Shown piece by piece: positions 1 through 64,000 of a stretch of 64,000 nt of DNA. This DNA is from Nannobrachium achirus (taxonomy: Eukaryota > Chordata > Actinopteri > Myctophiformes > Myctophidae). A program made the translations under genes and the position numbers. The notes beneath the pieces were generated by a model. That model searched no databases. It was not told the DNA's origin and was given only the letters and a program-made list of their open reading frames with translations. Location of the stretch: the NCBI GenBank assembly GCA_963921795.1, contig OY997651.1, positions 54,024,018 through 54,088,017 on the forward strand, given 5' to 3'. Within the stretch, counting starts at the first letter, position 1. The number at the start of each line of letters is the position of its first letter.

Positions 1-158
1 AAACAGGCTTTCCACCCGACAGCAACGATGTACAATCCTCACTAAGTAAAATGATGTGTGTGAGCTAATAATAAATAAAAGTGTTACTAGTGTAAAACCA
101 TTTGTACAGTAACTACAGTAGCTTAAACAGTGTTCCTAATAGAGAGTTTCCTTCACAG

Positions 159-1456
159 AGAAGCCTGCTGAATCTGATCCACCTGAGAGCTCTTTGTATT
201 CTGAAGTGAAGTCTGGATCCACCACAGGTAGGATACATTGTTCCATTACAATAAATATAAAATAATAATAATACAATGATATTATCACAACCACAGATCT
301 CAGGCAGTGTGTATAGGAATGGAAGTTGAGCCATTTCTGACAATGCATGACAATGCACTTCTGACATGCAATGCAATGCGTTGTGTTGTGTTGTGTTGTG
401 TTGTGTTGTGTTGTGTTGTGTTGTGTTGTGTAAGGAGCAGGAGACCCAGATGTGACTTACGCCAAGGTTAACCACCGATACAAAGCCAAAGCCAAGAAAA
501 AGAAAGGTAGGTGAGATGCCACATGCAACACTACAGCCTTGTTTATTTGAAGGCTGAATCTGAGTAATCAGACTGAGAATAGGCCTGTCACAATTATTGC
601 ATAATCGAGTGTAAAATATGAAATATTGTGTATTTTAGCCATAATACAAGGCATTATTGATTATTCGTAAATTATTGATTTTGATTATTGGTCGTCATTT
701 CTTTGTGTAGGTAATTTATTTTGTCATAGCTGGCCTAAAAGCCACACAATTAAATAGTTAATCACAATTATAATAAAGAGAATAAACATACTGTCAAATG
801 CATAATGTCTGCTAATATTTTCTGTGAACTATTTTCCATTCTCTGAATCAGCAGCTCCAGAGACAACTGAAGACACCATCTACTCTCAGGTCAAACCAGG
901 ATCAGCCGTCGGCTCGGTAAGATTCTATAATAGGACATCCAGACGCTACCATCTAGATGCTGTTAATTAAACAGTGAAGGCGTTACTTTGTTGTTAAAAC
1001 ACTTTTGTCCTGGTGTAGTGTCCTAGGCTCAGTGCAAGCTTTAGATCTCTTTATAAGGACAGATGACCAAGAACTTCTCTTTGGAATGCCAACAGAGCTC
1101 TTCCATTTATTATTGTTGTGCACACATGCTAGCCGGCAGAACAACACAGTCGCCACCTTACGACATCATCCATCACCATTCCCTGACCGTCATGATCACT
1201 AAACAATCCCTGAGCCTGGTTATTATGAAGCACTATTGTATCATCACACTGTTGTAAACATGAAATGAAACAATATTGAGCAACAAGGAGAAAAAGGAAA
1301 CGGTCACAGAAACACTGCACGTCATACTATGTGCTTCCCCTTTATGGGCTGTGACTTGCACTTCAGTAGCCACTGACACGCATCTGGGTTTGAGTTTTTT
1401 ATTTTTATTTTTTCTTTACATTGTATTGTGTTGTTTCGTTCCAGGATGGTGACTGA
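159..1456 (+). CDS. Receptor gene A, 3' exons only: ITIM-bearing cytoplasmic tail
   Basis: These are the last four coding exons of an Ig-superfamily receptor whose 5' part lies left of the window. The exons are 159-227, 435-506, 852-916 and 1445-1456, each bounded by AG and GT and matching the four last exons of gene B in length (69, 72, 65, 12) and phase. They encode tyrosine motifs SLYSEV, VTYAKV and TIYSQV, all of the form (S/V/T)xYxx(V), separated by a Lys-rich stretch (KAKAKKKK). The reading ends D-G-D-stop. ITIMs recruit SH2 phosphatases such as SHP-1 in inhibitory leukocyte receptors (family knowledge). The family, Fc-receptor-like or leukocyte immune-type receptor, is inferred from gene B. 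Confidence 0.75.
369..434 (+). repeat. (TTGTG)n pentanucleotide repeat forming a splice-acceptor tract
   Basis: About ten copies of TTGTG run directly into the TAAG acceptor of the gene A exon at 435. The same repeat, with fewer copies, precedes the matching gene B exon at 24419. The repeat replaces an ordinary pyrimidine tract, so its length could affect inclusion of an ITIM exon. Confidence 0.8.
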
Positions 1457-2820
1457 AGATGTCATTAAAACATGGTGAAGAGAAGACAACATGGAAGAAG
1501 TCAAATCTATTCCCACCACAACACGCTGCACTGGGACGCGTTGTGAGCTTGTAGATCTTCTATTTTCACAGAATGGTGGTCGCTCCCAGAATAGGGATGC
1601 TAGGGTTCATGTGGTTTTGTAGTGCTTATAGAAAGAACTCAACCTGATGGAGTCAGGTTGATGTGGCAAAGCTGTCCTGCTTGATGTAAACCCTAGAAAT
1701 ATAAATAGCAATATACAATGTAATGGCTGGCTTGGCAGTGTATAGGTTGATACTGTAAAAAGACCAAACTCACTGTAAGCAGTGGTGGAAAAGGTATTCA
1801 CATTTTTAATACTGACTCTGACATAATAGTGTCGTGTGGCTTTTTGGGGGATATTGTAGAGTTTGTTGCTGGATACCATGATATGTGTGAGCCTCGTAAA
1901 CCTGAAGGCAGGAGGACTCTAGTTTAATAGGCTAGATATTTGTTACTAACTTACTGTTTTTACGACAGTATATATGATTTGTTTTATGACAGCAATATGT
2001 TACTACTTTTTTACACCAGTACATGACTTTATTGGATTTATTACGGTAAAAAGAGATGGGTTTTCAGTGGCCAAATACATATCATTTTGGGGGTCCTTAT
2101 GAAAGAGTTTGAGCACCACTGATATAGAATCATAGGTTTTTCAGAAAACTGTTAAAATGAAGTAGATCATAGCCCAGTGACGTCATAGCCCTTGAAATGC
2201 GCACTTCAAAGTGTGAATCCCTCGGATTGGAAAGCGGCTATAGTTAAGAACAATTTTGCCTTCCTAAGAACGTTTCATGAATGTGACTGGACTTCACTTA
2301 GGAATTCACTTAGGAAGAAATTTAAGAACAAGTTAAGAAGAAAGTTAAGAACTTATTGGTGAATGAGGCCCATTGCTCTGCTGTGATGGCGGCTGTTTGT
2401 GTGACTGTGGTTTGACACACAGGCTGTTTCCTTTGTGGTCAGGCTCTAAATGTCAGCCTATAGTCTTCAATGTTTCATGTTGGTTATTATGTTGTCTGTT
2501 TTCAACCATAATGCTGTTTAATATGTTTAAAAAGAAAACTGAACACTAGAGAAAGAGTCAACAGATACATTTCTCTCAGATACATGGTTTATAGCGCTCT
2601 ATAATGTTATTATTCACTAAAGCACTGTTTCCCAAACAGTGGATCATAACCCATAGGCCTACGTGATGTTTGGTACATTTTGATTTTAATTAGATTTTTT
2701 TTTAATTCACAAAAAAAAACAGGAAAAAATAATTTCATTGTAAATTCATGTATATAAAAGTAGATCTACAAGCTCCATATTGCATCACAACGAGCTTGTA
2801 GATCAACTAATTTCACTAGT
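1457..2820. other. 3' UTR and shared 3' flank of gene A; no further gene seen
   Basis: The sequence after the stop codon repeats downstream of gene B (25420-26600) and, in part, downstream of gene C (39297-39880) and after the Gypsy element (60511 onward). It is therefore part of the duplicated unit. Landmarks are the GTGAGCTTGTAGATCTTC stretch near 1540 and the CACTGTAAGCAGTGGTGG stretch near 1770. I see no conserved ORF here. From about 2380 the sequence matches the upstream flank of gene C (28300 onward). Confidence 0.6.
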
Positions 2821-3283
2821 TTGGGTCGTAAGGAAACATCAAATTTCTCTTTTGGGTCTCGAGCTAAAAGGTTTGTGAACCACTGCACTAAAGTACCATT
2901 TCACTATCAAGTCAAAAGACTGGAACATAATTTGTGTAGGTGTACATCTGTGAATACAATAACTCAAGAATATGTGGATTTTCATGCAACTTGTCAAGAA
3001 GACAATAGGTTTGATGCATTGGATTCCTTGTGGAAAGTTAAGTGACAGAATACTTTATCACCCGGGACACATCACTGTCCTGTCAAATGAATTCATAAAG
3101 TCCAAATGATGTCAGTCTGTGAACAAAATAACTGATGAATTATGAGTAGGCTGGCCCAAAGAGATGATCTACTTTTGGGGATCAAAGGTCAAAATGACCA
3201 TCAATAACGTCCAGGTGGGTTTTCATGACACTTTGTGGGAATGATCAGCAGAATGGCTTAATGTTGTGTTTGAAAGGTCAATG

Positions 3284-4193
3284 CTTAAAGGACCCACACC
3301 ATGAATTTTCTTTTTTTTTTGGGGTCCCACTGGCACCTTCTATCCTCACAAAGTCCTATTTCTGTATATTGTGTCTTTCTCTGGTTTTGGTAAGACAGAC
3401 AGAGATGAAAAGCTTTCCACAGGTTCTCAGAACAGTGCTGTTCTGAGAGTTGATCCGTGTGACGTCACACGGATTCCCGTTTTTTTTTTCAGTAAAAAAA
3501 AAAAAATCAAAAAAAAAAGTTTTTCAATTTTTTTTTTTCAAAACTTTTTTTTTTTTCAAAACTTTTTTTTTTTTTTTTTTAAATGCAATGCAGAGTCAAA
3601 AAAAAATATTTTTTCAAAAAATATTTTTTTCAAAACTTCAAAAAGAAATTTTTTTCAAAAAAAAATGTTTTTAAAAAAAAAATGTTTTTTCAAAAAACTT
3701 TTTTTTTCAAAAACTTTTTTTTTCAAAACTTTTTTTTCAAAAAACTTTTTTTTCAAAAACTTTTTTTTCAAAAAACTTTTTTTTTTTCTGGAAAAACCCC
3801 ACTAGATGCGCCCCTGAGCAAACAGAGGCCGTTTTGGTATTGCAGCTGGAGAGCCTCATTATAGTAGAGCTAGAACAAACAAAAAGAATGGTCAGAGTGT
3901 TTGTTGAGGGTTAAAACCTGTCTAATGCTGCATTCACACTGCAGATATATAGTTGAACGTTTAGCTTGGTAATTCAATGTTATCTCAATGGAAACCAGCT
4001 TTAAAGCTTTCAAACCTTCGTTTGGTGTGTGTCTTGTATCTTTAAAGCTGGTTTCCATTGAGATAACATTGACCAAGCAAGCAAAACGTTCAACTATATA
4101 TCTGTAGTGTGAATGCAGCATAAGACTCAATTTTGAGCATATATTTATACAAAAAATATAGTTTTAAAAGCATGGTGTAGGCCCTTTAAAGAG
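3284..4193. mobile_element. TIR element with A-tract/T-tract core, upstream of gene B
   Basis: Near-perfect terminal inverted repeats are visible: TTAAAGGACCCACACCATG at about 3285 and CATGGTGTAGGCCCTTTAAA at about 4171-4190. This suggests a MITE or non-autonomous TIR element with a TTA/TAA target. Gene C upstream flank lacks this segment. The core (3479-3790) alternates runs of T and A broken only by C. A second copy of the right part lies at 12752-13280 because of the large duplication. Confidence 0.5.
3926..4120. mobile_element. 195-bp palindromic MITE with TAA target duplication
   Basis: The arms are inverted copies starting TGCTGCATTCACACTGCAG on the left and ending in its complement on the right. 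The element is flanked by TAA at 3923-3925 and 4121-4123. The duplicate of this locus at about 13206 contains the uninterrupted sequence with a single TAA, so the empty site defines both ends exactly. A 3-bp TAA duplication is typical of PIF/Harbinger-type MITEs; the superfamily is inference. Confidence 0.8.
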
Positions 4194-4524
4194 GAATACC
4201 AACCATTTTCAACATTGAACTGTCATTAATATACCTTTGAGTTGTGGAAATAAGAAAAAGGTCCTAGAACTATTTTGAGTTTTCATTTTTTCTGTTTCAT
4301 TGTGAATGAAGAACAGTTGGCCTGTGTCTTGAAAACACAATTTGTATGCAGTACAAGCCTTTAATTCTACTTCTAAGCCATGCTATTTAGAACTGCTATA
4401 TGATGTGTTCATACACATCTTTATTTAGGGCCCTGTTCACAGGAAGGAAGAACAGATCTGAATATGCTGAAATAGGCTGAGCTCATAGCACAAAGTTTCG
4501 CAACCCTTTAACCCTCCCACCCCA

Positions 4525-4604
<80 letters not shown>
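4525..4604. repeat. (CA)n microsatellite upstream of gene B exon 1
   Basis: A pure CA tract lies directly before the proximal promoter. Matching tracts occur at 13613-13697 (the duplicate) and at 30660-30754 with 32572-32602 (gene C, split by an L2 insertion). Confidence 0.95.
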
Positions 4605-4605
<1 letters not shown>

Positions 4606-4765
4606 ACAACAGTACTTATAAGTTCACTGTGATCAGGAAGTAGAAGGTTCTTCAGAGTCGTTCATCACTAGCCTCGCATAGCCAGGCAATATCATACTGC
4701 GTTGCCTTGTGTTAGCAATGGCAGACTTAGTCTAGCTGAGTTAGGCTAGTTCATCACAGGAGAGG
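4606..4765 (+). promoter_or_regulatory. Putative proximal promoter/5' UTR of gene B, left copy
   Basis: It contains a TATA-like CTTATAAGTT (4616-4625) and an ETS/PU.1-type AGGAAG core (4635-4640), a motif common in myeloid promoters. Both are shared with the right copy. An 80-bp mini-element sits just before the ATG. That this is a promoter is inferred from position and conservation between gene copies. Confidence 0.45.
4669..4748. mobile_element. 80-bp mini-element in the 5' leader, 9-bp target duplication
   Basis: The element starts TAGCCT and ends AGGCTA, and GTTCATCAC is duplicated on both sides (4660-4668 and 4749-4757). Gene C has the empty site, with one ATTCATCAC followed directly by AGGAGAGG. 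The same insertion is at 13762-13841 in the right copy, so it predates the large duplication. A 9-bp duplication suggests a Mutator-like element; hAT with 8 bp is also possible. Confidence 0.7.
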
Positions 4766-4796
4766 ATGGATCTCATCTCACCCCGTGTGCTCCTCT
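4766..4796 (+). CDS. Signal-peptide exon 1 (left copy), stranded upstream of the LINE
   Basis: The exon encodes M-D-L-I-S-P-R-V-L-L and ends in phase 1 at a CT|GTGAGT donor. It is identical to 13859-13889. To reach gene B exon 2 at 20858 a transcript starting here would need to splice over the LINE, the array and a second copy of exon 1. It may be an alternative first exon or a relic. Confidence 0.6.
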
Positions 4797-4917
4797 GTGA
4801 GTATATATCACTATTATTACTAGTAGCTCTATCGAACTATACTACTAGAGCAGGGGTTGACACTAAGGTCTCAGAGGCACTTGCCCATCGGGCAAGTACA
4901 GGTCATGTTCTATCTAT

Positions 4918-7900
4918 CTAGGTCGTCCTCAGACGAGCCCTCCATCGTTGTTTCCAGTCATCTCGGTTCTCCATACATCTGGCCAGCTCATTGGTGTTCT
5001 GTGTCCCTACGTCTTCCTTGAGTACGTCCACGTATGTTTTTGTGGGACGTCCTCGCGGCCGGTGCCCGTGTGTTGGCTCCCACAGTACCAATTTGCTGGC
5101 TGGAAGCTCCTGGTGTCTTTGGCAGTGTCCTGCTAGTCTCATTCTTCTGGTGGCAATTTTCTCGCTTACCTTTGGTATTCCCTCATACAGGCTCTCGTTT
5201 GTAACATGTGCACTCCTGTTGATGTTGAGTACTGCACGCAACATTCTAGTGTAGCACCCGTCTAGAGACTTCTGCAGGGTTGGCTTCAGGGTCCAGCATT
5301 CACTGCCATAGAGGAGAACAGACTCCACCGTTGCAAAGAAGAAGCTAAGTTTGATTTGGCGGGGGAGGTTAGAGTTCCATACACTGTTCATGCCGTTCAG
5401 GGCCCTCCAAGCGAGTGCCTTCCTTACTTTAAGGTCTTTCTCAGTTGAGTCGACCCATGCGCCCAGGTACTTGAAGTCCTTGACTTCCTTCAACACAGCT
5501 CCTTCTGTTGTTGTCAGAGGTGAGTGATCAGGTAGGTTATAGGTGATAACCTCAGTTTTCTTAGCGTTTAGCCTGAGACCAACTTTGGCACATTCTATCT
5601 CCACCCTGTTCAGGAGTTCTTGTGCTTGTTCCATGCTGTCGGAGAGCAGGCTGATGTCGTCCGCATAGTCCAGGTCTGTCAGAACTACTGCGGGATGCCG
5701 TCTTGACCTCCTTGGTGTTAGCGTGAAGCCAAGCTCTTGTTCCCGTCCCCCTATGGCTTTCCTGAGCGCATAATCTAGAACTATGATGAAGAGGTAGGGG
5801 GCTAGGGTGTCTCCTTGCATTACCCCAGCTCGGATGTCAAACACCTCACTGCTGCCATCTGGGGTCACCACTTTGGCCCTTGTTTTTGCGTACATGGTCT
5901 CGATAGCCCGGAGAATGTTGGGAGGGACATTGTAGGCCTCAAGGATCTTCACCATCTTGCTTCTGTGGATAGAATCAAAAGCCTTTTTGAAGTCAATGAA
6001 GCACAGTACAGCTGCTAGGTTGTTCTTTTTCACCTCCTCTATTAATCTCCTTAATGCCAGGATCTGTGCTACGGTTGTTCTCTCCTCTCGAAAACCATTT
6101 TGGTTCTCTCTCAGGTGAGGGTCGATGGCATGCCGTATCCTGTTCAGTATCATTCGGTTGAAGACCTTAGCAGTGATACATGTCAGGCTGATGCCTCTGT
6201 AGTTGTCTGGCTTTGAGAGGTCTCCAGCTTTAGGCACCGGGATGATATTAGACAGAGACCATATTTCAGGTTGCTTGTTGTGCTGTAGAGCATTGTTGCA
6301 AAAGTCTAGGATGAGGTTGTCTAGGTCGCAGTTCTTCAAGACCTCTGGGGGTATGCCATCCGGCCCAGCACTCTTTCCCTCTCTTAGGGTGGATTTTGCC
6401 CTGGCGAGCTCGCTGATTGTGAAGGGTCCATCGTCGATGTTCAGGCCCTGGAGGACTGTCGGTATATTTTCCTCCTCTCCCTCTTCCACTGATGTTCCCA
6501 GGAGCCTCTGGAAGTGGTCGAACCATGTTGCCACCCTCTCCTCTGGGCTGTGTCCCTCCACCTGGCCCTCCTTGGCCCTCTTCCGCCCTGTCATCTCATT
6601 TATTACCTTCCAGGCCTCCCCGTATTGCCTTTCACCTTGCGCTGCCTGCACTCTTCGCACACTTTCCATCACTTCTTCCCCTTTGATGGTGTCGTAGGTG
6701 CTGAAGAGAGACTGTTTGGCTTCGTTCAGTGTCTCGCGACCCTCCTCTGTTGGCTCACGCTCAAAGTTGAGTCGTGCTTCCTCCATCCTGCCTCGTGCTG
6801 CTACAACCTTCGGGTGTCTGGACCGTGGTGGTGCTCTTACTCTGTTCAGCACTGGCACGCACAGTCTGGTCGCCTCCTCATTCGCTGTGATGAATCTCCC
6901 ATATTCACGGCTGGGCTCCTCTCCCCTATCCAGCTGCCGAAAGCGCTTCCTGACTTCCTCCGTGTACCTGGTTTGGAGGCCCGGATTGGTCGTGAATGCC
7001 TTCCAGTCATGCCGAATCTTGGGGCTTGGCTTTGGGACCCTGAGGCTCAGTCGCACCCTCATGGAGACCACACGGTGATCAGAGCCTACAGAGCTGAACG
7101 TGCTGTATGGCTCAGCGTTCAGGATGGAATTCCTCCACTTTTGCCTCACTAGGATATAGTCCAACTGGCGTTGCATACCCGAGGCTCGGTCCTGGAAGGT
7201 CCACCTCTTCCCTGTTTTCTTCCGGAACATGGTGTTCGCTGCCAGGAGCTGGTGTTCCATGAGAAGGGCTGTGAGGTATGCGCCGTTGCGGTTGGTAGAC
7301 TCATGGTATGGGAATGGTGCATCCTCCTGTCCAATCCTGGCGTTGAAGTCGCCAAGGATTGCCAGGAAGTTGTGCGCTGGGACACCTCGGACTGCTGTTG
7401 TGAGGTCCTCATAGAACTTCTCAACCTCCTCAGGTAATGCCGTGTTAGTGGGCGAGTACACCACTAAGACTGTTGTTACTGGGTTACCTGCGAATTCAGC
7501 CATGAGGATCCTTTCGGTGTGCTTGTGGACCCGTCGGAGGGCCCTGCGCGCCAGAGAACCTAGCAATAGCCCTACTCCCCCTGTTGCAGCCTGGGCCCCG
7601 TTTCGCCCCGCAGATGCAGTGATGAACGTGCGTTTCTCCACTGTGTGGTAAACTATCTGGTCGTCAGTGTGGACTCTTCTGTGTTCCTGGACTCCCAGGA
7701 TCTCTACCCCCTGTTCTTCAGCACAATGTGCCAATTCCACCAGTCTAGCTTCTTCTCTCACTGTGCATGCGTTGAAGGTCCCCATTACAAATGGTCTCCG
7801 ACAACGCATGAGTGCATTGGGTGGGATGCTGTGGTCAGACAGAACCCTCCCTCGTTCCCGTGGGTTTGAGGTCCTGTCGTCATGATGTCCTCCGGAAGGC

Positions 7901-7983
7901 GGACCAGCACCACCATCCGCCGCGATGCTCCTGCGGACTCCCGCCGCTGGAAGTATAGGATTTGGGATGACTTTGTTCTTCAT
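4918..7983 (-). CDS. LINE ORF: APE-type endonuclease plus reverse transcriptase (RTE-like)
   Basis: This is a single uninterrupted protein of 1021 residues. The N-terminal part holds an exonuclease-endonuclease-phosphatase fold: N in FNACTV (about residue 73), E in VQEHR, YSPTN, LGDFNAR (about 213) and SDHRVVS (about 303). The reverse transcriptase follows, with the PDGIPPEVLK segment, PDNYRGISL, a DFKKAFDSIH block, GVMQGDTLAPYLF and the catalytic LDYADDISLL (about 770-779). The C-terminal part carries a GHRPRGRPTKTYVDVL segment common in RTE-like proteins. One ORF of about 1000 residues with APE endonuclease and no RNase H fits the RTE clade; the exact family is not certain. All catalytic motifs I could check are present, so the protein may be active. 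A short upstream ORF with a good ATG context lies in the leader near 8083. Confidence 0.9.
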   Translation of the reverse strand: MKNKVIPNPILPAAGVRRSIAADGGAGPPSGGHHDDRTSNPRERGRVLSDHSIPPNALMRCRRPFVMGTFNACTVREEARLVELAHCAEEQGVEILGVQEHRRVHTDDQIVYHTVEKRTFITASAGRNGAQAATGGVGLLLGSLARRALRRVHKHTERILMAEFAGNPVTTVLVVYSPTNTALPEEVEKFYEDLTTAVRGVPAHNFLAILGDFNARIGQEDAPFPYHESTNRNGAYLTALLMEHQLLAANTMFRKKTGKRWTFQDRASGMQRQLDYILVRQKWRNSILNAEPYSTFSSVGSDHRVVSMRVRLSLRVPKPSPKIRHDWKAFTTNPGLQTRYTEEVRKRFRQLDRGEEPSREYGRFITANEEATRLCVPVLNRVRAPPRSRHPKVVAARGRMEEARLNFEREPTEEGRETLNEAKQSLFSTYDTIKGEEVMESVRRVQAAQGERQYGEAWKVINEMTGRKRAKEGQVEGHSPEERVATWFDHFQRLLGTSVEEGEEENIPTVLQGLNIDDGPFTISELARAKSTLREGKSAGPDGIPPEVLKNCDLDNLILDFCNNALQHNKQPEIWSLSNIIPVPKAGDLSKPDNYRGISLTCITAKVFNRMILNRIRHAIDPHLRENQNGFREERTTVAQILALRRLIEEVKKNNLAAVLCFIDFKKAFDSIHRSKMVKILEAYNVPPNILRAIETMYAKTRAKVVTPDGSSEVFDIRAGVMQGDTLAPYLFIIVLDYALRKAIGGREQELGFTLTPRRSRRHPAVVLTDLDYADDISLLSDSMEQAQELLNRVEIECAKVGLRLNAKKTEVITYNLPDHSPLTTTEGAVLKEVKDFKYLGAWVDSTEKDLKVRKALAWRALNGMNSVWNSNLPRQIKLSFFFATVESVLLYGSECWTLKPTLQKSLDGCYTRMLRAVLNINRSAHVTNESLYEGIPKVSEKIATRRMRLAGHCQRHQELPASKLVLWEPTHGHRPRGRPTKTYVDVLKEDVGTQNTNELARCMENRDDWKQRWRARLRTT

Positions 7984-8171
7984 GGTTGGCTTTACAATGC
8001 TAGTTTAAGGACTGTGGGGTCGCAAATTCTCACAGTCCTGGTTTTTACCTCAGAGTGACCTTCTCCTAGGTGGGTTGCCTACCATGGCTAAGAGCCCCAC
8101 CCGCCCCGACTGATAGCTCAGATTTCCGGATCTGAATGGTTCGCATGCTGATGTTTTAACTCACTGAATGG
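7984..8171 (-). other. LINE 5' leader between array and ORF
   Basis: This stretch of about 190 nt on the minus strand lies between the innermost monomer and the ORF start. It contains a CCATGG start context (plus 8082-8087) opening an 11-codon upstream ORF that stops before the main ATG. Such an upstream ORF could lower translation of the main ORF. Confidence 0.55.
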
Positions 8172-11100
8172 TTCTAATTAAATACAAGTTCTAAAGTGTC
8201 GAAGTCTTACCCTAATATCCCTCTGGTGAGTGCCTTCAGCTGTGTTCTCCCTGTTCCTGTCTGAGCCATCAGTGATAGTGTGTCTCCACTGTCTCCCTTT
8301 ATATGCCACTTGGTTAGCATATTTAGGGGAGTGTGCAGTGGTGAGCCAATCAGCTTAGGCAGAGGTGAGAACAGTGGAGTGGCTGCTAAAACCCCCATAG
8401 ATACTAAGCTAACAAAGTGTTCTAATTAAATTCAACACAGAGACCAACCCTGTTATAATTAAATACAGGTTCTAAATGTCAAAGTCTTACCCTAATATCC
8501 CTCTGGTGAGTGCCTTCAGCTGTGTTCTCCCTGTTCCTGTCTGAGCCATCAGTGATAGTGTGTCTCCACTGTCTCCCTTTATATGCCACTTGGTTAGCAT
8601 ATTTAGGGGAGTGTGCAGTGGTGAGCCAATCAGCTTAGGCAGAGGTGAGAACAGTGGAGTGGCTGCTAAAACCCCCATAGATACTAAGCTAACAAAGTGT
8701 TCTAATTAAATTCAACACAGAGACCAACCCTGTTATAATTAAATACAGGTTCTAAATGTCAAAGTCTTACCCTAATATCCCTCTGGTGAGTGCCTTCAGC
8801 TGTGTTCTCCCTGTTCCTGTCTGAGCCATCAGTGATAGTGTGTCTCCACTGTCTCCCTTTATATGCCACTTGGTTAGCATATTTAGGGGAGTGTGCAGTG
8901 GTGAGCCAATCAGCTTAGGCAGAGGTGAGAACAGTGGAGTGGCTGCTAAAACCCCCATAGATACTAAGCTAACAAAGTGTTCTAATTAAATTCAACACAG
9001 AGACCAACCCTGTTATAATTAAATACAGGTTCTAAATGTCAAAGTCTTACCCTAATATCCCTCTGGTGAGTGCCTTCAGCTGTGTTCTCCCTGTTCCTGT
9101 CTGAGCCATCAGTGATAGTGTGTCTCCACTGTCTCCCTTTATATGCCACTTGGTTAGCATATTTAGGGGAGTGTGCAGTGGTGAGCCAATCAGCTTAGGC
9201 AGAGGTGAGAACAGTGGAGTGGCTGCTAAAACCCCCATAGATACTAAGCTAACAAAGTGTTCTAATTAAATTCAACACAGAGACCAACCCTGTTATAATT
9301 AAATACAGGTTCTAAATGTCAAAGTCTTACCCTAATATCCCTCTGGTGAGTGCCTTCAGCTGTGTTCTCCCTGTTCCTGTCTGAGCCATCAGTGATAGTG
9401 TGTCTCCACTGTCTCCCTTTATATGCCACTTGGTTAGCATATTTAGGGGAGTGTGCAGTGGTGAGCCAATCAGCTTAGGCAGAGGTGAGAACAGTGGAGT
9501 GGCTGCTAAAACCCCCATAGATACTAAGCTAACAAAGTGTTCTAATTAAATTCAACACAGAGACCAACCCTGTTATAATTAAATACAGGTTCTAAATGTC
9601 AAAGTCTTACCCTAATATCCCTCTGGTGAGTGCCTTCAGCTGTGTTCTCCCTGTTCCTGTCTGAGCCATCAGTGATAGTGTGTCTCCACTGTCTCCCTTT
9701 ATATGCCACTTGGTTAGCATATTTAGGGGAGTGTGCAGTGGTGAGCCAATCAGCTTAGGCAGAGGTGAGAACAGTGGAGTGGCTGCTAAAACCCCCATAG
9801 ATACTAAGCTAACAAAGTGTTCTAATTAAATTCAACACAGAGACCAACCCTGTTATAATTAAATACAGGTTCTAAATGTCAAAGTCTTACCCTAATATCC
9901 CTCTGGTGAGTGCCTTCAGCTGTGTTCTCCCTGTTCCTGTCTGAGCCATCAGTGATAGTGTGTCTCCACTGTCTCCCTTTATATGCCACTTGGTTAGCAT
10001 ATTTAGGGGAGTGTGCAGTGGTGAGCCAATCAGCTTAGGCAGAGGTGAGAACAGTGGAGTGGCTGCTAAAACCCCCATAGATACTAAGCTAACAAAGTGT
10101 TCTAATTAAATTCAACACAGAGACCAACCCTGTTATAATTAAATACAGGTTCTAAATGTCAAAGTCTTACCCTAATATCCCTCTGGTGAGTGCCTTCAGC
10201 TGTGTTCTCCCTGTTCCTGTCTGAGCCATCAGTGATAGTGTGTCTCCACTGTCTCCCTTTATATGCCACTTGGTTAGCATATTTAGGGGAGTGTGCAGTG
10301 GTGAGCCAATCAGCTTAGGCAGAGGTGAGAACAGTGGAGTGGCTGCTAAAACCCCCATAGATACTAAGCTAACAAAGTGTTCTAATTAAATTCAACACAG
10401 AGACCAACCCTGTTATAATTAAATACAGGTTCTAAATGTCAAAGTCTTACCCTAATATCCCTCTGGTGAGTGCCTTCAGCTGTGTTCTCCCTGTTCCTGT
10501 CTGAGCCATCAGTGATAGTGTGTCTCCACTGTCTCCCTTTATATGCCACTTGGTTAGCATATTTAGGGGAGTGTGCAGTGGTGAGCCAATCAGCTTAGGC
10601 AGAGGTGAGAACAGTGGAGTGGCTGCTAAAACCCCCATAGATACTAAGCTAACAAAGTGTTCTAATTAAATTCAACACAGAGACCAACCCTGTTATAATT
10701 AAATACAGGTTCTAAATGTCAAAGTCTTACCCTAATATCCCTCTGGTGAGTGCCTTCAGCTGTGTTCTCCCTGTTCCTGTCTGAGCCATCAGTGATAGTG
10801 TGTCTCCACTGTCTCCCTTTATATGCCACTTGGTTAGCATATTTAGGGGAGTGTGCAGTGGTGAGCCAATCAGCTTAGGCAGAGGTGAGAACAGTGGAGT
10901 GGCTGCTAAAACCCCCATAGATACTAAGCTAACAAAGTGTTCTAATTAAATTCAACACAGAGACCAACCCTGTTATAATTAAATACAGGTTCTAAATGTC
11001 AAAGTCTTACCCTAATATCCCTCTGGTGAGTGCCTTCAGCTGTGTTCTCCCTGTTCCTGTCTGAGCCATCAGTGATAGTGTGTCTCCACTGTCTCCCTTT

Positions 11101-12750
11101 ATATGCCACTTGGTTAGCATATTTAGGGGAGTGTGCAGTGGTGAGCCAATCAGCTTAGGCAGAGGTGAGAACAGTGGAGTGGCTGCTAAAACCCCCATAG
11201 ATACTAAGCTAACAAAGTGTTCTAATTAAATTCAACACAGAGACCAACCCTGTTATAATTAAATACAGGTTCTAAATGTCAAAGTCTTACCCTAATATCC
11301 CTCTGGTGAGTGCCTTCAGCTGTGTTCTCCCTGTTCCTGTCTGAGCCATCAGTGATAGTGTGTCTCCACTGTCTCCCTTTATATGCCACTTGGTTAGCAT
11401 ATTTAGGGGAGTGTGCAGTGGTGAGCCAATCAGCTTAGGCAGAGGTGAGAACAGTGGAGTGGCTGCTAAAACCCCCATAGATACTAAGCTAACAAAGTGT
11501 TCTAATTAAATTCAACACAGAGACCAACCCTGTTATAATTAAATACAGGTTCTAAATGTCAAAGTCTTACCCTAATATCCCTCTGGTGAGTGCCTTCAGC
11601 TGTGTTCTCCCTGTTCCTGTCTGAGCCATCAGTGATAGTGTGTCTCCACTGTCTCCCTTTATATGCCACTTGGTTAGCATATTTAGGGGAGTGTGCAGTG
11701 GTGAGCCAATCAGCTTAGGCAGAGGTGAGAACAGTGGAGTGGCTGCTAAAACCCCCATAGATACTAAGCTAACAAAGTGTTCTAATTAAATTCAACACAG
11801 AGACCAACCCTGTTATAATTAAATACAGGTTCTAAATGTCAAAGTCTTACCCTAATATCCCTCTGGTGAGTGCCTTCAGCTGTGTTCTCCCTGTTCCTGT
11901 CTGAGCCATCAGTGATAGTGTGTCTCCACTGTCTCCCTTTATATGCCACTTGGTTAGCATATTTAGGGGAGTGTGCAGTGGTGAGCCAATCAGCTTAGGC
12001 AGAGGTGAGAACAGTGGAGTGGCTGCTAAAACCCCCATAGATACTAAGCTAACAAAGTGTTCTAATTAAATTCAACACAGAGACCAACCCTGTTATAATT
12101 AAATACAGGTTCTAAATGTCAAAGTCTTACCCTAATATCCCTCTGGTGAGTGCCTTCAGCTGTGTTCTCCCTGTTCCTGTCTGAGCCATCAGTGATAGTG
12201 TGTCTCCACTGTCTCCCTTTATATGCCACTTGGTTAGCATATTTAGGGGAGTGTGCAGTGGTGAGCCAATCAGCTTAGGCAGAGGTGAGAACAGTGGAGT
12301 GGCTGCTAAAACCCCCATAGATACTAAGCTAACAAAGTGTTCTAATTAAATTCAACACAGAGACCAACCCTGTTATAATTAAATACAGGTTCTAAATGTC
12401 AAAGTCTTACCCTAATATCCCTCTGGTGAGTGCCTTCAGCTGTGTTCTCCCTGTTCCTGTCTGAGCCATCAGTGATAGTGTGTCTCCACTGTCTCCCTTT
12501 ATATGCCACTTGGTTAGCATATTTAGGGGAGTGTGCAGTGGTGAGCCAATCAGCTTAGGCAGAGGTGAGAACAGTGGAGTGGCTGCTAAAACCCCCATAG
12601 ATACTAAGCTAACAAAGTGTTCTAATTAAATTCAACACAGAGACCAACCCTGTTATAATTAAATACAGGTTCTAAATGTCAAAGTCTTACCCTAATATCC
12701 CTCTGGTGAGTGCCTTCAGCTGTGTTCTCCCTGTTCCTGTCTGAGCCATC
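8172..12750 (-). repeat. 280-bp tandem monomer array, 16 full repeats plus partial end units
   Basis: The period is exactly 280 bp. The innermost unit, next to the LINE, diverges at its inner edge (8172-8206). The following units look identical to one another base for base, and the outermost unit is cut at 12750. On the minus strand each unit reads ATTGG (inverted CCAAT), about 40 nt of spacer, CATATAAAGGG, then a purine-rich start region, and about 90 nt further a good splice donor (AGG|GTAAGA). The 63-codon ORF in each unit is probably chance. Confidence 0.9.
8271..8350 (-). promoter_or_regulatory. Core promoter of the LINE-proximal monomer (one of 16)
   Basis: On the minus strand the inverted CCAAT box is at 8350-8346 and TATAAA at 8303-8298. 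If transcription starts at 8271, they lie at about -75 and -32 to -27, the textbook spacing for an RNA polymerase II promoter. The start is not guessed from the TATA alone: the matching position in the outermost unit (12750/12751) is exactly where the insertion ends. The same pattern recurs every 280 bp. Confidence 0.6.
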
Positions 12751-13611
12751 ACACGGATTCCCGTTTTTTTTTTCAGTCAAAAAAAAAAAAATCAAAAAAA
12801 AAAATGTTTCAATTTTTTTTTTTCAAAACTTTTTTTTTTTTCAAAACTTTTTTTTTTTTTTTTTTAAATGCAATGCAGAGTCAAAAAAAAATATTTTTTC
12901 AAAAAATATTTTTTTCAAAACTTCAAAAAGAAATTTTTTTCAAAAAAAAATGTTTTTAAAAAAAAAATGTTTTTTCAAAAAACTTTTTTTTTCAAAAACT
13001 TTTTTTTTCAAAACTTTTTTTTCAAAAAACTTTTTTTTCAAAAACTTTTTTTTCAAAAAACTTTTTTTTTTTCTGGAAAAACCCCACTAGATGCGCCCCT
13101 GAGCAAACAGAGGCCGTTTTGGTATTGCAGCTGGAGAGCCTCATTATAGTAGAGCTAGAACAAACAAAAAGAATGGTCAGAGTGTTTGTTGAGGGTTAAA
13201 ACCTGTCTAAGACTCAATTTTGAGCATATATTTATACAAAAAATATAGTTTTAAAAGCATGGTGTAGGCCCTTTAAAGAGGAATACCAACCATTTTCAAC
13301 ATTGAACTGTCATTAATATACCTTTGAGTTGTGGAAATAAGAAAAAGGTCCTAGAACTATTTTGAGTTTTCATTTTTTCTGTTTCATTGTGAATGAAGAA
13401 CAGTTGGCCTGTGTCTTGAAAACACAATTTGTATGCAGTACAAGCCTTTAATTCTACTTCTAAGCCATGCTATTTAGAACTGCTATATGATGTGTTCATA
13501 CACATCTTTATTTAGGCCCCTGTTCACAGGAAGGAAGAACAGATCTGAATATGCTGAAATAGGCTGAGCTCATAGCACAAAGTTTCGCAACCCTTTAACC
13601 CTCCCACCCCA

Positions 13612-13612
<1 letters not shown>

Positions 13613-13697
<85 letters not shown>
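13613..13697. repeat. (CA)n microsatellite, right copy
   Basis: A pure CA tract homologous to the one at 4525-4604 but of different length. This is one of the differences between the two flanking direct repeats. Confidence 0.95.
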
Positions 13698-13698
<1 letters not shown>

Positions 13699-13858
13699 AC
13701 AACAGTACTTATAAGTTCACTGTGATCAGGAAGTAGAAGGTTCTTCAGAGTCGTTCATCACTAGCCTCGCATAGCCAGGCAATATCATACTGCGTTGCCT
13801 TGTGTTAGCAATGGCAGACTTAGTCTAGCTGAGTTAGGCTAGTTCATCACAGGAGAGG
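13699..13858 (+). promoter_or_regulatory. Putative proximal promoter/5' UTR of gene B, right copy
   Basis: It matches 4606-4765, with the CTTATAAGTT box, the AGGAAG ETS-type core (13728-13733) and the 80-bp mini-element at 13762-13841. This copy is on the gene side of the LINE and drives exon 1 at 13859 without obstruction. The LINE array points the opposite way from here. Confidence 0.5.
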
Positions 13859-13889
13859 ATGGATCTCATCTCACCCCGTGTGCTCCTCT
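13859..13889 (+). CDS. Gene B exon 1: first half of signal peptide
   Basis: The exon encodes M-D-L-I-S-P-R-V-L-L plus one nt and ends at GTGAGT. Joined to exon 2 (LSTFLSYGYCQ) it gives a typical hydrophobic leader. Gene C has the equivalent at 32677-32707. Confidence 0.75.
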
Positions 13890-16800
13890 GTGAGTATATA
13901 TCACTATTATTACTAGTAGCTCTATCGAACTATACTACTAGAGCAGGGGTTGACACTAAGGTCTCAGACCATGTTCTACTTGCCCGAAGGTAATTCCCAC
14001 TTGCCCGAAAAGTAAATCGTCCATTATAAAATGATAGGTACGATTTTAATTACCGCTCAATTTAACACTTATTTCTTTACTTTCTGGGGCTGTGTGATAA
14101 AATGTCATACCTCAATACATCCAAATCCAAATACCAAATACTTTAGCTATGATTGAATATGTCTATGGTTTCACACTTGTTATTTTATATTTTTAAATGT
14201 AGCAACAGTAAAAACAGCACATTATAGGTAAATAGTGCTCTTATTTTACATTCCACAGACCAGAAGACAGCGCACTGGCCACGTTCAGGTGTTTAGACAG
14301 ATATCTCGTGTTGTGTTTATTCACGATATTCCTGGCCATTCTATGGAGGCTGCCATTTTCTTTTACAGAGGGTGTGTGCTTAAAAAAACATCTTTTCACT
14401 TCCTCCCAAGTAAGGAAGTGACACGGAATTGTCTGTTGCCAGATTTTGCCAAAGAAATAAGCCCAACAGAAGCAACTAGGATCTACTTTACATTTACAAT
14501 TGAAAATAGCAGATCAGCAAGCGCACAAATTGTGAGCTTGTATATTTGCTATTTAAAAAATTATTGAGGGGAAAAAAAGAAATTTTAATATTTTTGAAAG
14601 ATTTTAACAACATAAATCTGTGTGGAGGTCCCTGGCACGCACCACATATTTTCAGCATTTTCTGCAACTGTGGACAAATATGTTACACTGGGGTCCTTGA
14701 TATGAAAAGATTTGGGAACCACTGGTTTAAAAAATATTAGAAAGTAAGCCCCTAACACAGTATCCTGCTCGCTCAAACGGGTTAAATATATGAACTGCAT
14801 AGCCTCCCCCCCCCCCCCCCCCTTCTCTTTGTTGTTGTTGTCTAGAGTTGGTATTGTTCGTTATTGTATTGTTTTCTTGCCCTGTTATTGTTTTGTTTTG
14901 TTTTGTTATTGGCTCATTGTAATGACCGTAATCTGTCAGTAATCCGCCTGTGCCAATCAAGTTGTGCCTGTTATGTCAGCCCTTGGGCTGGTGTATTTGT
15001 TTTTTAAAAGAAAAAAACCCAATAAAATACTAATCAAAAAAAAAAAAAGAAAGTAAGCCCAATAAACAACCACACAAATTGCTTATTATAAGCAGACATG
15101 GCAACACCGGTTCATTCAGAGCCAAGAGCCCAGAGCGCCTCTACTGACACTTTAATGCAAGGACACAGGAAACCAAATGATGTTTTTTATTTTCTTTCAG
15201 GATGTGAACAGGAAGCCGGGGGCGGGGCCAGGAATAACGTGAATAGACATTTGTGTCCCCTCTCAAATGAGCACTTGCCCTGTTGGGCAACCTGAAAGCC
15301 AACTTCACCTGCCCTGACGTTTTATTTACCTGCCGAGGGCAGGTGGGCAAGCCTTAGTGTCAATGCCTGACTAGAGTATATATCACTATTATTACTAGCT
15401 CTATTGAACTAGAGTATATATCACTATTATTACTAGTAGCTCTATTGAACTAGAGTATATATCACTATTACCAGTAAGACTCCCTAATCGGGAGATAAGC
15501 GACCGTTGGTCGCTTATCTCCACAAATAGGCCAAAAGTTTGTTTTACCAATTATCAAGACATACGGGCAGTTGACAGTTTGCCATGGTTACTCATTGAAG
15601 TTGAATCTCCATATATGGAGATAACCTACGCATCACACTAAGTCTGACCTCACCAGCCCATATTTGGGCATGAGCAACTTATGTCTCCATATATGGAGAT
15701 ATGATGACATCACACAGTCCTCAGCCGATGATGTGGCGTGATGTCATACAATACACAAACGAGCCCTACAGTATAAAGGGGCAATTCTTGCCAGGAAAGA
15801 AGCATTTCTTCGACTCAGACCTTATCGCCAGCTTATCTCCACAAATAGGCCAAAAGTTTGTTTTACCAATATAAGAGTTGGTTGCTAGGGTAAAAAAGAC
15901 ATGGTTGCTATGGTAAACAGTTGGTTGCTAGGGTAAAAAAATGGTTGCTATGGTAAACAGTTGGTTGCTAGGGTAAAAAAACATGGTTGCTATGGTAAAC
16001 AGTTGGTTGCTAGGGTAAACAGTTGGTTGCTAGGGTAAAACCATGGTTGCTAAGGTGGTTGCTAACGTACACTAACAGACCAGCAACAACAGACTGTTGC
16101 CACAGCAACGTACACAAAGGTTCATACTGATGTCAGCAGTGTGATGTCATACTGATGCGGAGATATGAGCAGGGCAAAGGTGTGACGTGTGACGTGACGG
16201 ACGGCCGGTGGAGGTTTTGATACTAAACTGCGACCTTACGGTCGCAATTACTAGTAGCTCTATTGAACAAGAGTAAATTAATATTATGTCATAGTCATAA
16301 ATGATATGTTCTTGGTTTAGTCCTACCTATCATCCTAGATTACGGAGTCACTCACTACACTGTCTCTCTGCATTTGATGAATTTGATGTGTTTATCTTCA
16401 GTATCTTAAATCGTTCTGGATGAAGAGCGTCTGCTAAATGCCTAACTTTTATGATGATGATAACTGAAATACTTTGTTTGGATATTAGAATAGTAATGCA
16501 AAGCCTTTTAAATGCATTCTCCTGCATCATCAAGTCTGAAACTATTAATAAAAATTGGTGCGCACTGCGCAGCCTCAGATATTAAGCTTGTAAATGCTAT
16601 CACCAGTAAGACTCCCTAATCGGGAGATAAGCGACCGTTGGTCGCTTATCTCCACAAATATCACAGCCTCCACCTCTCACGTCATACGGGCAGCCATAGT
16701 TACACCTGGAATGTTGAATCTCCATATATGGAGATAACCTACCCATCACACAAAGTCTGACCTCACCAGCCCATACCTGGGCATGGACGACTTATATCTC

Positions 16801-19253
16801 CATATACGGAGATGGCCATATATGGAGATACGATGACATCACAGAGTCCACAGCTGATGATGTGGCGTGATGTCATACAATACACAAACAAGCCCTATAT
16901 AAAGGGGCAATTCTCACCAGGGAAGAGAGCATTCCCCACTAGCTGAGTATCTTAAGATGGTTGGATGTGATGATAAGCCACAAATAGGCCAAAAGTTTGT
17001 TTTACCAATTATCAAGACATACGGGCAGTTGACAGTTTGCCATTGTTACTCATTGAAGTTGAATCTCCATCTGAATCCCTTTTATGCCCATATATGGAGA
17101 TCCCTGCTCTGAGTATCTGACATCACTAATCCCTTTTATGCCCATATATGGAGATCCCTGCTCTGAGTATCTGACATCACTAATCCCTTTTATGCCCATA
17201 TACAGTATGGAGATCCCTAACAGAATCCATTTTATGCCCATATATGGAGATACCTGCTCTGAGTATCTGACATCACTGTGATGTCACCTGTTTATGCCTA
17301 AATATGGAGATCCCTGCTCTGAGTATCTGACATCACTGCGATCTCACCTGTGATGTCACAGTGACACATCACCTCAGTATCTGTGATGTCACAGTGACAC
17401 ATCACCTCAGTATCAGGCGTTACACGTATACATTGAGCAGGGCAAAGGTGTGACGTGTGTGACGGACGGACGGACGGACGGACGGCCGGTGGAGGTTTTC
17501 ATACTAAACTGCGACCTTACGGTCGCAATAAATATGAAACGTTTTCAACAGGCTAAAGGTAATTGCGACCGAAGGTCGCATTATACCCTGAAAAACCTCA
17601 TAGCTTGTCTGTCTGACTGTCTGGCTGTACAGGAAGTGATGTCACGTGATGTCAGTGAGTCACAGTGATGTGGTTCAGAATGACTCATATATGGGCATAA
17701 AAAGGATGTCACATGACATCACTTATAAAAGTCCATATCAATCCCCCAAAAAAATAAACTTGTATGCCAATACATGGAGATTTCTGATGTCATAAATCCC
17801 ATGCCGAAAATGAGAATTACTAATTAACGTAAGTTTTTTTTATGCCCATCTCCATGTATGGGCATTAGGGTTGGGTATCGTCGGCGATACTTTTAATGGT
17901 ATCGACTCACTGACGTCGATACTATCGAGTATCGTTTTACGTAAAAACGAACGATACCTTGTTTCGATACTTTTGAATGCACCCCTTGCCGGTCGCATCT
18001 GTAACAGTTGGGCTACTGAAAGTTTAATGACTGCTTTAGTAGGCTACACTCGTTACTGTGAAAATAGCCAAGAATAGCCTTTAATGTTTATCATTATGAT
18101 AATGATCCAACGTCTATACAATAGCCCATAGAAAAAGGCAAATAATAATTATAATAATAATAATAAATAAAAAGTATCGAAAATGGTATTGAAAAAGGTA
18201 TCGTATCGATTCCCAGGTATCGAAAAAGGTATCGTATCGATTAAAAGGTGAACGATACCCATCCTTAACTCTCCCCACGCTTTGAACGATAACGCTCGCC
18301 CCATTTTTTACAGAACCTCGATGCCAATACGGCACTCGTTCGGTTCGTTCGTCTGATGACTGTAAGCTGATGAGGGGTCGCGCGGCCGTTTACTGTAAAC
18401 ACATTTTCCGCTGTGATGGTGTAAAAAATCCATTATGCGTTAGATCAACGGAGAACAATTCACTTCCTTGTTGATTTCCTCTGGCCCGGAGGCTCTGTAG
18501 CCAGTGACTGCTCTGAATGTACGGCAACACATAGCAGGACAATTCACATTCATTCTCGCATGACGCCGCCCTCTGCTGCCTGGCAGACCAAAGTGCACTA
18601 TTGCACAACCAAAAAAAATAAAAATAAATAAATAAATGTCTGTCTGTCTATCTACTATAACGTCGCAAAGGTAAGCCGCTTTTTGATGGCGCCAGACCCA
18701 ATAAATAAATAAATAATCTGGCAGTAGGAGAGTTAATGGGCATAGCATATATTGTATGTATATGGATACATAATTATCATTAATAAAGGATAAAATAAAA
18801 TAAAAAGTCCATATATGGTCATTCCCAGAAAAAGAACAAAAACCTTTTATGCCCATACATGGAGATTTCTGATGTCACAAATCCCAGGCCGAAAATGAGA
18901 ATGTTACGTTACCCCCTTATGCCCACATATGGAGATCCACTGGCATCAAACCAAGGCCCTAACTCACCAAGGCCCTGCTTGGCATTACTTACGTACGTTT
19001 TATGCCCATATATGGAGATTCCTATATTGTCAATATTAAGGACATTATTAAGGATATTATGTTATCAATATTAAGGACATATATGGGAATGCCCATATTT
19101 GATAATATCCATATATGGGCATGTTTTGACATAACATAACTGTAATGAAGGGGTCTCCATATATGAGTAACTGGTCCCATATACCGGTACATCACTGGCC
19201 AGATAGATGGCCAAGGGTCGCATGTCACCCTGAGGTTGCAAGTCACCCTGAGG

Positions 19254-19286
<33 letters not shown>

Positions 19287-22200
19287 GAGCTACTGTTGAA
19301 TCAATCAGCACTACAATGTTTATGCACGCTGACATTTGGCATAATTTTTCTCATATACGCTTTGAAATATTTAACTTAATTGTCTAATTGAAGTCAAGGG
19401 ACTTAATGTTCATTTTGTCAAATGAAACCATGACAACAAATATTCGTCCACTTCCTTTTTTCACAGACAAAAACTAAATAAAAACTAAGCTATGATACTG
19501 AAGCTATATACTGACAATTTTGTCAACAAATTAAAACTAGAGAGAAAAGGGAATATAGTGGAGAAGAGATATTGCGTTTCGAAGATTGGCTATTTTCTGC
19601 ACGCAGCTGAGCTAAGTGTAAGTCTGTCATTACAACGCCATCACGACCTACCAAATAATAAGTAAATAAAATAAAAATACATTTTTAAAAGTTTTTCTTT
19701 TTTTCATCAATCAGGAGAAGGAACAGGATACAGGTCAGGATGAACATAGAAACCAAAAATGTAATAAAAAAGAAGAAAAAAGAACAGAATATTTGAACTA
19801 AAACACTACAAATTTGAAGCTGACCAGTTATTGCGACTGTAGGTCGCAGTTTACTATGAAAACCGGCAGATCCTGTTTGTTAGTGAGTCAGTCAGTCCGT
19901 GACGCCATAATGTAGCTTACCGTAATAATATAGCTGACATGTTCTAACATCACATTGTTGACTGTCACGCTCCAATATACAGTATATATAGACCAAGACA
20001 GCCTGTTCTGGAAATCATATTATGGAGATCCCTGATATCATCAATATTAAGCCCATATTTGGCAATGCCCATATAAGGATGCTCCATATGGCCAAGACAG
20101 AATTAATTTGCAAATCAAGACCGCTGACTCTCATCACCTGGATTATGGATGGATATAATGGAGCTGATCAATACCTCTACATCTGACCTCACAGACTCCA
20201 TATATGATATAGCTGACCTACCTGTTTTGACATCACACTGATCACAGTGATGACTCGACCAGCTCAGCAGAAGGGTATACATGCCAAAGCACCCTTGTGC
20301 ACTCACCAATGTGTGTGACCTCGCCCTGTAGGGGCGAGGTCGCTTCTCGCCCTTAAGCTGGTTGCACACTGCACTGCGTTTTCTCGTTCCGTTTTGGAAA
20401 TCCGAAATCCTCTAATTTTTCAGGCCAAGGAGAGAGAGAAGAAAGAGAGATCAAGGGAAAAAGTGGCGACAGTTGCGAAAATCAGAAAAAATCAACCCTG
20501 TTCCGAAAATAAATACATAATGGGCAGCAGTGTGCAACGCGCTCTGAAATTCCCCCCGATATTCGGCCCGAAAAACGCAGCAGTGTGCAAAGACCTTTAG
20601 GGCATCTTTCTGGTATTTAGTCCTTTCTCCTGACTGGATAAAATTGGTGTCCTGACCTGAAAAAGTTTTTTCTGTTTATTAAAGAGACATTTTTAACATA
20701 GGCCTACTACTCTTTTTGGTTGAGCATCATCAGCTGTTTCAAGTTCTTATTTAACTTGAACGGACTGTTAGCTGTCTGTTAGTGTCGTGTTAATAGGAAT
20801 AACTAAAAAGCAGATATTTGTGCTTAACATGATATTTTCTCATCACATATGTTTCAGTGCTGAGTACATTCCTCTCCTATGGATACTGTCAAGGTGAAAA
20901 TATATTTTCTATAAAATACTTAGTTTCAGTCAAAATCATATGACATAATATTTCTGTCAGTTTACTTTCATCTCCTCAACTTGCTTATTACGGTTTTGTC
21001 ACAGCCAAGTCAGTTTGTAGCATTTGGTTTCATTTTACTTGTGTTTTATGTTTTTGTGTAGAGAGACCAGCTGTTCTAAGGCTGGAGCCCAACGTGTCCC
21101 GCATATTTACCGGTATTAGAGAGTCTGTTACATTCATATGTGACATGGGAGAAGGAGAGAAGACTGCCTGGTGGTACAAACTTGACAAAGATGGTAGTGC
21201 ATTTCTCCCATACTCTGGTTCGAATACATTTCCATTGCAACAACCAACGCCAGACTACAGCGGTGAATACCAGTGTACTGGTGTTATCAAAAACAGCCAG
21301 TTTACAAAACAAAGTAACAAAGTCGCTTTGGTTGTATCTGGTAAGTCATATTTTTCATCACAGCCATTATATGTAACATCATTCATAAAGTAATCATCCT
21401 CATTTTGAGCGAGCTGGTTGCACATGCCTAGCTGGGTGTGTGACTGGCATCTGAGCATCGGTCCTGCATTTATGTATGCTCCAAGCATCGACACTGTCCC
21501 AATGGAAAGATGCCATGTTTTTCCCTTCAGGATAAGGCCTGTGCATTAGTCAAGTGGAAGCTGAGAGACAGCATTATTAGTACCATTTCCAGACTTAGGA
21601 CCAAGTTCCGTGAGACTGGTGAAGTCAAAGGCTGTCCCAGGAGGACAACACTAGCCTGGGTACCAGCCTGCTACGCTACATTCAGTGGATTGGGTTTGTC
21701 AATTTGAAGTGACAAAACCAATCCACTGAGCGTAACGTAGCAGGCTGGAACCCAGGTTAGGACAACACCCCTAGAAGAGTGGTTTCTTGCCCTTCTTCCC
21801 TGAGGAACCATAGGCTTTCTGCAGGACCCATGCTCAGCGTGCTGGCAGGACGCTCAAAGCGAGACCACCAATTATACTTCTCTGTGAAGGTGACTAATGA
21901 ACAATAACAATGATATAATACCAATTGGTATTATTTAAGGGGGTGCTTTTTTCTTTTTTTTATTTAAGGGGGTGCTTTTTTTTAGGAGTTAGATAGAAAT
22001 GGATGGTCAAGGTCGATGTGATTAGCCATTTGGTTTATTGGCAAAATGTGCATGGTGTACTACTCTTCAGGTTTTCTTCCTAATCTGACAGGTAAGAAAC
22101 CAAAGGCCACACTGAAAGCTGACCAAACAGACCTACCTGTAGGGGGCAGTGTTACACTGAGCTGTTCTGTGGAGGGCTCATCTGGATGGATCTGGGGATA

Positions 22201-25200
22201 CTACTGGTACCAACATGACACATACTTAGAGATCAAGAAAGTTCATCACCCTGATGGATCAATCAGTGTGTCAGAAGGAGGAGTCTACAGGTGCATAGGA
22301 CGGAGAGGGCAACCGGTTATCTACACTGAATTCAGTGATGCAGTCACAATAGTCACAATTGGTGAGTACTTTGTAAAATAAGGGGGTAGAGAATTAACCT
22401 ACACTAGGGTCTGGAAGAAAAAAAGCTACACAGCAGCACTCTGGGAAAAGGTCTCTCTGGAAAGCCTAATACTAATCTATTTCTTTCAAATGCTATTTTC
22501 ATTGCCACCATACTGTGTCATAGTGTCTCAACCTTCAGTGACAAGACCTACTCAACCTTCAATGACAAGATTTACTCAACCTTCAGTTACAAGATCTACT
22601 CAGCCTTCAGTGTCTAGATCTAGATCTACTCAACTTTCGATCACTGGATCTGCTAAACCTTCAGTGCCTGGACCTGTGGAACAGATTCCTCCACATGTAG
22701 TGGGGGTGATTGTGGGACTTCTGGTAGTGATTCTACTGACCATCCTTCTGCTCCTGCTGTGTCGATACAGAACATCCAAAGGTGAAAACCACTCAAATAG
22801 TATTAGTGAAACAAAAAAAGTATGTGACTTAAAGAGCAAAGACCTGGTAGCATAAAACACTAACATATTATGCTCTTGTTTAAATTACAGGTCCATGTTG
22901 TGTCAGGTAGGTACAGCTCTCTGTTTCTAGAACTGTCCCATATATGAAGAATCTCCTTAGTCAACTGGAAGTGTCAATTCTCTACAGATAGTCTCTACAT
23001 ACTAACAGGTGATGGGGGAGTTCATTCATAATAGTGGTAGGGGCACTGCCAACTAAGGATATAGTGTGGTTTTGCCAACCCAACACTGGTGGCTGCAGGA
23101 AAAGGCACAAAACAAGTCTAGGCCTAAAACCAGCCTGAGCATTATGTCTATGTTACTTCCTACATTCTAGACTGGTGGGTTAATGTTAAAACATTACCAC
23201 CTGTGTCACATCACACTGACTGCTGATGGATCACTTGCTTTGTATCATCTGTGCTAGCTTATGAACTGGGAATTAGCTAAGGGCCTCAACTTACTAATGT
23301 CTATGAAAAAGGTGACTTATTGACTAAGAAACAACAAATTAAAAACAACATTCCAGTCAACTAACCAACTATCTTCTCATCTTAAAAAATTACCATGTAG
23401 AATAGACCCTGTTTGCTATTAAATATTTATCTTGAAATAGATCTGTCAAGTCCCAGGGAACCAATCAGGACTCTGTATCAAACCAGAGGACCAACCACAG
23501 AGGAAGTCCAGAAGATGGACTCTCCCCACTTCAGCATGGTAAGCTTTTAATCCAATCACAATCAATCAATCACATAACAGCCGATCAATAACCCGACACA
23601 GACATTTCTGCTATGAGAATGGGACTTCAATCAAAACAAACAATGAAACAAACAATGTTTTTTCTTACAGATGAGCCTGCAGCTGTGTCTGGTGATGTGA
23701 CATATTCACAGATTGAAATAAAAAACATGGTCAAGAAAAAGAAGGGTGAGTAAAACCAAAAACATGGTGGAGTTAAATTATGATGTTCCTTAACATAACG
23801 TTGCTGTCGGGCAGAAACAGTCTACCTTTTTTCATAAATTAGAGTGTCACACAAAAGTAGTGAAAATAGCTGAGCTACAAGCTCACAACACATCGCAGTG
23901 AAGCGTGTTGATCTGATATTTTCACAATTTTAAGATCTTTAAAAAATATTATAAAAGGAATGGTATTGGACAAACAGGCTTTCCACCAGACAGCAACGAT
24001 ATACATGTGATCCTCACCATGTAAAAATAAAATGTGTTTATCTAGTGAGCTAATCATAAATAAAGGTGTTACTAACAGTGTACAATCATTAGTAGGTAAC
24101 TACAGTGGCTTAAACAGTGTTCCTAATAGAGAGTTTCCTTCACAGAGAAGCGTGCTGAATCTGATCCACTTGAGAGCTCTTTGTATTCTGAAGTGAAGCC
24201 TGGATCCTCCACAGGTAGACTACATTGTTCCATTACAATACATATAAAATAAAAATAATATAAATATATATAAAATGATATTATCACGACACATAACTTC
24301 CATATACCGGTACGTATAGGAATGGACGTTTTGAGCCACTTCTGAAATGTGTGACAATGCACTTCTGACATGCAATGTGTTGTGTTGTGTTGTGTTGTGT
24401 TGTGTTGTGTTGTGTAAGGAGCAGGAGACCCAGATGCGACTTACGCCCAGGTTAACCACCAATACAAAGCCAAAGCCAAGAAAAAGAAAGGTAGGTGGAA
24501 TGCATAATACTTATACCTACACACATACAGTGTTAATACACAATATGATAGGATCTGTTCCTCAATAATGCATCTGTTCCAGTGAAACTTAATAGGAAAA
24601 CACAGCTAGTTCTGAAAAGACATGCAACACTACAGCCTTGTGTGTTTAATACAAGGCATGATTGATTATTCGTAAATTATTGATTTTGATTATTGGTCAT
24701 TTCTTTGTGTAGGTAATTTTTTTTGTCATAGCTGGCCTAAAAGCCACACAATTAAACAGTTAATCATAATTATAATAATGAGAATATACATACTGTCAAA
24801 TGCATATTGTCTGCTAATATTTTCTGTGAACTATTTTCCATTCTCTGAATCAGCAGCTCCAGAGACAACTGAAGACTCCATCTACTCTCAGGTCAAACCA
24901 GGATCAGCCGTCGGCTCGGTAAGATTCTATAGACCCGTTTCTTGTTTACAAACATTAGACTAAATGATTCCCACCAATCCCCAAACCTATCGTTTTGGGG
25001 AGCGCTGGTTTCATTGGCTAATTTTGGTACCGACCTGCGCGCGCATCTAGTTCTTATCAGGGTAACGTAGACATGCAGACACTACCTATCTTGTGCTGTT
25101 AGTTAAGCAGTGAAGGAGTTTTGAGAATAAAGATGCTGTTACTTTGTTGTTATTATGAAGCATTATCATATCATCACACTGTTGTAAACGTGAAATGAAA

Positions 25201-25419
25201 CAATATTGATTAACCCAGCAGAAAAACTGTTGGAAACAGCCACAGAAACACTGCATGTCTACATGTGCTTCCCCTTTATGGGCTGTGACTTCCACTTCAG
25301 TAGCCTATTACTGTACCAGACTGCATTATCACCTCTCTGTGCATCTGGGTTTGAGGTTGTTTTTGTCACTTTCTTCTTTACATGGTATGCTGTTGTTATC
25401 GTTCCAGGATGGTAACTGA
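13859..25419 (+). CDS. Receptor gene B: two-Ig-domain ITIM receptor (Fc-receptor-like/LITR type)
   Basis: The coding exons are 13859-13889, 20858-20893, 21062-21340, 22092-22361, 22524-22781, 22891-22906, 23441-23538, 23671-23745, 24146-24214, 24419-24490, 24854-24918 and 25408-25419. Every junction has AG/GT and compatible phase. The total is 1281 nt, or 426 residues plus stop, with no internal stop. Order: split signal peptide, Ig1 (Cys in FICDM, Trp in AWWYK, Cys in YQCTG), Ig2 (LSCSVE, GVYRCIG), Thr/Ser/Pro stalk with repeated QPSVTR units, an uncharged TM helix (GVIVGLLVVILLTILLLLL), and a tail with VTYSQI, SLYSEV, ATYAQV and SIYSQV. An uncharged TM with ITIMs predicts an inhibitory leukocyte surface receptor. 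Family-level naming (Fc-receptor-like, LITR, CD300-like) cannot be settled by eye. The first intron is about 7 kb and full of transposons. Confidence 0.85.
13950..15363. mobile_element. 1.4-kb TIR element in gene B intron 1
   Basis: TTGACACTAAGG at 13950-13961 is inverted at 15352-15363, and GGGCAAGT-like subterminal blocks lie inside both ends. The left end also exists at about 4859 in the left flanking repeat, and the LINE entered this element near its left end. I see no transposase ORF and no convincing target duplication. Confidence 0.45.
14752..15047 (+). mobile_element. 296-bp poly(A) retroposon nested in the TIR element
   Basis: The insert ends in a run of A after AATAAAATACTAATC and is flanked by a 13-bp target duplication AGAAAGTAAGCCC (14739-14751 and 15048-15060). 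Its 5' part contains a 17-18 nt C run. A target duplication of this size plus poly(A) means L1-type retroposition; I do not recognise the source. Confidence 0.75.
15471..16247 (-). mobile_element. Helitron-like element H1 (non-autonomous)
   Basis: Removing this segment restores the local sequence ATCACTATTA/TTACTAGTAGC found nearby, so it inserted between A and T with no target duplication, as Helitrons do. Read on the minus strand it begins TTGCGACC, forming a terminal palindrome (TGCGACC/GGTCGCA, 16229-16246). It ends with a 14-bp-arm hairpin (GGAGATAAGCGACC, 15491-15521) followed by 20 nt finishing in CTGG, which fits the CTRR rule. It contains a minisatellite and two CArG palindromes. There is no Rep/helicase ORF, and the 5' end is not the canonical TC. 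Confidence 0.55.
15870..16060. repeat. Minisatellite of GGTTGCTAGGGTAAA / GGTTGCTATGGTAAAC units
   Basis: About nine degenerate units of 16-20 nt lie inside H1. Each resembles an imperfect RFX X-box (GTTGCYATGGYAAC). Functional binding is speculation. Confidence 0.8.
16603..17528 (-). mobile_element. Helitron-like element H2, same family as H1
   Basis: It has the same ends as H1: a 14-bp hairpin (16623-16653) 20 nt from the CTGG end, and the TGCGACC palindrome at 17510-17527. It too is inserted between A and T (CTATCA / TAAATATG). The interior carries several near-identical blocks of about 56 nt (17085-17290) around CCATATATGG and a (GACG)n run near 17460. Confidence 0.55.
17085..17330. repeat. 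Tandem blocks carrying CCATATATGG (CArG) palindromes
   Basis: Three to four blocks share a CCCATATATGGAGATCCC core followed by TGCTCTGAGTATCTGACATC. CCATATATGG matches the SRF CArG consensus CC(A/T)6GG exactly. Confidence 0.8.
17563..17860 (+). mobile_element. Helitron-like 5' terminus H4, 3' end not found
   Basis: TTGCGACCGAAGGTCGCA follows an A and matches the 5' end of H1-H3 in the opposite orientation to H2. No matching 3' hairpin plus CTGG was seen, so the right boundary is arbitrary. Confidence 0.3.
17869..18264. mobile_element. TIR element with repeated GTATCG motifs
   Basis: The left end GGGTTGGGTATCG and right end CGATACCCATCC are inverted. Many GTATCGAT-type subrepeats lie between them. 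Fish genomes contain hAT-type MITEs of this appearance. The right end abuts the piggyBac-like MITE at 18269. A related fragment is at about 43797-43900. Confidence 0.45.
18269..18732 (-). mobile_element. 464-bp piggyBac-like MITE, copy 1
   Basis: TTAA at 18265-18268 and 18733-18736 flanks inverted ends CTCTCC...GGAGAG. The same 464-bp element, inverted, is at 38499-38962. The 72-codon ORF inside is identical in both but looks fortuitous. Confidence 0.75.
18800..19250. repeat. Scattered CCATATATGG blocks and (GTCT)n run
   Basis: Perfect palindromes are at 18809-18818, 19006-19015 and 19109-19118, with near matches around 18926 and 19155. They resemble the interior of H1/H2 and the 48030-48300 region, so this is probably a decayed relative of the same family. 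Confidence 0.5.
19831..20361 (+). mobile_element. Helitron-like element H3, plus orientation
   Basis: It begins TTGCGACTGTAGGTCGCA after an A. It ends with a GACCTCGCCC hairpin (20317-20341), then 20 nt ending CTGG before a T. The hairpin-to-end distance equals that of H1 and H2 although the hairpin sequence differs, which supports a structural rule. A separate inverted-repeat element starts at the right boundary, so that end is less certain. Confidence 0.45.
20361..20600. mobile_element. Short TIR element (TTGCACACTGC ends)
   Basis: TTGCACACTGCACTGCGTTTT at 20362 is inverted as AAAACGCAGCAGTGTGCAAA near 20572-20592. No ORF and no clear target duplication. Confidence 0.5.
20858..20893 (+). 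CDS. Gene B exon 2: 36-nt second half of signal peptide
   Basis: It is preceded by TTTCAG and followed by GTGAAA. A very short second leader exon in phase 1-1 is characteristic of Fc-receptor-family genes. Gene C has the same exon at 33840-33875. Confidence 0.75.
21062..21340 (+). CDS. Gene B exon 3: Ig domain 1
   Basis: A 279-nt phase 1-1 exon encodes one Ig-like fold that begins ERPAVLRLEPN. It has the Cys pair in FICDM and YQCTG and a double-Trp core (AWWYK). It ends at TCTG|GTAAGT. Confidence 0.85.
21652..21759. mobile_element. 108-bp hairpin mini-element between the Ig exons of gene B
   Basis: The arms are near-perfect inverted copies (TAGCCTGGGTACCAGCCTGC on the left; TAACCTGGGTTCCAGCCTGC on the opposite strand of the right end). 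GGACAACAC is duplicated at 21643-21651 and 21760-21768. It shares the TAGCCT terminus and a 9-bp duplication with the mini-element at 4669. Confidence 0.8.
22092..22361 (+). CDS. Gene B exon 4: Ig domain 2
   Basis: A 270-nt exon in phase 1-1, with acceptor CTGACAG and donor GTGAGT. It encodes KKPKATLKADQTDLPVGGS, then LSCSVEGSSGW and GVYRCIG with the paired cysteines, ending VTIVTIG. Confidence 0.85.
22524..22781 (+). CDS. Gene B exon 5: repeat stalk and transmembrane helix
   Basis: A 258-nt exon. The stalk has about five degenerate copies of a six- to seven-residue QPSVTRP/S unit that gene C (180 nt) has in far fewer copies, so it expanded by tandem duplication in this copy. The TM helix has no charged residue, which argues against pairing with FcR-gamma or DAP12. 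Confidence 0.85.
22891..24918 (+). CDS. Gene B exons 6-11: cytoplasmic tail with ITIMs
   Basis: Six short exons of 16, 98, 75, 69, 72 and 65 nt. The 16-nt exon encodes GPCCV, a possible palmitoylation site. Tyrosine motifs come one per exon: VTYSQI (23671-23745), SLYSEV (24146-24214), ATYAQV (24419-24490) and SIYSQV (24854-24918). ATYAQV has Ala at -2 where gene A has Val, so it is non-canonical. The one-motif-per-exon layout allows ITIM dosage to change by exon skipping. Confidence 0.75.
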
Positions 25420-25760
25420 AGATGTCATTAAAACGTGGCGAAAGGAAGACAACATGGAGGAAGTCCAATCTACTCCCACCACAACATGTTGCCCTGGGAT
25501 GCATTGTGAGCTTGTAGATCTTCTATATTCGCCCCCTGAGAATAAGTATGCTAGGGTTCATGTGTTTTGTAGTGCTTATAGAAAGAACTCAACCTGATGG
25601 AGTCAGAGCACCCTTGAGGTGGCAAAGCTGTCCTGCTTAATGTAGACCCTAGAAATATAAATAGCAATATACAATGTAATGGCTGGCTTGGCAGTGTATA
25701 GGTTGATACTGTAAAAAGACCAAACTCACTGTAAGCAGTGGTGGAAAAGATATTCACATT
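25408..25760 (+). other. Gene B terminal exon and 3' UTR
   Basis: The last coding bases (GATGGTAACTGA, 25408-25419) follow a TTCCAG acceptor. The UTR is homologous to gene A 1445-1800. I could not fix the polyadenylation site. Confidence 0.55.
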
Positions 25761-26028
25761 TTTTAATTCTGACTGTTACAAGGAAAGGCAAGGTAATTAA
25801 AACTGTATTTGAGTAAAAGTACAAAAGTACTGTATTGGTATCAAAATGTAGGCTACTTAAAGTACCAAAAGTTAAAAAGTACAGATTAGGCAGAATGTCC
25901 CATTTCACATGTTAGGCAGAATGTCCTAAAATGTGTTTTCAATGTTTCAATGCCTATGTTTTCAAATATAACATTTCTCACAATGTGTTGCATGGCGACG
26001 CATTGTTAGCTTGTAGATCAAATGCCCG

Positions 26029-26032
<4 letters not shown>

Positions 26033-26110
<78 letters not shown>
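26033..26110. repeat. (TA)n microsatellite
   Basis: A pure TA run in gene B 3' flank. Other TA runs are at 36897-36970 and 49378-49447. Confidence 0.95.
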
Positions 26111-26112
<2 letters not shown>

Positions 26113-26653
26113 CTAAAGTGTTTAATGTATGTTTTGAAATTATAATTAAAATCTACAAAGTAACTAGTAGACTAATTCAAGTTTTCAAACAATTGTAGTG
26201 AAGTAAGGTGTAATATTTGCCTCTGAGTATTTGAGTAGAAGTAAAAGTAGCCTATTGAAAATTGGAAATACCCCAGTAGAGTAAAAATACTGTACATACA
26301 TGCAGAGTAAATGCACCTGGCAGTGTAGGTAGATACTATAAATGGACCAAACTCAATGTAACAGGTTTGCTCCATAACAGATAAAGAAGTGGCATACATT
26401 TTCTGGTTATTATTTATTTATGTCTGTAGTATGACTTTGCTTGTTTTATGTTTTTTGGGGGATTTGTTGGACAACATCTTGGATTTCCTGATGACATATG
26501 CCTTTTATAATGTTCTTGTTTTGTATGACGTATATTAACATAAACATAATAGTGTTTTGTGGCATTTTGGGGGATATTGTATACGGTAGTTTGTTTCTGG
26601 ATACTATGATATTTGTTAGTATACTTTTTATGACAGTATTAAGACCTCAGGTC

Positions 26654-26961
26654 TTAAAGGAGTAGTTCACCCCCAAAATGTTTTTTTTTTCTATTGATTA
26701 GTCATGCCATGGAGAGTAGAGTTCAATAATATTTTTTGGTTTTTTCAAAAATGTGATAACAATAAATTTACCCCCATTCATTCCGGATGGTGACCCGTTT
26801 CGAAACGGGTCACCATCCGGAATGAATGGGGGTAAATTTACTCTAATCAAATTTTTGTCTTAGGAATGTGACAAAAACCAAAAAATATTATTGAACTCTA
26901 CTCTCCATGGCATGACTAATCAATAGGAAAAAAATCCTTTTGGGGTGAACTACTCCTTTAA
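26654..26961. mobile_element. 308-bp near-perfect palindromic MITE
   Basis: The ends TTAAAGGAGTAGTTCACCCC and the inverted GGGGTGAACTACTCCTTTAA enclose arms that stay complementary to the centre (around CGTTTCGAAACG, 26797-26808). It resembles Angel-type fish MITEs. Half-copies are at about 41110-41235 and 51645-51700. Confidence 0.8.
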
Positions 26962-27299
26962 TGGGTTAACATAGGTACAGTAGGTGAATTCATGTTAGAC
27001 ACACCAGGTATAAGGGATAGAGTAGTGATAGGCAGGTCTTTGGTTTTGAACAATTAGTCAGTAGGACTGTCTTGTATTCTAGCTGGAGCTCACCTTTTTT
27101 TCTTTGCAACACCAAAATTAGTTTTGTTTCTGTTTATCTTGTAATATTGTAAATATTCTTGCACAATACAGAAATGTTTTGTTTCTCAATCCTTGGTTTG
27201 GTCTCCTTGATTTACTTCCCATTGTGCTCATTCATCACCGTTGGCATTTTCATTAACTAATTGTTATGTTTTTTGTTTTGTTTTTAATATAAATAATAT

Positions 27300-27370
27300 T
27301 ATCAATTCCCATACTTGGAGATTTTCAGACCACGAAGCGGGATGAAAATCTCCACTTCACAAACAAATGT
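27300..27370. other. Stem-loop GGAGATTTTCA...TGAAAATCTCC
   Basis: An 11-bp stem encloses GACCACGAAGCGGGA. Related sequences with the GACGAAGCGGCC loop are at about 40255-40305 and 60967-61012, also in receptor 3' flank. It may be a terminus of a Helitron-like or other hairpin-ended repeat. Confidence 0.4.
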
Positions 27371-27847
27371 AACATGGCCATACATCGAGACTATTAATTT
27401 ACATTTGTCATTGTCAATTCATAGTATGGTGACAATTATGTCCTTTTTGTGAATACTGTAATCTCTTAGTCCATGAGGCGATGGAAATAACTTACTTACT
27501 ATACAAAACAAATTCATGCATGTGTAGCCCCTGTTGTTAGTACAGCCAAGACACGGCGCAGCCTTGCCAATCTGACAACTACAAATGCAAAATTTAACAA
27601 AATGGTCACTTTAACAGTATTAAATTATATCCTCCACACTTGTATTCTCCCCATCTTGACAAAATGTTATATTCCCAATTTTGAGAATTGCCGCTCGGCA
27701 GTGATTGATGATGACGTAGTGTGCACTGATGGGCTGCTGTTGATGATGATAACATTTTAAATGTGCCCGCCTGCCCCACCTAGAGGTGGAGCACGCAAAG
27801 TGCTTCCAAATCCTAATAAACTAAAGATCCATGTGATCTGACCATAG

Positions 27848-27924
27848 TTGACGGCCGGGCCCCCGCGGTCCGCGGGCCCGTAAGCGGCCGCTTACCCAGC
27901 TTATCCGGGCGGTCCGCCCCTGTT
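27848..27924. other. Cluster of three GC-rich palindromes
   Basis: In AT-rich surroundings stand an imperfect GGGCCCCCGCGG/CCGCGGGCCC stem, a perfect TAAGCGGCCGCTTA and GGGCGGTCCGCCC. No coding sequence. It resembles a repeat terminus or recombination hotspot rather than a gene. Confidence 0.5.
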
Positions 27925-28299
27925 CCCAGGTTCTGCAGGTCAGCTGCACAGGTGCAATGCATTATTGTTAATTGTGGCACATTTACTAACATGCCAAGTT
28001 TAACTGCACTTCAACAACCATTCCAGGCTGCCATATCCAGCCCAAGAAACCGTAGAAACCCTGGGAAAAATCTGACAAAACCATTTTTCTTTTTTTTTTT
28101 GCGCCCTGCGGCCGTGCGCATGAGGACTCCCGTCTTTGCCATACCCTAGCTTTTGCTAAACTGACGCCACTGCCTATTGGGACAACAGGTTGTGCTTTGA
28201 TCTGGCGAGTGGGAGTGAACACATGCATGCAGAGAAACTCATGCCTGCATTAACAGACTCACATACAACTAAAATAGTATCAATGCTCTGCTGTGATGG

Positions 28300-30655
<2,356 letters not shown>

Positions 30656-30658
30656 GCA

Positions 30659-32602
<1,944 letters not shown>

Positions 32603-32604
<2 letters not shown>

Positions 32605-32676
32605 CACAACAGTACTTATAAGTTCACTGTGATCAGGAAATAGAAGGTTGTTCAGAGTCATTCATCACAGGAGAGG
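32603..32676 (+). promoter_or_regulatory. Putative proximal promoter of gene C
   Basis: CTTATAAGTT and the neighbouring block are shared with gene B, but the ETS core AGGAAG is AGGAAA here (32635-32640), and the 80-bp leader mini-element is absent. An L2 insertion separates this from the rest of the upstream region. Confidence 0.4.
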
Positions 32677-32910
32677 ATGGGTCTCATCTCACCCTGTGTG
32701 CTCCTCTGTGAGTATACAGTATATCACTATTATAATACTATTATATTTTAAGTGTTTTAAAAATGTGGTGCAAAATTGGCTGATGAGCAAGCTAGAATAG
32801 AGCAGGGTTGGCCTAAAATGACCTTGTTTGTGTGGTTGCTATTATAGATATCATATATATAACATTATATATATCACTATTATTATGACTAGTAGCTCTA
32901 TTGAACTAGA

Positions 32911-32913
<3 letters not shown>

Positions 32914-32997
<84 letters not shown>
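32914..32997. repeat. (GT)n microsatellite in gene C intron 1
   Basis: Pure GT run. Another long GT run (35724-35822, preceded by TA) lies in the gene C tail introns. Confidence 0.95.
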
Positions 32998-32998
<1 letters not shown>

Positions 32999-33157
32999 AC
33001 GTGTATCTGTCTGTGTGTGGCTTTGTGTGAGAATCGTGACCTTATCGTTGCTGTTGGGCGCAAACCTCTTATCTTCATATTTTATACTTTTGTGTTTTTT
33101 TTTGTTGTAAATTAGCACCCTATTTAATCATACTACAGCGTCACACAAAATCATTGA

Positions 33158-33228
33158 AAGTAGCAGATCTACAAGCTTGAAACACAGAGCAAAGTGGCAC
33201 CGTTTTGAGCCTGTAGATCTGCTATTGT
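33158..33228. repeat. Hairpin mini-repeat with GCAGATCTACAAGCT ends
   Basis: AGCAGATCTACAAGCT at the left is inverted as GCCTGTAGATCTGCT at the right. The same short hairpin family recurs at about 2760-2805, 44350-44412, 48537-48605 and as single arms near 1540, 23873, 25507, 49483, 52281 and 54230. Confidence 0.6.
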
Positions 33229-34091
33229 TGAATGTGAATCCTGAATCCTTTGGACATATGTGGTTAGCCTACTACAGCATGACTTTGACTGACAACTGAA
33301 AAATACAATATTCTTATTAGGGACAAATCAGCCTCCTGTGTGAACTGTGCATAGATAGGGTATAGGTCTATAGTAGTAAGTCATTTTAAGCTTGGTTGCG
33401 CACAGGTGTCATATTTCCAACTAAGTGTTTTTAAGTAAATCAGAAACTACAACGACATGATCAAAATATTTTTTGGTCAATTAAATCAACTGCACATTTA
33501 GTTAACTAAAATCTAATTACATGTAGTCAACTAAAACTAGACTAAAACTAAAATAGTTCAAATTACTAAATTATAACTAAATTAAATAGAATTATATCCA
33601 AAAGACTAAGACTAAAACTATTACAATTTAGTGTCAAAATGAACACTGACTGATGAGCAAATATACAATTAGTGCCATATCACTTACAGCCTGCAGATGG
33701 AACCCTGGAGTTTAATTATTTGCCCACTTACTGCAAATTTGACTGTAGGGCAGTGTCTGTTGGTGTTGTGTTAATTAGGAATCATTACAATTTGATATTT
33801 ATGCTTAACTTGACATTGTCTCATCAAATTATGTTTCAGTGCTGAGTACCGTCCTCTCCTTTGGACACAGTCAAGGTGAAGATTGATTTTCTATCTAAAC
33901 TCTTCAATATTTGCACCTGTCACATACTTCATCCTCTCTCAATTATTACATATATTTGTGTCAGTTTACTGTTATATGCATCTACTCAACTTGCTTGTTA
34001 CTGTGATTTTAGTGACACACAAGTCAGTTTGTAGCATTTGTGTTTATTCTATTTGTGTGTGTGTGTGTTTGTGTTTTATGTGTTTGTGTAG

Positions 34092-34367
34092 AGAGACCAG
34101 CTGTTCTGACCCTGGAGCCCAACTGGTCCCAGATATTTGCTGGAGAGTCTGTTACATTCATATGTGACATGAGAGAGGGAGAGAAGACTGACTGGTGGTA
34201 CAGACTTGACAAAGATGGTCGTCTATTTGTCACAAACTCGTATCTGGATACATTTAAAATGTGTCAAACAATAGGCTGGCACAGTGGTGACTACCAGTGT
34301 TTTGGTGTTCTCAAAACAAACAGCCAGGTTACAAAACAAAGTAATAAAGTCACTTTGATTGTATCAG
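34092..34367 (+). CDS. Gene C Ig domain 1 exon
   Basis: A 276-nt phase 1-1 exon that begins ERPAVLTLEPNWSQ, with Cys in FICDM and DYQCFG and a WWYR core. Close paralogue of the gene B exon 3, with good AG and GTAAGT. Confidence 0.8.
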
Positions 34368-34820
34368 GTAAGTCATATATTTCATCACTGCCATTATGTA
34401 ACATCATTCATAGTACTCATATATGAACATTTTAAATACATAAATATCCTGTAAGGAAAAGTGGAAAGAATTTCAAATATTATCCTTCAGTCCTTGCACA
34501 CATTAATTACCACAATATTAAAGGTGGTGAGAGATAGGCCTATTGCATTGACATTTGCATACATAAAATACCTATGTATTTGTAATTTCTGATGAACAAA
34601 ACCTGATGAAAATGAAAATAATGAATCGTTATATGTTCTATTGAAATCCTCCGCACTTTCTGCATCAATATATTTTCTATACATTGAATTATGTAATATA
34701 CATATTTATTTATATTCATGACATATCCATGTATATAGTGTAGTTATCAGCTACTGTAGTCCACACAGTTTTTCCAGGAACTGACTGTTGTAGTTTTATT
34801 CTTCCTAATCTGATCAACTG

Positions 34821-35078
34821 GTAAGAAACCCAAGGCCACACTGAAAGCTGACCAAACAGACCTACCTGTAGGGGGCAGTGTGACACTGTACTGCTCTGTG
34901 GAAGGTTCATCTGGATGGGAGTGGAGCTACTTCTTGTTCCAACAACATGGCCAGATCACCAAGAAAGATGATGGATCAATCAGTGTGTCAGAAGGAGGAG
35001 TCTATGAGTGCATAGGACAGAGAGGGCAACCGGCTTACTACACTGATTACAGTAATAGAGTCACAATAGTCACAATTG
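34821..35078 (+). CDS. Gene C Ig domain 2 exon with defective acceptor
   Basis: The coding content is intact (KKPKATLKADQTDLPVGGS, LYCSVEGSSGW, GVYECIG, VTIVTIG) and the donor is GTGAGT. Only the acceptor dinucleotide is wrong (TG for AG). Confidence 0.7.
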
Positions 35079-35306
35079 GTGAGTACATGTATGTATTTGT
35101 ACATGGGGGGATACATAGGGACTGTAATATTGAGAATATAGCCTATAGCCATGCTAATGTAAACAAAATGTGGTGTTCTAATTCTAACCTCTATTAGCAT
35201 TGTCCTCATACTGCATCATATTGCCTTCAGTGACTAGATCTATTCAACCTCCAGTGTCTGCTATGAGATTAAATGCTGTTTTCATTGCCGTCATACTGTG
35301 TCATAG

Positions 35307-35486
35307 TGCCTCAACCTTCAGTGACAAGACCTACTCAACCTTCGGTGTCTGGATCTGCTGAACCTTCAGTGCCTGGACCTGTGGAACAGATTTCTCCTGT
35401 TGCAGTGGGGGTGATTGTGGGACTTCTGGTTGTGATTCTACTGACCATCATTCTGCTCCTGCTGTGTCGAAACAGAGCATCTAAAG
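35307..35486 (+). CDS. Gene C stalk and transmembrane exon
   Basis: A 180-nt exon with a short stalk of three QPSV-type units and TM GVIVGLLVVILLTIILLLL, no charged residue. Next to a (TTTC)n tract (35571-35607) that serves as the pyrimidine tract of the following 16-nt exon. Confidence 0.8.
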
Positions 35487-35566
35487 GTAAGGACAACACA
35501 ACGACTTCAATTGATCAATCTATCAGCAGCTCGCTTAGCAGTTATGTTCAAAGATTTATACAGATT

Positions 35567-35606
<40 letters not shown>

Positions 35607-35703
35607 TTTTTTCTACAGGTCCATGTTGTGTCAGGTAAGTACAGTATTAATAAACATAGATTCCTACTTAATACATTTCTATAGATGTGCACTTCATTTC
35701 TGC

Positions 35704-35824
<121 letters not shown>

Positions 35825-36836
35825 ATATATTTCTTTCTTTCTTTTTTTTTTTATTACAGCGCAGTTCAGTCTCAGGGAACCAATCAGGGCTCAGCTGACC
35901 AGGGGACCAATCAAAGTGGGGCTCCTGATGATGTGTACTGCCCACTGCAGCACGGTCAGTTTTGCTAACTTCAAAAAAAATAAACCCTTATTCATTAAAG
36001 AATTAATGTATCTTTTTGAAGTATTGAAATCTATTAGTTTGTTTTGTGTTTTTTTTTTGTTCTTTTAAATAGCAGAATAATTAAAGTTAGGATAATTTAC
36101 ATTTGTTAAAATAAGTGTTAAATGGCTTTATAATCTGATTGCTCATTGTGTTTGTTCAGTAACATACATCTCTTGATTAAACAGGAACTGCATTTTCAGG
36201 TCAGGACACCAATGTTATCCAATCAGGAGACAGAACTCACTGAGTACTGCAGGATAAACAAGTAGATTTGGAAGTGATGACAAAGAAATGAGCAGACAAT
36301 ATTTGAACTTGAACTCAAATAACTCAAATTAAAGCTGATAAATGGGTACTCTCTCCGGATTGGCTGAAGATTGGCCACCCACCTAAAAATGCATTTTCTG
36401 TTTATTAAAGCTGGAGAGAAACCTGAAATAACAACAATAAAGCACCACATTAATGCTTACTATTGTTTACCTTCAGGTGGTGACACAAGCGTCTATGGGG
36501 TAATCGATCACTCTGATGACTATGAAAATGCTACAGTATATACTTTCAAGATTCAGTCCAATTATTTCATTTGGTTTATAGAATATTGACATTAGGAGTG
36601 CCATTTATCACTTGATTTGTTGGATTTGTTTTGTAACTTCTTATTGGGATGAGTAGGCATGTTTCAAAATAAGTGTAATTTGCAAGCTCACAATTGCAAG
36701 CTCACCATAACATAACAGAAGTTTGAGCTCAATCACTGAGTAACACTCTTTATATTATACTTTTGATTTCCATGGCATAGCAATTGTAATGTTTATTATA
36801 ATTCTTTTCTGTCTTTCTTTTCTGTTCTTTATTTTT

Positions 36837-36895
36837 ACAGTGCCGCGTGTCAGGTAAGTACAGTATTACTCGGTCTATTAATAATCATGACAGCA

Positions 36896-36973
<78 letters not shown>

Positions 36974-37095
36974 GATTTCAGAATATTTTTACTTAATTCT
37001 GGTAAATATTTATCTTTACAGGGCAGTTCAGTCTCAGGGAGCCAATCAGGGCTCAGTAATCGATCACTCTGATGACTATGACAATGGTACAGTAT
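36837..37095 (+). other. Second, mosaic set of gene C tail exon-like segments
   Basis: A 13-nt mini-exon-like TGCCGCGTGTCAG (36841-36853) resembles the 16-nt exon. At about 37022 an exon-like segment joins the start of exon 35860 (AVQSQGANQGS) to the end of exon 36477 (VIDHSDDYDN) in frame. It looks like an internal duplication followed by a deletion. No downstream donor is certain. Confidence 0.4.
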
Positions 37096-37099
37096 ATGC

Positions 37100-38490
37100 A
37101 TGCTTTCAAGATTCAGTCCAATTATTTAATTTGGTTTTATTATAGAATATTGACATTATGAATGTCATTTGTTCAGTTTCAGATCTAACACTTGATTTGT
37201 TGGATTTGTTTCGTAACTTCTTATTGGGATGAGTGGGCATGTTTATTTAATTCATTCAGTCAAATTATTTAGTCTGGAAAATGTGTTCAGGTTCAGATTT
37301 ATAGGTACCGGTACTTTATCACTTTTTATTTATTTATTTTCTTGTAAAAAAAAAAGATAAAATAGTCTCCCCATTGAAAAACATATCTCAAAGTCACACA
37401 TATCACACACAAAGAAGCATGAACAAAGTAGATTCTGTTTATGTATTCCTCTGCCTACACGTGTCCTAGAATGAGCGAATAGGCGAAGGGGATAATGTCA
37501 CGTGATTCCCTTGTTTGGCCCAACAAAAACTCTGATATGTGTCTTAACTCGCTCGGTGCCAATTAAATATGGGCTTTTACGCTATTATTGCCATAAATAG
37601 ACCATAGACTTCCATGTAATTTATAGTGCACAGATCATGCACGCCCATGCACAGATCATGCACCATGTTTGTGCAGGCTGTTCACAGCTTTCAAACAAAA
37701 AAATCAGATTGGAAATCCGTTCAGGCATTCTTGAGAAAATAGCCATTATGTTTTCTTCAGATGTAAACAAACATGGCTGCCATGTTTGAAAGATGGGGTT
37801 GTATGGGGGGTGGAACATGCAAAATCGCGATTGAAATCATGTTTACTAGATTTAATGGGGTCCAAAAAATTTTAAAAAAAATATATATATATTCAAAACA
37901 TTTTTTTTTTTTTTTTTTTTTTTTTCTAAGTAAAAGTCACCCAAAGTCGCTTGGCAGGGAAGTCCATAGTGAGAAAGTTGCTCTGAAAGTCGTTTGGCAC
38001 TGTATGAGTTGAATACATGGTTGGTAAAATTGCTGAAAGTTTAGAATATCTGGCGGTCCCGTTTTCCCTCTTAGAACCATCTAATAGATTGGTGGTTGTT
38101 GCAATTACCTGCACTACAATACTTCACCATCTGTTGCGCTATGATGAAATTAACCCATAAAATGTAACAACGTGTACCTTCCATAATGCAATTCCAATGG
38201 AGAAAGCTTGTGTTGTTTCACCCGGAGAAGCAATGGCGGGTTTGGCCAAACCCAGGCCAGAAGTATACAGTATGTGTGTCTGAAAGAATAACATTACAAA
38301 TCCCTTTTCTTTTTTGGCCTTATTGGTTTATAAACTAAATCTATACCAAAGTTTAATTGTGCTTTAAGGGTTCTCTTACCATATTGTTGCCATCAGACAC
38401 ACATTAGTAGCACCAGAGCCAAGAATTACATGTTGAGTGAAATTCCAGTGAGCAAAGATATGTGTGATCTGTTGAGATGGAATGAAAATG
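37100..38490. other. Intergenic, no gene seen
   Basis: AT-rich DNA with a T run near 37900. No conserved coding signal or clear element ends. Confidence 0.5.
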
Positions 38491-38498
38491 GAACTTAA

Positions 38499-38962
38499 CT
38501 CTCCTACTGCCAGATTATGTATTTATTTATTGGGTCTGGCGCCATCAAAAAGCGGCTTACCTTTGCGACGTTATAGTAGATAGACAGACAGACATTTATT
38601 TATTTATTTTTATTTTTTTTGGTTGTGCAATAGTGCACTTTGGTCTGCCAGGCAGCAGAGGGCGGCGTCATGCGAGAATGAATGTGAATTGTCCTGCTAT
38701 GTGTTGCCGTACATTCAGAGCAGTCACTGGCTACAGAGCCTCCGGGCCAGAGGAAATCAACAAGGAAGTGAATTGTTCTCCGTTGATCTAACGCATAATG
38801 GATTTTTTACACCATCACAGCGGAAAATGTGTTTACAGTAAACGGCCGCGCGACCCCTCATCAGCTTACAGTCATCAGACGAACGAACCGAACGAGCGCC
38901 GTATTGGCATCGAGGTTCTGTAAAAAATGGGGCGAGCGTTATCGTTCAAAGCGTGGGGAGAG
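38499..38962 (+). mobile_element. 464-bp piggyBac-like MITE, copy 2
   Basis: Flanked by TTAA at 38495-38498 and 38963-38966. Same length as, and inverted relative to, 18269-18732. The contained 72-codon ORF is identical, so little time has passed since transposition. Confidence 0.75.
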
Positions 38963-39296
38963 TTAATGAATGGCAACACTCTGAATGAGTGGGGGGAATG
39001 GGGATTCATTTCTTCATATTCCACAGTTAAAGAAACCCTGTGGATAAAATAATAAACAGCATGATGTTCAATGACTCAGTATCCTGTTTTTAAAATGTAT
39101 CTTTATTTCAACCTTTAGATACAGACGTGTAGGACAACCCAAGATGACGCATGCTCTGTGGATCAAGTCAAATGGATCTTCACCATTAATGCAGGGACAC
39201 CGCGATACAAATGGATCTTCAGAATGAATGCAGAGTAACATTCATGTCCATTCACATGCAAGAACCATGTTCACTATATGCATGCACGGCAGGTTG

Positions 39297-40456
39297 ATAC
39301 TGTAAAAAGACCAAACTCACTGTAGGCAGTGGTGGGAAAGTAAATGCACTTGGCAGTGTAGGTAGATACTGTAAATAGACTAAATTCAATGTAACAGGTT
39401 TGCTCCATAACAGATAAAGGAGTGTTTTAGCATACATTTTCTGTTTATGATTTCTTTATGTCTGTAGTATGACTTTACTTGTTTTATGATTTTCTTGGGA
39501 TTTGTTGGACAACATCTTGTATTTCCTGATGAAATATGCATTTTATAATGTTCTTGTTTTTTTATGACTTGTATTAACATAATAGTCTTGTGTGAAATTT
39601 TTGGGGGATATCGCAGAGTCTGTTGCTGGATACTATGATATTTCTTTCTTACTTTTTCTTTTACAACAGTATATATGATTTATGTTATGACAGTAATATG
39701 TTATTACTATTTTACACAAGTACATGACTTTATTGGATTTATTTAGATAAAAAGAGATGGGGGTTCGGCGGCCAAATACATATAATTTGGGGGGTCCTTG
39801 ACATGAAAGAGTTTGAGCACCACTGATCTCAGAAAACTGTTGGGATTTAGAAGACATTTATAGAATGTCCCTCAGGTCTTAATGGGTTAACATGTATAGT
39901 AGCTGAATTAAGTTAGACAGTTAGTCAGTAGGACTGTCTTGTATTCTAAGTGGGGGTTTTATCTCACCCTTTTTTTTCTTTGAAACACCAAACTTAGTTT
40001 TGTGTCTGCTTACCTTGTAAATATTGTAAAACGTCTTGCACAATACAGCAATGTTTTGCTCCTCAGTCCTTGGTTTGGTCTCCTTGATTTACATCCCATT
40101 ATGCTCATCACCATTGTCATTTTCCTAAACTAATTTAAGTTATGTACTATTTTCTATTTAATTTATACCATATCATTGCTCTTTTGTGGATTCACTGACT
40201 ATACTGTACATAATATGCTGTATGATGTTTTTCTTACCTAAAATTCTCATACATGGATATTTTCAGACGACGAAGCGGCCTGAAAATCTTGTCAAAAACA
40301 CACGTGATATGCCTATACATCGAGACTTGTGCATATTTCCAAAGTGACAATTTAAGAAGGGATATTTTATTTTAGTTTAGAAATATTAAACTTGAAACAG
40401 GGTCACATAATTGTACACTGAAATGGAATGCTTCCCTCAGAACACTATGTGTCTAA
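39297..40456. repeat. Receptor-cluster 3' flank, third copy
   Basis: Homologous to 1740-2120 and 25700-27400. The part from about 39775 recurs almost unchanged at 60511-61190. No ORF of note. Confidence 0.65.
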
Positions 40457-40794
40457 AGCCCGTATCAGAGTGTACGGTGGAGACCTATCCACCGCACATT
40501 TGAGGTGGAAAGCTTTCCACCTCAAGTCAGAAAATAAGTGCAGGCCATCATAGTCACGGCCCACGGTGAAGTCCTTTACACCGTCTAGACCGGTTCAGGT
40601 CGACCAATCAGTGAACGGGGTGTAGAGCCTGTCTGTCTGATAGTAAAAACAGAGAGATGTGTTGGAACTCGCGGTGGAAAGCTCTACACCGTGAGGAATG
40701 ATGTAACGTTGTAGTTTCATGACTCAAAAAGACTCGAAAAGACTACACTGCGGTGGTCGGTGTAAAGCCTTCCACCGCGGACGCGACTATGATA
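40457..40794. mobile_element. MITE-like element with GTATCA ends and CCACCGC repeats
   Basis: The otherwise identical flank at 61171 lacks this segment. The ends CGTATCAGAGTGTACGGTGG and the inverted CGCGACTATGATAC suggest short TIRs. Internal GGTGGAAAGCTTTCCACCTC palindromes recur. Confidence 0.55.
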
Positions 40795-41603
40795 CACATC
40801 TGCTCACAGTGACCCAGACTCCCAGACAAGTCCACAGGGAGACAGCCTTACAGGGATTTGTATGACATTTTGCACCCTACTCTATTCAACGCACTGATTT
40901 TTGTGTCTTTTTGTGTGTGTTTTTCTAACACCTTAATTAACGTTCATAAGTACTGTATGTCATTCACAGTTCACATCTGCTACTATGCTCACGCACCTTG
41001 TTTAATCACCTTTCCCAATTGCCCCCCTTCTTCCCTTTTTTCTTTTTTCTGCTTGGCCCCGTTATCACTGCTTGCAGCTATATTCTTTAGTAAACACAAA
41101 AAATGTATTATATAAATTTACCCAAATTATTGTCTTAGGAACGTGGCACAAAACCAAAAGTATTATTGAACACAAGTCTCCATGCATGAGTAATCAACAG
41201 AAAATAAGTCATTTTGAGGGTGAAATACTCCTTTAAGTAAAAGTATCAATACTGCAATGTAGATGTGACTCTGTACAAGTATTCAAAATGATACTGAGGT
41301 GTTAATGGGAAGAGGTTCTTTTAAGCACTCTGCATGCATGCACCAGTTTGTGAAGTTCATCTACTCTTAAAATTGCTCGTTCATATATATATATTTTTTT
41401 AATGTCCAATAATCTTCTATAAACAGGTTTCACTTTTTCCACGTCTTATACCACACTTTGGTTTAGCAGTTGTGTGGAGCAGTGGTTCTCAAATCTAGCA
41501 CCCCCCTGTAGTAACTCTGACGACCTCCTAGGGGTCCAGACCCCCTGTTGAAGACCCCTTTATACCATTTCCTTTTATTTTGAAGTATGGACTTGGTGTT
41601 TCC

Positions 41604-41920
41604 TGTTGGGACCGCTTGTAGCGGCTGTCTGTCTTGTCACAATTGGCTATCCTCTTCACCTGTGTGTCCTATAACTGTTAGCCAATCATGTCTGTCCTGA
41701 TAGACTCATAGCCAATCACGTGTTGATTGTCTATAATGTTCACCTGTGTCCTGTTAGTCCCTGGCTGTATATAAACTCCAGTGTTTCACTCGCATGGTTA
41801 GACAGTCAGGGAGTGACACAGTCTGCTGTAGTGTGTGAAGTTGTTTGTTCCTTTGAGTAAAGGTTACCGACTGATGTCTGGAACGGTAGCCTTTTTATTT
41901 TACTTGTTAGGTATTAGGTC
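41604..41920 (+). mobile_element. Possible solo LTR
   Basis: It begins TGTTGGGACC and has several CCAAT boxes (AGCCAATCA), a TGTATATAAACTCC TATA region near 41770 and a downstream transcription-start-like block. The 3' end and target duplication are not clear. Confidence 0.3.
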
Positions 41921-42429
41921 TAGGATGACGAGACCAGAGGAAGTTAGACTTACGATATGCCAAATAAATACACACTGGGATATGTTACCCCAGAGGCAGC
42001 CCATATGGATTTAACATTCAAGACACTGATCCATTAATTTCACAAACAATGAACCAACATGACAGTTAACAAACTATGATCAATCAAAACAACAAACTGA
42101 GACATTACACTACATACACTACACTAATAATAAAAATGAAACACTAATGTAATTGGGCCTTCACATATTGGAAGGAGACCCGACATGAAGCTACTTGAAA
42201 ATGATTGTCTTGTACTTCAGGCTGTAGAAAGAAAATATAAGTTATATTTGATACTAGGTTAACATTGGGGGTGGAGGTTGCTCTGCACTGCATTGCACTG
42301 AAAACAGGCACACCAAACTACTAGACACCAACACAAATGTAATGCACATGTCTAATAAGCCAAATGCATAGCAGCAACTCAATGTACTCAATGTATGCCT
42401 AGTAGTGTGGGGATTTAAGGGGAGCAAAT

Positions 42430-43035
42430 GCTAATTTCGTGCAAATTTGTCTTAAAGCGCAAAATTTTGCACAGATGTAGCCCAGGGCTTGCTCTAATGA
42501 TTTAGCTAGGGCGCCCGAGCCGACGACCTTCGGGGTCGCCACAGCCGCCAAATCAAGTTGGGCTCCCATTGACTTTCGATACAGGAGGAAAATACCCAGA
42601 AAAACATTTTTTTTCTGGGTATTTAAGTAGGATCTGAGGGGTCTAACTAGGTGTTTGTCATGATGCTGAATCCATTGCAGGCATTTGTTTTGCACAAAAA
42701 ACATTCCTTGGGCAAGAAATGGCCTCAGAAAACGATGCATGTATGGGTGAGCATTCATGTTAGTCGGAGGCTTTAGGGTTTTTTTTCTCGTGCTAATCAG
42801 TCTAAAAGTGCAACATTTTGCACAGATGTAGCTCAGGGCATGCTCTAATGATTTAGCTAGGGCGCCCGAGTCTGCGACCTATGGGGTCGCCACAGCGACC
42901 AAATCAAGTTGGGCTCCCATCGACTTTAGTGATGAAAAGTGATGAGTCATCACTTTTCAGAGTTTTGTGGGTGTTTTCTGGTGCTGTGGTGACCCCGAAG
43001 GTTGCCGACTCGGGCGCCCTAGCTAAATCATTATT
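42430..43035. repeat. Direct and inverted repeats with CGACCTTCGGGGTCG palindromes
   Basis: About 150 nt at 42450-42585 recurs at 42800-42935, with part of it inverted at 42990-43033. Each contains GGCGCCCGAG next to a GCGACC/GGTCGC-like palindrome, reminiscent of the Helitron-like ends at 15-20 kb. Confidence 0.5.
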
Positions 43036-44117
43036 GATTGATTGTCAACATATAACAATCAAAATGCACTTAAAATATTAATATCATGCTTACCTTTCTT
43101 CTTTCCATAAAAGCTACTTGAAGTTAGGGCAGCCATTTTGTCATGTTCCCATTTCCAATGAACCCAGGGCAAAGCCCCACACATGTGACATCATTTGAAA
43201 GCTACAGATGTCCTCTGTAATGCACAACAGGACTCAACTCACTGGCATGTATAGTAAGGGAGGCATTCACTCAAAACCAATGTGCACTACAGAGGACAAA
43301 AACCAATTAGCTGAGTCTCAGGAGGATCATACCTGGGGAGTGATTGGGACTTCCCTTGGGAAGACAGATTCAGCTACATCCTTTAGCCCTTGACAGTATT
43401 GGCCACACTCCGGTTTCTTTTATTCCCTTCCTCAGCTGCCTTATTTGAGAAGTGGTTCTACCCAGAACCTGCATTTTAACATTAAACACAAATTTAAAAA
43501 AACAGGAGAATTAGGGCAAAAGATAGTAGATGGTAGCTAATGAGCACCAGAATTAATATGGTAGCTGATGACACTAAAGCTGGTTCTTTATCAGACAATA
43601 AAATAAAACAATGCTGTTTAAATACACTTCTATTAGGTGAGTTTGCATTTCATATTGTTGCTTTTGACCTGTAATAAGTATTCTTTATACTGTCATTCTG
43701 TTGTAGAAGCTCATTTTAAAAGTTAAAACGGTTCCAATTAGACTGGTCACAGCATAACTAGCCTCACTACATTGAGTAACTGGTTAACAACTAGTAGGGG
43801 TGTAACGATACATTTTAACAACGATACGCAAGATACATAATTGATGATACATGTACAATATTGGTTCATTCATGGTGATACGATACGATTCAATGATTTA
43901 CAATCGATATAGTAACTATTTAGCAAAGAAATAAAATCTGTGTGAAATGTGTCAATAGTGCATGTTTCAAAATGTGCAAAATGATTTATTATGGATATAA
44001 ATAAGTAAACATTGTGATTCTCTAGCAAATACTACTATAACTTTCAATATTTCAGTTGTGATGCTTTACTTAACATTGGTTGTCAAATGTATTCATGTTT
44101 CTATGTTCTATTCTTAC

Positions 44118-44862
44118 CACTTGTTGCAGAAGAGTCTGGTGGTGGTAGATCAAACATGTCAGTAAGGTGTCGGACATCCGATTTCTGTCCTCAGAAAGCT
44201 CCTCCTGGCCTTCAAGCTGTGTGAGGCGAGAGAGAGAGATCCATATTAGTCCTCTTTTTCCAAAGACAACGTTTAACAGTGGTAAGTAAATACTTAAGTA
44301 TTCAAACATCCAAATTAATTTATTTTAGCACAAAATATTAAAAGATATTAGCAGATCTACAAGCTCCCTACACATCACTCTGTGAAAGCACTGAGTGCTT
44401 GTAGACCAGATACCCGTATATTTTAAACAGAGCGCAAGTTGTTAATTTCTTTTTTTGTACGTTCAGTCTCAAGAGCCCCTTCCTGTACTGAGTCAAAAGA
44501 ACAATATTTTGATTAAAGATGTAGCAGTTAGTCAGCAGCTTGCAAAAAGGACTCAAGTAGCAGTACTCAAGTAAATGTACTTTGTTACTGTACACTGCTG
44601 CTTCTTACCAACTTTATTGTCTCCCTCTGATCAAAATCAGGGCAATCTTCCAGCTCCAAGGTTGCCGTCTCAATAGGGCCCCCTAGCAGAACGTGGACGA
44701 TTGCTGGACTTAGCCCTGCCAGGCCCGGCCCACCGTGAATGAAATTATGGCCAACGATTCTGCCAGCCATCAAGAACAGGTCCGAGTCAAGGAGTGGCTG
44801 CGATGTACATGGAATGAGGTGTCCCTTATCTTCATCAAACAGCCTTATTATGTCTGAAGTGC
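44118..44862 (-). pseudogene. Two exons of a HECT/G2E3-like gene fragment
   Basis: Minus-strand exons 44609-44862 and 44118-44216 have clean acceptors and GTAAG donors. The first reads IIRLFDEDKGHLIPCTSQ, then LFLMAGRIVGHNFIHGG and PGLAGLSPAIVHVLLGG, a pattern I associate with fish G2E3-like (HECT-type) multicopy proteins. Neither frame is broken, but the rest of the gene is missing or unrecognised. It could belong with the exon-like piece at 46024-46200. Confidence 0.45.
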
Positions 44863-46023
44863 CTGCGTGGTGACAAAGCATAAGATTTACCACCAGAATG
44901 GTTTCCATGAAATTGCTTCATAATAAAAAGATAACTGAAACACTTCTCTTGACCAGTCACATTGCTGCATACAGACTGATAGAAAGTCAAGCTAAATTTG
45001 GGAAGGTGCTTCTTTAGGTTCTAAGACAGAGCTGTATATAGCACAGCATGGAAACATTAGGCAGACTTGGAGGGAAAAGCACACCGACCAACATACCAAA
45101 ATTCATGTGTAATCCAGTCTGCAATATTTGCATGGCAAAGCTCAAAAAGAGCCCGATCACCTATCACACACAAACACAAAAGAAAAGTGTTAAGTTTGAC
45201 ATAATGAAATGTATATTCAGAGACATTAGTTGGCCCACATGTTTCTAAGGTTTAGTGGCATAGATTTTGATTTGGTCAACAAAACGATATTTGTTTTATT
45301 TGCACCAAAATGCATTCCTCAATTTAATCCAATCTAATGGATGAATAACTGAACAGAATTTACTTGCCCTACTTGAAATTGCCAACTTTAATGAATGTTG
45401 TTGAAGGCTTGTAACTTCCCCAAACAACTGCACCTGTCTACATTTCTGTCTAATACAAAAATGAGGTGGCTTTGCTCACCTGAGCAAATGGCATATGATA
45501 GCTACACATTCACATTATAGCCTCGGAAACCAAGGCTTATAAAATAATAATAATAAAGCCTGTGCAAGTCCCCCTATAACTGTGCTGGTTCACTTAATTG
45601 TATATAAAATAAATGTAGCCGTTTAGATATCTTATTTTACATCAGTATTGTTCATGTGAACTGTTTTGTTTATAGGCTTAGCCATTATAATTGTAAAATC
45701 GCTATGATTTATCACTCGTTTTCCACCGCGGATCACTTCTCCATTTACTCAAAGCGGATAGTAGCAGGAGTCATGTCCCCCTCCGCGTCATTTCGAGACG
45801 GCGGAGGACCCAGCGTGATCTCAAAGAATGTCCGCGTTAGGTTAGACAATCATATTACTAACACAATGACTGCAGACGCAGTCACCCTATACTGCAGAAA
45901 CAATAACCCTTAAATTATTTTCGCATTCTTCATGGGATCTCAATCTGTAATTTGTGACTGAAAATCTGATTATCAAATTTTAATATATATATAGATATTA
46001 TATTTAAAAATAAATATTTATAC

Positions 46024-46200
46024 CTCACAGGAAATTTCTGCAGCCCATTTATTTCTGTTTATCTTGTAGAATCCAATGACAGCCGCTTCTCTGTCCTTGA
46101 CCTCAGAATGTAGGTCCATTGTGATGTGAAGAGCTGGCTCCCACTCTTGCTCTCTGATCATACTGTACGTGTCCTGGACAGTGCTGCGGCCCTCGAAGCA
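46024..46200 (-). CDS. Exon-like ORF, unknown, possibly of the same gene
   Basis: The minus strand encodes GRSTVQDTYSMIREQEWEPA, then LHSEVKDREAAVIGFYKINR, up to a GAG|GTA donor. The acceptor is probably CGCAG near 46190. I do not recognise the domain. Confidence 0.35.
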
Positions 46201-46674
46201 ACTTCAATTTGCTGCCATTCTATGGAATAGAGCAAAAATGATTTCTCAGTTTGATATTAAACATTAATAGTTCAAACCGATGTTCTGTAAAGTCCAGTTT
46301 GTCAAAACAACGAATGCATGGCAACATTTACAATCACCAAAGTGAAACATATTGGATGGACAATAGAGGCACCGCCATCTTTATTGTATTTCCGATACGA
46401 CATTTGATAAAAGGGCTTGTGTGGGACAACGATGACATGGATGTGTTTGTATTGATAAAAACACGTTTGACCACAACAAATAGTGTAAAAGCGATAGGCT
46501 TATAAGCTCCACTCTATGCTATGAGAGCTGCTGGGTTCTGCTGGGGAAACTGGACAACAGGGCCATTTCTGCCTAATAGACCCCATGGACAGTCTTTTTG
46601 TATCATTATTAAGTAGGAAAGCAAGCCTAGAAGTGTTTTAGGGGTTTGTCCTTTAACACCTGTAATATAAGTAG

Positions 46675-47165
46675 AGATGTTACCGATCAATCGGCAATGG
46701 ATCGGATCAGGCCGATCAAAGCGTGATCGGCGATAATCGGTGGTTTAGATCAAAAGGTAAATTCACCGATCCGATCGGATCGGTGCATCCGATCAAAGCC
46801 GTATTATACAGTGCTATTCTATTTTTCAGTCTGTTAATAAACATGTCTTTAATATGACTGAACTCAACCATCAGCTCTTGTCAGTTCTTGGATGCCCACT
46901 TGAGGCCATTTTGGGGTATTGATTTCCACAGTGCTGAAGGAATAATTAGTTACTGCTATGATAATAAATACATTGTAATGCTGGTAAATAACTATAAGGC
47001 AAACATATAAATGAATTCATGAGTGAATGAAAGTTAAAACATTAACATTTAGAAAATATAAATAATATATAAATAATAACTTGATCGGATCAGTGATTGA
47101 TCGGTATCGGGTGATCAAACTTTTGTGATCGGTGCTCGGTGATCGGTTCCAAAAAACCTGATCGG
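46675..47165. mobile_element. TIR-like element rich in GATCGG repeats
   Basis: TTACCGATCAATCGG at 46680 and the inverted CCGATCA-type sequences at 47097-47165 bracket a non-coding core. Resembles hAT-type MITEs. Ends not exact. Confidence 0.4.
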
Positions 47166-48024
47166 ACCACCATGCCTGGCTGGGACCCGGGAGAACAGGA
47201 CCGACTGCCGCCATGTGACTGGGACCCTCAGCTAATGTGAGACTGCTATCTGAAATTATTGATTTAGAGACATGTATACTATCAGAACTTGTGCAGTAAC
47301 TGTCAAGGTTAGGTCAAGGTAAACTTCATTTGTCCACAAGGGAAATTTGTCTTGGGCTTTCACCCCTGCTACAGCCACACACAAATCCTCAGTAACAAAA
47401 TACATAATAGAAATACATAACACAGAGGGGGACACATGCACATTACAGTGCACAGTGATTAATCAGTACTCTCAGTCAGTGCTGTTTCAGAGCCTCATTC
47501 AATAATTTAGTGGACACGGGTACAAATGATTTTTGAAACCTGATGTACTTCCACTTCGTTCACTGTAACTTCTCCCAGAAGGTAGAAGTACAAACTTTCT
47601 AAAAGTTATTAACTTCTGCTTCAATGAACTGTGCCATGTTAAGCAGCTCTGATGTTTCAGCACAACCTGGCCTCTTGCCCTTAGGGCGTCTTACTGGTGA
47701 AATGAACTCACACTGGGTGATTTTTATGCCCAACCATCATGCAAATCCAGACACATTCTCTATTGCAATATTCCAACCAAGCTCACGACGAGCTTGGAGG
47801 TCGGCTATTTTCGGTACTATTACAAGCATAATCAAGTGAATACTGGAGATGTGGCGTAACGGCATGGATTTCTACATAGTTGAGTTGGCTTCACCCGGCC
47901 TGGCTTTCCCCACAGACTAATGTGTCTCTGGCACTCCGGCTCAGCTGAGCCCTATCGACTCTCTGTGGCCTGAAATTCTGCTACAGGCACAGCCTGGGCT
48001 GCTCTGGCTTCACTGTGATGTCAC

Positions 48025-48320
48025 ACTAACAGAATCCCTTTGATGCCCATATATGGAGTTTCCTGATGTCATAATTAAGCCCATATCTAACAGAACTTCA
48101 TATGGGAATGCCCAAATATGGAGGCCACATGAGCCACACTAACAGAATCCATATATGTCACATCATGTATGGACAAAGGGTATGATGTCAGATGTCAAAG
48201 ACATCTTAGGACTTTCACATAACGAATAACTGGTAAGCATGTTTGGGCTCTCACAGCATATCTCCATATACAGTACATGGATCTCCATACAGTATAGAGC
48301 TATGACATTACAGTGTGAAG
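48025..48320. repeat. CArG-palindrome block similar to gene B intron 1
   Basis: A perfect CCATATATGG at 48047-48056 and degenerate relatives to 48295, with the same GATGTCATAATTAAGCCCATAT context as 20030-20080. Probably a decayed copy of the same repeat family. Confidence 0.5.
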
Positions 48321-48462
48321 ACGATGACCTCTTCCACTCGTTCAAGTGGAGCGCAACATGTTTTGTGTCGAGGATTTCACTGTCAAAAAAGCCCCTGAGA
48401 ATGTAAGTATAATGTTTTTCTACCATACCTTAGGTCAGTGTGCGCGTAATTTCCATGCTTAA

Positions 48463-48518
<56 letters not shown>

Positions 48519-48536
48519 GTGTCTCTGTCCATGGAA

Positions 48537-48605
48537 ATAGCCGATCTACAAGCTCACAGCACGTCGGAACGCAACACGCTGTGCGCTTGTAGATCTGCTA
48601 TTTCC
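48537..48605. repeat. Hairpin mini-repeat, best-preserved copy
   Basis: ATAGCCGATCTACAAGCTCA pairs with GCGCTTGTAGATCTGCTAT; the loop is short. See the copy at 33158. Confidence 0.65.
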
Positions 48606-49368
48606 GCTATTTGGTGAAAATGTTTGAAATTGTAAGGACCATGGCGATCACGCAGAAATAATCACCGTTATCTCTAATTGTGGTAAACTGAGGCACATGT
48701 GGATGCAGAGCGGAACGTTGACAAGGTTCTTGTGCTCCAGCCTGCTCCAGGCCACCAGGCACCTCTAAGCTGCTTTCTTTTTTTACAAGATATGTGGGGC
48801 TTTACAGTAGTATACAGACAGGAAATGGGGAGAGAGAGAGATGGGGAGTGACTTCACTTCCGCTTTAACCGGGTACTCATCGTTCTTCTTACGTTACCCC
48901 AGACTGTTTGACAGGAGCATTTCCAAATCGCGGAGTCAACAGTCATGGCCACGCGAGACTAGGGAGTGACAACTGACAAGGATTGGGATCGGTACTCGAA
49001 CCTGTGACATGCTGTCAAGGCTGCAATGGAGCCTAGGTGCCAGGAACGCTAGGCCAGTGGTCCGGGCCATAACCTGCTTTCTAAACATAATTTGAGAGGC
49101 AATTCTATGTTCACAGTAAACAAAGTGTGTGTGTGTGTGTGAGTGATGGGGGTCAAGTAAGCCTTAAAGGAGCAACAAACTGTTTTGATGTATTGAATCC
49201 CAATGGGAGGCATTGCAACCCTATATTCATCATACAATATGCGATGTGACAATTAAGATTCAGAATGATTAAAAATGTATATTTGAAAAAAATAATATTC
49301 CAAGAACAAAAGACACAGAAAGAAAAACAACTTTATTAATCATTAAGTGCATTTAAAAACAATTAAAG

Positions 49369-49453
<85 letters not shown>

Positions 49454-50342
49454 ATCTTAACGATAAACCATTTAAAATACGATCTACAAGCTCACAGTTG
49501 GCAAGCTCCCCATGGCATTAGAATTTTAATATCACAGATTCAATTTGCACATGTGTTTTCAGGACGGACTGGCAGCGCAGCAGAGGAGACCACGTCAGCC
49601 TCTGGCAGCACTGAAGGAGGCCAGGAGGAGGAGGGCGGTGCTCCTGGTCTGTCCTCCTCCTGATGTAGAATTGCTCCTCCTCAGAGAGAGAGAGGAGAAA
49701 ACATGTTATTATAAGGAATAATAATCATAGGCTTGTTTGTTTTGTTCTCACCATCCGGAAAGAGAAGAAAGTCTAGGGTTAGCACAGCAGTGTTTGGAGG
49801 ATGGCTTCACTTTGTGCATACCAAGCAGATCCTCTCACTGTTGGCATTACAATGTCCAGTACCACCTCCCTCTGTGACTTAAGGCAGTCCAGCTGAAACA
49901 ATATGTGTCCCAGCACGGCTGACGGCTAGTCATTGATTTTTTTTTTATTTTTTTTTTCATTTTCATTTTTTCATTTCATTTGAAAGCTGGGAATCATAGC
50001 TACAAAATGATATATTGGTTGATTGACCCAACAGTTTTGAAGATATGGCTTATAGAATGATGCCATGCTGAATTACTACTTTTGAGATATTCAAGTTCTA
50101 AATAAATTTCTAACCTGCAATGACCTGCATGATCTCTCACATTAATTAAAAAAAGTCTTATTTACATGCAGAGTTAAGCTCTGGCGTTTAAGTGAAATGT
50201 AGCCTGATATTTATGAAATGCTTTTGTGGCTTTATCACATTTTAGTGAAAAAAAAAAGAAGTAATTTCAGCTGTGGTCTAAAGTAGTGGCTTCCGAAATG
50301 ACTGCCCCTGTGTCACACTCAGTCACATATGTGCCTAGGCCC

Positions 50343-51129
50343 TTAAATCCACAAATCCTTGACCTTCACATTGAACCAACACGGATAATACACTCCCACA
50401 ATGTATTCCACGAGTGCAAGTTTTTCTGATTCTTTCCTCTCAATCCATGCTTTGACACCCAGAGTCTGAGAAGTTTGTTTGCTGTGGTGAGCCAGCGGCT
50501 GTGGTTTACTGGCCCAATCTCCAGCAGACCCAGCCTTGCAGGAACCACTCCGTCCCTGATTGCAGAAACAATATGATAGCCATAGTGTCGAGAGATCTTC
50601 AATGACTTTGGCAGGCAGCTCAATCAGGGGAGGGCTAACAGAGATCGGGGTGAATTCTGGATTGATATCCAACTCTGTAGCTGAATTAAGGAGCTTTCTT
50701 ATTGGTCCAGAAAATGTGTTGTCTGACAGATTAGGACCATCAAGTTCAACAATGAGCCGGCGGAGGGGAAGTTCACCAGTGTGTAGGTTGCACACCAAAC
50801 AGACCTGCTTTCTGCTAGTGCAGCTTCCGCATTACTCCAGCTTTGACACCAGTCTTAACATTTGTTGAGTCCCCTCCAATGGCCCTTAAGGTCTTATCAA
50901 AACCCCTCTCTCTCTCAGCCATGCAAAAAGGACCTTGGCAATTTGCTCTGCATGTGGCTTTAGTCCCTTTTTCTGGGGTAAAATGGAACAGATAGTTGCT
51001 GCCAGGCTCACTGGCAACACTGTAGTGATGCCAGTGAGTGGCATCACAGGTGACATCGGGGTTCGGGGCATGCATGCAAGTGGCTAAATATGTCTTTTTA
51101 GACACAATAAGCCCATTCCCAAGATGCAC
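50343..51129 (-). pseudogene. Frameshifted unknown multicopy protein
   Basis: The minus strand shows TLRAIGGDSTNVKTGVKAGV, then VCNLHTGELPLRRLIVELDG, and in another frame LEIGPVNHSRWLTTANKLL and KHGLRGKNQKNL. The frames alternate, so it is broken at two or more places. I have an impression of a repeated fish protein of unknown role, perhaps transposon-borne, but cannot name it. Confidence 0.45.
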
Positions 51130-52455
51130 CGCAATCTTTCATGGGCAGATGTGACTTATGGGGGCTGGCGGTGTAAATAGTAACCAAGAAATTGCCTGCT
51201 TATTGTATCTAAGAGGTCATATTTAGCCACTTCTGTGCATGCCCCCACCCACTAAAATCACTAAAACAATAGAAAGAGGTAAATTAAAAATGTTTAACAC
51301 ACATCTTTTCTTGTTTCTAATTAAAATCTAAAATATGAACCATTGTTGTAAAAAAAAAAAAAAAATTGTCCTTTAAAGACGTTAGCTCCACGTTCCCCAC
51401 ATTGCTGTGTGTGTGTGTGTGTGTGTGTGAGTGTGAGTGTGAGTGTGAGTGTGTGTGTGTGTGTGGAGATTTTCAGAAACCTTTTTCGGCTGCTTTCTCC
51501 AGTTTAGCTTGCAAGCACACCGCTAACCAGGTGGGCAGTGAAACTGGGGTGTTCTGTCACACACACTCTGGTTGCATTCCAGTCCCCATCTGGAATCAAT
51601 GGGTTAAATGTATTGTAAACAAATGCAAGAAATGTAGTCAGTCTCCATATGCCTCGAGTAATCAATAGGAAAGTCATTTTTAGGGACTATTCCTTTAAGA
51701 GGCAGGCATCTACTTTAGTGCAAAATCTCAAGTAAGACCATAGTTATGACCATCAATTACTCATTCCATGAAGACTTGAACAAAAACAAGTCTGTAATTC
51801 AAGATGAGACGATCTTCTTGTCCTACACTGAGTCTTGTGTTTTTTATCTTTAGACGTCTCCTCCAGAGAAGTAGGAAAAAAATAGTCTCAATGGAAAGAA
51901 TGATGAGTATAGGCTCGTCTTAGATTACACCAACACTTGTTTGAGTATCAAAGCTTCATGGAGAAAGTAATCGATGGCTGCAACTTTGGCTAAACCATGA
52001 CTTCAATAATCAGTAGAACAACTTCTCCTAGGGTTTCACACACAGTATCAGCTAGAAGACAGACCTCAGTTAACACACCCATTGAGGCATTCCTGCACGC
52101 ACACCTTGCACCCAATCAGGCTCTTACAGCAACTGGCAAACATTTGCACCTCTGCAGTCCCTGTGAGGACGAGAGTTAAAGGATTTTAAATTTGCAATTT
52201 ACAATAAAATGATATTTCTAACAATCAACACCACCATTAAATATTGCCCGCTATTAAGACCCAACAATTTTGAAACGGGACGATCTACATGCTCACAAAC
52301 ACCTGGCAAACGTGAGTCATTCTGAGATTGCTAGATCTGCCATTTTTTGAGTTGTGGAACAGAGTCCAACTCATGTGCTTGTCAGGGCGGGGGGTCCCCA
52401 GTTCAGATGTGATTATTTTGGAATGGTGGCATGAAAAAGTTGAGAACCACTTTTA

Positions 52456-53015
52456 TTATGTCATTCTAGTAAATAAATGTACCCACCTTGGCAGACTAGG
52501 CAGCCAAAGGCAGCCCTCATTGAAGCCACTTCTGATTCTGAAAGGGACAGCGTTGAGGTCTGATTCACTCAGCTCCTGGATGGTGCGCGAAACGCCATTC
52601 AATTCCTGGGTGGCCTCCTTCAGGGCCTGGACTGCTTCCACCACCTCCTCTATATCACCAACCGCCTCCTGATGGACAAGGTCTTCTTTGCGGATGCTGG
52701 GTAGCGTAGTATAGCATAATGTAATGGTTAAATTCTTAAAGGACAACTTTGTTTTTTTACAACAAGGGTTCATATTTTAGATTGTAATTAGATGAAAGAA
52801 AAGATGAGTGTTAAAATGTATATATTTTTAGCGATTTTATTATTTTGATTATAGTGGGTCGGGGCATGTGTACAAGTGGCTAAATGTAAATATGTCCTTT
52901 TTAGACACAATAAGCCGGCAATTACTTTGTTACTATTTACACCAGCCCCGATAAGTCACATCTGCCCATGAAAGATTTGCGTTGCATCTTGGGTTATTGT
53001 GTCTAAAAAGACATA

Positions 53016-53090
<75 letters not shown>

Positions 53091-53630
53091 TGAGAGAACG
53101 TGCTGCGAGTATACGTTGGGAAAAGCCTGGCGATTGCCAACTTGTTTGCTCCTCCACACGTAAAAAAGATAGACAAACACGATAAAAATAAAATAAAATG
53201 CTTCTTACCACACTCCTTGTGTCCCCTCGACCACCACATCAGTGGATGGGTCGGATTGAGAGCTAAACGGGCTCTCAGCGTATTCCCAAGCTGGGTCTCT
53301 CTCGTGGAGCGTCTCAGGGGGGGTGAACAGAGCAATGGCGCTTCAGCGAGTCCTTCCTCGTCACCATCCGAATCCAACACGACATCGGACTCGTTCTCAT
53401 GCACGGGTCGTCCGCGCAAGGCTCGGGCTCGGCGAGGACCTCAGCACGGCCGCGGAGTGGAAGGGCGGCGGGGTCGGGGACCGGGTCTTCAGCCTCGTCA
53501 CTGCCAAAGGACATCTCCGAGTCGGACGCCGCTCTCTGGGGCAGGATCCTGGACAGCGGGGTCGGGCACTGGAACTGGACGCTTCATAGCCTCCACTGAC
53601 TCCTTGATCGTGAGCTGGTGAGGACAACCA
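52456..53630 (-). other. Exon-like minus-strand segments of an unrecognised gene
   Basis: 52456-52700 encodes an Ala/Glu-rich helix (GDIEEVVEAVQALKEATQEL). 53220-53520 encodes acidic text (DSDGDEEGLAEAPLLCSP, RRSTRETQLGN) in a GC-rich stretch unlike its surroundings. The pieces are separated by a (GT)n run at 53019-53088. They may be exons of one gene, but splice structure is not convincing. Confidence 0.3.
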
Positions 53631-53639
53631 CGATCCACG

Positions 53640-55130
53640 CTGGCACTAGACCCAGGGGCAGGGGAAAATTTGGCTGGGAATGATTTAAAAGGTTCTGAAT
53701 AACAAACTTTATTTAATTGGTTTTAATAGTTTTTTTTTATGGTTTAAATAACCTATTTGCAAGACTATTAAAGGGAAATGTGTTATTAAAATATTTCTGA
53801 TAAGTATACATACAAGTTTAGAACATCACGTGGGTCAACTTACCCCTCACCTGGGGCAAGTTGAACCACATGACCACTTTTTTTTAATAAGTCATATTTT
53901 TATGGTCCTTTGTCATAGACACTTTCTTATAATTTCAAATGATAGCAGACATCCTGAAATATGTCTAGATGTTTTGAATTTACTGCAAACTCACTTTGTC
54001 TTGCTTCCAGGGCAACATAAGCAAAAAGTGTAACCTTTCCTTGAGGCATGGCCTGTTTATAAAGAGCTTTACCTCATTTCAAAAGTTATAGAGAAATGCC
54101 CACATTATTGTTACAGCCTAAGAATACATTTCCTCATCTCTGTAGTTTTTTTTTTAGTTTTAGTTTAGTGGTAAAACTGTAACAAAAGTCAAAGTCTCAA
54201 AACATGAAACAAAACAGCATGGAAATTAGCCGATCTACAAGCTGCAGTCAGGCATTCAATCAATTAACCAAACAAACGTAACTTTTTAACTTGCAAAATG
54301 TCACATCTTTACAGGAATGTCACCAAAACATATATTCATCAATGCAACACGAGATAAAATGCAGAGTAGATCAAACTTACAGGCACATGGCTTCTCACAG
54401 CTTCACATACAGACACTGCACTCCAAGGCCGGCTACACACCTGAAGGCACAAAGACGAGTGCGTTTCGTGGGGGGAGGCGGGGGGCAGACACAGCACAAT
54501 GCATTCCGGATGGAAGTCGAGTGGTTTGAAGTCGAGTGCGAGTCGTGTGCTGGTCGTGTGGTGTTGTGTGGTTGCGTCCAACTTGCTCACGACTCGCACA
54601 GAGACAGTTGTAGGCGAGCAGTAGGGAGCAGACAAGTTGCACTTGATGAGACAGAAGGCAGGGTTCAGCTGCCAACCAATAGGAGAGAACCGCCGTTCTG
54701 CGGCGAAACTGGGCGGAGCACACTTGTAGTCCACTACACTACAATGCGTTGAGCCTTCGGTCTGCAGTGATCATGAATTTGTTTGTCTTTGTTATATTGT
54801 AAAATTTAAAATTTTGTGACTTTTGTCTAAATAAAAATGTCTTTACAAAATAAATGAAGTGGTAGTAAAACTATCATTATATGTATCTCACTGAAAATGA
54901 GATATATATATGGATGACCAGCTGCTGACGCTGAATATTCAACCCAAAGCCCTATGGTGGTGCGTGTTGGAATGATAATATGGATGACTTTTGTCAAAAA
55001 TACATGGATAATTGCTAACGCAGACAATTAATTTCTCGTAGTCCATGCGGGCATTGAATGGGTACATTTCTGCTCCCACTGGCATGGGCTTAATATGCTT
55101 AATATAGGATGGGCACACAATCATACTTGT
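53640..55130. other. Intergenic, no gene seen
   Basis: Contains a GATCTACAAGCTG arm near 54230 and a GC-rich 54430-54740 part without a persuasive ORF. Confidence 0.45.
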
Positions 55131-55338
55131 TGTTGTGTATTAACCATACATAGTTACTGTTTCTTGCTATGTGTGTAAGTTGTCTCTGTTCCTGCTGGGC
55201 TGGGGGGTGTGTCTTATTCCAGTGTGGCTCTGCTGCCAGAGAATGTATGCAGCTCCTGTTGTCATGTTTGCAGCTGACAAGTAAAGACTAACCTACCCTA
55301 CTGCTGGCCTGATTATTTGGTCTCCACAGACATAATAC
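55131..55338 (+). mobile_element. 5' LTR of Ty3/Gypsy element
   Basis: It starts TGTTGTGTATTAAC and ends CATAATAC; 208 nt. The same sequence is at 60297-60510, where it is 6 nt longer through an insertion after GTTCCT and a longer G run. TGGCGACGAGGCGG follows directly and is the likely primer-binding site, a form seen in Mag-type Gypsy elements. Confidence 0.85.
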
Positions 55339-55551
55339 TGGCGACGAGGCGGATATTTTTTTACTCTGTGCGGACAGAAGAATGAACCCGCTGTTTTTTT
55401 GTTTTGTTATGACTAGAGCAAGTCAGACAACTGCATGGAGGCTAACTAGCTAGCTGAAGAGGAACTGCTGGGGGGTGCACAAGGCTGGAGTGAGAGAACA
55501 CAGTGTCAAGACCTTGAAGTTTGGATCTTTTTGGAGCAGTGCACAAAGACA

Positions 55552-58500
55552 ATGGCTTCCTTGGGACGCATTGAAGAATTCTCAGGTGATAATAACAGCT
55601 CATGGGAGGAGTATTCAGAGAGACTGGAATGTTTTTTTGATGCTAATGACATTGATGGGGAGGAAAAGAAGCGTTCAATATTACTCAGTGTATGTGGGGC
55701 TGCTACATATTCCACTCTGCGCTCATTGGTGACCCCTCACAAGCCTAAAGAAATCTCCTATGCTGACCTGCTGAAAACCCTGAATGAACATGTTAGCCCA
55801 ACACCTTCTGAGATTGTGCAGAGCTTTCATTTCCACAATTGTAAGCAGAAGCCTGGACAGTCAATAACCGCTTACATTGCAGAGCTGAGAAAATTATCTG
55901 TGCACTGTAATTTTGGAGACCAACTGAAACGTATGCTCCGTGATCGTATTGTTTGTGGGGTTATAGATGAGTCCCTACAGAGGCAGCTGTTAGCAGAAAA
56001 GGACTTAACATTTGAAATGGCTGAGCAGAAAGCTTTAGTGGCAGAGGCTGCTTTGAAGAATGCACGTCAATTGCGCACAGAGTCAGTGAGTCAGCCACAG
56101 GGCCTCGAGGAGGTACACAAGACAAGCCACACAGCGAGTAAAGAGAGGCATGTCGAAGCGGACACAGAGAGAAAATGTTATCGTTGTGGTGGTCTGCATT
56201 TTCCTGCCACATGCAAGTTCATCTCAGCCGTTTGCCACTACTGTAAGAAAAAGGGCCATATTGCTCGGGTCTGCATGAAGAAAAGTCAACAGGGAGCTGC
56301 TGCAAACACTATTCTAGAACAGCACGCACATGCCATGTCACTGGAGGACAATGATGAATACATGGTGAACTGCATGCAGCCTGGACCACGGTCTGAAGAT
56401 CAAGAGCCTTTCATGGCCAATGTACTGTTAAACAAGGCCCCATTATGCATGGAAGTTGATTCTGGATCTGGAAAGTCACTGATAAGTCAGGAAACATACA
56501 ATAGGCTCTGGCCAGAGGAGCCTCCGAAAATTCACCGGGTCAACAATGTGCTACGTCAGTGGTCTCAGGCCAGGCTCCAGGTACTGGGCAAAATCTTTGT
56601 GAGCGTTGAATATTGTGCATTCAAAAGAACACTCCCGCTGTTTGTTGTGGAGGGCCAGGGCATCAGTCTCCTGGGCAGGGATTGGTTCAAGGCCCTAGGT
56701 ATTAAGATGTGTGGAGTACACAGAGTACAGTCCAGCCTGCCTTGGATAGACAATTATAAAGAGGTGTATGGGGAATTAGAGGCCTGCCGTGGGCCACTTG
56801 TGTCCATTGAAGTGGACCCTGCTGTAACACCCAAATTCTTCAAGGCGCGACCTGTGCCTTTTGCTTTGCGTAAAAGAGTGGATGAGGCTTTGGATCGGCT
56901 GGTGGAGCAAGGAGTCCTCAATCCTGTGAATTCAATTCAATTCAATTCAATTTTATTAAAGTGTCAAATCATAACAAGTTATCTCAAGACACTTTACAAA
57001 GGCTAAAGAGCCATGAGAGAGAGAGAGAGAGGAGAGAGGGAGAAACAAGGGAGAGACAAGGGAAAGACAACAAGGGGCACACGCACACACATACACAGGT
57101 CCTGCATGCGTGTGTACTAGAACGAACGAACGAACGCACACACACACAGGCGCTGCATGCGCATGCGCGTGTAGGGGGAGGGGAAGGGGAGGTAAGGGTA
57201 GGGGGGGTGGGGGGAGGAGAGAGAGAACCCGAGCAGAACCTGTACCTGTGAGGTACCCCCTCGAGAGAACTCGAGCGGATACCTCACAGGCCCGAGGCCC
57301 CCACCCTGAGCAAGCAATTTGCGACAATGGTAACGAAAAACCCCCTCTTAAGGAGGAGGAAACGTCAGGCAGATCCTGACTCTGGGGTGAACAGCCGTGC
57401 TGCCTCGACCGAGTCGGGGGGACAGTAAGGAACAAAGAGAGAGCAAGAGATAGACACAGAGAGATCCAGGCAGGTCCACAGGCGTGCTTCATGGAGTCCC
57501 GGTCCGGAGTCACACTCTTGGTCTGCAGCTGAGTAGTCGAGTTTTAGTAGCAATCCCAGCAGCTGAGTTGTCGAGTTTTAGGTTTTTAGGTTGTCGAGTT
57601 TCCAGGAACTGGAACTGTGGAGTGGGAGACAGAAAAGAGCTCCAAATGGGCCACCCCCATTGTGCCCATTTAAAAAAAAGATGGAACCATAAGAATCTGT
57701 GGAGATTACAAGGGCACCGTGAACACAGCTGTCACACCCGATGTGTATCCTTTGCCTACTGCGTCAGAGGTGTTTTCAACACTGGCAGGGGGGACTGTGT
57801 TTACCACCTTAGATCTCAAACAAGCATACCAACAACTGGTACTGGATGAAGAATCAGCAGAGCTGCTAACAATCAATACTCACAGGGGACTTCTCCGCCC
57901 TACGAGATTGCAGTTTGGAGTGTCAACTGCTGTTTCCATTTTTCAAAGGTTCCTGGACACTCTGCTGGCAGGCATTCCTGGAGTACAGCCGTACTTAGAT
58001 GATATACTGATAGCTGGCAAGTCTCAAGAAGACCATGACACACGATTACGGGAAGTGCTGTGCAGATTGTCTGAGATGAATCTGCGCCTTCAAAGAGAGA
58101 AATGTGTGTTTGCTGCAACTGAAGTGCAGTTTTTGGGGTTCAGGGTGGACAAAGATGGGGTGCACCCGACTCCAGAAAAAGTAGAAGCTATCAGAAATGC
58201 CCCTACCCCAAAGTCAAAAGTGGAACTTCAGGCGTTCTTGGGGCTTTTGAATTTCTACAGTTGTTTCCTAGACAACAAGGCCACGACCTTAGAGCCACTT
58301 CACAGGCTGCTTGATCACAATGCAGCATGGCAATGGACTGCCATTCATGACAGAGCTTACAGCGATGCTAAGGGGCTGCTGCAGGATGAAGCTGTATTGG
58401 CTCATTATGATGAGAACAAGCCATTGGTTTTAGTGTGCGATGCCTCACCCTATGGCCTGGGGGCTTTACTGAGTCATGTAGACTCTGAGGGCCGAGAAGC

Positions 58501-60209
58501 ACCTGTCTGTTTTGCCTCAAGAACACTCACATCAACAGAGCGCAACTATGCCCAAATTGACAAAGAGGCTCTGGCCATTGTATTTGGAGTCAAAAAGTTC
58601 AGCCAATACTTGTTGGGAAGGAGATTTGCTATTTACACTGACCACAAACCATTGTTGGGATTGCGGCATCACTCCAAACCCATGCCCCAGATGATTTCTC
58701 CACGTATGCTGAGATGGAGCCTGTTGTTGGGGGCTTATGGTTATGAACTACATTACAGACCTGGAAAGATGTTAGCTAATGCTGATGCACTGAGCCGCTT
58801 GCCCCTAGCTCGTCCAGTGGCTGAAACACCACCACCCCTGGAGGTGTTGCTACTAGAAGAGGTGCCTGAGGGCCCGATGCAGGCCCAGCGGATAGGGAAT
58901 CTCACCCTGAAGGATCCTGTTTTGTCACGTGTGCTCCACTGGCTACTGCATGGATGGCCCTCTGAAGTAGTGGAGGAGTGCTTTAAGCCTTTTGTTGGGA
59001 GACAACATGAATTGTCAGCACACAAGAACTGTGTCCTTTGGGGGAGTCGTGTAGTGATTCCTGGGGCAGCGAGAGCGGAAGTACTGAAAATGTTACATGA
59101 CGCACATCCTGGAATAGTGCACATGAAAGCCTTGGCAAGAAGTTATGTCTGGTGGCCTGGGATGGATAAGGAGATAGAGGAGGTGGTCAGAACCTGTGAG
59201 ACATGCCAAAAAACAAGACATAGTCCACCAAAGGCCCCTCTTCACCCGTGGGAATGGACTACACGGAAATGGTCAAGGCTCCATATTGACTTTGCAGGGC
59301 CATTCCGCGGAAAGGTTTTTCTGATAGTGGTGGACTCTCATTCTAAGTGGCTGGAAGTGTCGCTTATGAGCTCCATGTCATCCAGTGCAGTGATCAACAC
59401 ATTACGGCTGTTGTTCGCGACCCATGGGGTCCCTAAAATCCTGGTTTCGGACAATGGAACAGCGTTCACTTCAAGTGAGTTCAAGGCGTTTGCAAGCAGA
59501 AATGGCATTCGCCATGTCACAACGGCACCATATCATCCTTCATCAAATGGCCAGGCTGAGAGGATGGTGCAGAAACAAAACGAAAGAGGCACTAACAAAG
59601 CTGGTGGAAGGGGAATGGCAGACACGACTAGCCAGGTTCCTGTTGGCACAGCACACTACACCAAACTCAGCCACCGGGAAAAGTCCCGCTGAAATGCTGA
59701 TGGGTAGGCGGCTGACGATTGCACTGGATCATCTGCATCCAGATTTTCACAATGACATGCGCACAAAGCAAGAGGAATTGGCTGATAAGCGCCAGCGTAC
59801 AGTGCGGCTTTTTCAGCCGGCAGACACTGTGTTTGCCCGGAACTACACAGGAGGAGATAAATGGATGCCCGCAGTGGTGGAGCAGGTCACAGGACCATTG
59901 TCATACACTGTTCAGACTCCAGATGGGCAAAGACACAGACGACATGTGGATCAGCTGCGTGGACGCACACCGATAGGGGCTACAGCAGCCGCCCCGGGAG
60001 GCCCTCAACGAGCTCCGCAGGGTGAAGAGGATGGGCCCATCGGGCCACGTCATCATCCAGAGCCAGACAGTCCAGGGGAGGAGCTGGCCATGGAAGCTTC
60101 ATCATCGGCTGCAGAGCCTCCACCAGGAACTGTTGCCAGTACCCCAGTAGTGTCAGTGCCACAGCGCCCTAAAAGAGCCAGGATGTGTCCTAAACGTTTT
60201 GAGTACTGA
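55552..60209 (+). pseudogene. Gag-pol of the Gypsy element, disrupted
   Basis: The first ATG is at 55552. Gag ends in two Cys-His boxes (CYRCGG near 56175, CHYCKKKGHIARVC near 56234). Protease has VDSGSG (about 56455). Reverse transcriptase is interrupted by a 686-bp insert (56929-57614), has an in-frame stop just after WATPIVPI (about 57670) and keeps YLDD (about 57990). RNase H has CDASPYGLGAL (about 58437). Integrase keeps the H-H-C-C finger (59097-59210), DFAGPF and SDNGTAF, then a frameshift near 59575. Three independent lesions make it non-functional. Confidence 0.85.
56929..57614 (-). mobile_element. 686-bp repeat inserted in the Gypsy pol
   Basis: The (AATTC)n tract at its left edge and the TTTTATTAAAGTGTCAAATC motif mark a common fish retroposon 3' end, so it lies in minus orientation. 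CTGTG flanks it at 56924-56928 and 57615-57619. Removing it brings the polymerase reading frame back together in register. Confidence 0.65.
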
Positions 60210-60296
60210 CTTTGGGGTGGGGAAGGGTTATTGTGTGTTTACTAATGTACAGTTAGTTTTTGACTTTGTTTTTGGGGTCTAACTGGGGGAAAGGGG

Positions 60297-60510
60297 TGTT
60301 GTGTATTAACCATACATAGTTACTGTTTCTTGCTATGTGTGTAAGTTGTCTCTGTTCCTTTAAGTGCTGGGCTGGGGGGGGTGTCTTATTCCAGTGTGGC
60401 TCTGCTGCCAGAGAATGTATGCAGCTCCTGTTGTCATGTTTGCAGCTGACAAGTAAAGACTAACCTACCCTACTGCTGGCCTGATTATTTGGTCTCCACA
60501 GACATAATAC
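60297..60510 (+). mobile_element. 3' LTR of Ty3/Gypsy element
   Basis: 214 nt, preceded by the purine tract. The small differences from the 5' LTR mean the insertion is not brand new. Confidence 0.85.
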
Positions 60511-61190
60511 ATATCATTTTGGGGGTCCTTGACATGAAAGAGTTTGAGCACCACTGATCTCAGAAAACTGTTGGGATTTAGAAGACATTTATAGAATGTC
60601 CCTCAGGTTTGAATGGGTTAACATGTATAGTAGCTGAATTAAGTTAGACAGTTAGTCAGTGGGACTGTCTTGTATTCTAAGTGGGGGTTTGTCTCACCCT
60701 TTTTTTCTTTGAAACACCAAAATTAGTTTTGTGTCTGTTTACCGTGTAAATATTGTAAAAAGTCTTGCCCAATACAGCAATGTTTTGCTCCTCAGTCCTT
60801 GGTTTGGTCTCCTTGATTTACATCCCATTATGCTCATCACCATTGTCATTTTCCTAAACTAATTTAAGTTATGCACTATTTTCTATTTAATTTATACCAT
60901 ATCATTGCTCTTTTGTGGATTCACTGACTATACTGTACATAATATGCTGTATGATGTTTTACTTTCTCATACATGGATATTTTCAGACAACGAAGCGGCC
61001 TGAAAATCTTGTCACAAACACACGTGACATGTCTATACATCGAGACTTATTTCCAAAGTGACAATTTAAGAAGGGATATTTTATTTTATTTTAGAAATAT
61101 TAAACATGAAACAGGGTCACATAATTGTACACTGAAATGGAATGCTTCCCTCAGAACACTATAGTGTCTAAGTCACATCTGCTCACAGTG
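60511..61190. repeat. Receptor-cluster 3' flank, fourth copy, without its gene
   Basis: Almost identical to 39780-40456 but preceded by the Gypsy LTR instead of a receptor gene. Continues at 63835 after the hAT insertion. Confidence 0.75.
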
Positions 61191-61703
61191 ACCCAGACTA
61201 GAGCTTAAATCGGGCCTAAAAAACTGAGCCCGGCCCAACCCAGCCCGACAGAATTTCAGCCCGGACCGAGCCCAAGCCCGATACATAATTGACAATTGGA
61301 GACCGGCCCAGCCCGAAGACCGACATTCTAAACAACAATCTTATATGATGCAGACAGCAGCATCCTTTTTTCCCTCATACACTATTGGTGATTCGTTAAG
61401 AACAGTGTCATTCTACCATTTTCCAACTGTCTTTATAGAGCCTATATATAAAAGACATTGTAGCAAGCACCGTCCTAATTATGGAAGAAAAAAAAACATC
61501 GGAGCCTCGCTGGAAAACACAGCTGACGGCCGTCGCTAAATCAGGAAGCAGGCGTACAGGCTATTATAGCTACAACATTCACACTACGTCTATAATATTA
61601 TTAGGAAATCCAAAAGTGTCTGTGAATGGTTTCAACGATCTCCTCTGCTCCGCTCTGCCACAGCGAGAACGAGAAGCACCCACTGGCCATATAGCAGCCA
61701 CCG

Positions 61704-61706
<3 letters not shown>

Positions 61707-61785
<79 letters not shown>

Positions 61786-62455
61786 GAGCACACAGTAGCG
61801 GCTCTTGGTGATTTTGGGTGGTAGGGCTAATGTAACGCCCGGGATTCGAACTCGGGTATCCCGCGTGTGGAAGTCCAATATCTTAACCATTGATCCAAAG
61901 GGATATCCCTATGGACTGAGGGAAATACTAGACTTTTGAGGCTATCAGGCTGAGGCAGTGAGCCACTCTGCTACATCAATAAATCCATCATACTATATAC
62001 TATTACTAGCCATAGTTCACTCTGCAGCAACAGCATCATATTATACTATATGCTAGCCATAGTTCACCCTGCAGCAACATCACATTCCAGATGCCAAGTT
62101 ACAGCAATGACACTACTGTACTTTGTTATAGCAAGAGATGCACATGAACAGAAGTGCCCACAACAAACAGGGGTTCCACTGCTCCAGTGAACATTATGTT
62201 TGTATGTGCAGATAACTATCATCATTATTGGTGGAGTTGACAATACTCATCATTTTAAGCATAGGAATAACACAATCCTAAATTAAGGGTCACACAAGAA
62301 CATCATGTACTTTTTAAACAAAATATAAGACCAGAACCAGACAACTAATGAAAAGGTTTGATTATTACAGCTTGAGGTGGACCTTATATTGCCAAAGCAT
62401 TACATTATGATACAAAATAATCTCTGTCTCCCTTTCCATATAACTGCTTTTAAAG

Positions 62456-62523
<68 letters not shown>
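61707..62523. repeat. Microsatellites (CA)n 61707-61783 and (CT)n 62461-62523
   Basis: Pure dinucleotide runs inside the hAT element. Threonine-histidine and arginine-glutamate ORFs over them are meaningless. Confidence 0.9.
61812..61925 (-). repeat. tRNA-related SINE-like segment
   Basis: The minus strand has an A-box-like TGGATCAATGGTTAAGA and a B box GAGTTCGAATCCC at tRNA spacing. The acceptor ends do not pair, so it is a tRNA-derived SINE head or tRNA relic, not a working tRNA. Confidence 0.45.
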
Positions 62524-62526
<3 letters not shown>

Positions 62527-62702
62527 ACCGTGCCACGCCACTGACACAAACCGAAGCACCAAAACACACGCACAAATGCGCGCAATACCGACGCGGTACA
62601 GACACAAATCAAAACAAACAGACACACACACACTGTGTGACACACTAACGCGCGTGCGAGCGGTACCAACGCAAACGCACGCGGTACAGACACGAATCAA
62701 AA

Positions 62703-62738
<36 letters not shown>

Positions 62739-64000
62739 CACGCAGTCACGTTGACAACAGCATCTAAAGACAGGCAGCTTAATCCACAGCACATTTCCAA
62801 TGTTATTAAAGCAGCGACCATTCTTAACTTTGTCAGATAAATGAAATTCACGATACCTTTAGAATGACTGGGTCCACTGTGCACTCTCCTCCAAAAGGCA
62901 AGCATTTCACACCAAATGTATGATTTTTGTGGTCTTTCCTTTTGTATTTGCACCACCAGTCTCTTGACTTCTATTTTTTCTCCCACGAACATGACAGAAA
63001 ATCGATTAAAAAGTAAATAATAAGTCCATTTGAATTGTCCCGCGACATTGTATTTCTCTTCCTCAAACACAGACATCAGACATTGATTAAAAGCCAGTCA
63101 CATGGTGGAACTGCAGTGGGCACGTCCTACGGGCTGAATGAAATTAGCCCAAACAGGGACTAAATGAAGCAGGCGTGGCATGCCAGCTGTCAATCACCCA
63201 GCTCAACGATAATCACACAGTGATGTCACAGAACTGGGCGTGTTCTTTGGGCTGACAGAAACTAGCCCCACAATGTTAAGAATATGAAGCAGGCGTGGCA
63301 TGTAAGCTCACTAAGCTGTCAATCATTCTTCAATGATAGTCAATGAAAGCTGGCTTGGGCTAAAAGAACTCAGCCCATTTGGACATATTTGGTGTTTTTT
63401 TGTAACTTTTTGATGCTGTTACTGCTTTAGGTTCCACCAGCATATAAAAATAATATTTCTTCTAAAAAAAAAAAAAACTTTTTATTTTTGATTTTTTTAA
63501 GGGATATTTCCCCCATAAGATAGGAGGGGCTAAGCCCCTCTAGCCCATATAGAGGAGCCGCCCCTGCGTCTCAACTGAACGTTGCTCAACTGTCTGAACA
63601 TTGCGCAGCAGCGCACATACAGTCACACACGCTCAACTGTGTCAAGTTGCGCCGCAGCGGTGCAGCGCAGCTTACACAGTCACAGAGACATCACGTTACC
63701 GTGCTGCGCTTGCCTACCGGATTATAAAAGACCGACCCGACCCAAAGCCCGACGTGACAAATTGAGCCCGGCCCAGCCCGCGCCGCGCCGACCCGTCGGG
63801 TCCCGTCGGGCTCGGGCTGAACTTTTAAGCTCTAACCCAGACTCCCATACAAGTCCACAGGGAGACAGCCTCACAGGGATTTGTATGACAGTTTGCACCT
63901 TACTCTATTCAACGCACTGACTTTTTTGTCTTTTTGTGTGTGTTTTTCTAACACCTTAATTAACGTTCATAAGTACTGTATGTCATTCACAGTTCACGTC

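Follow-up and report, generated by a model that had tools for sequence, protein, structure and literature searches.

Kilobase-scale target-site duplications (TSDs) of LINEs have been described, and the closest to the locus analyzed here is the 1,228-bp TSD reported for one of 25 insertions of ZfL2-2 in wild-type chicken DT40 cells (PMC2666801). In NER-deficient cells, human L1 TSDs were reported to range from 5 bp to 5.3 kb with a median of 1,495 bp, compared with 2 bp to 1.6 kb and a median of 14 bp in complemented XPD+ cells, and a distant, unrelated second nick was suggested by the authors for the large TSDs (PMC5223499). An L1-mediated tandem duplication of 22.6 Mb has been described in cancer (PMC7058536), and long flanking duplications are reported for HERV-K(HML-2), with 250 bp confirmed and 450 bp estimated, some of which may be pseudo-TSDs according to the authors (PMC5488345). 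The kilobase LINE TSDs that we came across in the literature were left by engineered LINEs in cultured or repair-deficient cells. An insertion with a long TSD would appear as a local duplication and be overlooked by searches for short TSDs; in a recent RTE study, the TSD search as described was limited to 10–49 bp (PMC13295347).

The locus described here lies in a 64,000-nucleotide stretch of contig OY997651.1 from the fish Nannobrachium achirus (assembly GCA_963921795.1), hereafter the window. The insertion is classed here as a natural instance of the kilobase LINE TSDs already published, an uncommon result of what is otherwise a normal insertion, and the presence of a near-unmutated natural copy suggests that the long-TSD outcome also reaches a genome assembly. 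As with ZfL2-2, a fish LINE is associated with a kilobase direct duplication of the target that is rare (1/25 for ZfL2-2) among short alterations, but ZfL2-2 was an engineered element in cultured cells (PMC2666801). The L1 insertions in NER-deficient cells share the kilobase TSDs, which are reported as common without XPA, XPC, or XPD, whereas the case described here is one among 27 resolved copies (PMC5223499). The cancer case likewise has one LINE insertion where the two units of a direct duplication meet but is somatic, of megabase scale, and involves a small L1 fragment (PMC7058536), and HERV-K(HML-2) is a germline element whose TSD is exceptionally long, but it is an LTR element with a shorter duplication (PMC5488345).

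The element in the window is a young and intact APE-type LINE (non-LTR retrotransposon), as it encodes an AP-like endonuclease and a reverse transcriptase (29.1 bits for PF03372 and 124.2 bits for PF00078, both above the cut-off), has a defined tail with unrelated 3' flanks, and belongs to a family with 5'-truncated copies and short, variable TSDs (Table 1). The (TAGA)n tail recurs at 30 loci, comprising the window locus and 29 siblings, and their 3' flanks were seen on inspection to be different; four copies (L014, L026, L029, and L030) begin within the element body. The ORF differs from that of each of the four nearest siblings at 1/3,087 positions. The microsatellite-like tail may point to the RTE clade. 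Homologue, family, and structure-sequence searches were made with the element, and in one of these 11 rows name an organism: five name fish, three lancelet, and one each sea urchin, oyster, and annelid. The monomer array contains 16 TATAAA boxes, each 32 bp ahead of the position where 5' ends cluster, and the monomers with these boxes may act as a promoter. The 5' end of the window LINE is at monomer phase 0/+1; of the nine same-subfamily siblings whose 5' end was located within the array, seven begin at -5 to 0, L009 at +8, and L008 at +78.

Table 1. Features of the duplicated target (T) and the LINE, in window positions.
Feature	Positions	Strand	Size	Description
Dispersed repeat	3283..4195	.		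Split by the MITE-like insert; extends across the left edge of T; in right T cut short at 12749
Left copy of T	3465..4912		1,448 bp	3' of the minus-strand LINE; self-BLAST, global alignment
MITE-like insert	3924..4121	.	198 bp	Left T only; terminal inverted repeats and TAA duplication, judged by eye
Extra left-copy segment	4876..4903	.	27-28 bp	Without counterpart in right T
Full-length LINE	4909..12751	-	~7.84 kb	5' start TGATGGCTCAG; 3' tail (TAGA)3
Single uninterrupted ORF	4918..8004	-	1028 aa	APE-type endonuclease (PF03372) and reverse transcriptase (PF00078)
Tandem 280-bp monomers	8171..12751	-	16.4 units	At the LINE 5' end
Right copy of T	12749..13978		1,230 bp	5' of the LINE, running on into the outer flank; self-BLAST, global alignment

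An earlier note on this DNA had claimed that a duplicated segment flanks the LINE and its array, which was confirmed by self-BLAST and global alignment; the note placed the arrangement at 3467-13978 and put the segment at about 1.23 kb, values correct to within 2 bp. The right copy of T recurs in direct orientation as the left copy, with four substitutions in 1,223 aligned bases. The note's description of the copies, accurate in position and size, had omitted 198 and 27 bp that are extra in left T, and the alignment assigns these to indels private to that copy (the MITE-like insert and the 27-28 bp near the right edge); right T in turn has 6 bp of (CA)n repeat and 1 bp of poly-A that left T lacks. 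If the flanks are joined into an empty site, the extra left-copy segment pairs with the right outer flank in an 11-bp inverted repeat (TCGGGCAAGTA/TACTTGCCCGA), which suggests that the 27-28 bp belonged to the original target and were lost from right T; this argument is weakened by the seven occurrences of the inverted-repeat motif ACTTGCCC in the window, several close to the insertion site.

The LINE and monomer array sit precisely between the two copies, and both edges of T coincide with native ends of the LINE, namely the (TAGA)n tail on the 3' side and the monomer start position on the 5' side. LINE and T overlap by 3 bp (TGA) at the 5' junction and by 4 bp (TAGA) at the 3' junction. No ordinary short TSD was found at the window LINE junctions, where the best exact match is 4 bp, a length reached by 87% of mispaired flanks. 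The two marks by which a kilobase TSD can be recognized, a direct repeat flush with both native ends and the lack of any other short TSD, are both present at this locus.

The genome was searched for T with a 916-base query (13070-13985, without the first 320 bases of T), and the best 40 candidates were scored. Among these, query bases 1-275 are part of a dispersed repeat, and beyond base 275 the matches are the two places in the window plus 65- and 76-base matches near (CA)n. Most of the non-repeat T matches just these two places among the candidates scored, and a chance origin of the T match is excluded. An empty allele on a second contig was not among the same 40 candidates, which may mean that the assembly is of the purged primary type. 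The dispersed repeat runs continuously across the outer edge of left T in nine of ten relatives retrieved but breaks off where right T meets the LINE, the polarity expected for target-LINE-target. That order, already proposed in the earlier note, is supported by T edges that are LINE ends, by the missing short TSD, and by a dispersed repeat cut only at the right-copy LINE junction.

The flanks of 30 loci were checked, and ten further copies (11 search rows) were kept outside the flank tallies. Setting aside L001, which is the window itself, and L002, L004, and L012, in which the 5' end was not reached, resulted in a tally of 26 siblings. An exact match of 7-11 bp lies beside the junctions in 12 of these, in one case (L020) inside a local tandem repeat, and 7 bp is reached by 3.3% of mispaired flanks; a flank match of at least 7 bp is absent in 14 of the 26.

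Since T is flush with the native LINE ends and no short TSD is present, we consider it very probable that one event, the insertion of this young, intact LINE, duplicated about 1.23-1.26 kb of target. The endonuclease would nick a single strand where T ends on the right (target ...TAGA/ACATG..., nicked at the slash), where the (TAGA)n tail of the RNA would anneal and prime target-primed reverse transcription, and full-length cDNA would be made back to the transcription start within the outermost monomer. The cDNA end would be joined via the 3-bp TGA microhomology to DNA 1.23 kb off, compared with the usual ten or so bases, and repair synthesis would place one copy of T on either side of the LINE. 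The order of these steps is presumed, and the distant end may stem from another nick in that duplex or belong to the sister or homologous chromatid; a distant second nick and a template switch to another chromatid would leave indistinguishable sequences. The earlier note had held that a kilobase duplication needs a second nick far from the first, which stands as one possible mechanism, with template switching to another chromatid among others. Long-TSD copies could serve to probe second-strand attachment.

Within the single-insertion reading, we tentatively entertain such a template switch, in which the cDNA end anneals to or invades a sister or homologous chromatid 1.23 kb off and right T is copied there, not filled in between two distant nicks. 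The 3-bp microhomology at the 5' junction is consistent with this course, sister-chromatid joining was proposed for the 22.6-Mb L1-mediated tandem duplication (PMC7058536), and the T copies differ like two haplotypes beside a near-unmutated LINE. However, four of the five small differences between the T copies lie in a low-complexity tract or by the junction, where repair errors are expected too, and the same picture would arise if the locus had crossed over with an empty haplotype after the insertion or if the MITE had jumped in afterwards. The more specific proposal that a germline LINE insertion took in an allelic segment when its cDNA end crossed to the homologous chromosome 1.23 kb off, so that the T copies stem from two haplotypes, is unlikely in our estimate; it is prompted by an almost unmutated LINE body flanked by copies of T that differ by the MITE-like insert, four substitutions, and the 27-bp indel.

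Against a single event, the T copies (4/1,223 substitutions, the MITE-like insert, and indels of 27, 6, and 1 bp) diverge more than the LINE ORF does from its nearest siblings, which would also fit an older duplication, an exchange with a second haplotype, or an assembly error that mixed haplotypes. If a tandem T-T came first and the LINE then entered the exact T-T junction without a TSD, the copies would be older than the LINE, as they appear to be, and the 14 siblings without a flank match of at least 7 bp would be comparable; but the insertion must then have struck one junction to about 3 bp within about 2.4 kb, and a LINE entering a tandem pair is expected to split one unit at an arbitrary point and leave the other intact, whereas this LINE lies exactly between the copies, making this order highly improbable. 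We regard as quite unlikely an assembly artefact in which two T haplotypes were set on opposite sides of one LINE: the T differences could be allelic and a purged primary assembly would agree with the lack of an empty-allele contig among the candidates scored, but the native LINE 5' end meets right T directly with only 3 bp in common, the window contains no N, and a false join is expected inside shared sequence, not at the position where sibling 5' ends cluster.

The sibling flanks searched covered about 1.5 kb on the 3' side and 177 to 4,380 bases on the 5' side, and within them a T-LINE-T-like arrangement was found in none of the 26 siblings with a resolved 5' end. At six loci (L006, L010, L017, L021, L023, and L024), the search reached about 6.5 kb into the 3' flank, and the end of the 5' flank did not recur there. 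Several loci were rejected as long TSDs: the apparent 1.3-kb flanking repeat of L025 (94%) belongs to a repeat with many copies (46 rows in one search and 40 in the other), L026 lies among tRNA genes arrayed at intervals of about 1.39 kb, and L019, L020, and L028 are all within local tandem repeats. At L022, the last 90 bases of the 5' flank match bases 456-545 of the 3' flank at 96%; this 3' flank itself has tandem repeats, and the remainder of the would-be duplication has no match between the flanks. For L012 and L008, a second copy of the 3' flank was not among the 5'-side matches listed when the best 40 candidates were scored; a dispersed repeat makes up roughly the first 650 bases of the L008 flank. 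Bases 1090-1505 of the L002 3'-flank query recur at 100% about 12.5 kb off on the 5' side, the first 1,089 bases having no 5'-side match among those listed; this flank also has a repeat of itself about 1,562 bp away on the 3' side, and the 5' side is complex, with no match listed near the array end in the mapping search. L004 runs to the contig end. Among resolved copies, kilobase duplication therefore occurs in 1/27 (exact 95% interval 0.1-19%), making the window locus an outlier within its LINE family, at a rate that agrees with the 1/25 reported for ZfL2-2 in DT40 cells (PMC2666801).

The window comes from an assembly of 1.66 Gb in 564 contigs and carries a host target segment, T, with one copy on each side of a single minus-strand LINE (see the table), and no further sequence of the same LINE was found elsewhere in the window. 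The copies of T differ by four substitutions in 1,223 aligned bases and by indels: only the left copy holds the MITE-like insert and another 27 bp, while the right copy alone has 6 bp more of a (CA)n tract and one more base in a poly-A. In a genome search with positions 13070-13985, the query beyond base 275 matched, among the best 40 candidates, two places in the window and otherwise only stretches of 65 and 76 bases. The duplication of about 1.23 kb that the earlier note described around the LINE is real to the extent that the assembly is trustworthy.

Positions in the window of the duplicated segment, the LINE and other repeats
Feature	Position	Description
T, left copy	3465-4912	direct orientation to right copy
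T, right copy	12749-13978	direct orientation to left copy
LINE ORF	8004-4918	1028 aa, uninterrupted; endonuclease and reverse transcriptase domains
LINE monomer array	8171-12751	tandem 280-bp monomers at the LINE 5' end
Dispersed repeat	about 3283-4195	~0.7 kb, MITE-like insert excluded
MITE-like element	3924-4121	198 bp, one T copy only; long terminal inverted repeats and TAA duplication
Inverted pair	18259-18736 / 38495-38973	479 bp, 99% identity; probably a young transposon in two copies
Direct pair	39775-40456 / 60506-61171	~680 bp, 94.7% identity

The LINE has a (TAGA)3 tail and, at its 5' end, 16.4 tandem monomers of 280 bp, the first of which starts at phase 0/+1 (position within the monomer). 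Ten copies of this 280-bp subfamily, the window's included, have a 5' end resolved within the array; seven of the nine siblings start between -5 and 0, one (L009) at +8 and one (L008) at +78. Among the resolved copies, L009 has the shortest array, about 1.3 monomers, and L008 the longest, 5.6 kb. The window array contains 16 TATAAA boxes, each 32 bp before the start position, and in the single 318-bp monomer that was examined the box lies 33 bp before the corresponding position. By analogy with the 5' monomers of mouse L1, we infer that the LINE monomers are promoters. T and the LINE overlap by 3 bp (TGA) where the left edge of T meets the LINE 5' end, and by 4 bp (TAGA) where its right edge meets the tail. 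Because sibling 5' ends cluster at the start position, with TATAAA 32 bp before it, the left edge probably coincides with the 5' end of the RNA. Both LINE ends are native.

The dispersed repeat spans the outer edge of the left T copy, and the same continuity over this position is seen in nine of its ten fetched relatives; in the right copy, the repeat is cut by the LINE at 12749. Joining the inner end of the left copy to the outer flank after 13978 forms an 11-bp inverted repeat, which suggests that these sequences were formerly contiguous and that the right copy lost the 27-28 bp. This argument is not strong, as the motif ACTTGCCC occurs at seven places within the window, several close to the insertion site. 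The target-LINE-target arrangement, the native LINE ends and the polarity support the earlier reading of a LINE insertion with a kilobase target duplication. The sequence fits either of two joining partners, a second nick made in the same duplex or an end belonging to another chromatid.

A whole-genome DNA search returned 41 rows from the best 40 of 3,266 candidates, representing at least 30 loci, the window's own included. The tail is present in 30 of 30 loci, and as the 3' flanks beyond it differ by inspection, these are separate insertions. Among the loci returned, the nearest four siblings are L002, L005, L008 and L014, each with one difference from the window ORF in 3,087 bases; on this comparison, the LINE is young. 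The T copies look slightly older from their divergence. If the CA length difference is set aside together with the MITE-like insert, and the 27-bp indel and adjacent substitution are counted as one, five events are left. Low-complexity sequence no more than 57 bp from the left edge holds three of them, a fourth is no more than 37 bp from the right edge, and the fifth is interior. This grouping at the edges may reflect repair error, but the low-complexity tract is itself prone to errors, and the pattern was spotted only after the fact. The differences could also stem from exchange between haplotypes, from a MITE jump after the duplication, or from haplotype mixing in the assembly.

A second subfamily accounts for 13 of the 29 siblings, is about 97% alike to the window copy and, in 11 of the 13, has 39 gap positions in the alignment. 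The two young subfamilies of this one LINE differ in their tandem 5' monomer, 280 versus 318 bp (compared across the window's array and siblings L003-L028), and both monomer types have TATAAA 32-33 bp before the position of 5'-end clustering. Among 120 homologues listed, 11 are organism-named (five fish, three lancelet, one sea urchin, one oyster and one annelid), the top-scoring of these being from fish; a teleost host is likely.

Kilobase target-site duplications (TSDs) have been described experimentally. Of 25 insertions of ZfL2-2 in wild-type DT40 cells, one had a TSD of 1,228 bp (PMC2666801). In NER-deficient cells TSD lengths ran from 5 bp up to 5.3 kb, against 2 bp up to 1.6 kb once the cells were complemented (PMC5223499); the same article adds that no earlier HeLa study had TSDs above 100 bp in more than 10% of events. 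An L1-mediated tandem duplication of 22.6 Mb (PMC7058536) and HERV-K insertions flanked by long duplications (PMC5488345) are also reported. TSDs above 20 bp are termed long in PMC4245944, and the search range in PMC13295347 was 10-49 bp only. No germline kilobase LINE TSD was found in titles and abstract openings, a body of text mostly outside subscription journals, which does not prove absence. A kilobase duplication at a LINE is a rare, already known insertion outcome, of which the window is an unusually clean natural example.

The 5' end was resolved in 26 of the 29 siblings (19 and 7 from two rounds). Flank searches, which covered ~1.5 kb on the 3' side for most siblings and ~6.5 kb for six, revealed a target-LINE-target arrangement in none of the 26. 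Counting the window, a kilobase duplication is thus present in one of 27 resolved copies (exact 95% interval 0.1-19%). Exact matches of 7-11 bp lie beside the junctions in 12 of the 26 siblings versus 3.3% of mispaired flanks, and a match of at least 7 bp is absent in 14; the 4-bp match at the window junctions is at chance level. Flanking repeats at L019, L020, L025, L026 and L028 were rejected as long TSDs, being accounted for by tandem or dispersed repeats, and a 90-bp flank match at L022 is only partly explained by repeats. At L002 (G000:C21:11334441-11353331), a sibling outside the 26, bases 1090-1505 of the 3' flank query recur at 100% about 12.5 kb off on the 5' side, and the 3' side has a repeat at 1,562 bp; this may be a further long duplication, or the LINE may have inserted into a recent tandem repeat. 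A ~626-bp dispersed element, found at 100% at more than 20 places among the matches listed, lies upstream of the L002 LINE (L049, query 2764-3390, minus strand), with monomer array on one side and a second leader-like stretch on the other; it too is a very young transposon, and its locus is complex. The L026 copy lies within a tRNA-gene array (tRNA-Asp, Gly, Val, Val and Asp were called), by eye inside a tRNA-Asp gene, and at L029:4583-4663 the LINE copy adjoins or interrupts an annexin-coding exon (PF00191 match).
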